Shown here in pieces: positions 1-62,676 of a stretch of DNA of 62,676 bases. The notes beneath the pieces were generated by a model. That model was not told where the DNA came from and did not search any database. It worked only from the letters and a program-made list of their open reading frames with translations. The DNA lies in IMG/VR virus record IMGVR_UViG_3300023170_000025, positions 1 through 62,676 of that record; one strand, written 5' to 3'. A program made the translations under genes and the position numbers. This stretch comes from a virus. The first letter of the stretch is position 1; every line of letters starts with the position of its first letter.

Positions 1-89
1 ATCCGGAAAAAGAATATATTCTCTGGCCGAATCGGTTATCAAAAGTAGAAGCCTTTGAAACACATTTAACAGATATATACAATTCATAA
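1..89 (+). CDS. C-terminal end of an unidentified protein (5' truncated)
   Basis: An open frame starting at base 3 gives 28 residues (PEKEYILWPNRL... ending THLTDIYNS) before a TAA at 87-89. The other two frames stop at bases 46-48 and 55-57. The upstream part lies outside the window, so the product cannot be named. It is followed by about 90 non-coding bases holding a promoter, so it probably ends a transcription unit. Confidence 0.5.
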   Translation, partial: PEKEYILWPNRLSKVEAFETHLTDIYNS

Positions 90-125
90 AATTATAAGTT
101 ATTTATTTTATTAGATTCTTTTTTG

Positions 126-154
126 TTTACATTTCATACAAAATGTAGTATGTT
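126..154 (+). promoter_or_regulatory. sigma70-like promoter before the SprT-like gene
   Basis: TTTACA at 126-131 and TATGTT at 149-154 are separated by exactly 17 bases. The same -35/-10 pair and spacing recur before many non-structural genes here. The -10 lies about 29 bases upstream of the preferred start at 183. Confidence 0.6.
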
Positions 155-182
155 ATAAGTGTAGGCAATGAAAGGATCTATA

Positions 183-824
183 ATGCAGATTATTAACTCA
201 CATCAGAAAGCGCTTTACAATCATCTAAAACAAAAAGGATGGAATCATGAAGTTATAAGCGCCTATCTTAAATATGAGAGAAATAAAAAATCCATTATTC
301 ATACTAAAAGAATTACTCTTGGTACAGATTCTCAAAAAACAAAAACATATAAAGCCGAATGGGCTTTTGAAGCAAAGTGTAAGAACGATATTATAGACTT
401 TGATGATTTAAAAGAAGCCGAAAAATTTATGAAACGAGTCATAAATTCAAAAACTTGGCTTCAACTTTGCGGCGGATTGGGACGTAGAATACCAATATTA
501 GAAACAAACGGGTTTCGTGGTAAAACAGCAGGACGTGCCTTTGTAAATAAGATACAGCTTTGTCCTAAAAATGGAATGAATTCATATACCTTATTACACG
601 AACTTGCACATGTGGCTGGGTATATGCATCACGATGTAGGATTTCGCATTTGCCTTCTTAAATTAGTGTCTCGTTTTATAGGTAGAAAGCCTGCTGATGA
701 ATTAAAGAAACAATTCAAAGCTCTGAAACTAAAAGTTACTATTAGTAATCATATTAAATCTCCTGAACAGTGGCTCAAAACATATGAAAGATTAGAAAAT
801 GCAAGGGCTGCTCGAGCAGCCTAA
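183..824 (+). CDS. SprT-like zinc metallopeptidase-family protein
   Basis: The protein has 213 residues. A zincin HELAH motif sits near residue 139, followed by GYMHHDVGF and a hydrophobic helix (ICLLKLVSRFIG). This is the arrangement of SprT-like phage metallohydrolases, in which the two HExxH histidines plus a later histidine bind zinc. An in-frame ATG at 168 exists, but the AAAGGA at 171-176 is well placed for the ATG at 183, which is preferred. It has its own promoter at 126-154. Substrate is unknown. The very C-terminus is Ala/Arg-rich. Confidence 0.6.
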   Translation: MQIINSHQKALYNHLKQKGWNHEVISAYLKYERNKKSIIHTKRITLGTDSQKTKTYKAEWAFEAKCKNDIIDFDDLKEAEKFMKRVINSKTWLQLCGGLGRRIPILETNGFRGKTAGRAFVNKIQLCPKNGMNSYTLLHELAHVAGYMHHDVGFRICLLKLVSRFIGRKPADELKKQFKALKLKVTISNHIKSPEQWLKTYERLENARAARAA

Positions 825-863
825 TACTTTTGTATATGGAAAGATAATGAGTATAGGTATACA

Positions 864-901
864 TTTTAGGGGTTTACAAACCATTAAAAATGTGATATGT
901 T
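864..901 (+). promoter_or_regulatory. boxed early-type promoter (TTTTAGGGG + TTTACA-17-TATGTT)
   Basis: TTTTAGGGG at 864-872 directly abuts TTTACA at 873-878. TATGTT follows at 896-901 after a 17-base spacer. It drives the HAD gene at 927. Four other copies of this boxed promoter occur in the window, one on the minus strand. Confidence 0.7.
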
Positions 902-926
902 CAAAATATAAAGAAAGGAATAAAGT

Positions 927-1514
927 ATGATTAACAATATGAATAAGATAATCTTAACAGATTGCGATGGAGTTCTCATGAACTGGGAATTTGCTTTTAA
1001 TCTTTGGATGAAACATAAAGGTTATTCAGTCGCTCCAGGTAAAGAAAATGCTTATGATATGGGCGAGCGTTATGATTTAGATAATCAAACTAAAAAATTA
1101 GTTGTTCAAACTTTTAATGAATCCGCAGCTATTGGTTTTCTACCTCCCCTACGTGATGCAATGTATTATGTAGATTTACTTCATCGTAAACATGGATTTA
1201 CTTTTCATATGATTACATCATTATCTCTTGATCCATCAGCTCAAGCTCTTCGGATTGAAAATACTAAAAAACTATTTGGTGAAACAGCATTTAGTAGTTT
1301 TTCTTTTGCAGATACTGGTGCTGATAAAGATGATGTTTTGGAACCATATAGAGATACTGGATATATTTGGCTTGAAGATAAAACAGAAAATGCCGAACTT
1401 GGAGATCGGCTCGGATTAGAAAGCATTCTTATTGAACATGGTCATAATATGAATAATAAACAATTCCCTTTAATGAAAAACTGGAGAGATTTATATGAAT
1501 ATGTCACTGTCTGA
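927..1514 (+). CDS. HAD-superfamily 5'-nucleotidase/phosphatase-like protein
   Basis: The protein has 195 residues. Near the N-terminus, IILTDCDGVLMNW carries the DxD nucleophile and acid/base pair of HAD phosphatases. HMITSL (motif II Ser/Thr) and WLEDKTEN (late acidic motif) follow at family-like spacing. GAAAGGA at 912-918 supports the ATG at 927. A role in dephosphorylating a nucleotide or other small molecule is plausible, but the substrate cannot be read. The boxed promoter upstream suggests early expression. The C-terminus overlaps the next gene by 20 bases. Confidence 0.6.
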   Translation: MINNMNKIILTDCDGVLMNWEFAFNLWMKHKGYSVAPGKENAYDMGERYDLDNQTKKLVVQTFNESAAIGFLPPLRDAMYYVDLLHRKHGFTFHMITSLSLDPSAQALRIENTKKLFGETAFSSFSFADTGADKDDVLEPYRDTGYIWLEDKTENAELGDRLGLESILIEHGHNMNNKQFPLMKNWRDLYEYVTV

Positions 1515-1707
1515 ACTATTAGTTTTAAGATCCGAGTATGAAGACTTGGCAAGAAATTTTGATGTTGCTGAGGATAAGCGTCATGGAGTTATAAATAGCT
1601 TAGAGTGGTTTAAACGATATGGTAATCGCAAAAACAGATTTAGAAATGGCTATGATAGAGCAATAGAAATATGTAATGTCATGCTGAAAGAAATTAAAAG
1701 GGAATAG
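1495..1707 (+). CDS. small charged protein, unknown function
   Basis: This gene encodes 70 residues rich in Arg, Lys and Glu and predicted mainly helical (LRSEYEDLARNFDVAEDK). It starts 20 bases inside the preceding HAD gene and ends 2 bases before the next, so it is translationally coupled. No family is recognised. Confidence 0.5.
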   Translation: MNMSLSELLVLRSEYEDLARNFDVAEDKRHGVINSLEWFKRYGNRKNRFRNGYDRAIEICNVMLKEIKRE

Positions 1708-1709
1708 GA

Positions 1710-2390
1710 ATGCCATCAAAGTCAGTCCTTATAGCACGAGCTTTTAGTAAAACAGGGGTCTTATCTACAGTTATAGATTCGGCTCCTTCCTTGTCATATG
1801 GAGATAATAATGTTTTATCTTTAATAGATTCTTCATATGTTTCAAGTAGGGCCCCGGCGGGTTATACTGATACTGACGTCTTGTTGTTAATAGATTCGGC
1901 TTATGTTACGGCTCGAGCTCCAGCCGGTGGTGGAAGTTCTATAACTACATACGCTAATCTTGCTGCCTTTCCTTCAACTGGAAATACACTTTCAGATCAA
2001 GGATATGATGAAGAAACGGATACTTTATACATATGGAACGGGACTCAGTGGCTGGATATAAATAGACAAACAGTGTTTTCTTATTACTTAGTAAATGCTG
2101 GAAATTTCACTGGACCAAAAGAAGGCACTCAAACGATAACACCTAACAACAATATTACGCTCGTTAATCTTGCGGCTTCAATAGATGCCGAGGTTGGATC
2201 CGCTGTGATATTTGATGTTGAAAAAAATGATTCTGCGGTTCAAACATTTACAATACCTTCAGGTCAAACTGAAATAAACGCAAACTTTAATTCAAACATA
2301 ACCTTTACAAACACCGATAATATATCAGTTGATATAACTTCCGGAAGCGCAAAGGATCTGGTCGTAAAAATAAACTATAAGGAAACATAA
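1710..2390 (+). CDS. fibre-like structural protein with IDSxYV repeats
   Basis: The protein has 226 residues. The N-terminal third holds two copies of a repeat of the form LLIDSxYVxxRAPAG, preceded by a related VIDSAP segment. A short Gly/Ser linker and a region with YIWNGTQWLDI, typical of fibre-associated modules, follow. The C-terminal half is Thr/Asn-rich and probably beta-structured. The IDSxYV motif also occurs in the proteins at 7159 and 14493. It is likely a virion fibre or adhesin component; its exact place in the particle is unknown. Confidence 0.55.
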   Translation: MPSKSVLIARAFSKTGVLSTVIDSAPSLSYGDNNVLSLIDSSYVSSRAPAGYTDTDVLLLIDSAYVTARAPAGGGSSITTYANLAAFPSTGNTLSDQGYDEETDTLYIWNGTQWLDINRQTVFSYYLVNAGNFTGPKEGTQTITPNNNITLVNLAASIDAEVGSAVIFDVEKNDSAVQTFTIPSGQTEINANFNSNITFTNTDNISVDITSGSAKDLVVKINYKET

Positions 2391-2392
2391 AA

Positions 2393-3763
2393 ATGGCAGT
2401 TACAGTTACAGATAACTCACTTAGTACAAACGCTAGGTATGTAGTTTATTCTGGAAGTACGGTAGCAGACGATGCTCAGACAATTCTACTTGGTATCAAA
2501 GATGCACTTGTTAATCTAGGATGGACTAAATGGGATAATGCTGGAGCAAATGCAGTGCTGGGTACAGCTGCTGATGCAAAAATCATTATGAGAAAAGAAA
2601 CTTACGATAACGCGAGTTCTGGCCACTATAAGTACATGATACTTAGGTTGAGTTCAACGGGATCGGCTCATACTCTTAAGATAGCATATGCTGCTGATCA
2701 CTCAAATAATGCGTCTTATAACAGTTGGGTAAACATAGCATATAACAGAACATCGTTTAATGACAATGAAGGCAAAGCTATTACTTTATCATTTTTATCA
2801 GGAGGATCCATTTGGATATTTGTCGAAGATCATTCTATTGTTTTTAAGTTTACGGGAACTGGATTCACTGAAGCCACTCAGGGTTCATGTTTATATTTTG
2901 GAGAGTATGAGAAAATATTTGGAGAAGCCTGTGATGCTTCTACTGGTTACATACACAATGGCGTTGCTATAGACGGAAATGATTTTGTGACTCGTACTGG
3001 AACATTTGGCTATTATAATGGTATATGGGCAAATGGGTCTTACGGTGGATCAGCCTCTGGCTATGTTGGATATGTAAATCCAAAACTAGCCGGTACCGGT
3101 GGAGGTTTTGGGTCTCAGTTTGCTTTAACAGAATATCCACAAGCAGCTGGTTCTACATATACTATTTTGCGCGCCGGTCAGGCGAATTGGAATGCTCCAT
3201 TAGCTTCGACTTCAGCCACTGATGCTGATGGTATACTTGATTATACCCGAGCACATCTGGGATGGTTAGGATGGATAGGACATGTGGCCCCGGCGCACAT
3301 ATCTAACTTAGCAACGGTAATTGATGGTTCCCAATCCCAAAGCGTTCCTCAAACGGATATGTTTACTTCTGGATATTGGAGATACACTACTACTCCAGTG
3401 GAAGAGATAGCACAATTTTTGCCCAATCCTTCTAGCCCGTCATCAATAGCTCTATATGAACCTGTGATTTCTTCTGGAACTGTTAATTATAATCATCTTA
3501 CCTCTTCCAGCGCTCATTCATATGATAGCTACAGTTCTAGTTCACAAAGAAGAGGATTTGCTATACATGGAAAGCTTTTAGGTTTTAGAATGTCTGCAGG
3601 TCAACCGCCTACTGAATCAGGGGGCTATCAGTTTTTAGATACCGGAACTATACCTTTAGACGCCGATGGTTACTATAGTGCTTCTGGTACACCTACTTCA
3701 TGTTGGGCAATTCCAATATTTAACGGTACTAGAGCAAGCGCGTGCATATGGGTTAAGAAATGA
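2393..3763 (+). CDS. putative tail/fibre structural protein
   Basis: The protein has 456 residues, begins 2 bases after the previous gene and overlaps the next by 4. Composition is rich in Gly, Ser, Thr, Tyr and Asn with few charged residues and no signal peptide, as in phage tail decorations. The N-terminus (residues 1-110) contains a segment with GWTKWDNAGANA. The family is not recognised. Its position among fibre-like genes upstream of gp13 supports a virion role. Confidence 0.5.
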   Translation: MAVTVTDNSLSTNARYVVYSGSTVADDAQTILLGIKDALVNLGWTKWDNAGANAVLGTAADAKIIMRKETYDNASSGHYKYMILRLSSTGSAHTLKIAYAADHSNNASYNSWVNIAYNRTSFNDNEGKAITLSFLSGGSIWIFVEDHSIVFKFTGTGFTEATQGSCLYFGEYEKIFGEACDASTGYIHNGVAIDGNDFVTRTGTFGYYNGIWANGSYGGSASGYVGYVNPKLAGTGGGFGSQFALTEYPQAAGSTYTILRAGQANWNAPLASTSATDADGILDYTRAHLGWLGWIGHVAPAHISNLATVIDGSQSQSVPQTDMFTSGYWRYTTTPVEEIAQFLPNPSSPSSIALYEPVISSGTVNYNHLTSSSAHSYDSYSSSSQRRGFAIHGKLLGFRMSAGQPPTESGGYQFLDTGTIPLDADGYYSASGTPTSCWAIPIFNGTRASACIWVKK

Positions 3764-4203
3764 CTTTAGCAAATAATCCAACACCTGATTCAATAGGTAC
3801 TGGGGATTTTTATTTTGATTCAGCTGGAGATATTGTTGAAGCTAATACCGATTTAGTTTCGGCTATATCTCTTTCTTCTACATCATCCACAGGATCTTTA
3901 GAATTTTCAAACATATCTTCATCCAATCCAAAAACTGGATTTAACAATACGGAAATATTAGAAGCACAATCTATAACATCAACCTCGTCTACAGGAGTTT
4001 TAGAATACGCAAACATATCTTCATCCAATCCAAAAACTGGATTTAACAACACAGATATATTTGAAATTCAATCTGTATCATCTCATACGCCTACTGCTAT
4101 TATTACACAAGCAGAAATAAAAGCAAATAATCCAATTACTGGATTCGGCACTTCTGGTGTGGATCCAAAAATAATTAAATACGAAATGACAATAAGGATA
4201 TAA
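3760..4203 (+). CDS. repeat-containing structural protein
   Basis: The protein has 147 residues and is built from about 34-residue repeats. Each has an STSSTG core followed by ANISSSNPKTGFNNT or its variant, with a degenerate third copy (KANNPITGFG). The repeats are nearly identical in DNA as well as protein. The gene overlaps its upstream neighbour by ATGA. It is likely a small beta-rich virion or fibre accessory protein, judged by composition and neighbours only. Confidence 0.5.
   Translation: MTLANNPTPDSIGTGDFYFDSAGDIVEANTDLVSAISLSSTSSTGSLEFSNISSSNPKTGFNNTEILEAQSITSTSSTGVLEYANISSSNPKTGFNNTDIFEIQSVSSHTPTAIITQAEIKANNPITGFGTSGVDPKIIKYEMTIRI
3908..4049 (+). repeat. two 40-bp direct repeats, 102 bases apart
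   Basis: Bases 3908-3947 and 4010-4049 are identical over 40 bases (starting CAAACATATCTTCATCC). The 102-base period equals 34 codons, so this is a recent in-frame duplication within a structural gene. Confidence 0.85.
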
Positions 4204-4208
4204 AACAA

Positions 4209-4505
4209 ATGTCTGAAGAATTACTTGCTACTTTAAAAGTACAAATGAAACACCTCATAGATGAAGCTTGTGATATCTATATGTTTAACATTTCAACAGA
4301 TACACACAGCAGAATTAGAATGAAAGCCGCTCAAGATTTTAATAGTAGAATTTGGCTTTTACATTTCGATGAATCAAATGCTTGGATTGCTTCAACAGGA
4401 GCTCCCGCAAATAATGCTGATCATTATACGCAGGTCGCTTTGTGGGAGAATCTTCCAGTTGAAAAAATGGTTCCTCCTGTTGAAATAAGCGAAGACTCTG
4501 CATAA
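4209..4505 (+). CDS. conserved-looking small protein, unknown function
   Basis: The protein has 98 residues, mostly helical and mildly acidic, with an aromatic segment (RIWLLHFDESNAWIAST). It lies 5 bases after the repeat protein and is the last gene before the late promoter of the neck operon. No family is recognised. Confidence 0.5.
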   Translation: MSEELLATLKVQMKHLIDEACDIYMFNISTDTHSRIRMKAAQDFNSRIWLLHFDESNAWIASTGAPANNADHYTQVALWENLPVEKMVPPVEISEDSA

Positions 4506-4531
4506 ATAACCAAAGCTTAATTATTTTTTTA

Positions 4532-4539
4532 TATAAATA
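4532..4539 (+). promoter_or_regulatory. T4-type late promoter TATAAATA
   Basis: An exact match to the T4 late promoter octamer lies 32 bases upstream of gp13 in an intergenic gap. The gp55 homologue encoded at 29246 is the expected recognition factor. Confidence 0.75.
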
Positions 4540-4570
4540 GTAGCAAATACTATTTAATAGGAAAGTTATA

Positions 4571-5326
4571 ATGGCTGCAGTTACATCAAGAGATGAATTA
4601 TCCGAATATTGTTTAAGAAGGCTTGGCGCTCCAGTTATAGAGATAAACGTTGATCCAGATCAAGTTGAAGATAGAATAGATGAAGCCCTTGAATTTTTTC
4701 AAGAGTTTCATTCTGATGCTACACTGCGTACTTATTTCAAACATCTTATAACAGAAACAGATGTAGAAAACGAGTACATTACAATGCCTAATAATATAGA
4801 CATTGTTTCTAAACTTTTTCCCGTTTCAAGTTCTAGTAATAACAGCATTGATATGTTCAGTGTTAAGTATCAAATGATGCTTAATGATATTACTGATCTT
4901 CAAAACTTTGCTGGTGATCTTGCGTATTATACTCAACTACAGCAATATTTAACTTTGATTGATATGAAGTTAAATGGTTTGCCTCAAGTACAATTTTCCA
5001 GACATCAGAACAGACTTTATATTTTTGGAGATTTTAATGATAAAGATATAAAAGCTGGAGACTATATTGTGGCTGAAGTATATCAGATAATTGATCCAGA
5101 TACACATACCAATGTTTACAATGATAAGTTTATCAAAGCGTATAGTACCGCACTTATCAAGAGACAATGGGGTGCTAATCTTTTAAAGTTTGAAGGAATG
5201 CAACTACCCGGTGGTGTGATGTTAAACGGGCGGCAGATTTATGAAGATGCAATGCAAGACATTGAAAAACTTGAAGAGAATATACGCCTAGAGCATGAAA
5301 TGCCAGCAGACTTTTTTGTAGGATAA
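4571..5326 (+). CDS. 13: neck protein gp13
   Basis: The 251-residue protein matches the T4 gp13 family. The N-terminus has a helix-rich segment (EYCLRRLGAPVIEINVD), and the C-terminal part carries KRQWGANLLKFEGMQLPGG, which I recognise from marine T4-like neck proteins. gp13 and gp14 form the head-completion/neck complex that closes the packaged head and joins the tail. It is the first gene after a late promoter and is followed directly by gp14 and gp15, the usual order. Confidence 0.88.
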   Translation: MAAVTSRDELSEYCLRRLGAPVIEINVDPDQVEDRIDEALEFFQEFHSDATLRTYFKHLITETDVENEYITMPNNIDIVSKLFPVSSSSNNSIDMFSVKYQMMLNDITDLQNFAGDLAYYTQLQQYLTLIDMKLNGLPQVQFSRHQNRLYIFGDFNDKDIKAGDYIVAEVYQIIDPDTHTNVYNDKFIKAYSTALIKRQWGANLLKFEGMQLPGGVMLNGRQIYEDAMQDIEKLEENIRLEHEMPADFFVG

Positions 5327-5329
5327 TAG

Positions 5330-6292
5330 ATGGCTCTTAATCATTATTTTAATCAGAAAGCCAAAAATGAACAAAATCTCTATGAAGATATAATCATAGA
5401 GAGTCTAAAAATATACGGTCAAGATGTATATTATTTGCCTCGTGAGATAGTAAACGAAAATGATATATTTGGTGAAGATGTCCCATCTAAATTTTCTTCA
5501 GCTTATAAAATAGAAATGTATATAGAAAATACAGAAGGATTTGACGGAGAAGGTGATCTATTTACCAAATTTGGTGTTGAAATAAGAGATGCTGCTACAT
5601 TTATAGTTTCCAGAAAGAGATGGACTAATGTAGTTGGCCAAATGAACAATAAAATAGAAAGTATTAGACCTAGAGAAGGTGATCTAATTTATCTTACTCT
5701 TACAAATAAACTATTTGAAATTATGCATGTTGAACACGAACAGCCTTTTTACCAACTAAGCAATCTTCCTACATTTAAATTAAGATGCGAGCTATTTACA
5801 TACAGTGATGAAAGACTTGATACAAACGTTGATGTAATTGATAATATAGAAAAATTAGGCTATAATCTTAAACTGCTTATGAATCAAGGTGTTGATAGTA
5901 TTAATTCTCGTTACTCATATGACTTTATGGAAGGTGAATTTGTTCAACAAACTCTATCAAATGGTAAAGTTCTCACAGCTGAAGTTCTTGAATATAATCA
6001 ACAATTAAATTATGTTGTAGTTTCTCATATAAGCACAAGTGATGGTAGCTACGGAATGTTTGTTCCTGGAACTATAACTAATACAAGAGAAAGAAATATA
6101 TCAGGTGCTCTTGCATTTGTTGGTGATTCTTCAATACAAGTTGAAAGAACACTTATTAGTATAAATGAAAATATTTACGGTGATAGTAGTTTTGCACAAA
6201 ATGATGTATTTGATACAACCGAAAATTCATTTGCATTAGATTTCCTAGACTTTTCTGAAACTAACCCATTTGGTGATCCAGAGGATTTATAA
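5330..6292 (+). CDS. 14: neck protein gp14
   Basis: The 320-residue protein is of the T4 gp14 type. The start MALNHYFNQ and the segments EQNLYEDIIIESLKIYGQDV and IRDAATFIVSRKRW are typical of marine members. It acts with gp13 at the portal vertex. It begins 3 bases after gp13 and shares its last base with the gp15 start (TAATG). The C-terminal tail is acidic and ends near NPFGDPEDL. Confidence 0.88.
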   Translation: MALNHYFNQKAKNEQNLYEDIIIESLKIYGQDVYYLPREIVNENDIFGEDVPSKFSSAYKIEMYIENTEGFDGEGDLFTKFGVEIRDAATFIVSRKRWTNVVGQMNNKIESIRPREGDLIYLTLTNKLFEIMHVEHEQPFYQLSNLPTFKLRCELFTYSDERLDTNVDVIDNIEKLGYNLKLLMNQGVDSINSRYSYDFMEGEFVQQTLSNGKVLTAEVLEYNQQLNYVVVSHISTSDGSYGMFVPGTITNTRERNISGALAFVGDSSIQVERTLISINENIYGDSSFAQNDVFDTTENSFALDFLDFSETNPFGDPEDL

Positions 6293-7143
6293 TGTTTACA
6301 TATTTTTACCATCAGAGAATAAGAAAGTCAGTAGCTTTATTTGGAACCCTTTTTAATAACATTTATGTTATTCGTAAAGATAAAACTGGAAAATCAATTA
6401 GTCAAATTAAAGTGCCTTTAGCATATGCACCAAGAGAAAAATATTTAGAAAGAATTAGAACAAATCCAGATTTAAGAAATAATTCTCAGATTGCTCTTAA
6501 ACTTCCTAGAATGTCATTTGAAATTACAAGTATTGGATATGACCCAGAAAGAAAACTTCCTAAATTAAATAATTATCATAGAGGTATTACTAATACAACA
6601 AGGGATAAGTTTTTTTCTCCAAGTCCATATCAGATTACTTTTCAATTAAATATTTTTTCTAAAAATCAAGACGATGCCTTACAAATAGTTGAGCAGATTC
6701 TTCCTTACTTTAATCCTCAATATACTATTAGTATTAAACCTTTTAATGATGCTCATTCTGATATAGTTGAAGATGTTCCTGTTACAATACAGGGTGTAAA
6801 TTTTAGTGATGATTTTGAAGGAACGCTTGAAAATAGAAGAACAATTATTTATACATTAGATTTTGGAATGTCTGTTAACTTTTACGGTCCAATTGATCCT
6901 CAATCAATTGTTCGTCGTGTGGATACTACCATACATCAAGCTGTAGATTTCAGTGTTACCGATGATCCAAAATTAGAAAGAATTATTACCACACCGAATC
7001 CTATTGAAGTTAATCCAGATAGTGATTATGGATTTGACACAACATTAGACGTATATGATAATGAACCAGAAGTTATATTATCATCACTATATGTCGAAGA
7101 TGATTATGTATTATCAGGTTATGTAGACTCTTCGGGTGCATAA
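6292..7143 (+). CDS. 15: tail completion / sheath terminator gp15
   Basis: The 283-residue protein is recognised as T4 gp15 by the start MFTYFYHQRIRKSVALFGTL and the segment VPLAYAPREKYLERI. gp15 forms the hexameric ring capping the tail tube and sheath, to which the neck binds. It is translationally coupled to gp14. A fibre-like gene follows it before gp16, where T4 has gp16 directly. Confidence 0.88.
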   Translation: MFTYFYHQRIRKSVALFGTLFNNIYVIRKDKTGKSISQIKVPLAYAPREKYLERIRTNPDLRNNSQIALKLPRMSFEITSIGYDPERKLPKLNNYHRGITNTTRDKFFSPSPYQITFQLNIFSKNQDDALQIVEQILPYFNPQYTISIKPFNDAHSDIVEDVPVTIQGVNFSDDFEGTLENRRTIIYTLDFGMSVNFYGPIDPQSIVRRVDTTIHQAVDFSVTDDPKLERIITTPNPIEVNPDSDYGFDTTLDVYDNEPEVILSSLYVEDDYVLSGYVDSSGA

Positions 7144-7158
7144 AAACAGGAGATAGAA

Positions 7159-8238
7159 ATGCCAATTGTTCTTAGAAACAGTAAAAACTCTGCTCTAACA
7201 CACTCGGAGCTTGACGGAAACTTTACGGATCTTGATACTCGAGTTAATTCAAAAGCAGATTCATCTACTATTACAGGAATAGTAGATCAAGATTATATTA
7301 GAAATAGACAGATTACATATTTGGATTCTGTTGATATTACATCAAGGATTACATCACTTATTGATTCTAATTATATACAAACAAGACAAAATACTTATGA
7401 TAATGCAGATGTTAATACTCACTTAAATCTTGGTAATGCTGCTCCTAATCAAATTCTTAGTTGGACAGGTGCAGACTTTGATTGGATTAATCAGACATCA
7501 GGAACTGGTGGAGGAATTGATTCTGCTGTAGTTATTAATATTGTAGATTCAGCATATATTCAAGCTAGACAACAGACAGCAGTAACTTATACAAATTCAG
7601 ATGTTGACACTCATCTAAACACAAGCACCGCAAGCGCAAATGAAATTTTAAGTTGGACTGGTACTGATTATGATTGGGTAGCACAGTCGGGTGGTGGTAG
7701 CGGATTGGATTCTGCGGGTGTTGCTTCTTATTTGAATGGAGGTTGGAACTTTCATCTTATTCCTGATACAAATTCTACTTATGATATCGGCAGCGCAGAA
7801 TATAAGGTAAGACACTTATATTTAAGTGATAATAGTTTATATTTCGACTCTGGTCAGACTAGTATAGGATTTGAAACTATAGGAACTAGTAAAAATCTTA
7901 AATTTAATAATAATGTAGTAAAAGAAGCATCTCATACCGAAGAAGCAGGCGGACCAGTTGATATAAGTAAAACAAACCATTTTGTTACTACAGGAGCTAC
8001 ATATGACCTTCCAAATGGAGAGTATGTAGGACAAGAATTAAAATTCTGGCATAAAACACAAGGCGGAACAAACATAGTTAGAGTGAATGTGCTTAATGCA
8101 AAATGGAGAAATGGTGGTGGAGTACTAAGTACTATTCCTAATATGTTATGGGATCAAGATAAAACAAATACTGCATGCTATGGCTGCATCTGGGATGGTG
8201 AAGCTTGGATTATTGGAGAAGGTTCATTAGGAGCATAA
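7159..8238 (+). CDS. fibre-like virion protein with DSxYIxxRQ repeats
   Basis: The protein has 359 residues. The N-terminus contains a NSKNSALTHSELDGNFTDL segment often seen at the start of marine myovirus fibres. Several repeats follow: DQDYIRNRQ, DSNYIQTRQ, DSAYIQARQ, and two LSWTG-DxDW modules (around 100 and 165). The C-terminal region (about 245-359) looks like a compact tip domain. AGGAGATAG lies upstream of the ATG. It probably forms part of the tail fibre apparatus; it sits between gp15 and gp16. Confidence 0.55.
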   Translation: MPIVLRNSKNSALTHSELDGNFTDLDTRVNSKADSSTITGIVDQDYIRNRQITYLDSVDITSRITSLIDSNYIQTRQNTYDNADVNTHLNLGNAAPNQILSWTGADFDWINQTSGTGGGIDSAVVINIVDSAYIQARQQTAVTYTNSDVDTHLNTSTASANEILSWTGTDYDWVAQSGGGSGLDSAGVASYLNGGWNFHLIPDTNSTYDIGSAEYKVRHLYLSDNSLYFDSGQTSIGFETIGTSKNLKFNNNVVKEASHTEEAGGPVDISKTNHFVTTGATYDLPNGEYVGQELKFWHKTQGGTNIVRVNVLNAKWRNGGGVLSTIPNMLWDQDKTNTACYGCIWDGEAWIIGEGSLGA

Positions 8239-8239
8239 C

Positions 8240-8608
8240 GTGAGTGAAGATAGAGTAGATGATGACTTCGAATATTCAAGAAGAACTTATTATGATCTAA
8301 TAGAAAAAGGTCAGGGTGCTCTTGAAGAGATGATGGAAGTCGCTAAGCAACTGGAACATCCCAGAGCATTTGAAGTTGTATCTGGGATGATTAAAAATAT
8401 ATCAGACGTAAATGATAGACTTATGGATCTTCATAAGAAAAAGAAAGATTATTTAAAAAAAGACGAACCTAAACAGGTTGAAGGAACAACCAATAATAAT
8501 CTTTTTGTTGGTTCTACCGTAGAACTGCAACGTATGCTTCAAGATATGAATAAAAAACAAGATAATGTAATTGATATTACGGACAGATTAAGAGATGAAT
8601 CAGAGTGA
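8240..8608 (+). CDS. 16: small terminase subunit gp16
   Basis: The 122-residue protein has a GTG start. It is acidic and helical, with the central motif EVVSGMIKNISDVNDRLMDL and a C-terminal segment LFVGSTVELQRML typical of T4-like gp16. gp16 assembles as rings that regulate the large terminase during DNA packaging. It overlaps gp17 by 14 bases, as expected for this pair. Confidence 0.88.
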   Translation: MSEDRVDDDFEYSRRTYYDLIEKGQGALEEMMEVAKQLEHPRAFEVVSGMIKNISDVNDRLMDLHKKKKDYLKKDEPKQVEGTTNNNLFVGSTVELQRMLQDMNKKQDNVIDITDRLRDESE

Positions 8609-10187
8609 AAGTTACCTCGGTAACCCAAACGTAAAACGTGATGGTATTGTTCAGCAGTGGACTCAAGAACAGATAAATGAGTATGTAAAGTGTTCTCAAG
8701 ATTCTTCATACTTTGCAAAAAATTACTGTAAAATTATATCGCTTGATAAAGGATTAGTGCCTTTTATTTTATATCCATATCAAGAGAAAATGTTTAAACA
8801 TTTTAATGATAATAGATTTTCAATAGTTCTTGCTTGTCGGCAATCGGGTAAATCTATTTCTTCTGTTGCTTATTTGCTTTGGTTTGCATTATTTCATCCC
8901 GAAAAAACTATTGCAATTATGGCAAATAAAGGTGCTACTGCAAGAGAAATGCTTAGTAGAATTACTCTTATGCTTGAAAACTTACCGTTCTTTTTACAAC
9001 CTGGATGTAAAGCACTTAATAAAGGATCTATAGAATTTAGTAATAATTCAAGAATAGTTGCAGCTGCTACATCTGGTTCTTCTATTCGTGGTATGTCTGT
9101 TAATCTTTTATATCTTGATGAATTTGCTTTTGTGGAACGAGCAAATGAATTTTATACTTCAACATATCCTGTTGTTTCATCTGGTAAAGATACAAAAGTA
9201 ATTATTACCTCCACTGCTAATGGTATTGGTAATGTATTTCATAAGATATGGGAAGGTGCTACTCAAGGAGTTAATGAATATAAATCATTTAGAGTAGATT
9301 GGTGGGATGTTCCTGGAAGAGATAAAGAATGGGCAAAGCAAACTATTGCTAATACCTCTCAGTTACAGTTTGATCAAGAATTTGGAAATACATTCTTCGG
9401 CACAGGAGATACTCTTATTGGTGCTGAAACTTTATTATCTTTAAGAAGAAAAGATCCTATCCAAATAACAAAGGAAGGTGTTAAAATATATGAAAAACCT
9501 GTAAAAGGTCATCAATACATTATGACTGTAGATGTTGCAAAGGGTAGAGGTCAAGATTATTCGACTTTTAATTTACTCGATGTGACGGCTAATCCATTTA
9601 AACAGGTTGCAGTCTATCGCAACAATACTATTTCTCCATTACTCTACCCAAATATTATTTATAAATTTGCAACCTCTTATAATGAAGCTATGGTGGTAAT
9701 TGAATCAAATGATGCAGGACAAGTTGTCTGTAATGGTCTATACCACGAATTAGAATATGAAAATATGTTTGTTGAGTCAACCGTAAAAGCTAATTCTCTT
9801 GGATTACTTATGACTAGAAAAGTTAAACGTATTGGTTGTTCTTCTTTTAAAGATTTGTTGGAAAACCAAAAAATAGAAATAGTCGATGAAAATACTATAC
9901 TTGAAATATCTACATTTGTTGCAAAAGGTCAGTCATATGAAGCATCTCAAGGTAATCACGATGATTTAGTAATGAATTTTATTATGTTTAGTTATTTTAG
10001 CGGAACAATATTTTTTAATGAAATAACAGATATTAACATTAAACAAATGATGTTTGAAGAAAGAATGAAAGAAATTGAAGATGATATATTACCATTTGGA
10101 TTTATAGATGATGGATTAGATCAGCAACCACAATATGATCCAGAAAGAGAAGGATGGGCTGTTGAGTATAGTCATGAAAACTTCTAA
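8595..10187 (+). CDS. 17: large terminase subunit gp17
   Basis: The protein has 530 residues. The N-terminal ATPase has Walker A LACRQSGKS near residues 79-87 and Walker B LLYLDEFAF with the catalytic acid near residues 172-179. The C-terminal RNase H-fold nuclease begins near MTVDVAKGRGQDYSTF and includes the later acidic motif SNDAGQ and the GNHDDLVMN segment. It cuts concatemeric DNA and drives it through the portal gp20. Length is somewhat shorter than T4 gp17. Confidence 0.95.
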   Translation: MNQSESYLGNPNVKRDGIVQQWTQEQINEYVKCSQDSSYFAKNYCKIISLDKGLVPFILYPYQEKMFKHFNDNRFSIVLACRQSGKSISSVAYLLWFALFHPEKTIAIMANKGATAREMLSRITLMLENLPFFLQPGCKALNKGSIEFSNNSRIVAAATSGSSIRGMSVNLLYLDEFAFVERANEFYTSTYPVVSSGKDTKVIITSTANGIGNVFHKIWEGATQGVNEYKSFRVDWWDVPGRDKEWAKQTIANTSQLQFDQEFGNTFFGTGDTLIGAETLLSLRRKDPIQITKEGVKIYEKPVKGHQYIMTVDVAKGRGQDYSTFNLLDVTANPFKQVAVYRNNTISPLLYPNIIYKFATSYNEAMVVIESNDAGQVVCNGLYHELEYENMFVESTVKANSLGLLMTRKVKRIGCSSFKDLLENQKIEIVDENTILEISTFVAKGQSYEASQGNHDDLVMNFIMFSYFSGTIFFNEITDINIKQMMFEERMKEIEDDILPFGFIDDGLDQQPQYDPEREGWAVEYSHENF

Positions 10188-10198
10188 ACTCATTTTTT

Positions 10199-10206
10199 TA
10201 TAAATA
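10199..10206 (+). promoter_or_regulatory. T4-type late promoter TATAAATA
   Basis: An exact octamer lies 68 bases upstream of the tail sheath gene in the gap after gp17. The intergenic DNA is otherwise AT-rich without clear structure. AAAAGGAAAGAGAC precedes the gp18 ATG. Confidence 0.75.
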
Positions 10207-10274
10207 ATATTAAATGAAAAAAAACGTATTATGGAATAGCTTATAATTTACCAAAATGGAAAAAGGAAAGAGAC

Positions 10275-12329
10275 ATGGCTTTATATACAGCATCAGAGTC
10301 TCCGGCAATTATTACTCGTGAAGTTGACCTAACTAACGGAGTCCCAAACGTACCTACATCAACCGGGGTATTAGTAGGAGATTTTCGCTGGGGTCCTGTA
10401 AATCAGCCGGTACTCGTTAACAACGAAGCAACTCTTGCAAGTAAATTTGGAAATCCTGATCAAGACGAAGATAGAGCAGTAGATTTCCTTAGTGCATCGA
10501 GTTACTTACAATATTCAGATGATCTTTATGTCATTAGAGCAATCACAAAATCTACAGCTACTGGCGGAGCACAAATTCCAGCAGTACTTACTGCAACAAC
10601 CGCAAATGGTATTATTACTGCAGTTTCTGTAGCACCAAATGGCGGTTATACTTCTGAACCAACAGTTACAATTTCAGCACCAGATTCTGGCGAAACTCCA
10701 GTATTTACTGTAGTTTATGACGCAGTAAATGATGAAATTGATTCAATTACTGTACTTAATGATTCAGACGGTCAAGGTAATATTACCTATAGATACGATA
10801 CTCCACCAGTATTTACAATTACTGGAGGCGGAAGAGAAACGGTTGCAATTAATGCATATGATGCCACAAACACACCAGAAACATTACCTGTTGTAGAAAA
10901 TCGTGATGGTTGGGATGCAGACAAATCAGGTCATGCAAACAACAATCATCTTACCATTGCTAAATGGCCTGGTGAACTAGGAAACTCATTAAAAGTTTGC
11001 TATTGTGGTGCTAATGATTCAGATTTCACTAACTGGACTTATACTGCAAGCGCTGGTCAAACAATTAATTTAAGTTCATATTTTACTGGAGCTCCAGGAA
11101 CATCACAATTTGCAGCCGATAGAGGTGCTTCAAATGATGAAGTTCATGTTGTTGTAATTGATGAAGATGGTGAATTTACTGGCGTTCCCAATAGAGTACT
11201 TGAAGTTTTCCCATTCTTATCTCTTGCATCAAATGCAAAAACAGAACAGGGTACGGTAAATTATGCACCTGATGTTGTTGCTAAAAGTTCAAGTTATATT
11301 TGGATTGCTAAAATGCCAGCAGCATTTGGTTCAAATGCAGGTACTGCAACAACTAATGGTAAAAATTATGCAGGGCCCGGAGTTTTAACACATTCTACAA
11401 GTCTTGTAAATGGTTCAAATTCGGGAAGTATAAGTTCTGCTGAATATGCAACAGCATTTGCAACAGTAAATGATCCAAATAATATATCTGTAGATTTCTT
11501 AATTGCTCCAGGTATGGGTAGTGCATCAGAACAACAAACTGTAGTAAACAATATGGTATCTATTGCAGAAAACGATAGAAAAGACTGTGTAGTTGTTACG
11601 TCTCCAAACAGAGCTGCAATAATAGGAAGTGCTAATCCTAGAACAGATATTATTGCTGCACAATCTAGTAATGTATTTACTCGTAGTTCATATCTATTTG
11701 CAGATTCAAATTATCTTAAGGTATATGATAAATTTAATGATAGATATATCTTCATACCTGCTGCAGCTTCAACTGCTGGTATTATGGCAGCTTCAGATAA
11801 TGATACAGCACCTTGGTTTTCACCCGCTGGAACAAGAAGAGGAAGATACTTTGGTGTAACATCTCTGGCATATAACCCAGATAAATCTGATAGAGATGAA
11901 CTATATAAAGCTGGATTTAATCCAATTGCAAATATTCCAGGGCAAGGAATTACTTTATATGGTGATAAAACTCATCTATCAAGACCTTCTGCATTTGATA
12001 GAATTAATGTTCGTAGATTGTTCCTTACTCTCGAAAGAGCAATATCTTCGGCCGCTCAAAATATTCTCTTTGAATTCAATGATGAATTTACAAGAGCTGA
12101 GTTTGTAAATATTGTAGAACCAGTTCTTAGAAATATTCAGGGCAGAAGAGGTATTACTGATTTTAAACTTGTGTGTGATGAAACTAATAATACACCAGAA
12201 ATAGTTGACACAAATCAGTTCATAGCAAATATCTTCATTAAACCCGCAAGATCGATCAACTTCATTACTCTTAATTTTGTAGCGGTAAGATCTGGCGTTT
12301 CTTTTGAAGAAGTCGTCGGCGCAGTATAA
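10275..12329 (+). CDS. 18: tail sheath protein gp18
   Basis: The protein has 684 residues. The N-terminus (SPAIITREVDLTNGVPNVPTS) and the C-terminal contractile-sheath core (SAFDRINVRRLFLTLERAI and RARSINFITLNFVA-like end) are characteristic. An inserted surface domain lies roughly at residues 100-330, rich in Thr, Asn and Gly. It forms the contractile sheath around the gp19 tube. It has its own late promoter and an adjacent gp19, as in T4-like phages. Confidence 0.93.
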   Translation: MALYTASESPAIITREVDLTNGVPNVPTSTGVLVGDFRWGPVNQPVLVNNEATLASKFGNPDQDEDRAVDFLSASSYLQYSDDLYVIRAITKSTATGGAQIPAVLTATTANGIITAVSVAPNGGYTSEPTVTISAPDSGETPVFTVVYDAVNDEIDSITVLNDSDGQGNITYRYDTPPVFTITGGGRETVAINAYDATNTPETLPVVENRDGWDADKSGHANNNHLTIAKWPGELGNSLKVCYCGANDSDFTNWTYTASAGQTINLSSYFTGAPGTSQFAADRGASNDEVHVVVIDEDGEFTGVPNRVLEVFPFLSLASNAKTEQGTVNYAPDVVAKSSSYIWIAKMPAAFGSNAGTATTNGKNYAGPGVLTHSTSLVNGSNSGSISSAEYATAFATVNDPNNISVDFLIAPGMGSASEQQTVVNNMVSIAENDRKDCVVVTSPNRAAIIGSANPRTDIIAAQSSNVFTRSSYLFADSNYLKVYDKFNDRYIFIPAAASTAGIMAASDNDTAPWFSPAGTRRGRYFGVTSLAYNPDKSDRDELYKAGFNPIANIPGQGITLYGDKTHLSRPSAFDRINVRRLFLTLERAISSAAQNILFEFNDEFTRAEFVNIVEPVLRNIQGRRGITDFKLVCDETNNTPEIVDTNQFIANIFIKPARSINFITLNFVAVRSGVSFEEVVGAV

Positions 12330-12344
12330 TAGGGGTATATAAAA

Positions 12345-12890
12345 ATGGCAATTTTAGGCGTAAATGATTTTAAATCAAAACTTAGAGGTGGAGGCGCACG
12401 CCCAAATCTCTTTCAAGTAATATTAACTTTCCCGGCTTATGTTACCGGGGACGTTGAACTTGCATCATTCTTAATTAAAGCTGCTCAGATGCCGGCTTCA
12501 ACTATGGGAACAATTCCAGTACCATATAGAGGGCGTCAATTGCAGATAGCTGGAGATAGAGTATTTGAGCCATGGACAGTTACTGTTATTAACGACACTG
12601 ATTTTAAAATTAGACAGTCAATGGAACAGTGGATGAATGGTATAAATGCACATCAAGCAAATACTGGTCTTACTAATCCAGCAGATTATCAAGTTGATGC
12701 TGCAGTACAGCAGTTGGATAAAGATGCTTCTGTTCTATATGAATACAGATTTAGAGGTATTTTCCCAACGGCAATTTCTTCAATTGATCTATCTTATGAA
12801 AATGTAGATACTATTGAAGAATTTGGTGTGGAGTTCCAACTTCAATATTGGGAGAGTATTACTCCTGATGGGTCTACAGTAACTACTTAA
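12345..12890 (+). CDS. 19: tail tube protein gp19
   Basis: The 181-residue protein has the conserved PVPYRGRQLQIAGDRVFEPW and TVINDTDFKIRQSMEQWMNG segments of T4 gp19. It polymerises into the inner tail tube. It begins 15 bases after gp18. A strong hairpin follows it, separating the tail pair from the portal gene. Confidence 0.93.
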   Translation: MAILGVNDFKSKLRGGGARPNLFQVILTFPAYVTGDVELASFLIKAAQMPASTMGTIPVPYRGRQLQIAGDRVFEPWTVTVINDTDFKIRQSMEQWMNGINAHQANTGLTNPADYQVDAAVQQLDKDASVLYEYRFRGIFPTAISSIDLSYENVDTIEEFGVEFQLQYWESITPDGSTVTT

Positions 12891-12910
12891 AAGTTGAATA
12901 AATATAATTT

Positions 12911-12940
12911 GGTTAGGGGAAAAATTCCCCTAACCTTTAT
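12911..12940 (+). terminator. rho-independent-like hairpin after gp19
   Basis: A perfect 11-bp stem (GGTTAGGGGAA / TTCCCCTAACC) with an AAA loop at 12911-12935 is followed by TTTAT. It can end the gp18-gp19 transcript. It also sits between a near-late-promoter AATAAATA (12897) and gp20. Confidence 0.75.
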
Positions 12941-12957
12941 ATAGTTAAAGGATAGTT

Positions 12958-14475
12958 ATGGCAGATAATTCAATTAAGCTTTTTGGATTTGAAATCAAAA
13001 GGGCTAACTCATCTGAAAAAGCACAGCAGAAAATTAAATCGGTTGTTCCTCAAACCGATGATGATGGTGCTGGTTATATTACTGCTTCCGGTAGTCATTT
13101 TGGTCAATATTTAGATATAGACGGAAGTTCTGCAAAAGATAATTATCAGATGATAAGAAAATATCGTGGTGTTGCAGTACATCCAGAAGTAGATAATGCT
13201 ATTGAAGATATTGTTAATGAAGCGATTGTTGGTGATGAAGATATAGAACCTATTAGTCTTACACTTGAAGATGTTGAATTTCCAGAAAATGTTAAAAAAC
13301 AAATACAAGAAGAATTTGAAAATATTCTTGGTATGTTAAATTTTTCAGAAAACGGACACGATATATTTAGAAGATGGTATATTGATGGTAGATTATATCA
13401 TCATTTAGTAGTTGATGAAAAAAATGAAAAAGCTGGAATACAGGACATTAGATTTATAGACGCTTTAAAAATTCGTAAAATGAAAGAGGTAAAAAAGAAA
13501 AAAGACCCTCTTACAAATGCGGATATTATAGAAAGTGTAAAAGAGTATTATGTTTATCAAGAAAGACCAGGTCAAGAAAGACAAGCAGTAAAGTTTACTC
13601 TTGATTCTATCAGTTATGTAACATCAGGACTATTAGATGAAACTCGTAAAAAAGTAGTATCTCATTTACATAAATGTATTAAACCAATTAATCAGTTAAG
13701 AATGATGGAAGACTCGCTTGTCATTTATAGACTTGCTAGAGCACCAGAACGTAGAATTTTTTATATTGATGTAGGTAACTTACCAAAAGGTAAAGCTGAA
13801 GAATACATGAAAAATATTATGACCAAATATCGTAATAAATTAGTATATGACGCTCAAAATGGAGAACTAAGAGATGACCGTAAACATATGTCTATGTTGG
13901 AAGATTTTTGGTTACCTCGTAGAGAAGGTGGTAGAGGTACTGAAATCTCTACTTTACCAGGAGGAGAAAATCTTGGTCAGATAGATGACATAGTTTATTT
14001 CCAAAAACGTGTTTATCGTGCATTAAACGTTCCTATTAATAGATTAGAACAGGAAGCACAATTTTCTCTCGGACGTTCAACAGAAATATCAAGAGACGAA
14101 GTTAAATTTCAAAAATTTATTGATAGACTTCGTAAAAAATTTAGTCACTTATTCTTAGGAATCTTAAAAAAACAGCTTATTTTAAAAAAGATCATTACCG
14201 ACTCTGATTGGGATAATCACAAAATACATTTTAAAATTGATTATGCAAGAGATAATTATTTTGCAGAATCTAAAGAAAGTGAAATATTAAAAGATCGAAT
14301 TCAAACTCTTGATATGATGCAACAGTATGTTGGAGAATATTATACTAAAGATTGGGTTATGAGAAATGTTCTAAAGTTTACCGAAGAAGAAATGAAAGAA
14401 ATGGAACAAGACGTAGATGATGAAAATCAAGAAAAAGCAGATGAGATAGATAATATTGAATCTGATAACACATAG
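12958..14475 (+). CDS. 20: portal protein gp20
   Basis: The 505-residue protein is recognised by IRKYRGVAVHPEVDNAIEDI, YRLARAPERRIFYIDVGNLP and GRSTEISRDEVKFQKFI. It forms the dodecameric portal through which gp17 packages DNA and to which the neck attaches. GTTAAAGGATAGTT places a ribosome site before the ATG. The C-terminus is strongly acidic. Unusually, two fibre-like genes rather than gp67 follow it. Confidence 0.95.
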   Translation: MADNSIKLFGFEIKRANSSEKAQQKIKSVVPQTDDDGAGYITASGSHFGQYLDIDGSSAKDNYQMIRKYRGVAVHPEVDNAIEDIVNEAIVGDEDIEPISLTLEDVEFPENVKKQIQEEFENILGMLNFSENGHDIFRRWYIDGRLYHHLVVDEKNEKAGIQDIRFIDALKIRKMKEVKKKKDPLTNADIIESVKEYYVYQERPGQERQAVKFTLDSISYVTSGLLDETRKKVVSHLHKCIKPINQLRMMEDSLVIYRLARAPERRIFYIDVGNLPKGKAEEYMKNIMTKYRNKLVYDAQNGELRDDRKHMSMLEDFWLPRREGGRGTEISTLPGGENLGQIDDIVYFQKRVYRALNVPINRLEQEAQFSLGRSTEISRDEVKFQKFIDRLRKKFSHLFLGILKKQLILKKIITDSDWDNHKIHFKIDYARDNYFAESKESEILKDRIQTLDMMQQYVGEYYTKDWVMRNVLKFTEEEMKEMEQDVDDENQEKADEIDNIESDNT

Positions 14476-14492
14476 CTCAAAGTTTTTAGATA

Positions 14493-17400
14493 ATGTATGA
14501 TTTAATAACCTATACAACAAATAAAGGGCAAAGTGGAACACTAGATCCGTCTAGTTCGCCAAGTATTATAACAAGAACGATTGATTTTGATACAGTCTGG
14601 ATTGATCTTTCTGTAGATTTAGAACAATCACCAAATCCAGAATATATTCGTGGTTGGTTTTTTGAACTTAATGAATTACCTGGATATAGTTTTTATCCAA
14701 ATTCATCTGCAATTCAAACTGGATTAAATCCTCCAGAAAAAAGAATATTTACATCAAATCAGAAAATTAGATTATACATAGATTTAAATACTATGTTACA
14801 ACTTGATGGTTTAAGACCTCATGACTTTGTTTTATCTACAGTTGTTGCAACATCAGAAGAAAATTTAAAAAGAGGAAATTGGATAGAAACTAATCGTTCC
14901 GATTTATTTTTTACCATATATGCAAATGGTAATCCTCCTGTGGAATTTTTGGATGTATTACCAGAAACTTTATTTGAATCAGATTTCGGAGAACCAACAA
15001 GAAGTCTTACTATAGACTCTGCCTATATTAATGGGATGAGGGTTGACTCTGCACATATTAGACACTTAGCATATGTAAATCTCTTAGAAGGCGATTCTGC
15101 TTATTTTACTAATGTTACAACTAATAAAATATTAACAGATTTGTTATCTGCAAATATTAATAGTGATATATCTATTTTATCTAATCTTAATATAGATTCT
15201 AATAAAATAATAGGTATAGGATCAGAAAATAGTGGTAATGTATTAGATTTAGACTATGATGAACCAACAGATAGAAATAATAGTATAGCTCTAACTTCAG
15301 TTCAATCTATTCATAATTTTTTAGATGTGAATAATAGTGAAGATAGTAATTATTGGGCTTTATATAATAATTTAAATGCATATAGTGATTCAATTAATAG
15401 AAATAATGCAATATTTTTAATTGATGAAGATGGTACTGTTACAGCAAAAGCTATAAATGTAAATCAGTATATTTTAGACAGTGATGGATTAAAATGGTCT
15501 AATGATAGTAATGCAAGAATATATTATGATAGTAATTTAAAATTATGGAAAATAGAACCTGGTTTATTTGAGATAGTAGATTCAGAACAAATTATTGAAA
15601 ATAATCCTCTTTTATCTATTATATCAACTGGGAGAGACGGTCAGTTTTTATCTTTTGCAGAATCAGCAGAATCTTATTATTTAGATTATGCATTAAAAAC
15701 CGGAAGATTTATAATAGATGAACAAACTTTGGCAGAGGAAAAAGATTATATTCCTGATACAGAATTAGAGTCTATGGATTCTAATGCTAAGTACATATAT
15801 TATGATCGGTTTAGTAGATTTTCGCATCTTTATGATCAAGGAGTTACATTTCCACTTACTGATTCTGATGCTCAACTTTTAGATTCTGATGCTCAAGTTT
15901 TAAGATATGATGAAACAACAAATTCAATATATGGCGATTTTGCTACAACGGCTTTTTCTGGAATTATATCTCCTAAAAGATATGATACTTATAGAGTAAA
16001 AGCAACGTTTAATTCAACCACACCTACTGATTTTCCTATATTTTTAGTAGTTGCTCAATTAAAAATACGGGGAAAAGAATATACAATTAGTGCGTTCAGA
16101 AGACCTAAAGGAACTTTACAAACTTATGGAGATTATTTAGAAACTGGACAAATAATTACAGAACCTCCTTCATGGGGTTTAGTTTATAATTTTGGTCAAA
16201 AAGATGCATACTATTTTGATTTTGATTGGGTATCAAGAGGATCTGCACCGGCACCTGTTACACCAAATTTTGAAGGTGAAAGTACAAGCGATTGGGTTTC
16301 TTCTGGTCAGACAACTGTTTTTGCAGAAAAGGTTGGAAATGTAATAAGTGTTGTAACAAATCAGTTTGGTGATACTAATATTGAAAATTTTGAATTTAGA
16401 ACTGGAATTGAATTAGATATTGAAAAAGCAATTGCTAACGGCAAAACTTTTCTTGCACCATTTTTAAATGCAGAAACTTCTTATGGTTTTGGTGTTAAAG
16501 GGCAGAGTGGTGTTATTATATCAGATATAGCATTTGAAACAGAAGATCCTGAAAAGTATATATTTGATTTAAAAAATGATATAGTTTATACTTATATTTC
16601 CGAAAGAAATTTAACAGAAGGAAATTATCCTACAGTACCAGTTTTAGTTGAAAATGCGGGCTATTATGCTTTGGATAGTAGTGTTGGTGTTAGCGATATT
16701 ATGAAAACAGGAAGATTCTTTTATAATGAAAGAACTAAGACACTATTTTGGAAAGATCCAGATAATACATATAAACTTATACAGGAAGTAGATTTAAATA
16801 GAGACTTTTTAGGTAAATATATTGAACTAAGAGGCACAGGTTTAAATAATAATTCACCAGCATATCTTTATATTAATAATGAACCTGATTATTTTGAATT
16901 TGATGAAAATCCAATTTTTTTAAATGGTTACCATGGCCATGGTAGAGGTTTGAATCTCACTATATTTGGAAATGATGGTACTAAAATTTCTTCTAATACT
17001 TATGATACTCATGGCGATTCTGCTAATTCCACATTACTAGCAGATGCTATAAACAATATGTCTAATGGTCAAATTGGAGCAATAACTTCTTATGACGCTT
17101 GGATTTCTAATGTAAATGATAAATTAAAAACTGCAGCATTAAGTCAAGGTTTAATGAAATTTTATAATGCACCAAAATTTCCAATTAGAAATCCCTATGC
17201 AGCAGTATTTCAAAAAACTGGAAGCGAAACTCCTAGATCACATGAAACAACTTCTGGAGATTCATCACTATCACCACATGCAGATTTAAGTTTTCATATT
17301 ACAAGAGGAACTTTCCATACTTATGGTCCAGAACAGCCAAATTCTTTATCGGCTTGGAATGGAAAAAAAGAAGCATGGATAGATGAAAACCATAATACAA

Positions 17401-20400
17401 AAATTAATCAAACTCTTATGCTTACAGAAGGTAGACGTAAGGGCATGGCTTTTGAGGAAACTTCTTTTACTTCTACCGGTATTAATGAAGATAGTGCTAG
17501 AATATATCTTACTTCAGAAGAAGATTCTCAAAGAACATTAGTTATCAGAGTTGGAGATGATTTAAATGATAAGATAGCATTTGAAGTTCCGGATATAGAT
17601 GGTGTTTTACAGAACGGATTTATTAATTTTCATAGAGGAAATTTACATATAGTATATGATCAAACACCGCAATTAGGAGGTGATCTTGATGTACAAGACT
17701 TTAGAATTTATAAAGATTCATTAGCATTTGAATTATTCGATCTAGGCTATTCTTTAGGTAAAGGCGATAATAGTATAGCTACAGCTTCACGTCAAAGCAT
17801 CTTTAATTTTATAGATAAAAATGATAATGAAACGGATAATTTTTTTGGTATCTTTTCAAATAAAGAACCACTAATAGAAGCAACTACTGTTAATGATGCA
17901 ATATTTGCTGTTATGGAAGACGGTTCCGTTATATTTAATTTTGCTAATGCTGGAACAGGACCAACAGAAATAGGCGGATCAACAGGTAGACAGACTGGGC
18001 TAACAACAGATGATGTACCAGAAGGACCTTCAGGATTAAATCTTTATTTTGATTCGGCAAGAGTTTTTCTTGCATTAAAATATGAAAATAATAATGCTAA
18101 TACTTCATATGATGCTAACGGCGGTGGTATAGGTAATATCACAGTAGATCAAGCAAATAAAACCCTTAAATTTGACGGCATTACTAATACTGACGGTTTG
18201 CCCGAAGGTTCTACTAATCTTTATTTTACTGATGAAAGAGCACAAGATGCAGTTGGTAGTATTATGTCTGGAGATGACGATATATCGGTTGTCTACGACG
18301 ACGGAGCTAATACTATTGCAATAACATCAACACTTACTCAAGAAACAGTATTTGGATTACAGAGTAAGTATTCTTTAACTTCTGCAGGCGGTGGTGCATT
18401 AGGTCAAGTTAAATTAAACATTGACTCAAACGGAATTCAAAGAAGTGAAATAGTAAATATTAGAGGCACAAACGGAATTAATGTAAGTGGAGACTCAAAT
18501 TATATTACAGTCGATGCTTCAGATTTAGTAAAAAATTATAATATTTTAAGTGATAACTTATCTAATGGTGCAGAATTAATTTTAAGAGAAACGGATATTA
18601 ATAATAATGCAACAGATGATCAAGTAGCATTTATAGGAACTGAAGGTATTTCAATATCACAAACTAATGGTAATAGTATTACAATATCTGGAATTGATCT
18701 TCAAGCAGTAAGCAGAATAACAGCCACAGAAAACGGGAATCAAAAATTTATAACTTTAATTGATTCAAGTCCTGTTGCCGGAGTTACTACAACTAATTTA
18801 TTAGTTACTGGAGCAAATGGTTTAGAAGTTGATGTAGATAGTAATGGAGCCGGTACAACTACTCTTGATTTTAGTGCAGCTGCTTTACAAATTACTTCTA
18901 CACTTCAAGCTGATAGTTATGAAAAAATTATTTTTACAGAAACTGATGCCGATGGAAACACTTCATCACAATTTATAAGATTTGTAGGTGATGGTGGTAT
19001 GAGTATTACCTCTAGAGGTCCACAAGGGACTGATGATGGACAAATAACTATAAGTGCAGCTAGTATGCACCACCCCAATACTACCTACGTAACTAATTTT
19101 GCAACACCGATTTTAAATCCTACTAATATAGTCGATTTTAACTTAATACACGAAGGACCCGATAGTGGAGAAAATACAACACTAAAAATTAAATCTAAGG
19201 ACGGAATTTTAGTAGAAGAATCGAATGGTGAACTGGTTATTGGTGCAATAGTCCAGATTGAACAAATTAATAATGAAACAATATCTTTTGAAACTAATGG
19301 AGATAGTGGTATTTCTTTTGGTTCTACAACTTCATTTACTACAAATAGTTCAACATCAGAAACCATACAAGTTAATCATGGTGCTACAGGTTCTGGCACT
19401 ACGGTTGCAACAAATAATAGTGGTCAAACAGTTATACAAAATATTACAGTTGATAAATTTGGTCATATACAATCTACAAGTAATGCTACAGTAGCAGGTC
19501 AATATTTAATGAGTGCAACTGATGCTAATAATGATCCGGTTATTAGATTAGATACTCAAGCTAATGGACAAAGTGGTTCTGCAGAAGATGTTATAATTGA
19601 AGGGCAGGGTGCGGTAAAAATTTCAGTTGGTACTGGTGGAACAGATAAAATTATAATAAGAGTTGATAGTAGTGATTTTGCAAATATAGCATTTAATGAC
19701 TTAACTGATGGTAATTCGACTAACACATCAAATAGTAATACTGGCCATGATGTAACTCTTGGAAATCTTAATCACGTAGGACATGTTCCTGCATGGGACG
19801 GGACAAACTTTACAACGCGTAAACTAGCTTTCAACGGTCACGATATTACAGATCTGGATGTAGGTGGTGTGGCTTTTGAAGAAGTTTTAGCTTGGGTTGG
19901 ACCAAATTATCCTGTTGGTGGAGGTCAAAATGCTTGGAGAAATGCAGCTCTAAGCGATTTACTTGATATACCATCCAGTATTGATGATTTAAGTGATGTA
20001 GATACAACTACAACAGCACCAACAAATGGTCAAGCACTAGTTTGGGATGGATCGAACTTTGTACCAGGTGATGTTGCAGCTTCGTTAGCTATGAATGATC
20101 TTACAGATGTTAGCACATCAAGCATAACTGATGGTCAAGTTTTGATTTATCAAAGTTCATCTTCTAGCTTCATTCCGGGTGATGCAGGAAATACTTACAC
20201 CGCAGGTGATGGATTGGATCTATCTGTAAGCAACGAATTTAGTTTAGATATTAAAGCAAACATGGGTTTGGTTATTGATAATACAGAGTTATCAATTGAC
20301 ACTACTGTTAAAACCGATAATATACAAGCTCAAACAGCAAGTTCTTCAGTTACATTATCAAACTCTGGTGGAAATACTAAGTTAGAAATTACAAATGATG

Positions 20401-20759
20401 GTGGCTTAAATTTAAACGGAACCCTTGCTAATACATTTACGGTAAGTGCAGCAGGTGCTGTTGTTGCAGCTGATGATATATCAGCATTTTCAGATGAAAG
20501 ATTGAAGACCGATGTTAAAACCATAGATAATGCATTATATCTTGTTAATAAATTAAGAGGTGTTTCATTTACTAAAAATAAAAAGAGTGGAATAGGCGTT
20601 ATTGCTCAAGAGATAGAAAAAATAATACCTGAAGTTGTAAATACGGCAGAAGACGAAATGGGTACTAAATCTGTTGCTTATGGTAATTTAGTAGGTGTTC
20701 TTATTGAAGCTATAAAAGAACTTTCTGAAAAAGTTGAAAAACTTGAAAGGAAAATATAA
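14493..20759 (+). CDS. giant tail fibre with C-terminal S74-type chaperone domain
   Basis: The protein has 2088 residues, by far the largest in the window. The N-terminal part carries IDSAYI-type motifs shared with the fibres at 1710 and 7159. The middle has long Asn/Ser/Thr-rich repeats with recurring LYFTDERAQDAV and DLTDV modules. The C-terminus has the intramolecular chaperone signature SAFSDERLKTDVKTIDNAL, then GVIAQEIEKIIPE and a coiled coil (IKELSEKVEKLERKI). In known fibres this peptidase S74 domain trimerises the fibre and cuts itself off. It lies between gp20 and the prohead genes. It likely determines host recognition. Confidence 0.85.
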   Translation: MYDLITYTTNKGQSGTLDPSSSPSIITRTIDFDTVWIDLSVDLEQSPNPEYIRGWFFELNELPGYSFYPNSSAIQTGLNPPEKRIFTSNQKIRLYIDLNTMLQLDGLRPHDFVLSTVVATSEENLKRGNWIETNRSDLFFTIYANGNPPVEFLDVLPETLFESDFGEPTRSLTIDSAYINGMRVDSAHIRHLAYVNLLEGDSAYFTNVTTNKILTDLLSANINSDISILSNLNIDSNKIIGIGSENSGNVLDLDYDEPTDRNNSIALTSVQSIHNFLDVNNSEDSNYWALYNNLNAYSDSINRNNAIFLIDEDGTVTAKAINVNQYILDSDGLKWSNDSNARIYYDSNLKLWKIEPGLFEIVDSEQIIENNPLLSIISTGRDGQFLSFAESAESYYLDYALKTGRFIIDEQTLAEEKDYIPDTELESMDSNAKYIYYDRFSRFSHLYDQGVTFPLTDSDAQLLDSDAQVLRYDETTNSIYGDFATTAFSGIISPKRYDTYRVKATFNSTTPTDFPIFLVVAQLKIRGKEYTISAFRRPKGTLQTYGDYLETGQIITEPPSWGLVYNFGQKDAYYFDFDWVSRGSAPAPVTPNFEGESTSDWVSSGQTTVFAEKVGNVISVVTNQFGDTNIENFEFRTGIELDIEKAIANGKTFLAPFLNAETSYGFGVKGQSGVIISDIAFETEDPEKYIFDLKNDIVYTYISERNLTEGNYPTVPVLVENAGYYALDSSVGVSDIMKTGRFFYNERTKTLFWKDPDNTYKLIQEVDLNRDFLGKYIELRGTGLNNNSPAYLYINNEPDYFEFDENPIFLNGYHGHGRGLNLTIFGNDGTKISSNTYDTHGDSANSTLLADAINNMSNGQIGAITSYDAWISNVNDKLKTAALSQGLMKFYNAPKFPIRNPYAAVFQKTGSETPRSHETTSGDSSLSPHADLSFHITRGTFHTYGPEQPNSLSAWNGKKEAWIDENHNTKINQTLMLTEGRRKGMAFEETSFTSTGINEDSARIYLTSEEDSQRTLVIRVGDDLNDKIAFEVPDIDGVLQNGFINFHRGNLHIVYDQTPQLGGDLDVQDFRIYKDSLAFELFDLGYSLGKGDNSIATASRQSIFNFIDKNDNETDNFFGIFSNKEPLIEATTVNDAIFAVMEDGSVIFNFANAGTGPTEIGGSTGRQTGLTTDDVPEGPSGLNLYFDSARVFLALKYENNNANTSYDANGGGIGNITVDQANKTLKFDGITNTDGLPEGSTNLYFTDERAQDAVGSIMSGDDDISVVYDDGANTIAITSTLTQETVFGLQSKYSLTSAGGGALGQVKLNIDSNGIQRSEIVNIRGTNGINVSGDSNYITVDASDLVKNYNILSDNLSNGAELILRETDINNNATDDQVAFIGTEGISISQTNGNSITISGIDLQAVSRITATENGNQKFITLIDSSPVAGVTTTNLLVTGANGLEVDVDSNGAGTTTLDFSAAALQITSTLQADSYEKIIFTETDADGNTSSQFIRFVGDGGMSITSRGPQGTDDGQITISAASMHHPNTTYVTNFATPILNPTNIVDFNLIHEGPDSGENTTLKIKSKDGILVEESNGELVIGAIVQIEQINNETISFETNGDSGISFGSTTSFTTNSSTSETIQVNHGATGSGTTVATNNSGQTVIQNITVDKFGHIQSTSNATVAGQYLMSATDANNDPVIRLDTQANGQSGSAEDVIIEGQGAVKISVGTGGTDKIIIRVDSSDFANIAFNDLTDGNSTNTSNSNTGHDVTLGNLNHVGHVPAWDGTNFTTRKLAFNGHDITDLDVGGVAFEEVLAWVGPNYPVGGGQNAWRNAALSDLLDIPSSIDDLSDVDTTTTAPTNGQALVWDGSNFVPGDVAASLAMNDLTDVSTSSITDGQVLIYQSSSSSFIPGDAGNTYTAGDGLDLSVSNEFSLDIKANMGLVIDNTELSIDTTVKTDNIQAQTASSSVTLSNSGGNTKLEITNDGGLNLNGTLANTFTVSAAGAVVAADDISAFSDERLKTDVKTIDNALYLVNKLRGVSFTKNKKSGIGVIAQEIEKIIPEVVNTAEDEMGTKSVAYGNLVGVLIEAIKELSEKVEKLERKI

Positions 20760-21988
20760 TGCCATTTGTGCCAAGTACAGGAACACTATCATTTAATAAT
20801 GACATAGAAGCTGTTTTTGAAGATCAGTCTCCGCCTACAATGAGTTTATCTGAATACTATAGAAATGGAACAAATGTTCAAACTGCTGTCACAGCAGGAA
20901 ACGTTGATACTAATACTGTAGTTACATCCGGTATTCCTACATCTGGTACAATTAGTTTTAGTGATTTTAGAAATCAAGGTTATGATCTACTAGTACAATC
21001 TGCTATTTATGATAGAAATAATACAAATATCACTCTGGGAACAGAGTTTACTTTTACCGTTCCTTCAGGAGTAACAGAAATATCTGCATTTTGTGTAGGA
21101 GCAGGTGGCGGCGGTGGAGGTAATGATGGTGTTTCTGGTCCAACATCTTCTGGAGGCGGCGGTGGAGGTGCTGTATGGGGACATTGGACAGTCTCGCCTG
21201 GTTCAGTTTTTTATTGTAATGTAGGCGTAGGCGGCTATGGAGGTTCTACTTCGCCAGGTATATCTAATGGAGGTAATGGAGGAGATACTTATATAAGACA
21301 AGGCACAACATACTTTTTAAGAGCATATGGTGGTGATGGCGGAATAACAAATTATGGATCAAATAATGTTATTAGTTATACCGGAGGTTCTGGAGGTTCA
21401 TATACCGGAACACAACAAGGTGGTGGTGGTGTTGGGGGTGACGGAGGTGATGGTGTTTCTAACTCTGGCGGCGGCGGAGGTGGTGGTGCTGGTGGTTATG
21501 GTGGAGCAGGTTCGGGCACGGGAGGTGACGGACAAGCAGGTTTTGCAACTAGTACTACTCAAACAGATGGTGTAGGTGGCGCTGGTGCTGGAGGAGAACA
21601 GAGTAATAGTGGTTATGTAAGGGTTGTTTCAAGTGGTGGTGCTGTTGGTATATTTGGACAAGGTAATAGTGGATCAACAACCGGAAGTACTGATCCAAGA
21701 GTTTCATCTAGTAGACATGGATCTACATATTCAGCTGGATTTCCAGGTAATGTTTTAGTACCAGCTTCTGGTCTCGGATCTATTACCGTTGCAACAGGTC
21801 GTTCAATTACTAACAATTCAGGAAAAGCAGCATCACCTGGTGCAGGCGGCGGTGGTCTTGAAGATGATACGTTAGGACTTGGCCAAGAGGGTGGAGATGG
21901 TGCTATAAGAATTGTTTGGGGTTATCAATCAGATGGTACTACACAAAGAAGATATCCTTCAGCTTTTGCTGTAGCAGGTGATTACTAA
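20759..21988 (+). CDS. glycine-rich adhesin-like structural protein
   Basis: The protein has 409 residues and shares its first base with the stop of the giant fibre gene (TAATG). The N-terminal 80 residues (SEYYRNGTNV, GTISFSDFRNQ) form a module known from marine myovirus structural proteins. From about residue 110 it contains many poly-glycine stretches (GGGGGG) between short variable loops. This architecture recalls polyglycine-II fibre-tip adhesins such as T4-like gp38. It probably binds the receptor at the tip of the preceding fibre; this is inference from architecture and adjacency. Confidence 0.65.
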   Translation: MPFVPSTGTLSFNNDIEAVFEDQSPPTMSLSEYYRNGTNVQTAVTAGNVDTNTVVTSGIPTSGTISFSDFRNQGYDLLVQSAIYDRNNTNITLGTEFTFTVPSGVTEISAFCVGAGGGGGGNDGVSGPTSSGGGGGGAVWGHWTVSPGSVFYCNVGVGGYGGSTSPGISNGGNGGDTYIRQGTTYFLRAYGGDGGITNYGSNNVISYTGGSGGSYTGTQQGGGGVGGDGGDGVSNSGGGGGGGAGGYGGAGSGTGGDGQAGFATSTTQTDGVGGAGAGGEQSNSGYVRVVSSGGAVGIFGQGNSGSTTGSTDPRVSSSRHGSTYSAGFPGNVLVPASGLGSITVATGRSITNNSGKAASPGAGGGGLEDDTLGLGQEGGDGAIRIVWGYQSDGTTQRRYPSAFAVAGDY

Positions 21989-22011
21989 ATAAAAGTCAAA
22001 AACCTAATTTA

Positions 22012-22019
22012 TATAAATA
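22012..22019 (+). promoter_or_regulatory. T4-type late promoter TATAAATA
   Basis: An exact octamer lies 24 bases upstream of the gp67-like gene in the gap after the glycine-rich gene. It would drive the head-assembly genes to gp23. Confidence 0.75.
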
Positions 22020-22042
22020 ATCTAAAATATGGAGAAATAATT

Positions 22043-22351
22043 ATGAATGATGAATTAAATACAGAAGATGATGAAATTGAAACCATTGATACAACAGCAG
22101 AAGAAGATATTAATACAGAAGAAGAATCTGAAATAGATCCTATAGAAGCAATGATATCAGCTATTGAAGATAAGGATTTTATTAGTTCTTCAAATATTTT
22201 TAATGATCTAGTTTCTAGTAAAATGACAGATGCAATTGATAATAAAAGAATAGAAATAGCAGATAGAATTTATAATAATGCACCTGAAGAAATTGATACA
22301 GAAGTAGATATGGAAATAGATAACGAAGTAGAAGAAGATGAAGTCGTTTAA
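22043..22351 (+). CDS. acidic prohead core protein, gp67-like
   Basis: The protein has 102 residues and is extremely acidic, with Glu/Asp runs at both ends and one central helix (IEAMISAIEDKDFISSSNIF). Composition, size and position immediately before gp68/gp21 match the T4 internal core protein gp67 (PIP precursor), which is cleaved by gp21 during head maturation. Sequence similarity is too low for certainty. GGAGAAATAATT precedes the ATG. Confidence 0.6.
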   Translation: MNDELNTEDDEIETIDTTAEEDINTEEESEIDPIEAMISAIEDKDFISSSNIFNDLVSSKMTDAIDNKRIEIADRIYNNAPEEIDTEVDMEIDNEVEEDEVV

Positions 22352-22532
22352 ACAATTAAAAGCCAATTTAGAAGAATCTAAAAAAATGAAAGTTAAAGGA
22401 ATCTCTATAGAGATTGTTAAGGCTGGAAATAAATTTAAGGCTATGGTAGACGGAGATCATCTCGATACTTATGCTTCGGAAAAAGAAGCTGAAAAAATGG
22501 CGAAGGAATTCGTCAAGCAATATAAAGGATAG
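22338..22532 (+). CDS. small basic protein in gp68 position
   Basis: The protein has 64 residues and is Lys-rich (MKSFKQLKANLEESKKMKVK), with a short beta-like core GISIEIVKAGNKFKAMVDG. It overlaps the acidic gp67-like gene by 14 bases and is 4 bases from the gp21 start. T4 has prohead core gene 68 in this position. Homology to gp68 is suggested by context only. Confidence 0.5.
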   Translation: MKSFKQLKANLEESKKMKVKGISIEIVKAGNKFKAMVDGDHLDTYASEKEAEKMAKEFVKQYKG

Positions 22533-22536
22533 AACT

Positions 22537-23232
22537 ATGAAGCTTATTGCGGAATATAACGATCATCAATTATCTTATATTACTGAGGATACAGAATCAG
22601 GAAAGAAAAACTATGTGATTGAAGGTATCTTCGCACAAGCTGAAAGTAAGAATAGAAACGGCAGAATATATCCAAGAGAAATTTTGGAGTCTGCTGTACA
22701 TAAATTTGCAACTGAACAGGTTGCAACTAAGAGAGCAGTTGGAGAACTGAATCATCCAGATGGTCCAACTGTTAACTTAGATAAGGTTTCACATCGCATC
22801 ACCGAACTTAATTGGGACGGTAATAATGTGATGGGAAAGGCGCTTATATTAGATACTCCAATGGGAAACATTGTAAAAGGTCTCCTCGATGGTGGTGTTC
22901 AACTAGGCGTTTCAACTCGTGGTATGGGAAGTCTTGAGAATCGTAATGGGACAATGTATGTTAAAGAAGATTTTCATTTAGCAACTGTCGACATTGTACA
23001 AGATCCATCTGCTCCGCAAGCATTCGTTAATGGGATAATGGAAGGCGTAGAGTGGGTTTGGAACAATGGTGTGATTCAACCTCAGCACCTTATTGAAGAG
23101 GATGTTGAAGAAATTGAAGAAGAAACTCAGGATATTGAAGAAATTGAGACTGAAATTAGAAAAGCTCCGCGTGCTGACTTGCATTTAGTACAGGAACGTG
23201 AGTTTAAGAATTTCCTCTCGTTGCTCAAATAA
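22537..23232 (+). CDS. 21: prohead core protease gp21
   Basis: The protein has 231 residues from the ATG at 22537. An upstream in-frame start at 22471 would put residues read out of frame inside the previous gene before MKLIAEY, so 22537 with AAAGGATAG upstream is preferred. The conserved regions are NRNGRIYPREIL, VGELNHPDGPTV (catalytic His region) and GVSTRGMGS (catalytic Ser). gp21 cleaves scaffold and capsid proteins after prohead assembly. The C-terminus is acidic with a Glu-rich coil. Confidence 0.92.
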   Translation: MKLIAEYNDHQLSYITEDTESGKKNYVIEGIFAQAESKNRNGRIYPREILESAVHKFATEQVATKRAVGELNHPDGPTVNLDKVSHRITELNWDGNNVMGKALILDTPMGNIVKGLLDGGVQLGVSTRGMGSLENRNGTMYVKEDFHLATVDIVQDPSAPQAFVNGIMEGVEWVWNNGVIQPQHLIEEDVEEIEEETQDIEEIETEIRKAPRADLHLVQEREFKNFLSLLK

Positions 23233-23246
23233 AAGAGGAGTCAAAC

Positions 23247-24329
23247 ATGACTGATCAAGTAAAAGACCAGGATATTGAACTCGATGAAGCAGCGGAAGTT
23301 GTGGATGAGGCTCATGATCCTAAGAATGCAGAAGCTCAATCTGTTGCATCAGTAGATGCTGCAGGTGATGCGACTAAAGCTGCTCCAAAACGGAAAGGCG
23401 ACAAGTCAAACTCAGAGCCAATGCCAAAAACAAAAGCCGGCATGGTTAACGCCATGTATAATAAAATGAATAAGATGAAGAAAGAAGATCTGCAAGCATC
23501 TTATAAAAGCATGATGGGTGAAGAAATTGAACTCGAAGATGAGATCATTACTTCAGACCATTCACAGGATCTGGAAGCGTTGATTGCAAACGAAGAAGGA
23601 TTGGCTGAAGGCTTTAAACATAAAGCTGCTACTATTTTTGAAGCTGCTGTTAATTCTAAAGTACAAGAGTATGTTTCTGTTAAACAAGCAGAGATGGATG
23701 CTCAAATGGCGGAAAGAGTTGCTGCACTTGAAGAACAAATGGCAGTTGAAATCGAAGAAGGTCTCAACGAAACACGTGGAGAGCTTGTTGAAAAAATCGA
23801 CAGCTATCTAAACTACGTTGTTGAAACTTGGATGGAAGAAAACAAGCTGGCTGTAGAAAAAGGCTTGAGAACTGAAATTGCAGAAACATTCATGAACAAT
23901 CTGAAAGAACTGTTTACTGAATCTTATATTGAAGTTCCAGAATCCAAAATCGATCTAGTGGACGATCTTGTAGAACAAGTTGAAGAACTTGAAAAGCAAT
24001 TGAATTCACAGACCGAGAAAAACATTTCAATGTCAGAATCTGTAAAATCAATGAAGAAAGAAATTTGCATCCGCGAAGCTTCAAAAGATTTAGCAGAAAC
24101 ACAAGTTGAAAAGCTTAGAAATCTAGCTGAAAGCGTTGACTTTGATAACGAAGAAGATTTTATTTCAAAAATTGCAACACTTAAAGAATCATACTTTGGT
24201 CAAAAATCTACAAAGCCTGTAGATACACCAGTAGAAATGGTTAATGAAACTGTTGAAGAAGAAGAAATAGATGAAACTGAAATTTCAAGTAACATGAGTA
24301 GATACTTATCAGCTTTGAGAACACAATAA
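23247..24329 (+). CDS. 22: prohead scaffold protein gp22
   Basis: The 360-residue protein is almost wholly helical and acidic, with long coiled coils (EQVEELEKQLNSQTEKNISM). It is the scaffold around which gp23 assembles and is degraded by gp21. Position between gp21 and gp23 supports the call, with an RBS AAAGAGGAGTC before the ATG. The N-terminal 70 residues are low-complexity with a Lys-rich patch (APKRKGDKSNSEPMPKTKAG). Confidence 0.85.
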   Translation: MTDQVKDQDIELDEAAEVVDEAHDPKNAEAQSVASVDAAGDATKAAPKRKGDKSNSEPMPKTKAGMVNAMYNKMNKMKKEDLQASYKSMMGEEIELEDEIITSDHSQDLEALIANEEGLAEGFKHKAATIFEAAVNSKVQEYVSVKQAEMDAQMAERVAALEEQMAVEIEEGLNETRGELVEKIDSYLNYVVETWMEENKLAVEKGLRTEIAETFMNNLKELFTESYIEVPESKIDLVDDLVEQVEELEKQLNSQTEKNISMSESVKSMKKEICIREASKDLAETQVEKLRNLAESVDFDNEEDFISKIATLKESYFGQKSTKPVDTPVEMVNETVEEEEIDETEISSNMSRYLSALRTQ

Positions 24330-24348
24330 TTTAAGGGGACAAAAGAAA

Positions 24349-25677
24349 ATGTCTAATACATATAAAAATCTCACGGAGAAATGGGCACCAGTGCTCAATG
24401 AAGAATCAGCAGGTAGAATTGATGATTCTTACAGAAGATCAGTAACAGCTGTTGTTCTTGAAAACCAAGAAAAAGCTCTTGCTGAGCAACGTCAAGCTGA
24501 AGCTGGTTTCTTGGCAGAATCACCAGGAAACAATACTGGTTCAGTAGGTAACTGGGATCCAATCCTTATTTCTCTTGTACGTCGTGCAATGCCAAATATG
24601 ATGGCATATGATGTATGTGGTGTTCAGCCAATGACGGGCCCAACTGGTCTGATCTTCGCAATGAAGTCACGCTATGGTGCTGGTTCAACAAGTTCAACTG
24701 AAGCACTCTTTAATGAAGCAGATACTACTTTCAGTGGTGATTCTTCAGCAACTCAAGGTTCAGCTGGACCATCAGGTCTTTCTGGTGTAACAGATGCTGG
24801 TGCAGATAGTACACTAGATAACGACCGTGTAACCAATGGCTTTGGCGGTGGTATGCCAACAGCAGACGGCGAAGGACTTGGAACAACTAATCCTAACTTC
24901 AACGAAATGGGTTTCACCATTGAAAAAGCAACTGTTTCAGCGAAAACACGTGCGTTGAAAGCAGAGTACAGCCTTGAGCTTGCACAAGACTTGAAAGCGA
25001 TTCATGGTCTTGATGCAGAATCAGAGCTGGCAAATATTCTGTCAACTGAAATTCTTGCGGAAATTAACCGTGAAGTAATTCGCACAATCAACTCACAAGC
25101 TAAAACTGGTGCTTCTACATCACAAACTGCACTTAACGGCGTATTCGATCTTGCAAATGATGCAGACGGTCGTTGGTCAGTAGAGAAGTTCAAAGGTCTT
25201 ATGGTACAAATCGAGCGTGAAGCAAATACTATTGCTAAAGAAACTCGGAGAGGCCGTGGTAACTTCATCATTACATCTTCAGACGTAGCTTCTTGCTTGT
25301 CAGCAACAGGTATGCTTGACTATGCTCCGGCAATGTCAACAAACCTGAACGTAGATGACACAGGAAACACATTTGCAGGTGTTCTTAACGGACGTACTCG
25401 TGTATATATCGACCCATATGCAACAACCGACTATGTAACCGTAGGTTATAAAGGTACTAATGCTTATGATGCCGGTGTATTCTATTGCCCATATGTACCG
25501 CTTACAATGGTACGTGCAGTGGGTGAAAATGACTTCCAGCCAAAAATCGGGTTTAAAACTCGTTACGGCATGGTATCAAACCCATTTGTTGGTTTAACAC
25601 CTTCAAATGGTCTTGCTGCAGCGAAGTCTAACCAGTACTACCGCATCTTCCGCGTGGATAACATCCTTAACGCATAA
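24349..25677 (+). CDS. 23: major capsid protein gp23
   Basis: The 442-residue protein has typical gp23 segments: LISLVRRAMPNMMAYDVCGV, QPMTGPTGLIFAMKSRYG, and a C-terminal GFKTRYGMVSNPF. The N-terminal ~65 residues resemble the propeptide removed by gp21, with AESPG near residue 58 as a plausible cleavage site. Codon use here is visibly richer in C/G-ending codons than in neighbouring genes, as expected for the most abundant protein. AAGGGGACA precedes the ATG. Confidence 0.96.
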   Translation: MSNTYKNLTEKWAPVLNEESAGRIDDSYRRSVTAVVLENQEKALAEQRQAEAGFLAESPGNNTGSVGNWDPILISLVRRAMPNMMAYDVCGVQPMTGPTGLIFAMKSRYGAGSTSSTEALFNEADTTFSGDSSATQGSAGPSGLSGVTDAGADSTLDNDRVTNGFGGGMPTADGEGLGTTNPNFNEMGFTIEKATVSAKTRALKAEYSLELAQDLKAIHGLDAESELANILSTEILAEINREVIRTINSQAKTGASTSQTALNGVFDLANDADGRWSVEKFKGLMVQIEREANTIAKETRRGRGNFIITSSDVASCLSATGMLDYAPAMSTNLNVDDTGNTFAGVLNGRTRVYIDPYATTDYVTVGYKGTNAYDAGVFYCPYVPLTMVRAVGENDFQPKIGFKTRYGMVSNPFVGLTPSNGLAAAKSNQYYRIFRVDNILNA

Positions 25678-25693
25678 GATTATTAATAAAAAA

Positions 25694-25743
25694 GGGAGGG
25701 GTTTAACCCTCCCAACTAAGCTCCATTCGTGGGGCTTTTTTTA
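25694..25743 (+). terminator. tandem terminator after gp23
   Basis: Two hairpins follow gp23. The first (25694-25713) has a 7-bp stem GGGAGGG/CCCTCCC. The second (25719-25736) has stem AGCTCC/GGGGCT and runs into seven T residues. The T tract abuts the stop of the convergent minus-strand gene, so this closes the head operon. Confidence 0.85.
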
Positions 25744-26079
25744 TGATATCTTCTTTAACCAGTCTGACATAATCTTTTCTGCCCACTTAGGATTTTTATT
25801 TTCTAAAATTTTAAGAGGTGAGCCATTGATACCGTCTTGTTTACGTGCTTCAACATATTCTTCAACAGTAAATGATTTACAAAGTTCTTTTACAAATTTT
25901 GCTTTTGTAATTGGCCCTTTATATTTGAACCGAGCAATAAATAGTTCTTTTGGCATACCTACACGTGATGGGTGGCAGTTAGGAACAACTTGATCCCAGG
26001 TAGGTTGACCTTCATATGTACCTGTGTATTCAAGATACCCACCGTAATATGTAAACTTTGATTTATCAAACTGTGTCAT
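25741..26079 (-). CDS. minus-strand protein of unknown function
   Basis: The 112-residue protein is encoded opposite to all neighbours. It has an aromatic N-terminus (FDKSKFTYYGGYLEYTGTY), a central GMPKELFIARFKYKGPITKAKF segment (split here over two motifs) and a Lys/Trp-rich C-terminus (KWAEKIMSDWLKKIS). A boxed promoter and AATCGGAGAAAC leader lie directly upstream on the minus strand, so the gene is real and probably early. The family is not recognised. Confidence 0.75.
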   Translation of the reverse strand: MTQFDKSKFTYYGGYLEYTGTYEGQPTWDQVVPNCHPSRVGMPKELFIARFKYKGPITKAKFVKELCKSFTVEEYVEARKQDGINGSPLKILENKNPKWAEKIMSDWLKKIS

Positions 26080-26107
26080 TAGTTTCTCCGATTCTATTTA
26101 CTCTTAC

Positions 26108-26145
26108 AAGATATACTAAAAATTGGTATTTGTAAACCCCTAAAA
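26108..26145 (-). promoter_or_regulatory. boxed early-type promoter on the minus strand
   Basis: Read on the minus strand this gives TTTTAGGGG (26145-26137), TTTACA (26136-26131), 17 bases and TATCTT (26113-26108). A GTAAATAGAATCGGAGA leader follows. It is nearly identical to the copy at 47016-47075 on the plus strand. Confidence 0.75.
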
Positions 26146-26160
26146 TACACTTTTTATTAA

Positions 26161-26168
26161 TATAAATA
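26161..26168 (+). promoter_or_regulatory. T4-type late promoter TATAAATA
   Basis: An exact octamer lies 25 bases upstream of the gp3-position tail gene, back to back with the minus-strand early promoter. Confidence 0.7.
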
Positions 26169-26192
26169 GATATAACTTCAACGGAGATTGAT

Positions 26193-26690
26193 ATGGCTGA
26201 TCTTACTGAAAATTTTAATTTTCTACAACCTAGCAACTTTAAAGTTGTTATTGACAGAAAAAATTATGGTAATTTGGAATTTTTTGCACAAAGAGTTGTA
26301 CATCCTGGGGTAAATGTTACGGCTCCTATAGTACCTTATAGCCGTTTGCAAAGTATTTCTATACCCGGAGATACTCTTGGTGTTGATGATTTAGCATTTG
26401 ATGTTCTTGTAGATGAAAATATGACAAGTTATACAGAAGTTTATAATTGGTTAGAAAGTCTTGTTGTGACTCCTACAAGAAGTCGAGATAAAATTTTAGC
26501 TGAAGATCAAAATGTGGTAGATATAACACTTTCTATATTAAGCAGTCATAATAATGTAATTAAAAAAATTAGATATATAGATTGTGTAGTAACAAATATA
26601 GGAACTCTTTTATTGGAAGCAGCCGCTACTGAAACACCAGTGGTTACATTTCCAGTAAACTTCAAAGTATCATATTTTGAATTAGTATAG
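26193..26690 (+). CDS. tail protein in the gp3 position (tail-tube-like)
   Basis: The protein has 165 residues. It begins with FLQPSNFKVVIDRKNYGNLEFFAQRV (here abbreviated) and has ISIPGDTLGVDDLAFDVLVD and YTEVYNWLESLV. These resemble the tail-tube fold and its relatives in tube initiators and terminators. In marine T4-like phages gp3, the tail tube completion protein, sits between gp23 and uvsY, which is exactly here. ACGGAGATTGAT precedes the ATG. A paralogue of gp19 is an alternative description. Confidence 0.5.
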   Translation: MADLTENFNFLQPSNFKVVIDRKNYGNLEFFAQRVVHPGVNVTAPIVPYSRLQSISIPGDTLGVDDLAFDVLVDENMTSYTEVYNWLESLVVTPTRSRDKILAEDQNVVDITLSILSSHNNVIKKIRYIDCVVTNIGTLLLEAAATETPVVTFPVNFKVSYFELV

Positions 26691-26726
26691 ATACTATTAA
26701 TAAAATTTATTATGGAGACATATGTG

Positions 26727-27173
26727 TTGAATCTTGAAAACATACTTAATGAATGGTCAAAAGATAGTGAAATAGATGAACACCACTTAGATAGATCATC
26801 TATACAAATAGCAAAACTTCATTCAAAATATTTACAGTATCTTTCAATAGCAAAATTACAATTGAAAAAAACTGAACTAAATCAAAAAATTCTACTTAAA
26901 GATAAATGGCTTTATTATACAAATAAAATGTCACAAGAAGAAATGGATGAAAGAGGTTGGGATTATGATCCATATAATGGTGTTAAAGTTATGAAAGGTG
27001 ATATGAATCACATTTATGATTCAGATATAGATATACAAGCAAGTGAAGAAAAGATTACTTATTATAAAACTTTAGTTGAAACTTTAACAGAAATTGTTTC
27101 TAATATTAATTGGAAACACCAGACAATAAGTAATATTATAAAATGGAAACAATTTGAGGCTGGTGGTTTTTAG
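26727..27173 (+). CDS. uvsY: UvsY recombination mediator
   Basis: UvsY loads UvsX onto gp32-covered single-stranded DNA. The protein has 148 residues if it starts at TTG 26727. GGAGA at 26714-26718 is 8 bases from that TTG, while the in-frame ATG at 26712 overlaps the ribosome site and has none of its own. The resulting start, MNLENILNEW, also looks like marine UvsY proteins. Conserved features are IAKLHSKYLQYL, DKWLYYTNKMS and the C-terminal IIKWKQFEAGGF. uvsW follows immediately. Confidence 0.88.
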   Translation: MNLENILNEWSKDSEIDEHHLDRSSIQIAKLHSKYLQYLSIAKLQLKKTELNQKILLKDKWLYYTNKMSQEEMDERGWDYDPYNGVKVMKGDMNHIYDSDIDIQASEEKITYYKTLVETLTEIVSNINWKHQTISNIIKWKQFEAGGF

Positions 27174-28681
27174 TGGATATAGTTAAAATACAAAAGAAAG
27201 ATCATGCAAATATGATTATTGGATGTGATTGGGGTATTGCTCAAGAATTATCTGATTATTTTTCTTTCTTTGTTCCTGGTTATAAATTTATGCCTTTATA
27301 TAAAAATAAGGTATGGGACGGCAAAATAAGATTATTTAATGTAAATAATTGTGAACTTTCTTGTGGTCTTATATCTTATGTAAAAGATTTTTGTGAAAAA
27401 AGAAATTATCAATTAGAATATGAAGAAAGCCAATTTGGATTACCTGAATCATATAATGAAATAAATCCAAATGATATAATGAATTTTATAAAAAATCTTA
27501 ATCTAAAAAGTAAAGGTGAATCTATTTCTATTAGAGATTACCAATTTAATGCAATATGCGAAGGATTAAAAAGAAAAAGATCAATACTTTTATCTCCTAC
27601 AGGATCTGGAAAATCTTTAATTTTATATTGTTTATCTAAATATTGGTTACAAATGCTAACAGATGGTTGGAAATATCCAAGAGCGGGAAGAGTATTAATC
27701 ATTGTTCCGACAACATCTTTAGTAGAACAAATGTATGGTGATTTTATAGATTATGGACAAAAACCAGAAGGTATGCATAAAATATACTCTGGTAAAGATA
27801 AAGATTTTGAAAGTGCTATTTGTATAAGTACATGGCAATCAATATATAAAATGCCAGCTGCCTGGTTTGATCAGTTTGGTATGGTTTTAGGAGATGAATG
27901 TCATGGATTTAAATCAAAATCTCTTACAAATATAATGAATAAATGTAGACTTGCTGAATATAGATTTGGTACTACAGGCACATTAGATGGAACACAAACT
28001 CATCAACTTGTATTAGAAGGTCTTTTTGGCAAGGTAATGAAAGTTACTACAACCAAGACTCTACAAGATAATCAGACACTTGCAGATTTAGAAATTTTTA
28101 TGATACAACTTCAGTATAGCGAAGAAATTAAAAAACAAATAGTAGGATTACAATATCAAGATGAAATAGACTATATTGTTAAATATGAACAAAGAAATAA
28201 GTTTATAAGGAATCTTGCTTTAGATCAAAAAGGTAATACATTAGTTTTATTTCAGTTTGTTGAAAAACATGGAAAACCTCTTTTTGATTTAATAAATACT
28301 AAAGCTAAAGAAGGTAGAAAAGTATTTTTTGTAAGTGGTGCTACTGAAACTTCTGATAGAGAAGCTATTAGAAAAATAACAGAAGGACAAAAAGATGCTA
28401 TCATTGTTGCTAGTCTTGGTACTTTTAGTACTGGCATTAACATACGGAATTTGCACAATATTATTTTTGCAAGTCCTTCAAAGTCACAAATCAAGGTCCT
28501 ACAGTCTATTGGTAGGGGACTTCGGAAATCGGAAGATGGATCAAATACTAGACTCTATGATATAGCTGACGATTTTAAATATAAATCGAGAAAAAATTAT
28601 GCACTTTTGCATAGCGAAGAAAGATTAAAAATTTATAAAAAAGAAAAATTTAATTTTAAATTCTATAAGGTTCCAATATGA
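27173..28681 (+). CDS. uvsW: UvsW ATP-dependent helicase
   Basis: The 502-residue superfamily 2 helicase has a GTG start that shares a base with the uvsY stop. Walker A is TGSGKS near residue 143 and the DEAD-box variant is GDECHGF near 242. Motif III (TTGTLDG) and the C-terminal QSIGRGLRK motif VI are present. UvsW unwinds R-loops and branched intermediates and controls the switch from origin to recombination-dependent replication. The N-terminal ~110 residues are the substrate-binding domain. Confidence 0.92.
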   Translation: MDIVKIQKKDHANMIIGCDWGIAQELSDYFSFFVPGYKFMPLYKNKVWDGKIRLFNVNNCELSCGLISYVKDFCEKRNYQLEYEESQFGLPESYNEINPNDIMNFIKNLNLKSKGESISIRDYQFNAICEGLKRKRSILLSPTGSGKSLILYCLSKYWLQMLTDGWKYPRAGRVLIIVPTTSLVEQMYGDFIDYGQKPEGMHKIYSGKDKDFESAICISTWQSIYKMPAAWFDQFGMVLGDECHGFKSKSLTNIMNKCRLAEYRFGTTGTLDGTQTHQLVLEGLFGKVMKVTTTKTLQDNQTLADLEIFMIQLQYSEEIKKQIVGLQYQDEIDYIVKYEQRNKFIRNLALDQKGNTLVLFQFVEKHGKPLFDLINTKAKEGRKVFFVSGATETSDREAIRKITEGQKDAIIVASLGTFSTGINIRNLHNIIFASPSKSQIKVLQSIGRGLRKSEDGSNTRLYDIADDFKYKSRKNYALLHSEERLKIYKKEKFNFKFYKVPI

Positions 28682-29100
28682 TTGACATAAACAACGTTAA
28701 ACAAATAAAACTTTCAGATGGTTCGGAAATTATTTGCGAAATAATGGAAGAACTCGAAGAAGATATTGTTGTTCGCTGTGCTTTTAGAATAGCAAGAATT
28801 GATTTAGATGTAGAAAGAAGTTATTATATGTTTAAACCTTGGATGACATATGTAGAAGAACCTGATCATTTCGTAACAATTAATTTATATCATTTACTTG
28901 CCGCTACAATTCCATCCAAAGAAATTTTAGAACAATATGAAAATGCTATAGAAAAAATTAATGAAGCACGAAATGAAAAACAAGATAATATAATCCAAGC
29001 TTCAACTAAAGAAGTAAAAGATCAGATTACAGTAAAACACGATTCAGAATCTGATAATGTATTAAAATTCAATTTTGTGGATAAAACTAAATTACATTAG
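28678..29100 (+). CDS. conserved phage protein, possible Sm-like fold
   Basis: The 140-residue protein overlaps uvsW by ATGA. The N-terminus (VKQIKLSDGSEIICEIMEE) reads like the first strands of an Sm-like barrel. The middle has YYMFKPWMTYVEEPDHFVTI, and the C-terminal third is a charged helix. I associate similar proteins with the uvsW region of marine T4-like phages, but no function is known. It could be an RNA-binding accessory; that is inference. Confidence 0.5.
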   Translation: MIDINNVKQIKLSDGSEIICEIMEELEEDIVVRCAFRIARIDLDVERSYYMFKPWMTYVEEPDHFVTINLYHLLAATIPSKEILEQYENAIEKINEARNEKQDNIIQASTKEVKDQITVKHDSESDNVLKFNFVDKTKLH

Positions 29101-29130
29101 TATTCCCTATCCTCAACTAAGTACTCTTTT

Positions 29131-29159
29131 ATTATATACTAGATTCGGGTAGCTGTAAA
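29131..29159 (-). promoter_or_regulatory. minus-strand sigma70-like promoter without a gene
   Basis: On the minus strand, TTTACA (29159-29154) and TATAAT (29136-29131) are 17 bases apart, an ideal pair. Transcription would run into the 3' end of the gene at 28678-29100 in antisense. No ORF follows. The -35 regions of this and the plus promoter form an inverted repeat GCTGTAAACAA/TTGTTTACAGC. Confidence 0.5.
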
Positions 29160-29193
29160 CAAAAAAATATTGCAATTTTAAATAAATTAGTTG

Positions 29194-29222
29194 TTTACAG
29201 CCATCTTGTATTAGTTTATAAT
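29194..29222 (+). promoter_or_regulatory. sigma70-like promoter for gp55
   Basis: TTTACA at 29194-29199 and TATAAT at 29217-29222 have 17-base spacing. It is 24 bases upstream of the late sigma gene, with AAAAGG before the ATG. Confidence 0.75.
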
Positions 29223-29245
29223 ATATAGGTAAAAGGTTTATATTT

Positions 29246-29842
29246 ATGGTAAAGAAAACAAAAAACGTACACTATATTAATAATTCAGAATTTTCTCTGG
29301 CTATTGTTGATTATGTTAAAAAAGTTACTGTGGCAAAGGAAAGCAATGAAACTTTGCCTGTTGTCCCAGATTATATAGCTAAAAGCTTTTTACAAATTGC
29401 TGAAAATTTATCCCATAAATCCAATTTTATTAGATATACATATCGTGAAGAAATGGTAATGGATGCAGTTGAAAACTGTTTAAAAGCAATAGAAAATTAT
29501 GATATAAATGCAACAACAAGATCAGGTAAACCAAATGCTTTTGCTTATTTCACTCAAATTATATGGTATGCTTTTTTACGAAGAATTACAAAAGAAAAGA
29601 AACAACAAGATATTAAAGAAAAATATTTAGCACAATCAGGAATTGATGCTTTCCTAGTAACAGAACTTGGTACAACAGACCCATCATCTCAAGTGGCTAA
29701 TCACTTTATAGATACATTAAAAGATAGAATTGATAAAGTAAAAGCTTATGATACAGAAATTAAAACCTTTTCAAAGAAAATAAAAAATAAAAAGAAAAGA
29801 GCAATTAATGTAGACTCTGATTTATCGGATTTTTTGGAATAA
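29246..29842 (+). CDS. 55: late-transcription sigma factor gp55
   Basis: The 198-residue protein has the sigma region-2-like core YREEMVMDAVENCLKAIENY followed by AFAYFTQIIWYAFLRRITKE. These are hallmarks of the minimal phage sigma gp55. It directs host RNA polymerase to TATAAATA promoters, of which there are at least nine in this window, and works with the sliding clamp gp45. The C-terminus is a Lys-rich tail ending LSDFLE, consistent with the clamp-binding end in T4 gp55. Confidence 0.9.
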   Translation: MVKKTKNVHYINNSEFSLAIVDYVKKVTVAKESNETLPVVPDYIAKSFLQIAENLSHKSNFIRYTYREEMVMDAVENCLKAIENYDINATTRSGKPNAFAYFTQIIWYAFLRRITKEKKQQDIKEKYLAQSGIDAFLVTELGTTDPSSQVANHFIDTLKDRIDKVKAYDTEIKTFSKKIKNKKKRAINVDSDLSDFLE

Positions 29843-29849
29843 TATATAA

Positions 29850-30911
29850 ATGAAAATAGCAGTATTAAATGATACTCATTGCGGTATCAGGAATAGTTCT
29901 GATGTGTTTTTAAATAATGCAGCAGATTTTTATGAAAACATCTTTTTCCCATATTGTAAAGAAAATGATATTAAGCAAATTATTCATCTTGGTGATTATT
30001 ATGATCATCGTAAATTTGTTAATTTTAGGGCGTTAAATCATAATAGGAAACATTTTTTATCACATCTACGTGATTATGGTATGACTATGGATATTATACC
30101 TGGTAATCATGATACCTATTATAAAAATACAAACGATTTAAATAGCCTAAAAGAACTACTCGGCCATTTTATGAACGAAATTAATATTATTATGGACCCA
30201 CGTGTTCTTGAATACGGCTCACTTAAAATTGCAATGTTACCCTGGATTACCCAAGAGAATTATGATAAATCTATGGAATTTATTAAAAACTGTAAAGCTG
30301 ATTGGCTGGGCGGGCATCTTGAATTAACAGGATTTGATCTTATGAGAGGAGTTGTAAATAAACATGGTATGGATCACTCTGTTTTTTCAAGATTTGAAAA
30401 AGTTTTATCTGGTCATTTCCATACTAAATCACATAAAGATAATGTAATTTATTTAGGAACACAAATGGAATTTTTCTGGTCAGATGCTCATGATCCTAAA
30501 TATTTTCATGTAATAGATACCGAAACAAGAGAAATGGAAGCTATTAGAAATCCATATACTTTATTTGAAAAAATAATATATGATGATTCAAAAAGGAATT
30601 ATTCAGAATATAATGTAGATCATTTAGATTATAAATTTGTAAAAATAGTTGTAATTAATAAATCTGACCTCTTTACATTTGACCGTTTTATTGATAGAAT
30701 ACAAAATAGAAAGATTCATGAATTAAAAATTGCAGAAAACTTTAATGAGTTTATCGGAGAAAATGTTGAAGATGAAAATATCTCTTTAGAGGACACCGAA
30801 ATGCTATTAGATAGTTATGTTGATGCAGTTGAAACTGATCTTGATAAAGATAAAATAAAAGTAAATATGAGAAAACTTTTAACAGAAGCACAGTCTATGG
30901 AAATAGTTTAA
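29850..30911 (+). CDS. 47: recombination nuclease subunit gp47 (SbcD/Mre11-like)
   Basis: The 353-residue metallophosphoesterase has the motif set NDTHCG (residues 7-12), HLGDYYDHR, PGNHD, GHLE and SGHFHTK. With gp46 it forms the Mre11-Rad50-type nuclease that resects DNA ends for recombination and degrades host DNA. A small basic ORF separates it from gp46, joined by TAATG overlaps on both sides. Confidence 0.93.
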   Translation: MKIAVLNDTHCGIRNSSDVFLNNAADFYENIFFPYCKENDIKQIIHLGDYYDHRKFVNFRALNHNRKHFLSHLRDYGMTMDIIPGNHDTYYKNTNDLNSLKELLGHFMNEINIIMDPRVLEYGSLKIAMLPWITQENYDKSMEFIKNCKADWLGGHLELTGFDLMRGVVNKHGMDHSVFSRFEKVLSGHFHTKSHKDNVIYLGTQMEFFWSDAHDPKYFHVIDTETREMEAIRNPYTLFEKIIYDDSKRNYSEYNVDHLDYKFVKIVVINKSDLFTFDRFIDRIQNRKIHELKIAENFNEFIGENVEDENISLEDTEMLLDSYVDAVETDLDKDKIKVNMRKLLTEAQSMEIV

Positions 30912-31024
30912 TGCCAAAACGTGAAAAGATAAGCTGTTTATCAAAGAAATGGGAAAAAGCTTTTAAGAAAGCTGCCAAGAAAAAAGATAGACAAAAATCT
31001 AAAAAAGAAATAAGGCAGAGATAA
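30911..31024 (+). CDS. 37-residue very basic peptide between gp47 and gp46
   Basis: MPKREKISCLSKKWEKAFKK begins a 37-residue ORF with about half Lys/Arg. It starts on the last base of gp47 and ends on the first base of gp46 (TAATG at both junctions), so translation would be coupled through it. T4 also has tiny ORFs between 47 and 46. It may bind nucleic acid, but function is unknown. Confidence 0.6.
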   Translation: MPKREKISCLSKKWEKAFKKAAKKKDRQKSKKEIRQR

Positions 31025-32742
31025 TGATTATTTTTAAATCTATTCGATATAAAAACTTTTTATCGACAGGTAATAATTGGACAAATATTAGTCTTAATAA
31101 ATCAAAATCCACTCTTATAGTAGGGCAGAATGGTGCCGGAAAGTCAACAATTCTTGATGCTCTTTCTTTTGCTTTGTTTGGCAAGCCTCATCGTAATATT
31201 AATAAACCACAATTGGTTAATACAATTAATAATAAAGATAGTATTGTAGAAGTAGAATTTATTATAGGAAAGTCTATTTTTAAAGTTGTTCGTGGTATTA
31301 AACCGCAAATATTTGAAATATGGAAAAATGGTGAGATGATTAATCAATCTTCTCATGCCAAGGAGTACCAGAAGATCCTTGAACAAAACATTATTAAGCT
31401 TAATCATAAAAGCTTTCATCAAATTGTTGTGCTTGGTTCCTCTTCCTTTATTCCTTTCATGCAACTCCCTGCACAACATAGGAGAGATGTAATTGAGGAT
31501 CTTCTGGACATTAATGTTTTTTCAAAGATGAACATTCTCATAAAAGAAAAAAATAGTATTTTAAAAGAAAAGTTAAAAGATAATTCATATCAATTAGATA
31601 TATTAAATAACAAACTAGAATCTCAGAGAAAATATATCAGAGATATAACTCAAATAAATGAGGATGAGATTAATGATAAAAAAGAAAAAATATCCGAAGT
31701 ACAAAAGAACATCGAAGGATTACACCATTCAAATGCCGAATTTTCGAGTTTTATTCAAGACTCTGCCGAAAACACAAGAGATGCACTTAAAGAAGCCAAT
31801 GATGAGAAACAGTCCATTCTGCACGATAAGGCTACTGCGACATCAACCATTAAGTCAATTGTTAAAGAATCGAAATTTTATGAAAAGAATGATAACTGCC
31901 CGACGTGTTCGCAAGTCATAGATCCAGAACTTAAATCAAAAAAGATTGAAGAGTGTAAACATAATGCACTTGATATCAAAAAACAGATGGATTTACTTGA
32001 AGAAAAAAATAAAGAATTAACAGAAAGATTGGAATATTGGAATATACAAACAGAAAAAATTCGTGATTTTCAATCTAAGATAAATGGTAATAATCAAACC
32101 ATAGAATCTTTACTTTCTCAAATACAAAGTTTAAATAAGGATATTGAAAGATTAAGTTCCAGAGAAGGCGATATAGGTGAAGCCAACGAAGAACTTAATA
32201 ATATGATTGAAGAAAGAAATAATTTAATGGAATTTAAATTAGAACTTAATGAAGAATATTCTTATAATAATGTTATGGCAGAAATGCTTAAAGATACGGG
32301 TATTAAAACTAAAGTCATTAAACAATACATACCTGTTATCAATAAACTCGTGAATCAATATCTTCAAGTTCTTGATTTCTTTGTTCATTTTAATTTAGAT
32401 GAAAGTTTCCAAGAAACTATTAGATCCCGTCATAGAGATGCTTTTTCATATGATTCTTTTTCTGAAGGAGAAAAACAAAGAATAGATCTTGCATTATTAT
32501 TTACTTGGCGCATGATAGCCAAAATGAAAAATTCTGTAGCCACTAATTTACTTATATTAGATGAAACTTTTGATTCATCTTTAGATCATGATGGTGTAGA
32601 TAATCTTATGAAAATCCTACATACTCTTGATGATGATACAAATGTTTTTGTTATATCTCATAAAGGAGAAATACTTGATGGAAAATTTGAAGAAAAGCTG
32701 GAGTTTAGAAAAGAGAAAAACTTCAGTAAGATGGTGGCATAA
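31024..32742 (+). CDS. 46: recombination ATPase subunit gp46 (SbcC/Rad50-like)
   Basis: The protein has 572 residues. Walker A VGQNGAGKST is at 33-42. Two coiled-coil arms flank a zinc hook CPTC at 292-295. The C-terminal SFSEGEKQRIDLALLF signature and LLILDETFDSS Walker B complete the ABC ATPase head. It partners with gp47 in end resection. The coils are short, as is usual for T4-like gp46. Confidence 0.93.
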   Translation: MIIFKSIRYKNFLSTGNNWTNISLNKSKSTLIVGQNGAGKSTILDALSFALFGKPHRNINKPQLVNTINNKDSIVEVEFIIGKSIFKVVRGIKPQIFEIWKNGEMINQSSHAKEYQKILEQNIIKLNHKSFHQIVVLGSSSFIPFMQLPAQHRRDVIEDLLDINVFSKMNILIKEKNSILKEKLKDNSYQLDILNNKLESQRKYIRDITQINEDEINDKKEKISEVQKNIEGLHHSNAEFSSFIQDSAENTRDALKEANDEKQSILHDKATATSTIKSIVKESKFYEKNDNCPTCSQVIDPELKSKKIEECKHNALDIKKQMDLLEEKNKELTERLEYWNIQTEKIRDFQSKINGNNQTIESLLSQIQSLNKDIERLSSREGDIGEANEELNNMIEERNNLMEFKLELNEEYSYNNVMAEMLKDTGIKTKVIKQYIPVINKLVNQYLQVLDFFVHFNLDESFQETIRSRHRDAFSYDSFSEGEKQRIDLALLFTWRMIAKMKNSVATNLLILDETFDSSLDHDGVDNLMKILHTLDDDTNVFVISHKGEILDGKFEEKLEFRKEKNFSKMVA

Positions 32743-33941
32743 TGCCAAATATTGAAATAACAACCAAACCTACAGGTAGAAGCCCAGAAAATAAATATTT
32801 TTTAGGAGAAAAAACAAAACATCTTGATTTAACTAGACCCAAATATAATAAAATTGGAAATTTAGAAGATTATGAAGTAATGCGTATGAGAATGGATCTT
32901 ATGGACTATTCTCACAATCTTGTATTTTATACTGCCGGTTTATGTTTTCGTGTAGAAACTAATGATGATAGACACGCACAGTTTGTTCGTAATATGTTTC
33001 CAGTAGTAGATAATCCTTTACAATACACTGCCGATTGGACAATTATTCATAATACGGAAATGGTAGTTGATAAACCATATATCTATGTTAATTTAGATGA
33101 ACATGTTATGTTAATTTGTGGTACTACATTTTTAGGAGAAATTAAAAAAGGTATCTTTGGTATTATTAGTTTTGAATTACCAGAAAAAGATATTCTACCT
33201 ATGCATTGTAGTGCATTTACATATAATGATACAACTAATCTTATGTTTGGATTAAGTGGTACTGGTAAAACCACATTAAGTAGTGATCCAGAATATAAAC
33301 TAATTAGTGATGATGAAGTTTACTGGGATGATACTGGCATTCATATGGTAGAAACGGGCTGCTATGCTAAAAGTGAAGGTCTGACTCCAGAAACTCATCA
33401 TACTATTTTTTATGCTGTTGAAGATGCTAGAAAAAAAGAATGTTTAGTAATAGAAAATCCTGGTGTATCAAATGCTAGATTAAGTTATCCTATAACTTCT
33501 GTTGAAAATGCATATTATAGTAATGAAGATTTTGGTCACCCAGATAATATATTTTTCTTAACTATGGATGCAACTGGTACCTTTCCACCAGTATCTAAGA
33601 TTGATGATAAGGCAGTAAAGCGTTTCTTTGAAACGGGTTATACCAGTCAAATGCCAGGTACTGAAGCAGGATCTGAAGAAATAAAACCATTATTTAGCCC
33701 ATGCTATGGATCACCATTTATGCCGAGAGCAGTAAAAGAGTATAGTGATTTATTAATGAAAAAGGTTCGGAAACACGAATGTAATGTTTATTTAATCAAC
33801 ACTGGTATGGATACTAATGGTAATAGATATGCTTTAGATTTTACTCGTAAAACAGTAAAGACTGCAATAGATATAGGTTATAGTATTAATAATGATATAC
33901 CTAATATGTTAGAAAAATTAATTGATAGATATGGAAAATAA
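32742..33941 (+). CDS. pckA: ATP-type phosphoenolpyruvate carboxykinase
   Basis: PEPCK converts oxaloacetate and ATP to phosphoenolpyruvate, CO2 and ADP. The 399-residue protein keeps the full site: TGRSP (Arg13), GEIKKG (Lys135, Lys136), PMHCSA (His155), the PEPCK-specific P-loop GLSGTGKTTLS (170-180; Lys176, Thr177), SDDE (189-192), ARLSYP (Arg246) and a C-terminal Arg-rich TNGNRYALDFTR. Against my memory of E. coli PckA (540 residues) it lacks about 50 N-terminal residues and has a shorter C-terminus, and the site Tyr207 is Phe. It shares its first base with the gp46 stop and lies before gp45, so it is embedded in the replication operon. Codon and base use match its neighbours. Confidence 0.92.
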   Translation: MPNIEITTKPTGRSPENKYFLGEKTKHLDLTRPKYNKIGNLEDYEVMRMRMDLMDYSHNLVFYTAGLCFRVETNDDRHAQFVRNMFPVVDNPLQYTADWTIIHNTEMVVDKPYIYVNLDEHVMLICGTTFLGEIKKGIFGIISFELPEKDILPMHCSAFTYNDTTNLMFGLSGTGKTTLSSDPEYKLISDDEVYWDDTGIHMVETGCYAKSEGLTPETHHTIFYAVEDARKKECLVIENPGVSNARLSYPITSVENAYYSNEDFGHPDNIFFLTMDATGTFPPVSKIDDKAVKRFFETGYTSQMPGTEAGSEEIKPLFSPCYGSPFMPRAVKEYSDLLMKKVRKHECNVYLINTGMDTNGNRYALDFTRKTVKTAIDIGYSINNDIPNMLEKLIDRYGK

Positions 33942-33944
33942 TTG

Positions 33945-33973
33945 TTTACTATATTAGAAAAATATGATATAAT
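33945..33973 (+). promoter_or_regulatory. sigma70-like promoter for gp45
   Basis: TTTACT at 33945-33950 and TATAAT at 33968-33973 have 17-base spacing, directly after pckA and 33 bases before gp45. Confidence 0.65.
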
Positions 33974-34006
33974 TAGCTATGTTTTATGAAATGGAGAAAA
34001 ATTATA

Positions 34007-34681
34007 ATGGAACTTAGTGAATCAACACTTTCGGTGTTAAAGAATTATGCTTCAATAAATTCAAATTTAGTTATTAATGAAGGCAATACACTTCAAACTA
34101 TCTCTGAAGCAAAAAATATTCTTTCTAAGGCTGAAATTAAGGAAACCTTTCCAAGAACATTTGGTATTTATGATCTAAATGAATTTTTGGGTGTCCTTGG
34201 TTTGGTAGATTCGCCACGGCTTAATTTTGAACAAGATTATGTTATTATTGGAGATTCTACTGGAAGATCAAAGATAAAATATTTTTATTCTGATACTGAA
34301 ATATTAACTTCTCCTTCAAAAGAAGTAAAAATGCCAGATACAGATATAAGGTTTACTCTTGACGGAGATACTTTAAATAAAGTAAAAAGAGCAGCATCTG
34401 CTCTTGGTCATGGTGAATTACATGTGAGACCTAGTGGATCAAGTGTAAGTTTAGTTGTTACATCAGGTGAAAATGCTACTGCAAATAGTTTTTCTATTGA
34501 TGTGGAAGGTAGTTCTAACACTGATAAATACAATTTTATTTTTAATATTTCTAATTTAAAAATTGATCAAGGAGATTATGAAGTAGAAATTTCTTCAAAA
34601 CTAATTTCTAAATTTACTAAAAGTACTGGTGATCTTATGTACTGGATTGCCCTTGAAAAGACATCAACATACGGAGAATAA
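34007..34681 (+). CDS. 45: sliding clamp gp45
   Basis: The protein has 224 residues from ATG 34007. The in-frame ATG at 33986 lacks a ribosome site, whereas GGAG at 33993-33996 serves 34007. The sequence MELSESTLSVLKNYASINSN and the two-domain length match T4-like processivity clamps. The trimer tethers gp43 polymerase and also activates gp55 late transcription. gp44 follows after one small gene. Confidence 0.9.
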   Translation: MELSESTLSVLKNYASINSNLVINEGNTLQTISEAKNILSKAEIKETFPRTFGIYDLNEFLGVLGLVDSPRLNFEQDYVIIGDSTGRSKIKYFYSDTEILTSPSKEVKMPDTDIRFTLDGDTLNKVKRAASALGHGELHVRPSGSSVSLVVTSGENATANSFSIDVEGSSNTDKYNFIFNISNLKIDQGDYEVEISSKLISKFTKSTGDLMYWIALEKTSTYGE

Positions 34682-34684
34682 TAA

Positions 34685-34885
34685 ATGTCTGATAAAGAAG
34701 ATCAAAAACGAGCAATGGAACTTTTGAATCAAATTGCCCGTAGTTCAATTGCTATTATTGATACTATTACACAACGTGGCGGTTTTCGTGGAGAAGAATT
34801 GTCTACTATTGGTAACCTACGTGACCAGTGTACACAAGGTGTGCAAGTTGTAGAAAATTGGAAACAAGAACAAGCCGAAGATTAA
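34685..34885 (+). CDS. small helical protein between gp45 and gp44
   Basis: The 66-residue protein is helical, with MELLNQIARSSIAIIDTITQ and QCTQGVQVVENWKQEQ. It starts 3 bases after gp45. No family is recognised. Its position suggests a replication accessory, without direct support. Confidence 0.5.
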   Translation: MSDKEDQKRAMELLNQIARSSIAIIDTITQRGGFRGEELSTIGNLRDQCTQGVQVVENWKQEQAED

Positions 34886-34907
34886 TATTTAAGGATATTA
34901 TTATATT

Positions 34908-35846
34908 ATGAACAGTGATTTTTTGTGGGTAGAAAAATATCGCCCAGCAACTATTGAAGATACTATCCTAACACCTAATCTAAAAACTATTTTTCAAAAT
35001 ATTATCAAGTCCGGTGAATTGCCTAATATGCTTTTTTCTGGGACTGCCGGTCTTGGTAAAACAACTGTAGCTAAAGCATTATGTAATGAATTAGAACTTG
35101 ATTACATTTTAGTTAACGGTTCAGAAGAAGGCAATATTGATACTCTTAGAACTAAGATAAAACAATTTGCTTCTTCTGTTTCCCTGCAAGGCGGGTATAA
35201 AGTAGTCATTCTCGATGAGGCTGATTATTTGAACCCCCAGAGCACCCAACCTGCTTTGCGGGGATTCATAGAAGAATTTTCAAATAATTGTAGATTTATT
35301 CTTACTTGTAATTTTAAGAATAGAATTATTGAACCACTTCATTCGAGATGTTCTGTTTATGAGTTTAATACATCTAAAAAAGATATGGCCCCTTTGGCTG
35401 CTCAAATGCTATCTCGACTTCAAACCATTTTAAAGAAAGAAAATGTAGAATTTGAAAATAAAATTTTAGCTGAGCTCATTATGAAATATGGTCCAGATTG
35501 GAGACGTATTCTAAATGAAGTCCAAAGATATTCCATTGGTGGAAAAATTGATTCTGGTATTCTTATCAATATTGGCGATCAATCTTATAAGAGTCTTATG
35601 GATTTTCTTAAGAATAAAGACTTTAAGAAAATGCGATCATGGGTTGTAAATAATATTGATACAGATGCATCATCAATCTTCCGTGGTATATATGATAGAA
35701 TGACAGATCATATAAAGCCACAATCTATACCAGCACTTGTTCTTATCTTAGCTGATTATCAATATAAAAATGCTTTTGTTGCAGATCACGAATTAAACGT
35801 AGTAGCCTGTATGACTGAAATAATGGCTAACGTGGAGTTTACATAG
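34908..35846 (+). CDS. 44: clamp loader large subunit gp44
   Basis: The 312-residue AAA+ ATPase has Walker [11 protein letters not shown] (44-53), Walker B VVILDEAD (99-106) and the sensor/SRC region LHSRC. It loads gp45 onto primed DNA together with gp62. The gp62 gene is unusually not next to it: guaC and three other genes intervene. A poor ribosome site (AAGGATATTATT) precedes the ATG. Confidence 0.93.
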
Positions 35847-35847
35847 A

Positions 35848-36996
35848 ATGATTTTGGATAATGAATTAAAACTTGATTATAGTGATGTTTTAATTAGACC
35901 TAAAAGAAGCACACTCGGATCACGTAAAGAAGTAGATTTAAATAGAAAGTTTACTTTTGCTAATTTGGGTGGGGCTAGAGAAAGTTCATATGATTATGAT
36001 GGTGTTCCTATCATGGCAGCTAATATGGACGGTGTTGGTACTATGGAAATGGCTGATGAATTAAGTGAGCATTATAATATGTTTACTTGTCTTGTTAAGA
36101 CATATAGCGCCGAAGAACTTATAGATTTTTTTAATCCAAGAGTTGACTTACGAACAGAATTTGTTGCCATGAGTATTGGCATTACAAAAGCTGACAAAGA
36201 AAAGCTTGCTCAAGTTTATAACAAAACTCAAAGAAATCTGAAATATCTTTGTGTGGATGTGGCAAACGGATATAGTGAGCGTTTTGTGCAGTTTATTAAG
36301 TTTCTTAGAGAACATTATCCTTTTCTTGTAATTATTGCAGGTAATGTAGTTACTGCAGATCAAACACAGGAGTTAATCTTAAATGGCGCTGATATTGTTA
36401 AAGTTGGTATTGGTCCTGGTAGCGTATGCACTACTAGGATACAGACTGGAGTGGGATATCCGCAACTTAGTGCGGTTATCGAATGTGCAGACGCAGCACA
36501 TGGATTGGGTGGCCATATCATTGCTGATGGTGGTTGTACTTGTCCTGGTGATGTTGCTAAAGCCTTTGCTGCTGGTGCCGACTTTGTAATGCTAGGCGGT
36601 ATGCTTGCAGGACACGATGAAGGCGGCGGTGAAATAATTACTAAGTACTATCAAAGCAACGAACTAAGACCAGAACGTGATGATGGAATGAATGGAGAAA
36701 TTCCTGAAAAAAATTGGTTTGAAGAAGTTATTAAAGAAAAGAAATTTGTTCAATTTTATGGTATGAGTAGTAAAGCTGCAAATGATAAACATTTTGGTGG
36801 TTTAAAGGAATATCGATCATCTGAAGGAAGAGAAGTTTTAATTCCATATCGTGGATCAGTTAAAAACACCACTCAAGATATATTGGGTGGTATTCGATCT
36901 ACATGTACATATGTAGGAGCAAGAAAATTAAAACAGCTAAGTAAGTGTACTACCTTTGTAAGATGTACAAATCAATTTAATAAAGTGTATGCTTAG
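35848..36996 (+). CDS. guaC: GMP reductase
   Basis: GMP reductase converts GMP to IMP with NADPH, which can redirect guanine to adenine nucleotides. The 382-residue TIM-barrel has the start [13 protein letters not shown], catalytic loop GPGSVCTTR (Cys194, Thr196), [15 protein letters not shown] and [17 protein letters not shown]. These fit GuaC rather than IMP dehydrogenase, and there is no CBS-domain insertion. A roughly 30-residue insertion (about 265-297) precedes [11 protein letters not shown] relative to E. coli GuaC. It lies 1 base after gp44. An AT-rich phage would benefit from adenine supply; that is inference. Confidence 0.92.
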
Positions 36997-36998
36997 TA

Positions 36999-37027
36999 TT
37001 TACTTTTCTTTAAATATAGGTTATAAT
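36999..37027 (+). promoter_or_regulatory. sigma70-like promoter overlapping the DUF2061 start
   Basis: TTTACT at 36999-37004 and TATAAT at 37022-37027 are 17 bases apart. The -10 ends 1 base before ATG 37029, so a transcript from here would begin inside that gene and serve the genes after it (37237, dexA, gp62). Confidence 0.45.
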
Positions 37028-37028
37028 A

Positions 37029-37244
37029 ATGAGTGAGTTTACATCATCATATCAATCTCTTAAAGGCAGTTTACTCAGAACTTTAGTTTATACTATTGGG
37101 CATTTTTTTATTGCAATAACCTGTCTTATGCTTATATCAGATGTACCTCTTTGGATAGCAGCTACAGACGCTGTAGTAGAACCTCTTGCAAATGCAGTAT
37201 GGTTTTATTTTTTAGATAGATTGTGGATAGCAAAGAATGACTGA
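37029..37244 (+). CDS. DUF2061-family small membrane protein
   Basis: The 71-residue protein matches the DUF2061 pattern: LLRTLVYTIGHFFIAI, then a second hydrophobic segment, VVEPLANAVWFYFLDRLW. Two membrane helices are likely. The family occurs in bacteria and some phages and has no established function. The next small membrane gene overlaps its end. Confidence 0.75.
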   Translation: MSEFTSSYQSLKGSLLRTLVYTIGHFFIAITCLMLISDVPLWIAATDAVVEPLANAVWFYFLDRLWIAKND

Positions 37245-37347
37245 AATTATTTTATATAACATATTATTCTGGGTACCATATTATTGGATTTGTGCCCTAC
37301 CTCAACGTATATTTCAAAAACAAATAGATGAGACTATAAATGACTAA
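37237..37347 (+). CDS. 36-residue putative membrane peptide
   Basis: MTEIILYNILFWVPYYWICA begins a 36-residue ORF, with one hydrophobic aromatic segment followed by a polar tail (QRIFQKQIDETIND). It overlaps DUF2061 by 8 bases and dexA by 8 bases, typical of the coupled packing here. No homologue is recognised. Confidence 0.5.
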   Translation: MTEIILYNILFWVPYYWICALPQRIFQKQIDETIND

Positions 37348-37927
37348 TTCTTTAATATTTGACTTTGAAACATTATCTACAGATAGATATAATGGTGTAG
37401 TTGTTTCTTTAGCAATTCTTAAATTTTCAGAAGATAATTTTACAATTAATACTGGTTATACTTTTTCTGAATTAGTTAATTCTGCAAAACTTTTAAAGTT
37501 TGATGTTCAAGACCAAGTTAAAAACTATAATAGGGTAATAGATAAAAAAACTTTGGAATGGTGGAATGAACAAGGAACTGAAGCAAAGAAACAGATAATT
37601 CCATCAGACAGAGATAAATCAATTAATGAACTTTATGACTTTTTTATATCAGTATCCGACAATAATACTGATAAAGTATATACAAGAGGTAATAATTTTG
37701 ATCCTATTATATTTGAAAATATTATGGACCAATTACATAAACCACAACCATATAGATTTTGGCAATTAAGAGATACCAGATCAATTATAGAAGGTCTATC
37801 TTGGGGCAGCGGATTAAGAAATAATTTTATACCTGAGGGATGTGAAGATTTTATTCATCATAATCCTATTCATGATATTGCTATAGATGTTATGAGAATA
37901 CAAGCTTTAGTGAGGGCTATTTCGTGA
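37340..37927 (+). CDS. dexA: DexA-like 3'-5' exonuclease
   Basis: The 195-residue DEDD-family nuclease has motif I IFDFETLST near the N-terminus, a YTRGNNFDPIIFENI motif II region and motif III HNPIHDIAIDVMR. This fits exonuclease A (DexA) of T4-like phages, somewhat shorter than in T4. It would degrade single strands and recycle nucleotides. It overlaps gp62 by 4 bases. Confidence 0.82.
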   Translation: MTNSLIFDFETLSTDRYNGVVVSLAILKFSEDNFTINTGYTFSELVNSAKLLKFDVQDQVKNYNRVIDKKTLEWWNEQGTEAKKQIIPSDRDKSINELYDFFISVSDNNTDKVYTRGNNFDPIIFENIMDQLHKPQPYRFWQLRDTRSIIEGLSWGSGLRNNFIPEGCEDFIHHNPIHDIAIDVMRIQALVRAIS

Positions 37928-38304
37928 ATCACTTTGATTATTTAAATAGTATTAATTATTCTAAAGAAAATATAATGAAAGATAATTTGGATGAAAAAGC
38001 ATATAATTCATTCATGGTTAATCGTGGATTATCTTATTTTAATGATACTGTTATATATGCCAATGAAATGAATATGAATGCTCATATAGATTCAAAAATG
38101 CAATATGACTTCCTTAGAACTCTCATTAGAAAACGTAAAAGATTTTCTAAATGGACCAAAGAGGATAAAAACTTAGATGTTGACTTAATAAAAGAATATT
38201 ACGGATATTCTAAAGAAAAAGCATATCAAGTGCTTCCTTTACTTACAAAAGAACAAATGGATTATATTAGTAAGAAGATGAGTAAAGGTGGCAAAAAACC
38301 GTAA
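37924..38304 (+). CDS. 62: clamp loader small subunit gp62
   Basis: The 126-residue protein has a GTG start (GTGA overlap with dexA). The run NSFMVNRGLSYFNDTVIYAN and the later RKRKRFSKWTK are those of marine gp62 proteins. It forms the clamp loader with four gp44 subunits. It is split from gp44 by guaC, two membrane genes and dexA, but still precedes regA as usual. Confidence 0.82.
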   Translation: MNHFDYLNSINYSKENIMKDNLDEKAYNSFMVNRGLSYFNDTVIYANEMNMNAHIDSKMQYDFLRTLIRKRKRFSKWTKEDKNLDVDLIKEYYGYSKEKAYQVLPLLTKEQMDYISKKMSKGGKKP

Positions 38305-38315
38305 ATATAAGTTAT

Positions 38316-38323
38316 TATAAATA
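38316..38323 (+). promoter_or_regulatory. T4-type late promoter TATAAATA
   Basis: An exact octamer lies 47 bases upstream of regA in the gap after gp62. Late synthesis of RegA would be unusual compared with T4, so read-through may also supply it. Confidence 0.55.
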
Positions 38324-38370
38324 GAAATATCATGATATAACTATAATAATAATTTACGTGAGTTGAAGAT

Positions 38371-38787
38371 ATGAATGAAGTCAATAATGAATTAGTGAAA
38401 TGGACTCCAGAAACTATGCTGGAAGTTTCTCTAAATGAACCTGATGATTTTTTAAAGGTCAGAGAAACACTCACCCGTATAGGGGTTGCATCTCGAAAAG
38501 AAAAAAAACTATTTCAGTCTTGTCATATATTACATAAACAAGGCAGATACTTTATAGTTCATTTTAAAGAACTATTTTTATTAGATGGTAAAAAATCTAA
38601 TTTAGAAGAAGGCGATATTGCTAGAAGAAATACGATCGCTACTCTTATGTCAGACTGGGGCTTAGTAACAATTCAAGAAGAAAGTAAAGCGCAGCCTTTA
38701 TCCCCATTAAGACAAATTAAAATTATCCCATTTAAAGATAAACAAGAATGGGAGCTATGTCCAAAATATAATATTGGAAGAAAATAG
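38371..38787 (+). CDS. regA: RegA translational repressor
   Basis: The 138-residue protein is of the T4 RegA type: KVRETLTRIGVASRKEKKLF, then CHILHKQGRYFIVHFKELF, and the conserved GDIARRNTIATLMSDWGL. RegA binds start regions of early mRNAs and shuts off their translation. It is followed by a terminator and a late promoter. Confidence 0.92.
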   Translation: MNEVNNELVKWTPETMLEVSLNEPDDFLKVRETLTRIGVASRKEKKLFQSCHILHKQGRYFIVHFKELFLLDGKKSNLEEGDIARRNTIATLMSDWGLVTIQEESKAQPLSPLRQIKIIPFKDKQEWELCPKYNIGRK

Positions 38788-38793
38788 AATATC

Positions 38794-38825
38794 AGCTATT
38801 CATTAAAGTAATAGCTTATTTTTAT
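38794..38825 (+). terminator. terminator after regA
   Basis: The 7-bp stem AGCTATT (38794-38800) / AATAGCT (38810-38816) is followed by TATTTTTAT. Its T tract runs into the late promoter at 38823, so the replication unit ends where the hsp20 unit begins. Confidence 0.65.
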
Positions 38826-38830
38826 AAATA
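38823..38830 (+). promoter_or_regulatory. T4-type late promoter TATAAATA
   Basis: An exact octamer lies 60 bases upstream of hsp20. An inverted repeat (AATAGTGGA 38830-38838 / TCCACTATT 38852-38860) starts inside it, so only part could form in the transcript. Confidence 0.7.
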
Positions 38831-38889
38831 ATAGTGGATGCCAGAAATGGGTCCACTATTAATTCTTGCTTGACAAAAAGGAGAAAACA

Positions 38890-39363
38890 ATGACAGGCAT
38901 ACAAACACTTTTTCCACGTTCATCTTTTGTTGGTTTTGATCATCTATTTAATGAGTTAGAATACACAGCTAAACATTCAAAAGATCATTATCCCCCACAT
39001 AATATTATTAAAACAGATGAAAACGATTATTTAATCGAGCTTGCTGTTGCAGGGTTTTCCAAAGATGAACTAACAGTTGAAGTTAAAGATAGAACTTTAA
39101 CAGTAACAGGAGAACACGAATCAAGAGGTCGTGAGTTTATACATCGTGGTATTAGCACGAAAAAGTTTAAGCGCACGTTCCGGCTGTCAGAGCACGTACA
39201 CGTACACGGAGCAGATATTCAGGACGGTATTCTTGCAATAGAATTGAAGTACGTCGTTCCTGAAGAAATGCGTCCTCGTAAAATTACAATTGGAAAATTT
39301 AACGAGGTCGAACATGACACAAGCAGTACTGGTAGCGCACAGCTACTTAACGAAAACAGCTGA
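38890..39363 (+). CDS. hsp20: Hsp20 small heat-shock chaperone
   Basis: The protein has 157 residues from ATG 38890, served by AAGGAGAA. The upstream in-frame start at 38866 overlaps that site and is rejected. The alpha-crystallin domain runs from about residue 34 (HNIIKTDENDYLIELAVAGF) to 125, with the LTVTGEHE strand and a C-terminal PRKITI motif in place of IxI. Small heat-shock genes are common in marine T4-like phages, where they may aid folding of structural proteins. Codon use is richer in C/G than neighbours, suggesting high expression. Confidence 0.9.
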   Translation: MTGIQTLFPRSSFVGFDHLFNELEYTAKHSKDHYPPHNIIKTDENDYLIELAVAGFSKDELTVEVKDRTLTVTGEHESRGREFIHRGISTKKFKRTFRLSEHVHVHGADIQDGILAIELKYVVPEEMRPRKITIGKFNEVEHDTSSTGSAQLLNENS

Positions 39364-39541
39364 ACTGTTAATTGAGTTCTTTAAATCATTAAAACAAGCA
39401 CGTAAACTAAACAAACTACAGCGCCAAACATACAACGAATTGATGGCTTTGTCTGATAAGGATTTAAACGATATCGGAATCCATAGAGGTGATATTAGAT
39501 ATATCGCTTATCAGAATCAAAACCTGAAAGGGTGGGTATAA
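39314..39541 (+). CDS. DUF1127 protein
   Basis: The protein has 75 residues from ATG 39314, which has GAGGTCG upstream; an earlier in-frame start at 39290 lacks one. The C-terminal half, RQTYNELMALSDKDLNDIGI then HRGDIRYIAY, is a clear DUF1127 (YjiS-like) motif. This domain is typical of Alphaproteobacteria and other proteobacteria and is linked in the literature to RNA and phosphate metabolism. It overlaps hsp20 by 50 bases. A host-derived origin is plausible. Confidence 0.82.
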   Translation: MTQAVLVAHSYLTKTAELLIEFFKSLKQARKLNKLQRQTYNELMALSDKDLNDIGIHRGDIRYIAYQNQNLKGWV

Positions 39542-39741
39542 TGGTGGCACAAGTAACCCACATTTGGTGGTCACTTAGACAAGAACTGGTTTCAATGCTT
39601 TCTTCAGCGTGGAAATCATTTAACCACTTTGCATTAGTAGTTGGTCACTCACGTGCCGCAACACATTTGGCTAGAATGGGATACCATGAACAAGCCAAGA
39701 ATGTTATGATGGAATTAAAGAAGCTGCAAAATAATCGCTAA
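39541..39741 (+). CDS. small protein coupled to DUF1127
   Basis: The protein has 66 residues from ATG 39541 (TAATG with the DUF1127 stop); GTG 39532 is a possible but less likely start. It reads MVAQVTHIWWSLRQELVSML, with RAATHLARMGYHEQAKNVMMEL at the end. That C-terminal pattern resembles the A-R-MG-x-E-A-x-x-M helices following some alphaproteobacterial DUF1127 domains. Function is unknown. Confidence 0.6.
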   Translation: MVAQVTHIWWSLRQELVSMLSSAWKSFNHFALVVGHSRAATHLARMGYHEQAKNVMMELKKLQNNR

Positions 39742-39746
39742 TGTAT

Positions 39747-39754
39747 TATAAATA
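39747..39754 (+). promoter_or_regulatory. T4-type late promoter TATAAATA
   Basis: An exact octamer lies 84 bases upstream of the gene at 39839, with a leader hairpin between them. Confidence 0.7.
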
Positions 39755-39787
39755 AAACTTTATAATCAGAAGGCTTTAGTTAGCTCA

Positions 39788-39807
39788 GGGGGCGGGAAAC
39801 CGCCCCT
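39788..39807 (+). other. GAAA-tetraloop hairpin in a late mRNA leader
   Basis: The 7-bp stem GGGGCGG/CCGCCCC with loop GAAA is unusually GC-rich for this genome. There is no T tract, so it is not a standard terminator. It would lie about 30 bases into the transcript from the late promoter at 39747 and may stabilise the mRNA. Confidence 0.6.
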
Positions 39808-39838
39808 CAGATCACACACAATCACAAGGAAAATAAAA

Positions 39839-40063
39839 ATGACAAATAAAAACCCATTTGAAATCAGAGCAGATATGCTCAAACTTGCAAAAGACTATAT
39901 GGATCAACAGTATCATATGAATGTAGACTTTTGGAGACAACAGTTTGATACAAACAAAGCAACAGCTGAAGAATTTCAAAAAGCAATCCAAGAATATTAT
40001 ACAATGGATGATCTAATGGATAAAGCAAAAGAAATGTATTCTTTTGTTTCAAAGAAAGATTAA
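39839..40063 (+). CDS. conserved small phage protein, unknown function
   Basis: The 74-residue protein is all-helical: KNPFEIRADMLKLAKDYMDQ, then AEEFQKAIQEYYTMDDLMDK. I recognise similar proteins in marine T4-like phages between hsp20 and gp43, without a known role. It has a late promoter and structured leader, with CACAAGGAAAAT as ribosome site. Confidence 0.65.
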   Translation: MTNKNPFEIRADMLKLAKDYMDQQYHMNVDFWRQQFDTNKATAEEFQKAIQEYYTMDDLMDKAKEMYSFVSKKD

Positions 40064-40064
40064 T

Positions 40065-40217
40065 ATGAAAGGCTGGCTTAACTGGTGGCTATATTTAAGG
40101 AAAATGGGCTATCCTTTTTTCTACAGTATAGAATGGGCTTATTATAATAATAAGTACTGGCATCCAGAAGGTATTTGGCCATATGATATGAAAAAAAGAC
40201 GTTTACAATCTTTCTAA
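40065..40217 (+). CDS. 50-residue aromatic-rich protein
   Basis: MKGWLNWWLYLRKMGYPFFY starts a 50-residue ORF with seven Trp and eight Tyr, ending in a basic tail (DMKKRRLQSF). The end of the ORF covers the -35 region of the gp43 promoter. No family is recognised, but the coupled position and residue pattern support translation. Confidence 0.5.
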   Translation: MKGWLNWWLYLRKMGYPFFYSIEWAYYNNKYWHPEGIWPYDMKKRRLQSF

Positions 40218-40230
40218 TTTATGATATAAT
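40202..40230 (+). promoter_or_regulatory. sigma70-like promoter for gp43
   Basis: TTTACA at 40202-40207 and TATAAT at 40225-40230 have 17-base spacing, 24 bases before the TTG start of DNA polymerase. Confidence 0.78.
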
Positions 40231-40254
40231 AATTCCAAACTGGAGGTTATTATT

Positions 40255-42837
40255 TTGAATTCATTCTACACTTCAGTGAACCGTTATGGCAATTCCATTC
40301 TTTATCGTGGATATTCACCTAACGGTTCACCTATTAATCAACGCTATAAATTTAAACCAAAATTTTGGTTACCATCTAAAAATCCAACAGAGATAAAATC
40401 CTTTGATGGTACGAATATTGCACCAGTCGAATTTGAAAAAATGAGCGATGCTAAAGAATTTCTTGAGCAATATTCGGAAATGGAAGGTGCAAAAATATAT
40501 GGCACCCGTAATTATATTCATCAGTTTATTACAGAAAAATTTCCTGATGATATTAAATTTAATCCAAAAAATACAAATGTAGTTAATTTTGATATAGAAG
40601 TTGCTTCTGATGATGGTTTCCCTACACCAGAAGCTGCAGCTTATCCTATTATATCAATTGCGCTTAAATCTAGTAAATCTTCCATATATCAAGTATGGGG
40701 TTTAGATAATTATGATCCGTCTAAAACTGAAATTAATTTAGATGGTGGACAAATCCAATATCATCAATTTAATTCAGAAGAAGCCATGATGGTTTCGTTT
40801 CTAACATACTGGACTAAAAATTATCCAGATATTATAACTGGCTGGAATACCAGATTTTTTGACATACCGTATCTCGTTAATCGGATCAAGATTATTGGAA
40901 CACAGGAAGCTGCTAATAAATTATCACCGTGGAAACTTGTTAATGAAAGAAATACCACAATCATGGGTCGACCACAGGTTAACCATGAAATTGTTGGTAT
41001 TCAACAAGCCGACTATCTTGAATTATTTAAAAAGTTTGGATACTCATATGGTACTCAAGAATCGTATAGATTAGATCATGTTGCAAATACGGTACTTGGA
41101 GAAAAGAAATTATCTTATGAAGAACATGGTAATCTTTATACTTTATATAAACAAGATCATCAAAAATTTATTGACTATAATATTAGAGATGTACAACTAA
41201 TTGATAAAATGGATGCCAAAATGGGTCTTATTAATCTGGCTATGACTATGGCATATAGGGCTGGCACTAATTTATCTGATACTTTTGGTACGACTTCAAT
41301 TTGGGAATCTATCCTTTATCGCAGATTACTTTCTAAAAATATTGTTTCTCCTATTGAACAAATAAAAAGAGTTGCTTATGAAAATAATTCTAATCCCAAT
41401 GTTATTGAAGGTGGTTATGTAAAAGATCCTCAAGTAGGAGCACACGATTGGGTAGTATCTTTTGATTTAAATTCTCTGTATCCAAATATTATTGTTCAAT
41501 CTAACATATCACCGGAAACTATTATTCGCAATAAAACTTGGAGATTTTTCCCTCAAGGTGTTGATCATTATCTAAACGGAGAAGATAAAATTGATGAAGA
41601 ATTTTCTGTTTGTGCTAGTGGTGTTCCTTTTTCAAGAGAAAAACAGGGTATTATTCCAGAACTTATTGTGGATTATTATTCAGAAAGAACACAAATAAAG
41701 AAGAAAATGTTAGATGCAAAATCTCAGTATGAAAAAACAAAATCTTCATATCTCGAGTCTGAGATTAATCAGCTAGAAAATAATCAGATGGCAATTAAAA
41801 TTTTGCTTAATTCTCTTTATGGTGCTCTTGCTAATAAACACTTTAAATATTTTGATAATGCTCTTGCTGAAAGCGTAACTTTAACTGGTCAGCTTTCGAT
41901 CAAGTGGGCGGAAAGAGCAATAAATGAAGAAATGAATAAAATCTTAAAAACAGAAAATACCGATTATGTTATAGCAATTGATACTGATTCTGTTTATATT
42001 AATTTTGGTCCTCTTATTGAAAAATTAAATCCTAAAGATCCCGTAAAAGCCATTGATAAATTATGTAAAGACCACTTTGAAAAAATTATTGCTATGGCAT
42101 ATGATAAACTATTTTACAGACTTAATGGTTATACTCCAAGAATGGAAATGGGTAGAGAAGTTATTGCAGATCGTGGAATATGGACTGCTAAAAAACGCTA
42201 TATACTTAACGTACATAATAACGAAGGAGTACAATACGCAGAACCTAAACTAAAAATGATGGGTATAGAAGCAATTAAATCTTCAACACCTCAAGTTGTA
42301 AGAGATAAATTCAGAGAAATATTTAAGATTATTATTAGTAGCACAGAAACGGAAACACGTAATTATATTAATAATTTTAAATCTGAATTTAAATCTTTAC
42401 CTCCAGAAGCGGTCGCTTTTCCTAGAGGTGTTTCAGATATTAATAAATTTTCACATAATAAAAATATTTATTGTAATTCTGCCCATTCTAAAAAATGGAC
42501 AGAAGGTTCTAAACAAATAGATGTAAAAACAACACCTATTCATGTTCGTGGTGCTCTTTTATATAACTATCATGTAAAAGATAAAGCTTTAGATAAAAAG
42601 TATATTATGATACAAAACGGAGAAAAAATTAAATTTACTTATATGAAACTTCCTAATCCTATTCGTGAAAATGTTATTTCTTTTCCAGATTATTTACCTG
42701 AAGAATTAAATTTACATAAATATGTGGACTATGATATGCAATTTGAAAAAACATTTATCGAACCTCTTAACCCTATACTTGAAGCTGTAGGGTGGTCGGT
42801 AAAAGATGTTCAAACTTTGGAGGACTTTTTTGGATGA
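40255..42837 (+). CDS. 43: DNA polymerase gp43 (family B)
   Basis: The 860-residue replicative polymerase begins at a TTG; TGGAGG at 40241-40246 is 8 bases upstream and no ATG is better placed. The exonuclease motif I NFDIEVA has Asp113 and Glu115. Palm motif A is DLNSLYPN at 404-411, the fingers region KILLNSLYGA follows, and motif C is DTDSVY near 576-581. It extends with gp45 as clamp. The non-ATG start may hold synthesis down. The phosphomannomutase-like gene overlaps its end by ATGA. Confidence 0.96.
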   Translation: MNSFYTSVNRYGNSILYRGYSPNGSPINQRYKFKPKFWLPSKNPTEIKSFDGTNIAPVEFEKMSDAKEFLEQYSEMEGAKIYGTRNYIHQFITEKFPDDIKFNPKNTNVVNFDIEVASDDGFPTPEAAAYPIISIALKSSKSSIYQVWGLDNYDPSKTEINLDGGQIQYHQFNSEEAMMVSFLTYWTKNYPDIITGWNTRFFDIPYLVNRIKIIGTQEAANKLSPWKLVNERNTTIMGRPQVNHEIVGIQQADYLELFKKFGYSYGTQESYRLDHVANTVLGEKKLSYEEHGNLYTLYKQDHQKFIDYNIRDVQLIDKMDAKMGLINLAMTMAYRAGTNLSDTFGTTSIWESILYRRLLSKNIVSPIEQIKRVAYENNSNPNVIEGGYVKDPQVGAHDWVVSFDLNSLYPNIIVQSNISPETIIRNKTWRFFPQGVDHYLNGEDKIDEEFSVCASGVPFSREKQGIIPELIVDYYSERTQIKKKMLDAKSQYEKTKSSYLESEINQLENNQMAIKILLNSLYGALANKHFKYFDNALAESVTLTGQLSIKWAERAINEEMNKILKTENTDYVIAIDTDSVYINFGPLIEKLNPKDPVKAIDKLCKDHFEKIIAMAYDKLFYRLNGYTPRMEMGREVIADRGIWTAKKRYILNVHNNEGVQYAEPKLKMMGIEAIKSSTPQVVRDKFREIFKIIISSTETETRNYINNFKSEFKSLPPEAVAFPRGVSDINKFSHNKNIYCNSAHSKKWTEGSKQIDVKTTPIHVRGALLYNYHVKDKALDKKYIMIQNGEKIKFTYMKLPNPIRENVISFPDYLPEELNLHKYVDYDMQFEKTFIEPLNPILEAVGWSVKDVQTLEDFFG

Positions 42838-43565
42838 TTAATTATGTTTTTGATGTGGATGGAACTCTTACACCCAGTAGAATGAAAATGGATAAAGAGT
42901 TTCAAAAATTCTTTTTAGAATTTATAGAAAAAAACAACGTCTATCTTGTTACGGGTTCAGATTATATAAAAACGGTCGAACAGGTTGGTAAAGAGATATG
43001 TGAAAAAGTTATTAAATGCTATAACTGTTGCGGCAATAGTATTTGGCAGAATGGGGAAGAAATTTATAAGTCTGATTGGAAACTTTCAGAAGAAATTGTG
43101 GATTGGCTAAAAAAAGAATTAAAGAATAGTAAATTTAGTATAAGGACTGGAAATCATATAGAACAGAGACCAGGCTTGGTAAATTTTAGTATTCTTGGTA
43201 GAAATGCTTCTTTTGAAGAAAGATTCATATATACACAATGGGACGATCAAATAGATGAAAGAATAACAATTGCCAAAAAATTCAATCAGAGGTTTTCCTA
43301 CTATAAAGCACAAGTTGCAGGAGAAACCGGAATTGATATTACTCAAATAGGAAATGATAAAAGTCAAGTTGCAAATCATATAGATGGTCCTATTGTATTT
43401 TTTGGTGATAAAATGAAAGCCGGTGGCAATGATTATCCTTTAGCATTAGAAGTTAAAATGAGACCAGACTCTTGGAATCATGAAGTAAAAGACTGGAAAG
43501 AAACATATAAAATATTAACTAATTTATCATATAAAGGTTTACAAAAAGTCGAATATAATGTATAA
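42834..43565 (+). CDS. phosphomannomutase-like HAD protein (eukaryotic PMM type)
   Basis: The protein has 243 residues from ATG 42834 (ATGA overlap with gp43). The start YVFDVDGTLTPSRMKM has the catalytic DxDGT. RPGLVNFSILGRNASFEER and GIDITQIGNDKSQV follow, and FFGDKMKAGGNDYPLALEV carries the metal-binding motif. This series fits alpha-type phosphomannomutase of eukaryotes (HAD IIB), which converts mannose-6-phosphate to mannose-1-phosphate. It suggests supply of GDP-sugars. Activity on another hexose phosphate is possible. Confidence 0.72.
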   Translation: MINYVFDVDGTLTPSRMKMDKEFQKFFLEFIEKNNVYLVTGSDYIKTVEQVGKEICEKVIKCYNCCGNSIWQNGEEIYKSDWKLSEEIVDWLKKELKNSKFSIRTGNHIEQRPGLVNFSILGRNASFEERFIYTQWDDQIDERITIAKKFNQRFSYYKAQVAGETGIDITQIGNDKSQVANHIDGPIVFFGDKMKAGGNDYPLALEVKMRPDSWNHEVKDWKETYKILTNLSYKGLQKVEYNV

Positions 43566-43566
43566 T
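43538..43566 (+). promoter_or_regulatory. sigma70-like promoter for the cupin gene
   Basis: TTTACA at 43538-43543 and TATAAT at 43561-43566 have 17-base spacing. It overlaps the end of the phosphomannomutase-like gene, 29 bases before the cupin ATG. Confidence 0.7.
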
Positions 43567-43594
43567 ACTATTAATATTATGAAAGATAAAAACA

Positions 43595-43954
43595 ATGAGT
43601 AAAGCAGGAAAAGTGTGGGGTGTAACAGAACTTATTGAAGCGAATGGTTCTTTAGAGTTTCATCGTATTCAAATGAATAAAGGAGGTGTTTGTTCTAAAC
43701 ATCTTCATGAGTTTAAATGGAATGGGTTCTATGTCGAAAAAGGTGTAATGTTGGTTCGTGTCTGGCAGAAGGATTATGATCTTGTGGACGAAACTATTTT
43801 ATATGAAGGAGATTATACAAAAGTCAAACCAGGTCTTTATCATCAGTTTGAATGCCTAGAGTCCGGTGTTGCTTACGAACTCTATTGGGCTGAGTTTAAT
43901 CATAACGATATTGTAAGAGAAACTGTAGGGTATAATGAAAAAAATAAAAAGTAA
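43595..43954 (+). CDS. cupin-fold protein
   Basis: The 119-residue single cupin has motif 1 region GGVCSKHLHEFKWNGFYVEKG, then the GLYHQFECLE segment containing the second-motif His. Such small cupins include mannose-6-phosphate isomerase-like domains, which would fit the adjacent phosphomannomutase-like gene. Substrate is unproven. It has its own promoter, and the next small gene overlaps its end by 20 bases. Confidence 0.65.
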   Translation: MSKAGKVWGVTELIEANGSLEFHRIQMNKGGVCSKHLHEFKWNGFYVEKGVMLVRVWQKDYDLVDETILYEGDYTKVKPGLYHQFECLESGVAYELYWAEFNHNDIVRETVGYNEKNKK

Positions 43955-44114
43955 TAGTTGGACTTTAGAAGTACAAGAAAATGGAAAAACTAAGGAACTA
44001 TTTATTGAATTTCCTCCTGAAGCTCTTAGTCAAGTAGGCTGGGATGAAGGAGATACTTTACTTTGGGAAGAATTAACTGATGGTGTTTGGAGTATAACAA
44101 AGAAAGATGACTAA
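43935..44114 (+). CDS. 59-residue acidic AbrB-like small protein
   Basis: The ORF gives SWTLEVQENGKTKELFIEFP, then LSQVGWDEGDTLLWEEL and a WSITKKDD end. The pattern of a short beta hairpin, GWDEGD and WE recalls SpoVT/AbrB-type folds common in marine phages, but evidence is weak. It overlaps the cupin by 20 bases and the nucleotidyltransferase by 8. Confidence 0.5.
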   Translation: MKKIKSNSWTLEVQENGKTKELFIEFPPEALSQVGWDEGDTLLWEELTDGVWSITKKDD

Positions 44115-44529
44115 AATGAAAATCGGTTTAACGGCTAGTACATTTGATTTACTACACGCTGGTCATATAATGATGTTAAGAGAAGCCAAATCAAAATGTG
44201 ACTGGCTTATAGCAGCACTACAAGTAGATCCTTCATTAGATAGAAAAGAAAAAAATTCTCCCATACAAACTATAGTTGAAAGACAAGCTCAACTTGAAGC
44301 AGTAAAGTATGTAGATGAAGTCATTATTTATTGTACTGAAAATGATCTTTTAGATATTATTAATATGTACCCAATTGATATAAGAATACTTGGTGAAGAA
44401 TATAGACAAAAAGATTTTACAGGTAAGGACGAATGCCGTAATCGTGGAATTGAACTATACTTTAATAAAAGAGATCATAGATTTAGCTCAAGCGGATTAA
44501 GATCAAGAGTTTGCGAAAATCATAAATAA
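44107..44529 (+). CDS. cytidylyltransferase-like nucleotidyltransferase
   Basis: The 140-residue protein has the cytidylyltransferase N-terminal motif TASTFDLLHAGHIMML with HAGH, and a C-terminal HRFSSSGLRSRV in place of the ISSTxIR motif. The family transfers CMP to glycerol-3-phosphate, choline phosphate or heptose-like sugars. ATG 44107 or 44116 could start it; the first overlaps the upstream gene. It fits a role in activating a glycan or polyol precursor alongside its sugar-gene neighbours. Confidence 0.72.
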   Translation: MTKMKIGLTASTFDLLHAGHIMMLREAKSKCDWLIAALQVDPSLDRKEKNSPIQTIVERQAQLEAVKYVDEVIIYCTENDLLDIINMYPIDIRILGEEYRQKDFTGKDECRNRGIELYFNKRDHRFSSSGLRSRVCENHK

Positions 44530-44532
44530 TAC

Positions 44533-44561
44533 TTTACATATCAGTAAAAATAGGATATAAT
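44533..44561 (+). promoter_or_regulatory. sigma70-like promoter for mazG, possibly leaderless
   Basis: TTTACA at 44533-44538 and TATAAT at 44556-44561 have 17-base spacing. The ATG at 44568 is 7 bases after the -10, the usual distance to a transcription start. Confidence 0.75.
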
Positions 44562-44567
44562 ATAAAA

Positions 44568-44861
44568 ATGAACTATGTAGAAAAAATTATTCAGTGGCAT
44601 CATGATAGAAATCTTATTGAAGGTTCTACAGATAAAGACCAATATATGAAACTTATTCAAGAAATGGGTGAGCTATCGGACAGTATCTGTAAAAATAAAG
44701 ACATTAGAGACGATTGTGGTGATATTATGGTTGTTCTAATTAATATTATGGAAAGAAACAATATAAGTTTTGAAGAATGTCTTGAAGTAGCCTATAATGA
44801 TATTAAAGACCGTAAAGGTAGAATGGTGGATGGTGTGTTTATAAAGGAAGGTGATAATTAA
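44568..44861 (+). CDS. mazG: MazG-like nucleotide pyrophosphohydrolase
   Basis: The 97-residue protein has the MazG/all-alpha NTPase pattern: QEMGELSDSI in the metal-binding ExxE position, then DDCGDIMVVLINIMERNNIS. Such phage enzymes hydrolyse nucleoside triphosphates and have been proposed to alter (p)ppGpp or dNTP pools. It shares its last base with the next gene. No ribosome site is seen, consistent with a leaderless message. Confidence 0.8.
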   Translation: MNYVEKIIQWHHDRNLIEGSTDKDQYMKLIQEMGELSDSICKNKDIRDDCGDIMVVLINIMERNNISFEECLEVAYNDIKDRKGRMVDGVFIKEGDN

Positions 44862-45796
44862 TGCAACCAAAATACCCAATCTATATAATTTCTAAGGGTA
44901 GAGCGGACTCACGTCTTACTTCAAAAACTCTTGAAGAAATGAGAGTACCATACAGAATTGTTATTGAAGATAGTGAATATGATGATTATGCTAAAGGTAT
45001 ATCACCCGAAAAAATTATAACTCTGCCTACAGATTTTAGAGAAAATCCAAAGTATGCAATTCCAGATAACAAAGGCAGAATTGGCGGTTCTATTCCTGCA
45101 CGTAACTTTGTTTGGGAACATTCTATTAATGAAGGTCATAAGCGGCATTGGATTATGGATGATAATATTAAACATTTCTATAGATTACATAAGAATAGAA
45201 AAACTAAAGTAACCTCTGGAACTATTATTAGATTATGTGAAGATTTTACCGACCGATATACTAATGTAAAAATGTCTGGTATGAATTATCAATATTTTGC
45301 CCCAGCTTCTCAGAAAAAAAAGCCATATACACTTAATACCAGAATTTATTCTTGTATTCTATTATCTAACGATTTGAAACATCGCTGGCGTGGTAAATAC
45401 AATGAAGATACGGTTCTAAGTCTTGATATTCTAAAAGATGATTGGTGTACAATTTTATTTAATGCATTCTTATGTGGTAAAATTACAACTCTTGTTATGG
45501 GCGGTGGTAATACTGATAATGTGTATGTTGACGGAGACAATCGTTTACAGTTTGCACAAGCACTTGTAGAACAACATCCAGATCTGGTTAAAGTTGTACA
45601 TAGATATAATAGATGGCATCACCATGTAGATTATAGTCCGTTTAAAAAGAATAAGCTTATCTATCGTGATGACTATGTTATTAAAGGTGGTGTAAACGAA
45701 CACGGTATGAAATTACATAAATTAACTATGGAACAATATAAAAAAGCAACTACAGAATTTGGAAACGCGGAGAACCCCTACTATGAGCAAACCTAA
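44861..45796 (+). CDS. TAGT/GREB1-like glycosyltransferase
   Basis: The 311-residue protein begins YPIYIISKGRADSRLTSKTL and has a GGSIPARNFVWEHS segment followed by HRHWIMDDNIKHF-type residues (KRHWIMDDN). This is the pattern of the TET-associated glycosyltransferase family of phages, whose DD acts as the metal/sugar-nucleotide site. Members are thought to glycosylate hydroxylated bases in DNA. No TET/JBP oxygenase is visible in this window, so the acceptor is uncertain. Confidence 0.72.
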   Translation: MQPKYPIYIISKGRADSRLTSKTLEEMRVPYRIVIEDSEYDDYAKGISPEKIITLPTDFRENPKYAIPDNKGRIGGSIPARNFVWEHSINEGHKRHWIMDDNIKHFYRLHKNRKTKVTSGTIIRLCEDFTDRYTNVKMSGMNYQYFAPASQKKKPYTLNTRIYSCILLSNDLKHRWRGKYNEDTVLSLDILKDDWCTILFNAFLCGKITTLVMGGGNTDNVYVDGDNRLQFAQALVEQHPDLVKVVHRYNRWHHHVDYSPFKKNKLIYRDDYVIKGGVNEHGMKLHKLTMEQYKKATTEFGNAENPYYEQT

Positions 45797-46064
45797 AGGA
45801 GCTAACCTATTTGTATTAGACGGACAAGAAGATGATCTTGATCCTATGGGTTGGGATGATATGCCAGAATTTGAACAAGAGAATAGAGAGGATTATGCTG
45901 CTCTTGTTATTAGATTTAGGACAGAGGAAGATTTAAAAGAATTTGCACAAAAGATTGGACAACCTAATCTTACTAAAAAATCACGTGGGACATTTTATCC
46001 TGCGGTAGAATTTAATGAGGCAAATCTTTTGCGTTGGATGGATGAAGAACAAATACCGAGCTGA
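45783..46064 (+). CDS. acidic protein next to the TAGT gene, unknown function
   Basis: The protein has 93 residues from ATG 45783, preceded by GCGGAGAACC; a longer in-frame start at 45759 lies deeper in the TAGT gene and is less likely. The second half, YAALVIRFRTEEDLKEFAQK then FYPAVEFNEANLLRW, looks like a small alpha/beta domain. I associate this type with marine phage modification genes but cannot name it. Confidence 0.6.
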   Translation: MSKPKGANLFVLDGQEDDLDPMGWDDMPEFEQENREDYAALVIRFRTEEDLKEFAQKIGQPNLTKKSRGTFYPAVEFNEANLLRWMDEEQIPS

Positions 46065-46066
46065 TT

Positions 46067-47005
46067 ATGCAAGTTTCTGCAACATTCTTTAAATCTATTT
46101 ATGATAATAAGACTCATAAGAATATGAGTTTTTCTGATTTTTCACAGTTTGAAAAATTTTTATATAAGTTGTCAGAAAGAAAGTTAAAGGATAAAAAAGA
46201 TGCTCAACTTATATCTCCAGCTTCATATATTGAAGATACAACCAGAGCAAATAAAAATGTGATAGACTGGGCTGGCTGGGCAGCTATGGATGTAGATGAT
46301 CACGAGTTTAAAGGGGATTTAAAAAATGAGCTTATTCGTATATATGGTAAGTACTATTTCGTTTGCTATAGTACTGCTAGCAGTCGAGAAAGTTTACCAA
46401 AGTTTCGTCTGGTCTTCCCACTTACAAAAAGAGTTAGATCAGATAATATCAGACATTTTTGGTACGCACTCAACACACAACTTAAGGCTATCGGCGATGC
46501 GCAAACTAAAGATTTATCACGAATGTATTATATCCCTGGTTCGTACTCTGGCGCTTTCAACTTTATTTTTACTAACACTGGTGGTTCTTATATAGATCCA
46601 GAAGAACTGATGAGTGCTCATCCTTATCAGGAAAAGAAAACTGGAACATTCTTAGATAGATTACCAACAGAAATGCAAAAATCCATTATAGAATATCGTA
46701 AGAATAAAATGGAAAATAATAATGTCAATTGGACTAATTATGAAGATTGCCCATTTGTAAATAAGAATCTTATCAGAGATTTTAAAAATATAGCATATGT
46801 AGATAATACCGGAAGATATGCTATGGTTTATAAAATAATGGTTTCTATAGCAAGTAATGCAATTAAGAAACAATATCCTATAAATACGTTTGAAATTGTA
46901 GAACTAATTAAACAACTTGATGCAGATACAGCAAAGAGATATGAAAATAGACCTCTTAATATAGAAGCTGATCGTGCTATAGAATATGCGTATAGAAATA
47001 TTTAA
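46067..47005 (+). CDS. possible primase-polymerase-like (AEP) protein
   Basis: The protein has 312 residues. IDWAGWAAMDVDDHEF supplies a DxD-type metal motif near 75, FVCYSTASSR a possible second motif, and KFRLVFPLT a third strand. DLSRMYYIPG near 155 is common in phage and mobile-element archaeo-eukaryotic primases. I infer an AEP-like fold. The C-terminal third is helical. The normal T4 primase (gp61) is not in this window. Alternatively this is a conserved protein of unknown function. Confidence 0.45.
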   Translation: MQVSATFFKSIYDNKTHKNMSFSDFSQFEKFLYKLSERKLKDKKDAQLISPASYIEDTTRANKNVIDWAGWAAMDVDDHEFKGDLKNELIRIYGKYYFVCYSTASSRESLPKFRLVFPLTKRVRSDNIRHFWYALNTQLKAIGDAQTKDLSRMYYIPGSYSGAFNFIFTNTGGSYIDPEELMSAHPYQEKKTGTFLDRLPTEMQKSIIEYRKNKMENNNVNWTNYEDCPFVNKNLIRDFKNIAYVDNTGRYAMVYKIMVSIASNAIKKQYPINTFEIVELIKQLDADTAKRYENRPLNIEADRAIEYAYRNI

Positions 47006-47015
47006 AAAAAATGTA

Positions 47016-47053
47016 TTTTAGGGGTTTACAAGTGATGATTTTTAGTATATGTT
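47016..47053 (+). promoter_or_regulatory. boxed early-type promoter
   Basis: TTTTAGGGG (47016-47024), TTTACA (47025-47030), 17 bases, TATGTT (47048-47053). A GTAAATAGAATCGGAGA leader follows to the gene at 47083. Confidence 0.78.
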
Positions 47054-47082
47054 GTAAGAGTAAATAGAATCGGAGACTTCTT

Positions 47083-47343
47083 ATGGCTTACTGGACTCAC
47101 ACAAATTCACCAATCGGCATTTTTACTGAAAAAGAGGTTGGCAATTGTTTTGAATACTCTATTAATGATGATCCGATTACTTCATTTAATGAAGATTTTC
47201 CTCATAAAATCTGGGTCTGCAATGGATACCGTTACGGAACGGTAAAGAAAACCGTTGTAGTAATCTGTATAGATGAAGACGAATACGGTCTCCCTGTGAC
47301 ACAAACGTGGCACATTAAAAATAATCGTATATATGCAAATTAG
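47083..47343 (+). CDS. small early protein, unknown function
   Basis: The 86-residue protein is rich in aromatic and charged residues (WTHTNSPIGIFTEKEVGNCF). A beta-like core KIWVCNGYRYGTVKKTVVVI follows. No family is recognised. The boxed promoter and leader are shared with the genes at 47408, 57163 and the minus-strand gene at 25741. The next boxed promoter overlaps its stop codon. Confidence 0.6.
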   Translation: MAYWTHTNSPIGIFTEKEVGNCFEYSINDDPITSFNEDFPHKIWVCNGYRYGTVKKTVVVICIDEDEYGLPVTQTWHIKNNRIYAN

Positions 47344-47375
47344 GGGTTTACAAACTCCTAAAAATATAGTATGTT
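47341..47375 (+). promoter_or_regulatory. boxed early-type promoter (short box)
   Basis: TAGGGG at 47341-47346, TTTACA at 47347-47352, 17 bases, TATGTT at 47370-47375. The box is cut to TTAGGGG by the upstream stop codon. AAAGAGAATCGGAAAGGAAC follows before the ATG at 47408. Confidence 0.75.
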
Positions 47376-47407
47376 GATTATATAAAGAGAATCGGAAAGG
47401 AACTAAA

Positions 47408-47917
47408 ATGTCTAACGTTGCTACAAATCTTAAAAAAGTTGGAACTTATCTCGGATATTTTACAATTCAAAAACATACAACAAACGTAAATAATAACAAG
47501 CCTTCTCGTACTTATGAAAAGCTTGTATTTACAAAAGCCGATGGTATGGAAACTCGTGACTTTAAAGCCATGGGTGATATTGTATATGGTATGTATGTTA
47601 ACGGCGATCTTGTTAAGATTGGCAAAGCAGGTTCAACAAACGGTTGGGCTGGACGTATTAGTACCTATGGTGTTGATCCAAAAGGTGAAGCAACTAATCG
47701 TAAAATCATTACACATCTAAAAGAAGATTTTACATATGAAACTCGTGTAGAAGTATATGGCATTTCAGTTCCTCGTGTTCACTCAGAATATTTTTGCCCA
47801 GTAACACGTGAAACGGTTTCCATTGAACTTCCGCAAAACCATCAGGTAGAAACTCATTTAACTGCTGAAGCAGAAGCCGAGGGTGTTGATCTTATGTTCT
47901 GTACGCAAAAAGTTTAA
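47408..47917 (+). CDS. early protein with possible GIY-YIG/T5orf172-like core
   Basis: The 169-residue protein has the central segment DIVYGMYVNGDLVKIGKAGS followed by GWAGRISTYGVDP. This resembles the GIY-YIG nuclease superfamily layout (a VYxxYVNG strand, KIGxA, then RxxxY). Catalytic residues further on are not clear, so the call is tentative. It has a strong ribosome site (GAAAGGAAC) and a boxed promoter. Confidence 0.45.
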   Translation: MSNVATNLKKVGTYLGYFTIQKHTTNVNNNKPSRTYEKLVFTKADGMETRDFKAMGDIVYGMYVNGDLVKIGKAGSTNGWAGRISTYGVDPKGEATNRKIITHLKEDFTYETRVEVYGISVPRVHSEYFCPVTRETVSIELPQNHQVETHLTAEAEAEGVDLMFCTQKV

Positions 47918-47921
47918 TATA

Positions 47922-49103
47922 ATGAAAATATTCATAATTCCATATACATTCTATACTTATTTTTCTTTTAAAGAAAGAGTAAGTGGCGTTGATGAGAGTA
48001 TGTTGAAACAGATAGAAGTTTTAAGAGAAAGAGGTCATGACGTAAAAGCATATACTATTTTTGGTAATCTACATGAATATTTAAATGATGTTTATTATTA
48101 TGATGATAAAGTTCCTGAAATAGGAATAAAATCATATTTAAAAAGTACTAAAAATAGAAAAAAAATTGTAACAGATATTATAATTAAAATAAAAAAATTT
48201 AAACCTGATATAATTTTATCAAATGCATATTTTCAACGCGGTTTTTATAATGAATTACAAAAAATAAATATACCTATAATTTATATGTGTCACGCTGCAC
48301 CCGGATTTTTATCAGATCTTATGTCTGCAAATAAATTATCAAGTTTCAGTGAAAGACATTCTATTTGCGCAATGTCGGAATATCATGCAAAAACTATAAA
48401 ACAATTTTATGGCAGAAAAAGAAAAAACTGGGACTTTGAAGGTAAAATAAGTGCAGACTCAATAGTATTTTCTTCATATAGTAATAAAGAAAATGTATTG
48501 GGTTCTGACGGTATTGTTAGACATGTCTCTGCTGCAAATAAAGATAAACAGACTTTTTTGATACATGACTTTTTAAGCAAAACAGATTTTAAAACCGAAG
48601 TATATACTACTTTAAATCATATGACTAAAGATAATGAAAAATTAAATTCTTATGTTGAAAAAGCATTTAAAAATTTTAATACTTCAGATAGATTAATCAA
48701 TCTTGATATTGAACATAAAATCATTATGGAAAATATAGCAAAATCGGCGTGTTGTTTTGTAGGATTAGCATATTATGATAGTTTTACAATTACCTCACTT
48801 GAAGCGCTTTCTCGTGGTATACCAATTATTGTAAAAGGGATAAAAAACTCACATCCTGCAAAAGAAATGGTAGAACCAGAATATCAAAAATATGTTCATA
48901 TATACGAAAATAAAAAAGATTTTATTGATAAGGTAAAAGAGTTTTCAAATGTTACAATAGAAGAAAGACATCAAATTGCCAATTCTTGTTATAAAATTAC
49001 TTCAAAAAATATGTATGGAAATAAATTAGAAAAGGCATTAAATAGTGCCGTACTTAAATTTAATAATAAAAATAGTTTACACTTAGAAAATTTTATGATA
49101 TAA
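47922..49103 (+). CDS. GT4-type glycosyltransferase
   Basis: The protein has 393 residues from ATG 47922; the earlier in-frame start at 47883 lies inside the preceding gene. It has a GT-B fold pattern. The N-terminal domain includes VDESMLKQIEVLRERGHDVK. The C-terminal domain includes YYDSFTITSLEALSRGIPII, the Glu-containing sugar-nucleotide motif. It would transfer a sugar to an unknown acceptor such as DNA base, lipid or glycan. The UDP-uronate genes downstream may provide its donor. Confidence 0.7.
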   Translation: MKIFIIPYTFYTYFSFKERVSGVDESMLKQIEVLRERGHDVKAYTIFGNLHEYLNDVYYYDDKVPEIGIKSYLKSTKNRKKIVTDIIIKIKKFKPDIILSNAYFQRGFYNELQKINIPIIYMCHAAPGFLSDLMSANKLSSFSERHSICAMSEYHAKTIKQFYGRKRKNWDFEGKISADSIVFSSYSNKENVLGSDGIVRHVSAANKDKQTFLIHDFLSKTDFKTEVYTTLNHMTKDNEKLNSYVEKAFKNFNTSDRLINLDIEHKIIMENIAKSACCFVGLAYYDSFTITSLEALSRGIPIIVKGIKNSHPAKEMVEPEYQKYVHIYENKKDFIDKVKEFSNVTIEERHQIANSCYKITSKNMYGNKLEKALNSAVLKFNNKNSLHLENFMI

Positions 49104-49104
49104 T
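49076..49104 (+). promoter_or_regulatory. sigma70-like promoter for the epimerase
   Basis: TTTACA at 49076-49081 and TATAAT at 49099-49104 have 17-base spacing. It lies within the last codons of the glycosyltransferase gene. Confidence 0.75.
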
Positions 49105-49126
49105 ATAAGTGTAGAAGGAGAAAAAT

Positions 49127-50083
49127 ATGTCACATATTACAGTAACTGGCGGCGCTGGTTTTATCGGTTATCATCTTATTCAAAAATTAGTAGACGAAGG
49201 TCATACGGTTTCGGCATTTGATAACTTTAATGATTATTATGATGTTTCTTTAAAAGAAGATAGAGCAAATAATTTAAAAAATCTTGGTGTTGAAGTAACA
49301 CGTCTTGATCTAAAAGAAAAAGCACATTTAAAATTTTTTCTTGCTTCTACAAAACCTGATGTTGTTATTCACTTAGCTGCATACGCAGGTGTTCGTCATT
49401 CATTAGAAAATCCTCAAAAATATATTGATAATAATATCACTGGATCACAAAATTTAATAGAAGCTTGTATAGAAAATAATATTGAAAATGTGGTATATGC
49501 ATCTACATCATGTACCATGGCTGGAAATCCATTACCATGGAATGAAGATGAAAAAACTGGTTATCAACTAAACCCATACGGTTTTACTAAATCCACCAAC
49601 GAATGCCAATTTATTTCAAGTAAAATTCCTAAAACCACCGGTCTTCGTTTCTTTACTGTTTATGGTCCTTGGGGCAGACCTGATATGGCTTTATTTGATT
49701 TTACAAAAAATATTATTGCTGGCAATGAAATTGAATTATTTAATTATGGTGATATGATTCGTGACTTCACTTATATAGATGACATTGTAAGTGGTATTAT
49801 TATTGTTGTTAATCAAACATTATCTGAAAATAATGAATTTAATGAAATATATAATATCGGTTATGGTGAACAAGTAAAATTGGTTGACTTTGTTGATAAT
49901 ATTGAAAAACAATTAGATCGTAAAGCTAAACGTAAACTTGTACCAAAACATCCGGCAGATACTCAAGCAACTTGGTCTGATACAACTAAACTACAAAAAC
50001 TCGGATATAAACCTACTACACCAATTGAAGTTGGTGTAGAAAAATTTGTTTCCTGGTATAAACTATATTATGGAGTAAACTAA
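49127..50083 (+). CDS. NAD-dependent UDP-glucuronate 4-epimerase-like protein
   Basis: The 318-residue extended SDR has the NAD-binding motif GGAGFIGYHLIQKL, then DNFNDYYDVSLKEDR, typical of UDP-glucuronate epimerases. VYASTSCTMAGN with Ser/Thr and PYGFTKSTNE (the YxxxK pair) form the active site. It would interconvert UDP-glucuronate and UDP-galacturonate. The dehydrogenase downstream can supply UDP-glucuronate. GAAGGAGAAA precedes the ATG. Confidence 0.82.
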   Translation: MSHITVTGGAGFIGYHLIQKLVDEGHTVSAFDNFNDYYDVSLKEDRANNLKNLGVEVTRLDLKEKAHLKFFLASTKPDVVIHLAAYAGVRHSLENPQKYIDNNITGSQNLIEACIENNIENVVYASTSCTMAGNPLPWNEDEKTGYQLNPYGFTKSTNECQFISSKIPKTTGLRFFTVYGPWGRPDMALFDFTKNIIAGNEIELFNYGDMIRDFTYIDDIVSGIIIVVNQTLSENNEFNEIYNIGYGEQVKLVDFVDNIEKQLDRKAKRKLVPKHPADTQATWSDTTKLQKLGYKPTTPIEVGVEKFVSWYKLYYGVN

Positions 50084-50085
50084 TA

Positions 50086-50226
50086 ATGGATAGCGTAGAA
50101 AAACTTTACAAAAATGTTGCACTATATTATAATATAAGTGTAGAAGAATTATTGGATCGACTCACTAAAAACGGAGAACCTCTAATTCATAATTATTATA
50201 AGGAAGTGTATCCAAATGGGTTCTAA
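50086..50226 (+). CDS. 46-residue small protein before the UDP-glucose dehydrogenase
   Basis: MDSVEKLYKNVALYYNISVE starts a 46-residue ORF, then LLDRLTKNGEPLIHNYYK. It begins 3 bases after the epimerase and overlaps the next gene by 11. A promoter lies inside it, so it may simply be coding DNA shared with regulation. No family is recognised. Confidence 0.4.
   Translation: MDSVEKLYKNVALYYNISVEELLDRLTKNGEPLIHNYYKEVYPNGF
50105..50133 (+). promoter_or_regulatory. sigma70-like promoter inside the 46-residue ORF
   Basis: TTTACA at 50105-50110 and TATAAT at 50128-50133 have 17-base spacing. It would give a message for the dehydrogenase at 50216. Confidence 0.6.
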
Positions 50227-51055
50227 ACTAAGAATTGCTATTGTCGGTCATGGTTTTGTAGGAAAAGCCATTGATCATGGGTTTAATGACTATAACTGCG
50301 ATAAAATAATTATTGATCCAAAATATGGAAATAGTATTGATAATATTAAATCACTAGTAACAGATGTAGCTTTTGTTGCTGTTCCTACACCTATGGGAAA
50401 GAATGGAGAAATTGATTCATCTATTGTTGTTGAAACAGTAAAGAAACTTAAACAAAGAAGAACTGGTATTATTGTAATCAAATCTACAGTAACTCCTGAT
50501 ATTATTAAGAGTCTTACTAATGGTTCTGGTTCAAGTACAAGAGTAGTTTACAATCCAGAATTTTTAACAGAGATAAATGCTAATTCTGATTTTATAAATC
50601 CTGATATGCATGTATTTGGAGGTCACAAAGAAACCACTCAAAGATTGGAAGAAATATATAGAGAGTATAGTTTATGTAAACCATGTCCAGTTTTTCATAT
50701 GTCCGCTACGGAAGCAAGCTTTGTAAAATATGGACTTAATTGTTTTCTTGCTACAAAAGTTTTATGGTTTAATCAGTTCTATGATGTAATAGAAAAGTTT
50801 GGTGGTAATTTCGGTCACATTGTAAATGCTATTGGAACAGATCCTAGAATAGGAACATCCCACACCAGAGCACCAGGGTTTGATGGCAAAAGAGGGTTTG
50901 GAGGAGCTTGTTTCCCAAAAGATACAGCAGCATTTAATAATTTTTCAAATAAAGAATTTACGGTATTAAATGAAGCAATTAAAGCAAACAATGAATATAG
51001 AAAAGAATACGAAAAAGATTCAAGAGAATTGGAACAAAACGTAAGCTATGCTTGA
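50216..51055 (+). CDS. UDP-glucose/GDP-mannose dehydrogenase-family protein (short)
   Basis: The protein has 279 residues against roughly 390-450 for typical family members. The N-terminal Rossmann motif IAIVGHGFVGKAI, the AFVAVPTPMG strand and the catalytic GFGGACFPKDTAAF with its cysteine are present. The C-terminal UDP-binding domain is largely missing. It would oxidise UDP-glucose to UDP-glucuronate or a related sugar nucleotide. The following epimerase-type chemistry is encoded just upstream. The shortening could alter oligomer or donor choice. Confidence 0.82.
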   Translation: MGSKLRIAIVGHGFVGKAIDHGFNDYNCDKIIIDPKYGNSIDNIKSLVTDVAFVAVPTPMGKNGEIDSSIVVETVKKLKQRRTGIIVIKSTVTPDIIKSLTNGSGSSTRVVYNPEFLTEINANSDFINPDMHVFGGHKETTQRLEEIYREYSLCKPCPVFHMSATEASFVKYGLNCFLATKVLWFNQFYDVIEKFGGNFGHIVNAIGTDPRIGTSHTRAPGFDGKRGFGGACFPKDTAAFNNFSNKEFTVLNEAIKANNEYRKEYEKDSRELEQNVSYA

Positions 51056-51197
51056 ATTATTAATATATGCTATTGGTATATATCTGCTAATGATTATATT
51101 ACAATTTTTATTTAAACCTATAATTACAATAGCAATTATTTTTATCATACTATTTTATTTACAAAAATATGATATTTTTACTATCTATCTGTTGTAA
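51048..51197 (+). CDS. 49-residue double-helix membrane peptide
   Basis: The ORF is almost wholly hydrophobic: LELLIYAIGIYLLMIILQFL, a Lys-Pro turn, then TIAIIFIILFYLQKYDIF. This gives two membrane helices. It overlaps the dehydrogenase by 8 bases. Small membrane peptides at such sites may be inhibitors, holin-like or superinfection factors; none is demonstrated. Confidence 0.5.
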   Translation: MLELLIYAIGIYLLMIILQFLFKPIITIAIIFIILFYLQKYDIFTIYLL

Positions 51198-51210
51198 TTT
51201 AGTTTATAAT
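51182..51210 (+). promoter_or_regulatory. weak sigma70-like promoter for uvsX
   Basis: TATAAT at 51205-51210 is perfect, but the hexamer 17 bases upstream is TATCTA, a poor -35. A strong ribosome site (AAAGGAG) precedes uvsX. Confidence 0.35.
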
Positions 51211-51242
51211 ATATAAATTAATACTATACAAAGGAGTATTGT

Positions 51243-52289
51243 ATGTCAATTATGGACAAACTCAAAAAGAACTCAAAGCTATCCCACACTTCAGTTCTTT
51301 CTGAGTCTAAATTTTTTACCGAAAAAGATATGGTTCCAACAGAAGTCCCTATGATTAATGTTGCATTATCTGGTTCAGTAGATGGTGGGTTAGCACCAGG
51401 TCTTACAGTTCTTGCAGGACCTTCAAAACACTTTAAGACATCATTTGCATTACTTATGGCTGCAGCTTATATGAAACATTATTCAGATGCAGTTATGCTA
51501 TTTTATGATTCAGAATTTGGTTCACCTCAAACTTATTTTCAACAATTTGGAATTGATACATCTCGCGTATTACACACGCCTATTACAAATGTTGAAGAAT
51601 TAAAGTTCGATATTATTGGTCAACTTGAAGAACTTGATCGTGATGATAAAGTTGTTGTAGTTATTGATTCAATTGGAAACTTAGCATCTAAGAAAGAAAT
51701 GGAAGATGCACTGAATGAAAAATCAGTTGCTGATATGTCAAGAGCAAAAGCACTTAAGGGTCTTTTCCGTATGACAACACCATATCTTGCCATGAAGAAT
51801 ATTCCGCTTCTTGCTGTTAACCATACTTATAAAGAAATTGGTCTGTTTCCGCGTGATATTGTTGGTGGTGGTACAGGTATTTACTACTCAGCAGATAATA
51901 TCTGGATTCTCGGTAGGCAACAAGATAAGAAAGGTACAGAAATTCAAGGTTATCACTTTGTAATCAATGTGGAGAAATCACGATATGTTAAAGAAAAGTC
52001 TAAAATTCCTATCACTGTTAGTTGGGACGGTGGTGTACGTAATTTTTCTGGTTTACTCGATTGTGCTCTTGCCGGTGGTTATGTTACTAAACCTTCTAAC
52101 GGTTGGTACGCTGCAGTTGATAGAGAAACTGGAGAAATCGGCGCCAAAGTCAGACATGAACAAACCTTAGAAAAAAAGTTTTGGGATCCTATTTTTGCGG
52201 AAACAGATTTCAAAGATTTTTTAAAGAAACAATATTCTATTGGTCATCAATCTTTGGTTGAGATGGATGATATTGTGGCAGAAGAATAA
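51243..52289 (+). CDS. uvsX: UvsX recombinase (RecA-like)
   Basis: The 348-residue strand-exchange protein has VDGGLAPGLTVLAG and Walker A AGPSKHFKTS at 58-67, VVVVIDSIGNLASKKEME as Walker B region, and LLAVNHTYKEIG. It forms filaments with UvsY to drive recombination-dependent replication. It shares its last base with the next gene (TAATG). Confidence 0.95.
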   Translation: MSIMDKLKKNSKLSHTSVLSESKFFTEKDMVPTEVPMINVALSGSVDGGLAPGLTVLAGPSKHFKTSFALLMAAAYMKHYSDAVMLFYDSEFGSPQTYFQQFGIDTSRVLHTPITNVEELKFDIIGQLEELDRDDKVVVVIDSIGNLASKKEMEDALNEKSVADMSRAKALKGLFRMTTPYLAMKNIPLLAVNHTYKEIGLFPRDIVGGGTGIYYSADNIWILGRQQDKKGTEIQGYHFVINVEKSRYVKEKSKIPITVSWDGGVRNFSGLLDCALAGGYVTKPSNGWYAAVDRETGEIGAKVRHEQTLEKKFWDPIFAETDFKDFLKKQYSIGHQSLVEMDDIVAEE

Positions 52290-52600
52290 TGAAATATATA
52301 GAAAATAAAGATTATGAATTAATACCAGACGAAAATGGTGATGATGTATGGAATGTTAGAATACTTGAAGGTGAATTTAATGAAGTTGTAGTTAGATTTG
52401 GTTCTATTAGAATTGATGGTAAAAATGTAGATAATGAAGAAGATGTTAAACTATCCTTTGATTTTGATGTAATTACAACACCAGACGAAAATCTAACTCC
52501 AGAAAATATTGATTTACAATTGTTTGCTGGTGATATATTATTAAGCATAATAGAATCTTCTATAGAAAATAAAGAAGAAGTACATTTTAAAGAGGTATAA
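52289..52600 (+). CDS. acidic beta-rich protein after uvsX
   Basis: The 103-residue protein is strongly acidic, with EYVLIPD-like first strand (KDYELIPDENGDDVWNVRIL) and a middle FNEVVVRFGSIRIDGKN. It is coupled to uvsX by TAATG and ends 4 bases before gp41. No family is recognised. Confidence 0.6.
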   Translation: MKYIENKDYELIPDENGDDVWNVRILEGEFNEVVVRFGSIRIDGKNVDNEEDVKLSFDFDVITTPDENLTPENIDLQLFAGDILLSIIESSIENKEEVHFKEV

Positions 52601-52604
52601 AAAT

Positions 52605-53981
52605 TTGAATACAAATATAGAACAAGTCGTTCTTAAAAATATCCTTACTAATGAAAAATACATGAGAAAGGTTCTTCCTTTCATTAAACCAGATTACTTT
52701 GAAGGCGTTTATAAAATGCTATTTAAACAAGCAGGAATGTTTGTTGCAAAGTATAATAAACTTCCTACAGCAGAAGCATTTAAAATAGAAATCGATCAAT
52801 CAGATAATTTTAATGATGAACAATATAGACATGCTATTGAAATTATACCTAGTCTATTTGAAATGGAAAAATCCGACGAGACTTGGTTAAATGATACTAC
52901 AGAAAAATGGTGTCAAGATCGTGCTTTATATAATGCTGTTATGGAATCAATCTCCATTATAGATGGAAAACATCAGAGTCTTACAAAAAATGCTTTACCG
53001 GATATTCTCACGAAAGCGCTCGGAGTCTCATTCGACGCCAACATCGGTCACGACTATATTGAAAACTTTGAAGAACGATTCGAGTTCTACCACCGTGACG
53101 AGGAAAGATTACCTTTTGATCTTGACTACTTTAACAAAATTACAAAAGGAGGTATTCCAAACAAAAGTCTTAATGTCTGTCTTGCTGGTACTGGCGTTGG
53201 TAAATCTTTATTTATGTGCCACTGTGCTGCTGCTAATCTAAATCGGGGTAATAATGTTTTATATCTTACTATGGAAATGGCAGAAGAAAGAATAGCAGAA
53301 AGAATAGATGCTAATTTACTTGATATACCTATTGATCAGTTAGAACATCTTAGTAAAGAAATGTTTGCTGAAAGAGTAAGAGGGCTTTCATCTAAAACTA
53401 ATGGTAAGTTAATCATAAAAGAATATCCAACCGGATCTGCTCATTCTGGTCATTTTCGTGCCCTTTTAAACGAATTAAAACTAAAGAAATCGTTCGAGCC
53501 TGATATTATATACATTGATTATCTTAATATTTGTGCATCAAGTAGAATGAAAGGAATGGGAGGTGCCATTAATTCATACAACTACATTAAGGCAATTGCT
53601 GAAGAATTACGAGGTCTTGCGGTGGAGTTTGACTTACCGATCGTTACTGCAACGCAGACGACTAGGTCTGGTTATAGTAACTCGGATATTGGGCTTGAAG
53701 ATACGTCCGAGTCTTTTGGATTACCCGCAACCGCGGACCTCATGTTCGCTCTTATCTCGACAGAAGAACTTGAAGGAATGGGACAGCTTGCGGTAAAACA
53801 ATTAAAGAATAGATATAACGATCCAACATATAAGAAAAGGTTTGTAATCGGGGTTGATAGATCAAAGATGAGACTATTTGATGTTCACGAAGGAGAACAA
53901 ACTCTAATAGATGATACTCCAGTATTTGATAAAACAAAAACTGGTATAAATGTAAAGAAATTTGAAGATTTTAAATTATAG
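52605..53981 (+). CDS. 41: replicative helicase gp41
   Basis: The 458-residue DnaB-like helicase begins with TTG (AATTTGAAT), and AAAGAGGTATAA provides a ribosome site. Walker A is AGTGVGKS at 194-201, Walker B DIIYIDYLNI, and the later QTTRSGYSNSDIG and the arginine-finger region NRYNDP are present. It unwinds DNA ahead of gp43 and binds the primase. The N-terminal ~150 residues form the collar domain. Confidence 0.93.
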   Translation: MNTNIEQVVLKNILTNEKYMRKVLPFIKPDYFEGVYKMLFKQAGMFVAKYNKLPTAEAFKIEIDQSDNFNDEQYRHAIEIIPSLFEMEKSDETWLNDTTEKWCQDRALYNAVMESISIIDGKHQSLTKNALPDILTKALGVSFDANIGHDYIENFEERFEFYHRDEERLPFDLDYFNKITKGGIPNKSLNVCLAGTGVGKSLFMCHCAAANLNRGNNVLYLTMEMAEERIAERIDANLLDIPIDQLEHLSKEMFAERVRGLSSKTNGKLIIKEYPTGSAHSGHFRALLNELKLKKSFEPDIIYIDYLNICASSRMKGMGGAINSYNYIKAIAEELRGLAVEFDLPIVTATQTTRSGYSNSDIGLEDTSESFGLPATADLMFALISTEELEGMGQLAVKQLKNRYNDPTYKKRFVIGVDRSKMRLFDVHEGEQTLIDDTPVFDKTKTGINVKKFEDFKL

Positions 53982-53990
53982 GAGTTAAAT

Positions 53991-54275
53991 ATGGCTAAAG
54001 GCAAAGGTGGTAAATCAAGCGGAAATATCTCTCAAGGTATTCATTCTAATATTTCTCAGAATACAAAAAGACTTATGAAACAGGGATATAAATCTTCTAT
54101 TCATAGAGTTTTAAATCAACAGAAAGCTTTACTTCAAGGTAAAGATATTGTTGTAACTATTCCTAATCCGAATACCAATGAAACTAATAAACCTTTTATT
54201 CGGCAAAAAGTATCCGGTAAAAATTATTTAAATGCTCTTAAGAATCGTACATATGTAATGAAAGAAGTACAATGA
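53991..54275 (+). CDS. basic protein of unknown function
   Basis: The 94-residue protein has a Gly/Lys/Ser-rich N-terminus (AKGKGGKSSGNISQG), basic helices (QNTKRLMKQGYKSSIHRVLN) and a C-terminal KVSGKNYLNALKNRT. It likely binds nucleic acid by composition alone. GGAGTTAAAT precedes the ATG, and it overlaps the next gene by ATGA. Confidence 0.6.
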   Translation: MAKGKGGKSSGNISQGIHSNISQNTKRLMKQGYKSSIHRVLNQQKALLQGKDIVVTIPNPNTNETNKPFIRQKVSGKNYLNALKNRTYVMKEVQ

Positions 54276-54520
54276 ACTGGGAAGATTTTGAAGAAAAGGC
54301 CTTTTCGGAAGTTTTTAATCACTATATTAATTTAACAAATGATTTAGTTGAAGAAGATCAAGATCCCTTACTGATTGCAGCTATACTTGTCACTACGGGT
54401 CTTAGCATGTATAGAACATTGTTAAATGAATACGATTATGATAAAATGGTAGAACAGATTAGTCTTTTTAAAGATGATATTACTAGTTTTGAACAAGCAA
54501 AGAAAGGCCAGTTACATTGA
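54272..54520 (+). CDS. small helical protein before thyX
   Basis: The 82-residue acidic all-helical protein reads MNWEDFEEKAFSEVFNHYIN and DPLLIAAILVTTGLSMYRTL. I recall similar proteins next to thyX or gp41 in marine phages, with no known role. It is coupled to both neighbours (ATGA before, TTGA after). Confidence 0.6.
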   Translation: MNWEDFEEKAFSEVFNHYINLTNDLVEEDQDPLLIAAILVTTGLSMYRTLLNEYDYDKMVEQISLFKDDITSFEQAKKGQLH

Positions 54521-55206
54521 AAGTTAAACTTTTATCATATAGCCAACCAGCAGATCGTATTCATTCGGGAGAAGCTGGTTATGCTGGTTTACAAAATATT
54601 CAAGATTTAATTGCTTATTGTGCAAGAGTATCAAATCCAGGTAATCAAGCTAATACTAAAACAACTGCAAAATTACTTGATTACCTTGTTAAACATAAAC
54701 ATTGGTCACCTTTTGAAATGGCTTCTGCTACTCTTGAAATAGAAACTACAAGAGATATTGCAAGACAGTTTTTAAGACATAGATCATTTTCTTTTCAGGA
54801 ATTTTCTCAAAGATATGCAGATCCTAATGATATGGGTAATGCATTTGTTATCCGTGAAGCAAGACTTCAAGATGAAAAAAATAGACAAAATAGTATTGAA
54901 ACATCTGATACAGCCTTACAGGCTTGGTGGCATGCCCAACAAGAATTTTTAATTGAACATACTAAAAGAATATATAAAGAAGCAAGAGAAAGGGGTATAG
55001 CAAAAGAACAGGCACGGGCAATTTTACCAGAAGGTAATACAGTTTCCCGTTTATATGCAAGTGGTACAATTAGATCATGGATTCATTACATAGAGTTACG
55101 TTCCGCAAACGGGACTCAAAAAGAACATATGGATCTAGCTATAGGTATTGCAAAAGCAATCTCTAAGATTTATCCTTCAGTAGAAAACTTTATTCAAGAG
55201 GAGTAA
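54517..55206 (+). CDS. thyX: flavin-dependent thymidylate synthase ThyX
   Basis: ThyX makes dTMP from dUMP with folate and FAD. The 229-residue protein begins at TTG in a TTGA overlap. The signature motif reads RHRSFSFQEFSQRY, where the usual family pattern is RHRxxSxNExSxRY, so Asn is replaced by Gln. An HWSPFEMA segment and C-terminal RSWIHYIELR match the family. It serves the phage's high thymine demand. Confidence 0.92.
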   Translation: MKVKLLSYSQPADRIHSGEAGYAGLQNIQDLIAYCARVSNPGNQANTKTTAKLLDYLVKHKHWSPFEMASATLEIETTRDIARQFLRHRSFSFQEFSQRYADPNDMGNAFVIREARLQDEKNRQNSIETSDTALQAWWHAQQEFLIEHTKRIYKEARERGIAKEQARAILPEGNTVSRLYASGTIRSWIHYIELRSANGTQKEHMDLAIGIAKAISKIYPSVENFIQEE

Positions 55207-55210
55207 TTTA

Positions 55211-55429
55211 ATGGGAAGAAAACTTTCAACTTATTATTCGGACCACGGTAAAGGTTACTGTGAAATACATTTTGATTTCAAAGAAGAATATGGTTATATA
55301 AAGTATTTTGATAATAATGAAAAGCTATTTTTTGTTGAAGATTATAAAGGTAAATCAATGAGATATATTGAAGATGCTGCAGAAAACTGGGCTCTTGGTA
55401 TAAAACTCTTAGAAGCGGATTATCATTGA
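55211..55429 (+). CDS. small conserved phage protein
   Basis: The 72-residue protein has a beta-rich N-terminal half (GKGYCEIHFDFKEEYGYIKY) and a helix at the end (MRYIEDAAENWALGI). Comparable genes follow thyX in marine T4-like phages, but the function is not known. Confidence 0.55.
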   Translation: MGRKLSTYYSDHGKGYCEIHFDFKEEYGYIKYFDNNEKLFFVEDYKGKSMRYIEDAAENWALGIKLLEADYH

Positions 55430-55602
55430 CTTTTATGGCGTTTCAAGGTAGTAAAGAAATAATCTGGCATATAACATGTTCTTGTTGTAAGTTTTATTTT
55501 ACTCTTCCCACTATGGAAGAAAATTATAGAATAGATAGGGGAAGTTTTTATTGTCCAAGCTGCGGAAAAAATCAAAGTGTAAAAATTATAAAAGAGGAAT
55601 AA
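55426..55602 (+). CDS. zinc-ribbon-like small protein
   Basis: The protein has 58 residues from TTG 55426 (TTGA overlap, as thyX) or 55 from ATG 55435. Two cysteine knuckles, TCSCCKF and YCPSCGKN, flank a 20-residue spacer, the layout of a zinc ribbon. It ends exactly at the next start codon. It is too small for an enzyme; a nucleic-acid or protein-binding role is inference. Confidence 0.6.
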   Translation: MTFMAFQGSKEIIWHITCSCCKFYFTLPTMEENYRIDRGSFYCPSCGKNQSVKIIKEE

Positions 55603-56025
55603 ATGCCACATAAAACTAATTCAGATTTATTTGAAGCTGGTGAATTTATAAGTCACGCTAAACTAAAACTTAATTGGAAAATAGAATGTGATGCAATTAG
55701 ACCAAAAGAATGGCATGTACTTGCTCAGATTATAAAAGAGTTTGAACCACAACCCTGGAGAAAAGCAGTAGGTATACCACGTGGTGGTATATCTTTAGGT
55801 AATGCACTTGATAAATATTCAACAAATAATCCTAATGATCCTATTCTAATTGCTGATGATGTATATACCACTGGTACGAGTTTTAAAGAATTTATAAAAG
55901 AATTTTATCCTGATGTTGCAACAATACAGTGGTGTGTTTTTGCTAGAAAACCTACAGAAGGTAGAGTAAAGGCTTTATTTACAATGCCAGATAAAGGTAG
56001 ACATGGCTTAAATTGGAGAAAATAA
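55603..56025 (+). CDS. phosphoribosyltransferase-family protein
   Basis: The 140-residue type I PRTase has GIPRGGISLGNALDKY as the PPi loop region and the PRPP-binding motif PILIADDVYTTGTSF. It would link a base to PRPP in salvage or synthesis. The C-terminal hood is short and the base specificity is not readable. It complements GuaC and ThyX in nucleotide supply. Confidence 0.78.
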   Translation: MPHKTNSDLFEAGEFISHAKLKLNWKIECDAIRPKEWHVLAQIIKEFEPQPWRKAVGIPRGGISLGNALDKYSTNNPNDPILIADDVYTTGTSFKEFIKEFYPDVATIQWCVFARKPTEGRVKALFTMPDKGRHGLNWRK

Positions 56026-56028
56026 ATT

Positions 56029-56586
56029 ATGAAATATTATAAATTAGAACCATCAGTTAAAAAATCAGTTATAGAATGGCATACATTTAAAAGAAAAGAT
56101 GCTGACGGAAATAGTATTTTTCTTCGTAAAGAATTAGGGTGGAGATATGGTGCTTGGTTAATTAGAGTTCCAGAAACAGAAGATGAAATTAAAGAATTTC
56201 TTTCCGATAAAGGAGACTATGATTCAATTCAAGAATATCTTGCAGATTATTATGGAGAGGAAGATATTATCACAGAAGAAACAAATTTGGAAGATTATCT
56301 TTTACCTAAGATAACAGATGAATTTGTAGATATAAGCGAAGACTATGAAGATGCTGAAATGCTAGAAACATGGGACGGCTGTTGGGAAGAATGGTCTCTT
56401 ATTGGTGCAGAACTTCGTGGTATTTCAGAGGAACAACAGGAACAATGGGTTGAAGAAGCGGCCGCTGCATATGATGAAGATTATGAAGATGGTGTAGAAG
56501 GTCTAGGTTGGCAGTTTATAGATTGTTTTTATGAAATGCATTGTAATCCAGAAATAACTCCATGTGATGAATATGGGAATACTTGA
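56029..56586 (+). CDS. very acidic protein of unknown function
   Basis: The 185-residue protein starts KYYKLEPSVKKSVIEWHTFK and continues with a Trp/Tyr-rich acidic body (DGCWEEWSLIGAELRGISEE). Acidic mimicry of DNA is possible from composition, but nothing specific supports it. Its end overlaps the methyltransferase start. Confidence 0.55.
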   Translation: MKYYKLEPSVKKSVIEWHTFKRKDADGNSIFLRKELGWRYGAWLIRVPETEDEIKEFLSDKGDYDSIQEYLADYYGEEDIITEETNLEDYLLPKITDEFVDISEDYEDAEMLETWDGCWEEWSLIGAELRGISEEQQEQWVEEAAAAYDEDYEDGVEGLGWQFIDCFYEMHCNPEITPCDEYGNT

Positions 56587-57079
56587 TGTTTTAAAAGTGG
56601 TTGGTCGTAATGAAGAAAGTGACGAATGTTACACTCCAGTAGAACAGATAAAACCGCTACTAAATTATCTTGATAAAGATAAAACTTATTATGAACCCAC
56701 TTCTGGTATATCTTCAAATATAGTACAAGCTTTTACCGATAACGGCTATAAAATGAAAGGAAGTAACGGTAAAGACTTTTTTACTTGTAATTCAGACGAT
56801 GTTTATGATGGTATTATAACCAATCCCCCGTATAGTAAAAAAGATAAATTTATTAGACATTGTTATAAATTAGAAAAACCTTTTGCATTACTTCTCCCGG
56901 TATCTTCATTTCAAGGAGTAAGAAGGGGCGCTCTTTTTAGTAAATATGGTATGTCTGCATTAGTATATAATCATAGAGTTGATTTTACAGGCAATGGTAA
57001 CCCACATTTTGGTGTAGCATGGTTTATTCATGGTTTTTTACCACCAAATCAAATATTTTGGATTGATAATAAAATTTAA
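56567..57079 (+). CDS. DNA adenine methyltransferase-like protein
   Basis: The 170-residue protein has the amino-methyltransferase catalytic motif IITNPPYSKKDKF near residue 85 and a YYEPTSGISSNIVQAF motif in the AdoMet-binding position. The ending PHFGVAWFIHGFL is common in short phage N6-adenine methyltransferases. It lacks a recognisable target domain. Starts at GTG 56564, ATG 56567 and ATG 56573 are all possible and none has a ribosome site. Confidence 0.68.
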   Translation: MNMGILDVLKVVGRNEESDECYTPVEQIKPLLNYLDKDKTYYEPTSGISSNIVQAFTDNGYKMKGSNGKDFFTCNSDDVYDGIITNPPYSKKDKFIRHCYKLEKPFALLLPVSSFQGVRRGALFSKYGMSALVYNHRVDFTGNGNPHFGVAWFIHGFLPPNQIFWIDNKI

Positions 57080-57090
57080 AAAAAAATGTA

Positions 57091-57128
57091 TTTTAGGGGT
57101 TTACAAACGAGTTTAAATATATTATATT
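57091..57128 (+). promoter_or_regulatory. boxed early-type promoter
   Basis: TTTTAGGGG (57091-57099), TTTACA (57100-57105), 17 bases, TATATT (57123-57128). AAAGAGAATCGGTTAGGAGAC follows before the ATG at 57163. Confidence 0.78.
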
Positions 57129-57162
57129 AATAATATAAAGAGAATCGGTTAGGAGACTTACT

Positions 57163-57579
57163 ATGGGTACCGCATCAATGATCGGAGTTTATAATAAAGA
57201 CGGATCAGTCACAGCATCTTACTGCCATTATGACGGCTATCTTTCTTATAACGGAAGACTTTTAGTTGAAACATATAACACAACAGAAGCCGCAAATGCA
57301 GTTGCAAATTGTGGTTATCTTTCAGGTTTAACTAATGATCTTGATAATGATCTTAAAGAAGCTGTACATAAAAATGAAGAACCCCGAATTTATAATTCAG
57401 TTGATACCTTCCTAAAAGTTGGTGATCGTTATGCTGGAGCGGATTATCTTTATCTTTTTGATGGAAAAACATGGCTCTATACCGATACATATGGTAACCG
57501 TAAAGACCGTAAGTTTAAAGAAGTCGAAGCAGATTTGGTAGATCATGATGCTCCCAAATTCAATCAGGTAGCAGTATAA
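57163..57579 (+). CDS. conserved phage protein with SMIG..YCHYDGY motif
   Basis: The 138-residue protein begins TASMIGVYNKDGSVTASYCH, then YDGYLSYNGRLLVETYNT. I recognise this N-terminal pattern from many phages, where it marks a conserved family without a known function. The boxed promoter suggests early expression. It shares its last base with the lysin gene. Confidence 0.6.
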   Translation: MGTASMIGVYNKDGSVTASYCHYDGYLSYNGRLLVETYNTTEAANAVANCGYLSGLTNDLDNDLKEAVHKNEEPRIYNSVDTFLKVGDRYAGADYLYLFDGKTWLYTDTYGNRKDRKFKEVEADLVDHDAPKFNQVAV

Positions 57580-58136
57580 TGAAACTTAGTAATTTATTAT
57601 CTGGTATTATAAACGGTATTACTGCAACAGCTATTATAGTTGTTGCAGGCACTCAACTCTATGCCAATGATCATAGCTGGGATAAAAAACAAATAAGTAA
57701 AATCACAAATAATGATTTACATTGTCTCCAGCAAAATATTTTCTTTGAAGCAAGAAATCAAACAGTAAAGGGACAAGTTGCCGTAGCATGGGTAACACTC
57801 AATCGTTTAGATGATACTCGTTATCCAAATACAATTTGTGGAGTTGTAAAGCAAGCTAATCGTGATTCAAATGGTAATATCATTAAACATAAATGTCAGT
57901 TCAGTTGGTATTGCGACGGCAAATCGGATAAAATACCCAGTAATAAAATATCACAAAATGCTTGGAAACAAGCTGGTATTGTAGCCGAGGTTGTTCTAAT
58001 GGATAGAATGTCTGGATATATCTTTAAGGATCCTACTAAAGGTTCAACTATGTATCATGCCGATTGGGTATCACCATACTGGAAAGTAAAGTATGATCAG
58101 GTAGCTTATATTGAAGACCATGTTTTCTACAAGTGA
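57579..58136 (+). CDS. SleB-like cell wall hydrolase (endolysin)
   Basis: The 185-residue protein has a hydrophobic N-terminal helix (IINGITATAIIVVAGTQLYA) that can be a signal or anchor. The SleB/Hydrolase_2 domain follows: LQQNIFFEARNQTVKGQVAVA with the catalytic Glu, then TVCGVV-like and CQFSWYCDGK. It cuts peptidoglycan for lysis. The anchor suggests a secretion-dependent (SAR-type) endolysin; this is inference. No holin was seen next to it. Confidence 0.82.
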   Translation: MKLSNLLSGIINGITATAIIVVAGTQLYANDHSWDKKQISKITNNDLHCLQQNIFFEARNQTVKGQVAVAWVTLNRLDDTRYPNTICGVVKQANRDSNGNIIKHKCQFSWYCDGKSDKIPSNKISQNAWKQAGIVAEVVLMDRMSGYIFKDPTKGSTMYHADWVSPYWKVKYDQVAYIEDHVFYK

Positions 58137-58143
58137 GGAAAAA

Positions 58144-58428
58144 ATGAAAAATAAAATTGACTATCGTTTTAACGAAGAAAACTATATCAAGGAGTTTAAA
58201 GAATATATTGACGCTACTTATAGTCAACACTATTCTCAGAATAAATTCCAATCCACTGAAGTAATCATGGATCGTGGTCATGGTACAGGTTTCTGTATGG
58301 GAAATGTTGATAAATATTCCAATAGATATGGAAAGAAAGGTACTGCAGCAGATGCTCGTAAAGACCTTATGAAAGTTTTACATTACGCTCTCCTTCAACT
58401 ATATGTGCATGACAATGATCTTGGATAA
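58144..58428 (+). CDS. DUF3310-like phage protein
   Basis: The protein has 94 residues from ATG 58144, served by GTGAGGAAAAA; an in-frame start at 58111 lies in the lysin gene. The body TEVIMDRGHGTGFCMGNVDK, then GKKGTAADARKDLMKVLHYA fits the DUF3310 pattern, which includes phage proteins of unknown role in nucleotide metabolism. The ORF overlaps the next by 26 bases. Confidence 0.72.
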   Translation: MKNKIDYRFNEENYIKEFKEYIDATYSQHYSQNKFQSTEVIMDRGHGTGFCMGNVDKYSNRYGKKGTAADARKDLMKVLHYALLQLYVHDNDLG

Positions 58429-58741
58429 TCACGTTAATGAAATCTTTAAAGATAATATAAATATGATGGTACCATGGTATCTTATGGCTTCATATGCTTA
58501 TTATGTAGAAGATGATCCGATCTTAACTGATAATTTTTTCGATAATATGGGTAAAAGAATCCTAGAAAACTGGGAAAAAATTACACATTTTCATAAACAC
58601 TATATCAGTAAAGACGAATTAAAAGCTGGAAGTTTTCTGGGAAAATATCCTAGCAGAGTTTCAGATTCTGTTAATGCTTTAAGAAAATATGGTTTTATTA
58701 AGAAAGAAAAGAAAGAAGTAACACTGGAAGATTTTTTCTAA
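58403..58741 (+). CDS. small protein resembling NAD-ligase domain Ia
   Basis: The 112-residue protein has YAYYVEDDPILTDNFFDNM, which resembles the N-terminal domain Ia of NAD-dependent DNA ligase (YYxxDxPxxSDxEYD). That domain binds NMN. No adenylation domain follows, so it cannot be a ligase alone. The C-terminus is basic (IKKEKKEVTLEDFF). Starts at ATG 58403, 58409 or 58415 are possible. Confidence 0.45.
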   Translation: MCMTMILDNHVNEIFKDNINMMVPWYLMASYAYYVEDDPILTDNFFDNMGKRILENWEKITHFHKHYISKDELKAGSFLGKYPSRVSDSVNALRKYGFIKKEKKEVTLEDFF

Positions 58742-58933
58742 ATGAAACAAGAAATAATTAAATTTAAAAGTACAAATTATTATCGAAATAAAAAAAGAAA
58801 TGAACTTGTACGAAAAAGATTAAAAATAAAATACCAGAAAAGGGCAGGCACTTATCTTCTGGATCCTATGAATAAGAAAGAAGATAAAAACACACTTGAA
58901 TTTAATATTGATTCTGATTATATTATGATGTAA
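58742..58933 (+). CDS. small basic protein
   Basis: The 63-residue protein begins KQEIIKFKSTNYYRNKKRNE and is strongly basic over its first two thirds. It starts directly after the previous stop. Function is unknown. It closes the operon before the tmRNA. Confidence 0.45.
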   Translation: MKQEIIKFKSTNYYRNKKRNELVRKRLKIKYQKRAGTYLLDPMNKKEDKNTLEFNIDSDYIMM

Positions 58934-58973
58934 CATATTTACTACAATAAAAAATGATTAATAAATCTTATAG

Positions 58974-59002
58974 TTATTAATCATCATATAATACTATATA
59001 AT
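58974..59002 (+). promoter_or_regulatory. sigma70-like promoter for the tmRNA
   Basis: TATAAT at 58997-59002 and TTATTA at 58974-58979 are 17 bases apart. A second TATAAT lies at 58987-58992 without a good -35. Transcription would begin near 59009. Confidence 0.5.
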
Positions 59003-59056
59003 CTGTAGACGTTATAAAGACTATATGGACCTGGGGGCGGCACCCAGCAGCTCCAC

Positions 59057-59146
59057 CATAAACACTTGATAGAGGACGCTCGAAAATTCTGGGAAGCAGA
59101 TAGGGAAGTAGCTACCTGATTCTGTGGAGAAATTCAAGTGTTTATG
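59057..59146 (+). repeat. 13-bp inverted repeat joining the tmRNA pieces
   Basis: CATAAACACTTGA (59057-59069) and TCAAGTGTTTATG (59134-59146) are perfect complements. They stack onto the acceptor stem in the precursor and bring the two cleavage points together, as in permuted tmRNA precursors. Confidence 0.9.
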
Positions 59147-59195
59147 ATGGGGCTGAAATAGGATCGACATGTATTCTAGTTTACAAAATACAAAT

Positions 59196-59240
59196 GCAAA
59201 CGATAACTTTGCACCATCTGGTTACGCACTAGCTGCATAA
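59196..59240 (+). other. tmRNA tag reading frame
   Basis: GCA AAC GAT AAC TTT and nine further codons ending GCT GCA TAA encode ANDNFAPSGYALAA. The ALAA end fits ClpXP/ClpAP recognition. A leading alanine would come from the charged tmRNA. Confidence 0.92.
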
Positions 59241-59318
59241 CACAGGGGGTTGGCCACTTACCTAGCAACAGAAATAGTGGCACATTAATTTTAAAAATTC
59301 ATTAAGGGAATAAAACAA

Positions 59319-59699
59319 ATGAAAATCGCAGCACTCACAGTAGCAGCAACAATTGCAGCAACATCAGTATCAGCAATGGACCTTGGTTCAACAGGTCTTT
59401 CACTTAACACAGAAGTAGACGCATCATGGGATCTTGATGCTGATACGAATAACCTTCTCGTTACTCTTGAGCCAGAGTTGGGTTACAGCATTGTTGGTGT
59501 GAGCCTTACGGCTGGTATGGATCTTAATGTTTATCAGAATGAAGAATTTGTTCTTGGTGATCAGTTTGACGCTCTTTCAATTGACTTTGGTGCGTCTTAT
59601 CAAATTATGGAAGGCCTTTCCGCTTATGGTGAAACAACCTGGGACGTAGAAGCTAGTGAACTCGAAGCATCAAAAGTTGGTGTTACTTTTTCATTCTAA
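59319..59699 (+). CDS. exported outer-membrane beta-barrel-like protein
   Basis: The 126-residue protein has a signal peptide (KIAALTVAATIAATSVSAM; cleavage near residue 19). The mature part shows alternating hydrophobic strands and ends VGVTFSF with the terminal Phe typical of outer-membrane barrels. At about 107 mature residues only a small barrel is possible. Codons are more C/G-rich than nearby genes. No terminator separates it from the tmRNA, and the ribosome site is AAGGGAATAAA. Function is unknown; envelope modification is inference. Confidence 0.65.
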   Translation: MKIAALTVAATIAATSVSAMDLGSTGLSLNTEVDASWDLDADTNNLLVTLEPELGYSIVGVSLTAGMDLNVYQNEEFVLGDQFDALSIDFGASYQIMEGLSAYGETTWDVEASELEASKVGVTFSF

Positions 59700-59715
59700 T
59701 AAAATGAATTTCGAG

Positions 59716-59723
59716 TATAAATA
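59716..59723 (+). promoter_or_regulatory. T4-type late promoter TATAAATA
   Basis: An exact octamer lies after the barrel-like gene. A terminator-like hairpin lies between it and the next gene at 59803. Confidence 0.65.
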
Positions 59724-59754
59724 GTATTATCGGGTTGTTACGAAATAAACACGT

Positions 59755-59781
59755 GAGGGGCCACGGTTAGCCCCTCTTTTT
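59755..59781 (+). terminator. terminator-like hairpin
   Basis: The 7-bp stem GAGGGGC/GCCCCTC (59755-59761, 59770-59776) with an 8-base loop is followed by TTTTT. It can end the barrel-gene transcript, or act as an attenuator for the late promoter just upstream. Confidence 0.75.
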
Positions 59782-59802
59782 CGTTTAATGGAGGTAGCAC
59801 TG

Positions 59803-60180
59803 ATGAAAAAGTTTATACTTATTTTAGCAGCTGCGATAGGCTTATCCATTCCAGCTTATGCGCAGCAGACGGATCAATCTAGTGGCAGGGGAGTTTTAAT
59901 TCAAGCTCCTTGTGATTATTATCCTGTCGTATTTGAAGTTCAGAGACAAAGTAACGAAAGATTGATGTTTGTAGGTAACGGAGCAATAAAGGAATCCACT
60001 AGTAACAAATACTTTAGAGGAGCTGTTGCTGTTTGGTGGAATATGGAAACAGAAAATGCTTCTATAACAATTCAGTTTCCGGATGGTATGATATGTCTAC
60101 TTTCTCCTGCTGGAAAATTTCAACCTTGGACTGGGTCACAGCCTTGGGAACCACCAAAAGAAAAGAAACAAAGTTTCTAA
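59803..60180 (+). CDS. exported protein, unknown function
   Basis: The protein has 125 residues from ATG 59803, with GGAGG at 59790-59794; the in-frame ATG at 59788 overlaps that site. Signal peptide KKFILILAAAIGLSIPAYAQ has an AYA-QQ cleavage site. The mature part has two cysteines (APCDYY and MICLL), suited to a periplasmic disulfide, and a Pro/Lys-rich end (WEPPKEKKQSF). No family is recognised. Confidence 0.65.
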   Translation: MKKFILILAAAIGLSIPAYAQQTDQSSGRGVLIQAPCDYYPVVFEVQRQSNERLMFVGNGAIKESTSNKYFRGAVAVWWNMETENASITIQFPDGMICLLSPAGKFQPWTGSQPWEPPKEKKQSF

Positions 60181-60181
60181 G

Positions 60182-60457
60182 ATGTTTCAGACAATATTTC
60201 TATACGCTATAATATCTTCACTTACTGGTGAACCAGAAACTTTTTATTTTAACGGTAAAGTTTTTCCTAATCATATTGAGTGTACACACTTTTATTACAC
60301 GTATGAAAGCAATATTAAAAACGGTATCTTGGAACACGCTACACGAAAATTTAATAGCGATGCTGCATTAGTACATGAAATCGGTTGTGTTACAAGAGAA
60401 GTTGATCAATTTTATAATGAAATCTATAAGAATAAAAGAGCACTGTACAGTAAATGA
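60182..60457 (+). CDS. short exported two-cysteine protein A
   Basis: The 91-residue protein begins with a hydrophobic segment (FQTIFLYAIISSLTG). Two cysteines follow (HIECTHF and EIGCVTR) about 35 residues apart. The same layout is seen in the next two genes, suggesting paralogues. It starts 1 base after the previous stop and overlaps the next gene by 4. Confidence 0.6.
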   Translation: MFQTIFLYAIISSLTGEPETFYFNGKVFPNHIECTHFYYTYESNIKNGILEHATRKFNSDAALVHEIGCVTREVDQFYNEIYKNKRALYSK

Positions 60458-60696
60458 AATGGTTAGTTGTAGTTTTATTTGCCACCATACACGGTGATGT
60501 GTATATCTTCACTGATCCACACTTTGAAGACAGAGAAAGTTGCATAGCAAGTATTTCTGATGCAGAACAAGCTCAGAAATATGTCGCAAAGTTAGTTATG
60601 GAATATAAAAGATTGATGCCTATTAGAGCATTAAACTGTGTTGATGAAGCTACCATAAATAAAATATTAAAAGACATGGATAAAGATAACGTATGA
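60454..60696 (+). CDS. short exported two-cysteine protein B
   Basis: The 80-residue protein starts KWLVVVLFATIHGDVYIFTD and has cysteines in RESCIAS and ALNCVDE. The hydrophobic start is very short for a signal peptide, so membrane anchoring is possible. It is coupled by ATGA on both sides. Confidence 0.6.
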   Translation: MKWLVVVLFATIHGDVYIFTDPHFEDRESCIASISDAEQAQKYVAKLVMEYKRLMPIRALNCVDEATINKILKDMDKDNV

Positions 60697-60896
60697 AGTG
60701 GATACTAGTTTATATTGTTGTGGAAGGAACTACACCAGTAGCAGTAAACGCTATGGGTCCAGACCACACGTTTGATTCTATGATAGATTGTTTTGCCAAA
60801 AGAGAACAACTTGCCTTAAAAGTAGGTGGAAAAGCCGGATATTATCCATCAAGAAAACAAGCAATCTGCATTAAAATTGCGGATGAATCTATTTAA
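60693..60896 (+). CDS. short exported two-cysteine protein C
   Basis: The 67-residue protein starts KWILVYIVVEGTTPVAVNAM and has cysteines in MIDCFAK and AICIKIA. It resembles protein B at the N-terminus (MKW followed by hydrophobic residues). It ends 4 bases before the late promoter of the repeat protein. Confidence 0.6.
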   Translation: MKWILVYIVVEGTTPVAVNAMGPDHTFDSMIDCFAKREQLALKVGGKAGYYPSRKQAICIKIADESI

Positions 60897-60899
60897 AAA

Positions 60900-60907
60900 T
60901 ATAAATA
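60900..60907 (+). promoter_or_regulatory. T4-type late promoter TATAAATA
   Basis: An exact octamer lies 30 bases upstream of the Asn/Thr-repeat gene, with AAAAGGTAAACG as the ribosome site. Confidence 0.7.
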
Positions 60908-60936
60908 TATCTAAGAAACACTAAAAGGTAAACGAC

Positions 60937-62088
60937 ATGAGAAAGTTCTTGTTAAGCGCTTTCTTTGTTATGACCGCTGCTATGGTTCAAGCACAGGTTG
61001 CTAATGATGCAGACGGTAATTTTGATAGTACTAGCTATGTAGAAACAAACAATGATAGTACTACAACCACAAACAGTACTGTGACTACTGATAATACGAA
61101 TACTAATGATACGACGATCACTAGTACAAACACGAATACAAATACAAACACGAATACTAGCACTATAGATAGTACGACTACTTCTACAAATACGAACACT
61201 AATACTAGCACTATAGATAGTACAACAACATCGACAAACACTAATACCAATACGAGTACAATTACTAATACTACAGATAGTACTATCAATAGTACCAGTA
61301 ATAATACTTCAAATATTACTACAACAACGGATAACACGAATACGAATACTAATACGAATACCTCAACTATAACAAGTGATAATACGAACAATAATACAAA
61401 CACTAATACCAATACGAGTACGTCTACTAATACAAACACTAACACGAATACCAATACGAGCACGTCCACTAACACTAGTAATGTAACTACTGATAATACA
61501 AGTAGTAATACAAACACCAATACAAATACGAATAATTCTACAGTAAGTTCTACCAGTAATAATTCCAATACAAATACTAATACGAACACTAGCGATTCTA
61601 CAGTTAATAGCACTTCAACAAGTGATAACACCAATAATAACATTAACACGAATAATTCTACAGTTACACAAAAGATAGAATCACCACCACCGTCCGCTAT
61701 TGCTCCTACTGTTATGGGAGGTGGAAATGATAACTGTACCGTAACTTGGTCGAGTGCTGTTCAAACACAGATAGTTGGTATGAGTGGTGGTGGTCATATT
61801 CGTGATATGAATTGTGAACGTCTTAAAAATTCCAAAACTCTTTATAATATGGGTATGAAAGTAGCTGCTGTTGCTTTGATGTGTCAAGATGAATCGGTTT
61901 ATAGAGCTATGGAAATGGCTGGAACTCCTTGTCCCTTTAAAGGAAGTATAGGAACCGAAGCAAAAGCGTTGTGGGATAATAGTCCTGATATGCAACCAAA
62001 ACCACAACTACCAGGAGAAGCTGCAAATGCACCGGCTAATGCCCTTATTGGTGGCGGTATACTGCTTATCTTACTCGCTCTCCTCTAA
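60937..62088 (+). CDS. exported Asn/Thr-repeat protein
   Basis: The protein has 383 residues. Signal peptide RKFLLSAFFVMTAAMVQAQ is followed from about residue 38 to 246 by a low-complexity tract of Asn, Thr, Ser and Asp (units such as TNTNTST and NSTVTSD). The C-terminal domain (about 247-383) has a Pro-rich linker, four cysteines (NDNCTV, DMNCERL, ALMCQDE, GTPCPF) and a hydrophobic end (LIGGGILLILLALL). An Asn-rich repeat protein near curli-related genes is something I recall from pelagimyophages. It may be a surface or fibre-forming protein; that is inference. Confidence 0.7.
   Translation: MRKFLLSAFFVMTAAMVQAQVANDADGNFDSTSYVETNNDSTTTTNSTVTTDNTNTNDTTITSTNTNTNTNTNTSTIDSTTTSTNTNTNTSTIDSTTTSTNTNTNTSTITNTTDSTINSTSNNTSNITTTTDNTNTNTNTNTSTITSDNTNNNTNTNTNTSTSTNTNTNTNTNTSTSTNTSNVTTDNTSSNTNTNTNTNNSTVSSTSNNSNTNTNTNTSDSTVNSTSTSDNTNNNINTNNSTVTQKIESPPPSAIAPTVMGGGNDNCTVTWSSAVQTQIVGMSGGGHIRDMNCERLKNSKTLYNMGMKVAAVALMCQDESVYRAMEMAGTPCPFKGSIGTEAKALWDNSPDMQPKPQLPGEAANAPANALIGGGILLILLALL
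61048..61675 (+). repeat. degenerate AAYACN hexamer repeat tract
   Basis: About 630 bases are built from AA(T/C)AC(G/T/A/C) units encoding Asn-Thr, with AGTACN variants for Ser-Thr. The third base varies freely between units, so the protein rather than the DNA sequence is being kept. The complementary strand is open, giving a spurious Leu/Val ORF. Confidence 0.9.
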
Positions 62089-62676
62089 CGCTCAAGATCT
62101 AACGCAACAAGACATTGATATGGGAACACTGTATGGTGCTCCCTCCAATCCTGATGACCTATTAGAATATACTGATCGCACATACATGGATCAGATTATA
62201 AACAATAATGTTACAGCATATACAAATGGTACTGGTAGGGATTGGCAAGCAACAACTGGTTGTTTGAATGCTAGTACTGAAAATGGTGGTGATGGATCTT
62301 GGGGAGGAACAAGTAGTGGAAGTTGTGCTAACATTGGCACAAATGGAGACGGTGCTATACGCTTTGGATGGAATAATACAGTAGTTTCTCAAACTCAAGA
62401 TGTAATTAACGATGCATTAAAGATTGCAGGTATAAATGTTGTTGGGTACTTATGGCAATGGAAAGTTAAAAATTACAATGCTAATGATACCAGTACAAAT
62501 CAAGTCAATAATCAAGACCCATTATATGTAAGAGTCATTGTTAAAGATAATGATGGAAATGTCCTTGATGAAAGAGAGTGGGATTACTCATATTCAATAA
62601 GTGACTGGGAACAAAAAAATGGAATGCAGTGGTATGATCCTTTTTTAATGGGCGATAAAGTTGATACACTTACGCT
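62039..62676 (+). CDS. secreted protein, C-terminus beyond the window
   Basis: ATG 62039 opens a frame that stays open to the window end (212 codons). It starts 50 bases inside the repeat-protein gene. Residues 1-19 (PLLVAVYCLSYSLSSNAQ) look like a signal peptide ending NAQ. The mature part has LTQQDIDMGTLYGAP, a Gly/Ser-rich middle with two cysteines (TGCLN and GSCAN), and a beta-rich stretch VGYLWQWKVKNYNAND. No family is recognised. Curli-type genes may follow beyond the window, which I cannot see. Confidence 0.65.
   Translation, partial: MPLLVAVYCLSYSLSSNAQDLTQQDIDMGTLYGAPSNPDDLLEYTDRTYMDQIINNNVTAYTNGTGRDWQATTGCLNASTENGGDGSWGGTSSGSCANIGTNGDGAIRFGWNNTVVSQTQDVINDALKIAGINVVGYLWQWKVKNYNANDTSTNQVNNQDPLYVRVIVKDNDGNVLDEREWDYSYSISDWEQKNGMQWYDPFLMGDKVDTLT

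Follow-up and report, generated by a model that had tools for sequence, protein, structure and literature searches.

Two-piece tmRNAs encoded by phages have been described before. According to the accessible portions of one study, phage Melnitz carries a two-piece tmRNA, permuted tmRNA occurs in 17 of 47 Melnitz-like contigs, and ARAGORN suggested 53 two-piece forms among 133 unique phage tmRNA structures (PMC9004378). A further paper, as excerpted, introduced the Rfam model RF04321, counts 79 bacteriophage sequences in the tmRNA database, and describes a single permuted tmRNA, nominally archaeal, whose intervening sequence contains a tRNA gene (PMC11915505). The need for pseudoknot 1 (PK1) has been judged from engineered E. 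coli mutants, with mixed results in the available parts of two reports (PMC3968760, PMC4236655): tagging required PK1 in one study (PMC3968760), which counts against the explanation we favour below, while either a hairpin (PMC3968760) or a single strand of RNA (PMC4236655) could take the place of PK1, which speaks for it. In a set of 274 tmRNAs, helix 4 of PK1 is missing from Oenococcus oeni and from a partial plastid sequence; a table in the same source, in the part available, marks PK1 as absent in mitochondria (PMC1168896).

A permuted tmRNA gene in a T4-like phage record

The window, that is, the whole stretch of DNA analysed here, corresponds to one entire IMG/VR virus record, which measures 62,676 bases and is listed as linear. 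PHROGs matches include large terminase, portal, scaffold, tail sheath, tail tube and major head protein (T4-type), DNA polymerase, clamp, clamp-loader parts, DnaB-like helicase, a DNA helicase, UvsX-like recombinase, UvsY-like mediator, SbcC-like and SbcD-like subunits, late sigma factor, translation repressor, and Hsp20. This gene set is T4-like, and the record is a fragment of a T4-like phage. Three other genes matched the PHROGs families HMC glucosyltransferase (44861-45796), nucleotide-sugar epimerase (49127-50083), and UDP-glucose dehydrogenase (50216-51055), which suggests that DNA or some other target may be modified with sugars. By head protein, the closest phage records are Phage C48C1 (67%), which has no RF04321 match, and Melnitz and HTVC008M (both 62%). 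The tmRNA is patchy among head-protein relatives, being present in 7 of 27 records searched, three of which (L012, L064, L122) were included because they bear a tmRNA; L012 and L064 belong to the virus population of the window (100% identity over 13.8 kb and 99.97% over 12.4 kb, respectively).

A phage-encoded, permuted two-piece tmRNA had been proposed at this locus from the letters of the DNA (the sequence-only reading), with an Rfam alpha_tmRNA search as the check. That model (RF01849) matches at 84.6 bits (cut-off 50, E 1.8e-21, 58964-59284), as does RF04321 (tmRNA_permuted) at 77.5 bits (cut-off 47, E 3.9e-13, 59001-59240), both in an IMG/VR virus record with phage structural and replication genes. 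The gene is thus confirmed as real, and the proposal was right in kind but not new, since phage-borne two-piece tmRNA as such is already published in the accessible text of PMC9004378. The features are as follows.

59004-59281, plus strand: circularly permuted tmRNA gene (Rfam and direct reading of the sequence)
59004-59010, plus strand: acceptor-piece strand of helix P2b, TGTAGAC (7 of 7 pairs with 59179-59185)
59018-59027, plus strand: acceptor-piece strand of helix P2a, AGACTATATG (co-fold with 59168-59177: nine pairs, one mismatch at 59021/59174)
59028-59058, plus strand: acceptor half, with T-arm, acceptor strand CAGCTCC, A73, and encoded CCA (RF01849/RF04321; covariation)
59059-59148, plus strand: intervening segment of 90 nt, predicted to be excised (hairpin fold)
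59149-59168, plus strand: 5′ end of the coding piece, acceptor strand GGGGCTG and D-arm-like AAATAGGATCGAC (Rfam alignment)
59168-59185, plus strand: P2a strand (59168-59177), an unpaired A, and P2b strand GTTTACA (59179-59185) (co-fold and pair counts)
59186-59195, plus strand: 10-nt linker directly after P2b, too short for PK1 (D-arm to resume codon, 27 nt)
59196-59240, plus strand: tag frame ANDNFAPSGYALAA (59196-59237) and stop TAA (59238-59240) (read directly)
59247-59281, plus strand: pseudoknot 2 (PK2), stems chosen by eye, then checked; stem 1, GGGT 59247-59250 with ACCT 59260-59263; stem 2, GCCACT 59253-59258 with AGTGGC 59276-59281

The acceptor half (59028-59058) precedes the coding half (59149-59281) with the 90-nt spacer between, i.e., in permuted order. 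Read directly, T-stem strands CTGGG (59031-59035) and CCCAG (59043-59047) enclose the T-loop GGCGGCA (59036-59042), and are followed by CAGCTCC (59048-59054), A73 (59055), and CCA (59056-59058); CAGCTCC and GGGGCTG (59149-59155) make a 7-bp acceptor stem with G3-U70 among its pairs. The tag frame carries the resume codon, GCA, and a stop. A perfect 13-bp inverted repeat (arms 59057-59069 and 59134-59146) consists of the spacer ends plus the CA of CCA, and 59048-59155 folds as a single long hairpin (-42 kcal/mol, z -5.9) whose stability was equalled by 0 of 200 shuffles. The T-loop, ACCA end, GGGGCTG coding start, perfect repeat, and tag named in the sequence-only reading are all present. The start that it gave, 59009, is within the P2b strand (59004-59010), and the mature acceptor piece is likely to start ~5 nt before that position.

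The tmRNA gene is preceded by a gene for a cell-wall hydrolase (57579), a DUF3310 gene (58111), and two small ORFs. On its downstream side, at 59319, is a small gene that matches PF24653 (cyanophage outer-membrane-like) below threshold, at 19.9 bits against a cut-off of 27. After this OMP-like gene stands a terminator-like hairpin with a T-run (59755-59776); terminator-like sites numbered 3 in the window scan against 0.6 in shuffles. A DUF3310 gene is also found 5′ of the tmRNA, within ~2 kb, in 11 of the 11 relatives with sufficient upstream sequence (L003, L008, L034, L039, L051, L056, L059, L061, L081, L111, L121); L014 begins at its tmRNA and is uninformative on this point. Where UvsX is on the contig piece (L003, L034, L039, L051, L081), it is 77-83% identical to that of the window.

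A linker without pseudoknot 1

The window tmRNA has 27 nt between the end of its D-arm (GGATCGAC) and the resume codon; 17 of these lie in P2 and 10 are single-stranded. Because P2a, P2b, and the 10-nt strand use up this linker, PK1 is missing from the structure as read from the sequence, while PK2 is kept. The sequence-only reading had called the gene the alphaproteobacterial design; the permuted two-piece organization with its Rfam matches bears this out, but the usual alphaproteobacterial layout does not hold, PK1 being absent. PK1 is typical in published two-piece descriptions and lies outside the RF04321 model. Among the matches listed, linkers of the 96 distinct viral genes with a parsed tag measured 60-74 nt in 59 and at most 30 nt in 11, window included; these 96 come from 103 distinct genes, the tag parsers having missed or mis-set some.

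When ten distinct PK1-less sequences were aligned, with L081 set off by one base in P2b, the coding strand ran through P2a, a short loop, and P2b, with 10-11 nt left. P2b forms in 9 of 10 co-folds, L014 preferring different pairs. Standard pairs make up 66 of 70 in P2b, compared with 24-30 when the register is slid by 1-2 nt. In all 10 sequences the two PK2 stems, chosen by eye, are present and cross each other, and both strands show changes. A pattern scan for the linker only matched 105 viral contigs; with the window added, the tag starts 26-28 nt after the D-arm in 106 of 106, the acceptor half lies upstream in 103, and 59 distinct sequences have the acceptor. Across 53 distinct sequences, 342 of 371 P2b pairs are standard (500 shuffles: mean 316, maximum 328), with 29 of 371 cells non-pairing and the positional anchor absent in 6 of 59 sequences. 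With P2b partners swapped between genes, 533 of 630 (85%) still pair, a count made with the strand of L056 and L059 mis-set; much of P2b is therefore shared sequence, and the covariation excess is moderate.

The literature searched, as far as its accessible text goes, holds no description of a PK1-less phage tmRNA class, which is no proof of absence, and the architecture would thus appear to be a new variant relative to that literature. ARAGORN reported neither tRNA nor tmRNA in the window and found 0 of 11 PK1-less loci (L012, from the window's virus, counted in), against 13 of 19 other viral tmRNA loci. It does find some short-linker loci (L084, 37 nt), and the short linker is a likely, though not the sole, cause of the misses. 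By cmscan, RF04321 was above cut-off in 9 of 9 PK1-less loci. Since ARAGORN missed the window and all 11 PK1-less loci tested, surveys based on it, e.g., in PMC9004378, may undercount such genes. With blastn, the window tmRNA had no similar DNA among the phage records, and the L081 tmRNA matched nine phage records, RF04321 being present in 9 of 9.

Retention and possible role of the gene

Conservation was assessed with a pattern scan of viral contigs that left four paired positions open and required one T-loop form, and which is no census. Among the matches listed (98 distinct viral genes), both of the open T-stem positions hold a standard pair in every gene (98 of 98), and the acceptor pairs 5-68 and 6-67 are each standard in 95 of 98 (shuffle means 39.6 and 75.0, respectively). 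GGGG and CTCCACCA were demanded by the pattern and the parser, and G3-U70 is no independent count in these genes. In the tag, pS was 0.386 and pN 0.011 over six sequences (the window and five relatives with near-identical tags), a comparison whose 15 pairs are not independent and which left out L008, L059, L081, and L039, with other tags. Tags do vary: 4 of the 10 distinct PK1-less sequences first studied carry others. From these comparisons, the tmRNA looks like a gene retained for long under selection on both RNA and tag.

As an indirect comparison with the SAR11 tags named in the sequence-only reading, genome_contigs, a collection of 84,980 species with a single genome each and contigs of at least 3,000 bases, was scanned for the tag pattern ANDNFAP(S/T)G(F/Y)ALA, which occurred on one contig. 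This contig, L122 (NHBR02000136.1), belongs to a MAG named Muricauda sp. TMED12 and holds that MAG's only RF04321 match; its polymerase, clamp, clamp-loader, and repressor genes are related to those of the window, its tmRNA linker measures 59 nt, and it appears to be T4-like phage DNA binned within a bacterial MAG. As the sole contig with the pattern is phage-like, the tag does not seem to have been copied from a chromosome in that collection, where MAGs often lack such genes and an exact pattern is strict.

Among the matches listed, 55 of 93 distinct viral tmRNAs have the TATAAATA box, the T4 late box, at a distance of 20-70 nt before GGAC, and 0 of 93 have it at 100-150 nt. A TTGACA-like hexamer (5 or 6 of 6) stands 16-18 nt further upstream in 42 of the 55, against 2% at control positions. 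The resulting layout, TTGACA-N17-TATAAATA, in which sigma-70 and T4 late signals appear to overlap, is found in 42 of the 93 distinct genes among these matches, the window excepted. Upstream of the window tmRNA the box is absent, with TATATAAT at 58995-59002 instead, which counts against the explanation favoured below. The closest promoter-like matches, with ends at 58924 and 58929, stop ~75 nt short of P2b, and such matches occur in the window scan at chance frequency (8 against 5.9 in shuffles). A T4 late promoter on this tmRNA is unsupported in the window, although common in relatives. Over the whole window, TATAAATA occurs 13 times on the plus strand and twice on the minus strand (simulated sequence, 3-15 per strand), the strand skew being more telling than the number.

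We consider it highly probable that this locus of a T4-like phage encodes a functional two-piece tmRNA, circularly permuted and belonging to a reduced type in which PK1 has been lost; gene order, both Rfam matches, a tRNA-like domain with G3-U70, P2b covariation, PK2, tag frame, and conservation are observed. From these features we infer its processing, charging, use of SmpB, tagging, and ClpXP-mediated degradation. A single precursor would fold into the long hairpin, host RNase P would release the 5′ end of the coding piece, and host 3′ nucleases would trim to CCA, the spacer being thrown away and the two pieces held together via the acceptor stem and P2. Host alanyl-tRNA synthetase would charge the tmRNA via G3-U70, and host SmpB and EF-Tu would deliver it to ribosomes stalled on broken mRNA, which would resume at GCA and append the tag as a degradation signal for host ClpXP. 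P2b beside the 10-nt strand might take over the spacing job of PK1, and the likely gain would be extra ribosome rescue in infection. An SmpB gene was found in 0 of 8 phage records (the window and seven others, two of the seven being of one virus population with the window), and the sole match in a search over nine records was a bacterial MAG; the tmRNA must therefore rely on the SmpB of the host, which counts against this explanation. The roles suggested in the sequence-only reading, namely ribosome recycling during host RNA cleavage, tagging of host proteins, and feeding of ClpXP, would fit the ALAA end, and similar functions were proposed by the Melnitz authors in the accessible text (PMC9004378).

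Alternatively, the gene might be a replacement tmRNA escaping nucleases that disable the host tmRNA, i.e., a counter-defence part rather than a general boost. The altered linker, together with a tag pattern on no bacterial chromosome in the collection scanned, lends this slight support, but a nuclease or defence link was sought solely through the annotation of window ORFs, and we regard it as unlikely. The missing PK1 might also reduce tagging, as would suit a competitor that takes SmpB or stalled ribosomes from the host tmRNA and blunts trans-translation, as proposed for the tag-less RNA of mycobacteriophage DS6A; the accessible portions of PMC4131195 and PMC11915505 have a DS6A-like RNA inhibiting tmRNA. 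An inhibitor, however, could do without a tag, whereas here the tag frame is retained, an LAA end is found in 58 of 73 distinct viral tags among the matches listed, and PK2 is kept as well, making a competitor very improbable. Least credible of all is a captured host ssrA gene or attachment-site remnant, passively kept and functionless: capture via a prophage is considered in the accessible text of PMC9004378, but tag changes are mainly synonymous, helix changes compensate, the neighbourhood is common to relatives with UvsX 77-83% identical, 59 distinct genes carry both halves, and the PHROGs scan, which took in 50 of the window's 128 mechanical ORFs of at least 60 aa, revealed no integrase.

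Spacer frames and relation to known systems

Small protein frames occur in the tmRNA spacers of L003 (8744-8935), L056, L121, L273, L267, L284, L261, L306, L225, L074, L015, L057, L007, L122, and L209, and in several a purine-rich stretch precedes the start. DUF6356 (PF19883, 43-46 bits, cut-off 24.4) was matched in the spacers of L003, L056, and L273, and the L121 spacer protein is identical to that of L056, giving four loci in total. Comparing L003 with L056 and L273, pS was 0.55 and 0.62 and pN 0.08, with 7, 6, and 19 differences by codon position in the L003 comparison, and the two wrong frames had no synonymous bias (pS 0.12-0.14, pN 0.15-0.16). Five other pairs (L015/L057, L007/L122, L267/L284, L261/L306, L225/L074) gave pS 0.51-0.69 and pN 0.10-0.24, unlike starts having been trimmed in L267/L284 and L122. 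Synonymous changes thus prevail in six spacer-frame pairs, with one further pair weak (L261/L301: pS 0.14, pN 0.07); the identical frames of L076, L077, and L116 are uninformative on selection. Among spacers of at least 60 nt, 31 of 62 have an ATG frame of at least 25 codons (100 shuffles: mean 19.1, maximum 26), a count that takes in close relatives. The Melnitz spacer has a 54-codon frame, unannotated in its record, whose length was reached by 0 of 300 shuffles. L051 and L061 have tmRNAs nearly identical to that of L003 with a spacer of 5 nt, against 223 nt in L003, which means a quicker turnover for the insert than for the tmRNA. In the window spacer there is no ATG-started frame of at least 25 codons, and a nested gene there was rejected as a candidate, its 17-codon TTG-started frame not being told apart from chance.

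A literature search on genes within tmRNA spacers found none, and the spacer-nested genes in the window's kin are the most unusual lead here; if true, they would represent a rare arrangement of one gene inside another that depends on excision of RNA. On balance, we lean slightly towards a widespread group of T4-like phages with a minimal natural tmRNA, in which P2 runs straight into the message with no PK1, and in some of whose members the removed spacer serves as a slot for a small-protein gene, one gene giving a split rescue RNA and a separate mini-mRNA. Being natural and under selection, a PK1-less class would test the need for PK1 directly and would point to a smaller working design.

Of the described systems, Melnitz (a Methylophilales phage, MZ577097, RF04321 at 46013-46345) is likewise a T4-like marine phage with a permuted two-piece alpha-type tmRNA, with tag ANDNYVPVDYALAA. 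Its linker measures 62 nt compared with 27 nt in the window, a glutamine riboswitch match lies just downstream whereas the window has none at Rfam cut-offs, and its tmRNA is near a late-transcription coactivator gene, while that of the window stands between the DUF3310 and OMP-like genes. The Pelagibacter phages Mosig and HTVC008M are T4-like and, as in the window, have a permuted tmRNA above the RF04321 cut-off, but the gene neighbours of both differ from those of the window. HTVC008M has a 55-nt linker and the tag ANFNEYALAA, and its tmRNA (KC465899.1 145161-145370), above the Rfam cut-off, is missing from the record's feature table. The Mosig tmRNA is annotated as SsrA (MT647606.1 111467-111805); our parser read the tag ANSYAFLNGEDNFALAA with a linker of 34 nt, and ARAGORN a later-starting tag, GEDNFALAA, which would put the linker at ~58 nt.

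Phages MD18, DSS3_MAL1, RcXuper, RcRudolph, RcSimone-Hastad, and Cp1R7A-A1 also share a permuted tmRNA with RF04321 above cut-off, as did 9 of 9 phage records searched, these six included; linkers read by the parser are 62-69 nt in 7 of the 9 (RpoS-V10 and DSS3P8 unparsed) against 27 nt in the window. With the alphaproteobacterial two-piece tmRNA (RF01849), the window gene has in common its gene order, the tRNA-like domain, a GGCGG-type T-loop, the PK2 region, and a tag start that agrees with the model consensus. According to the available part of PMC3985003, such tmRNAs typically have PK1 and PK2, whereas the window tmRNA is without PK1. Finally, the DS6A-type RNA, tRNA-like only, has no tag frame, whereas in the window the tag is present and conserved.
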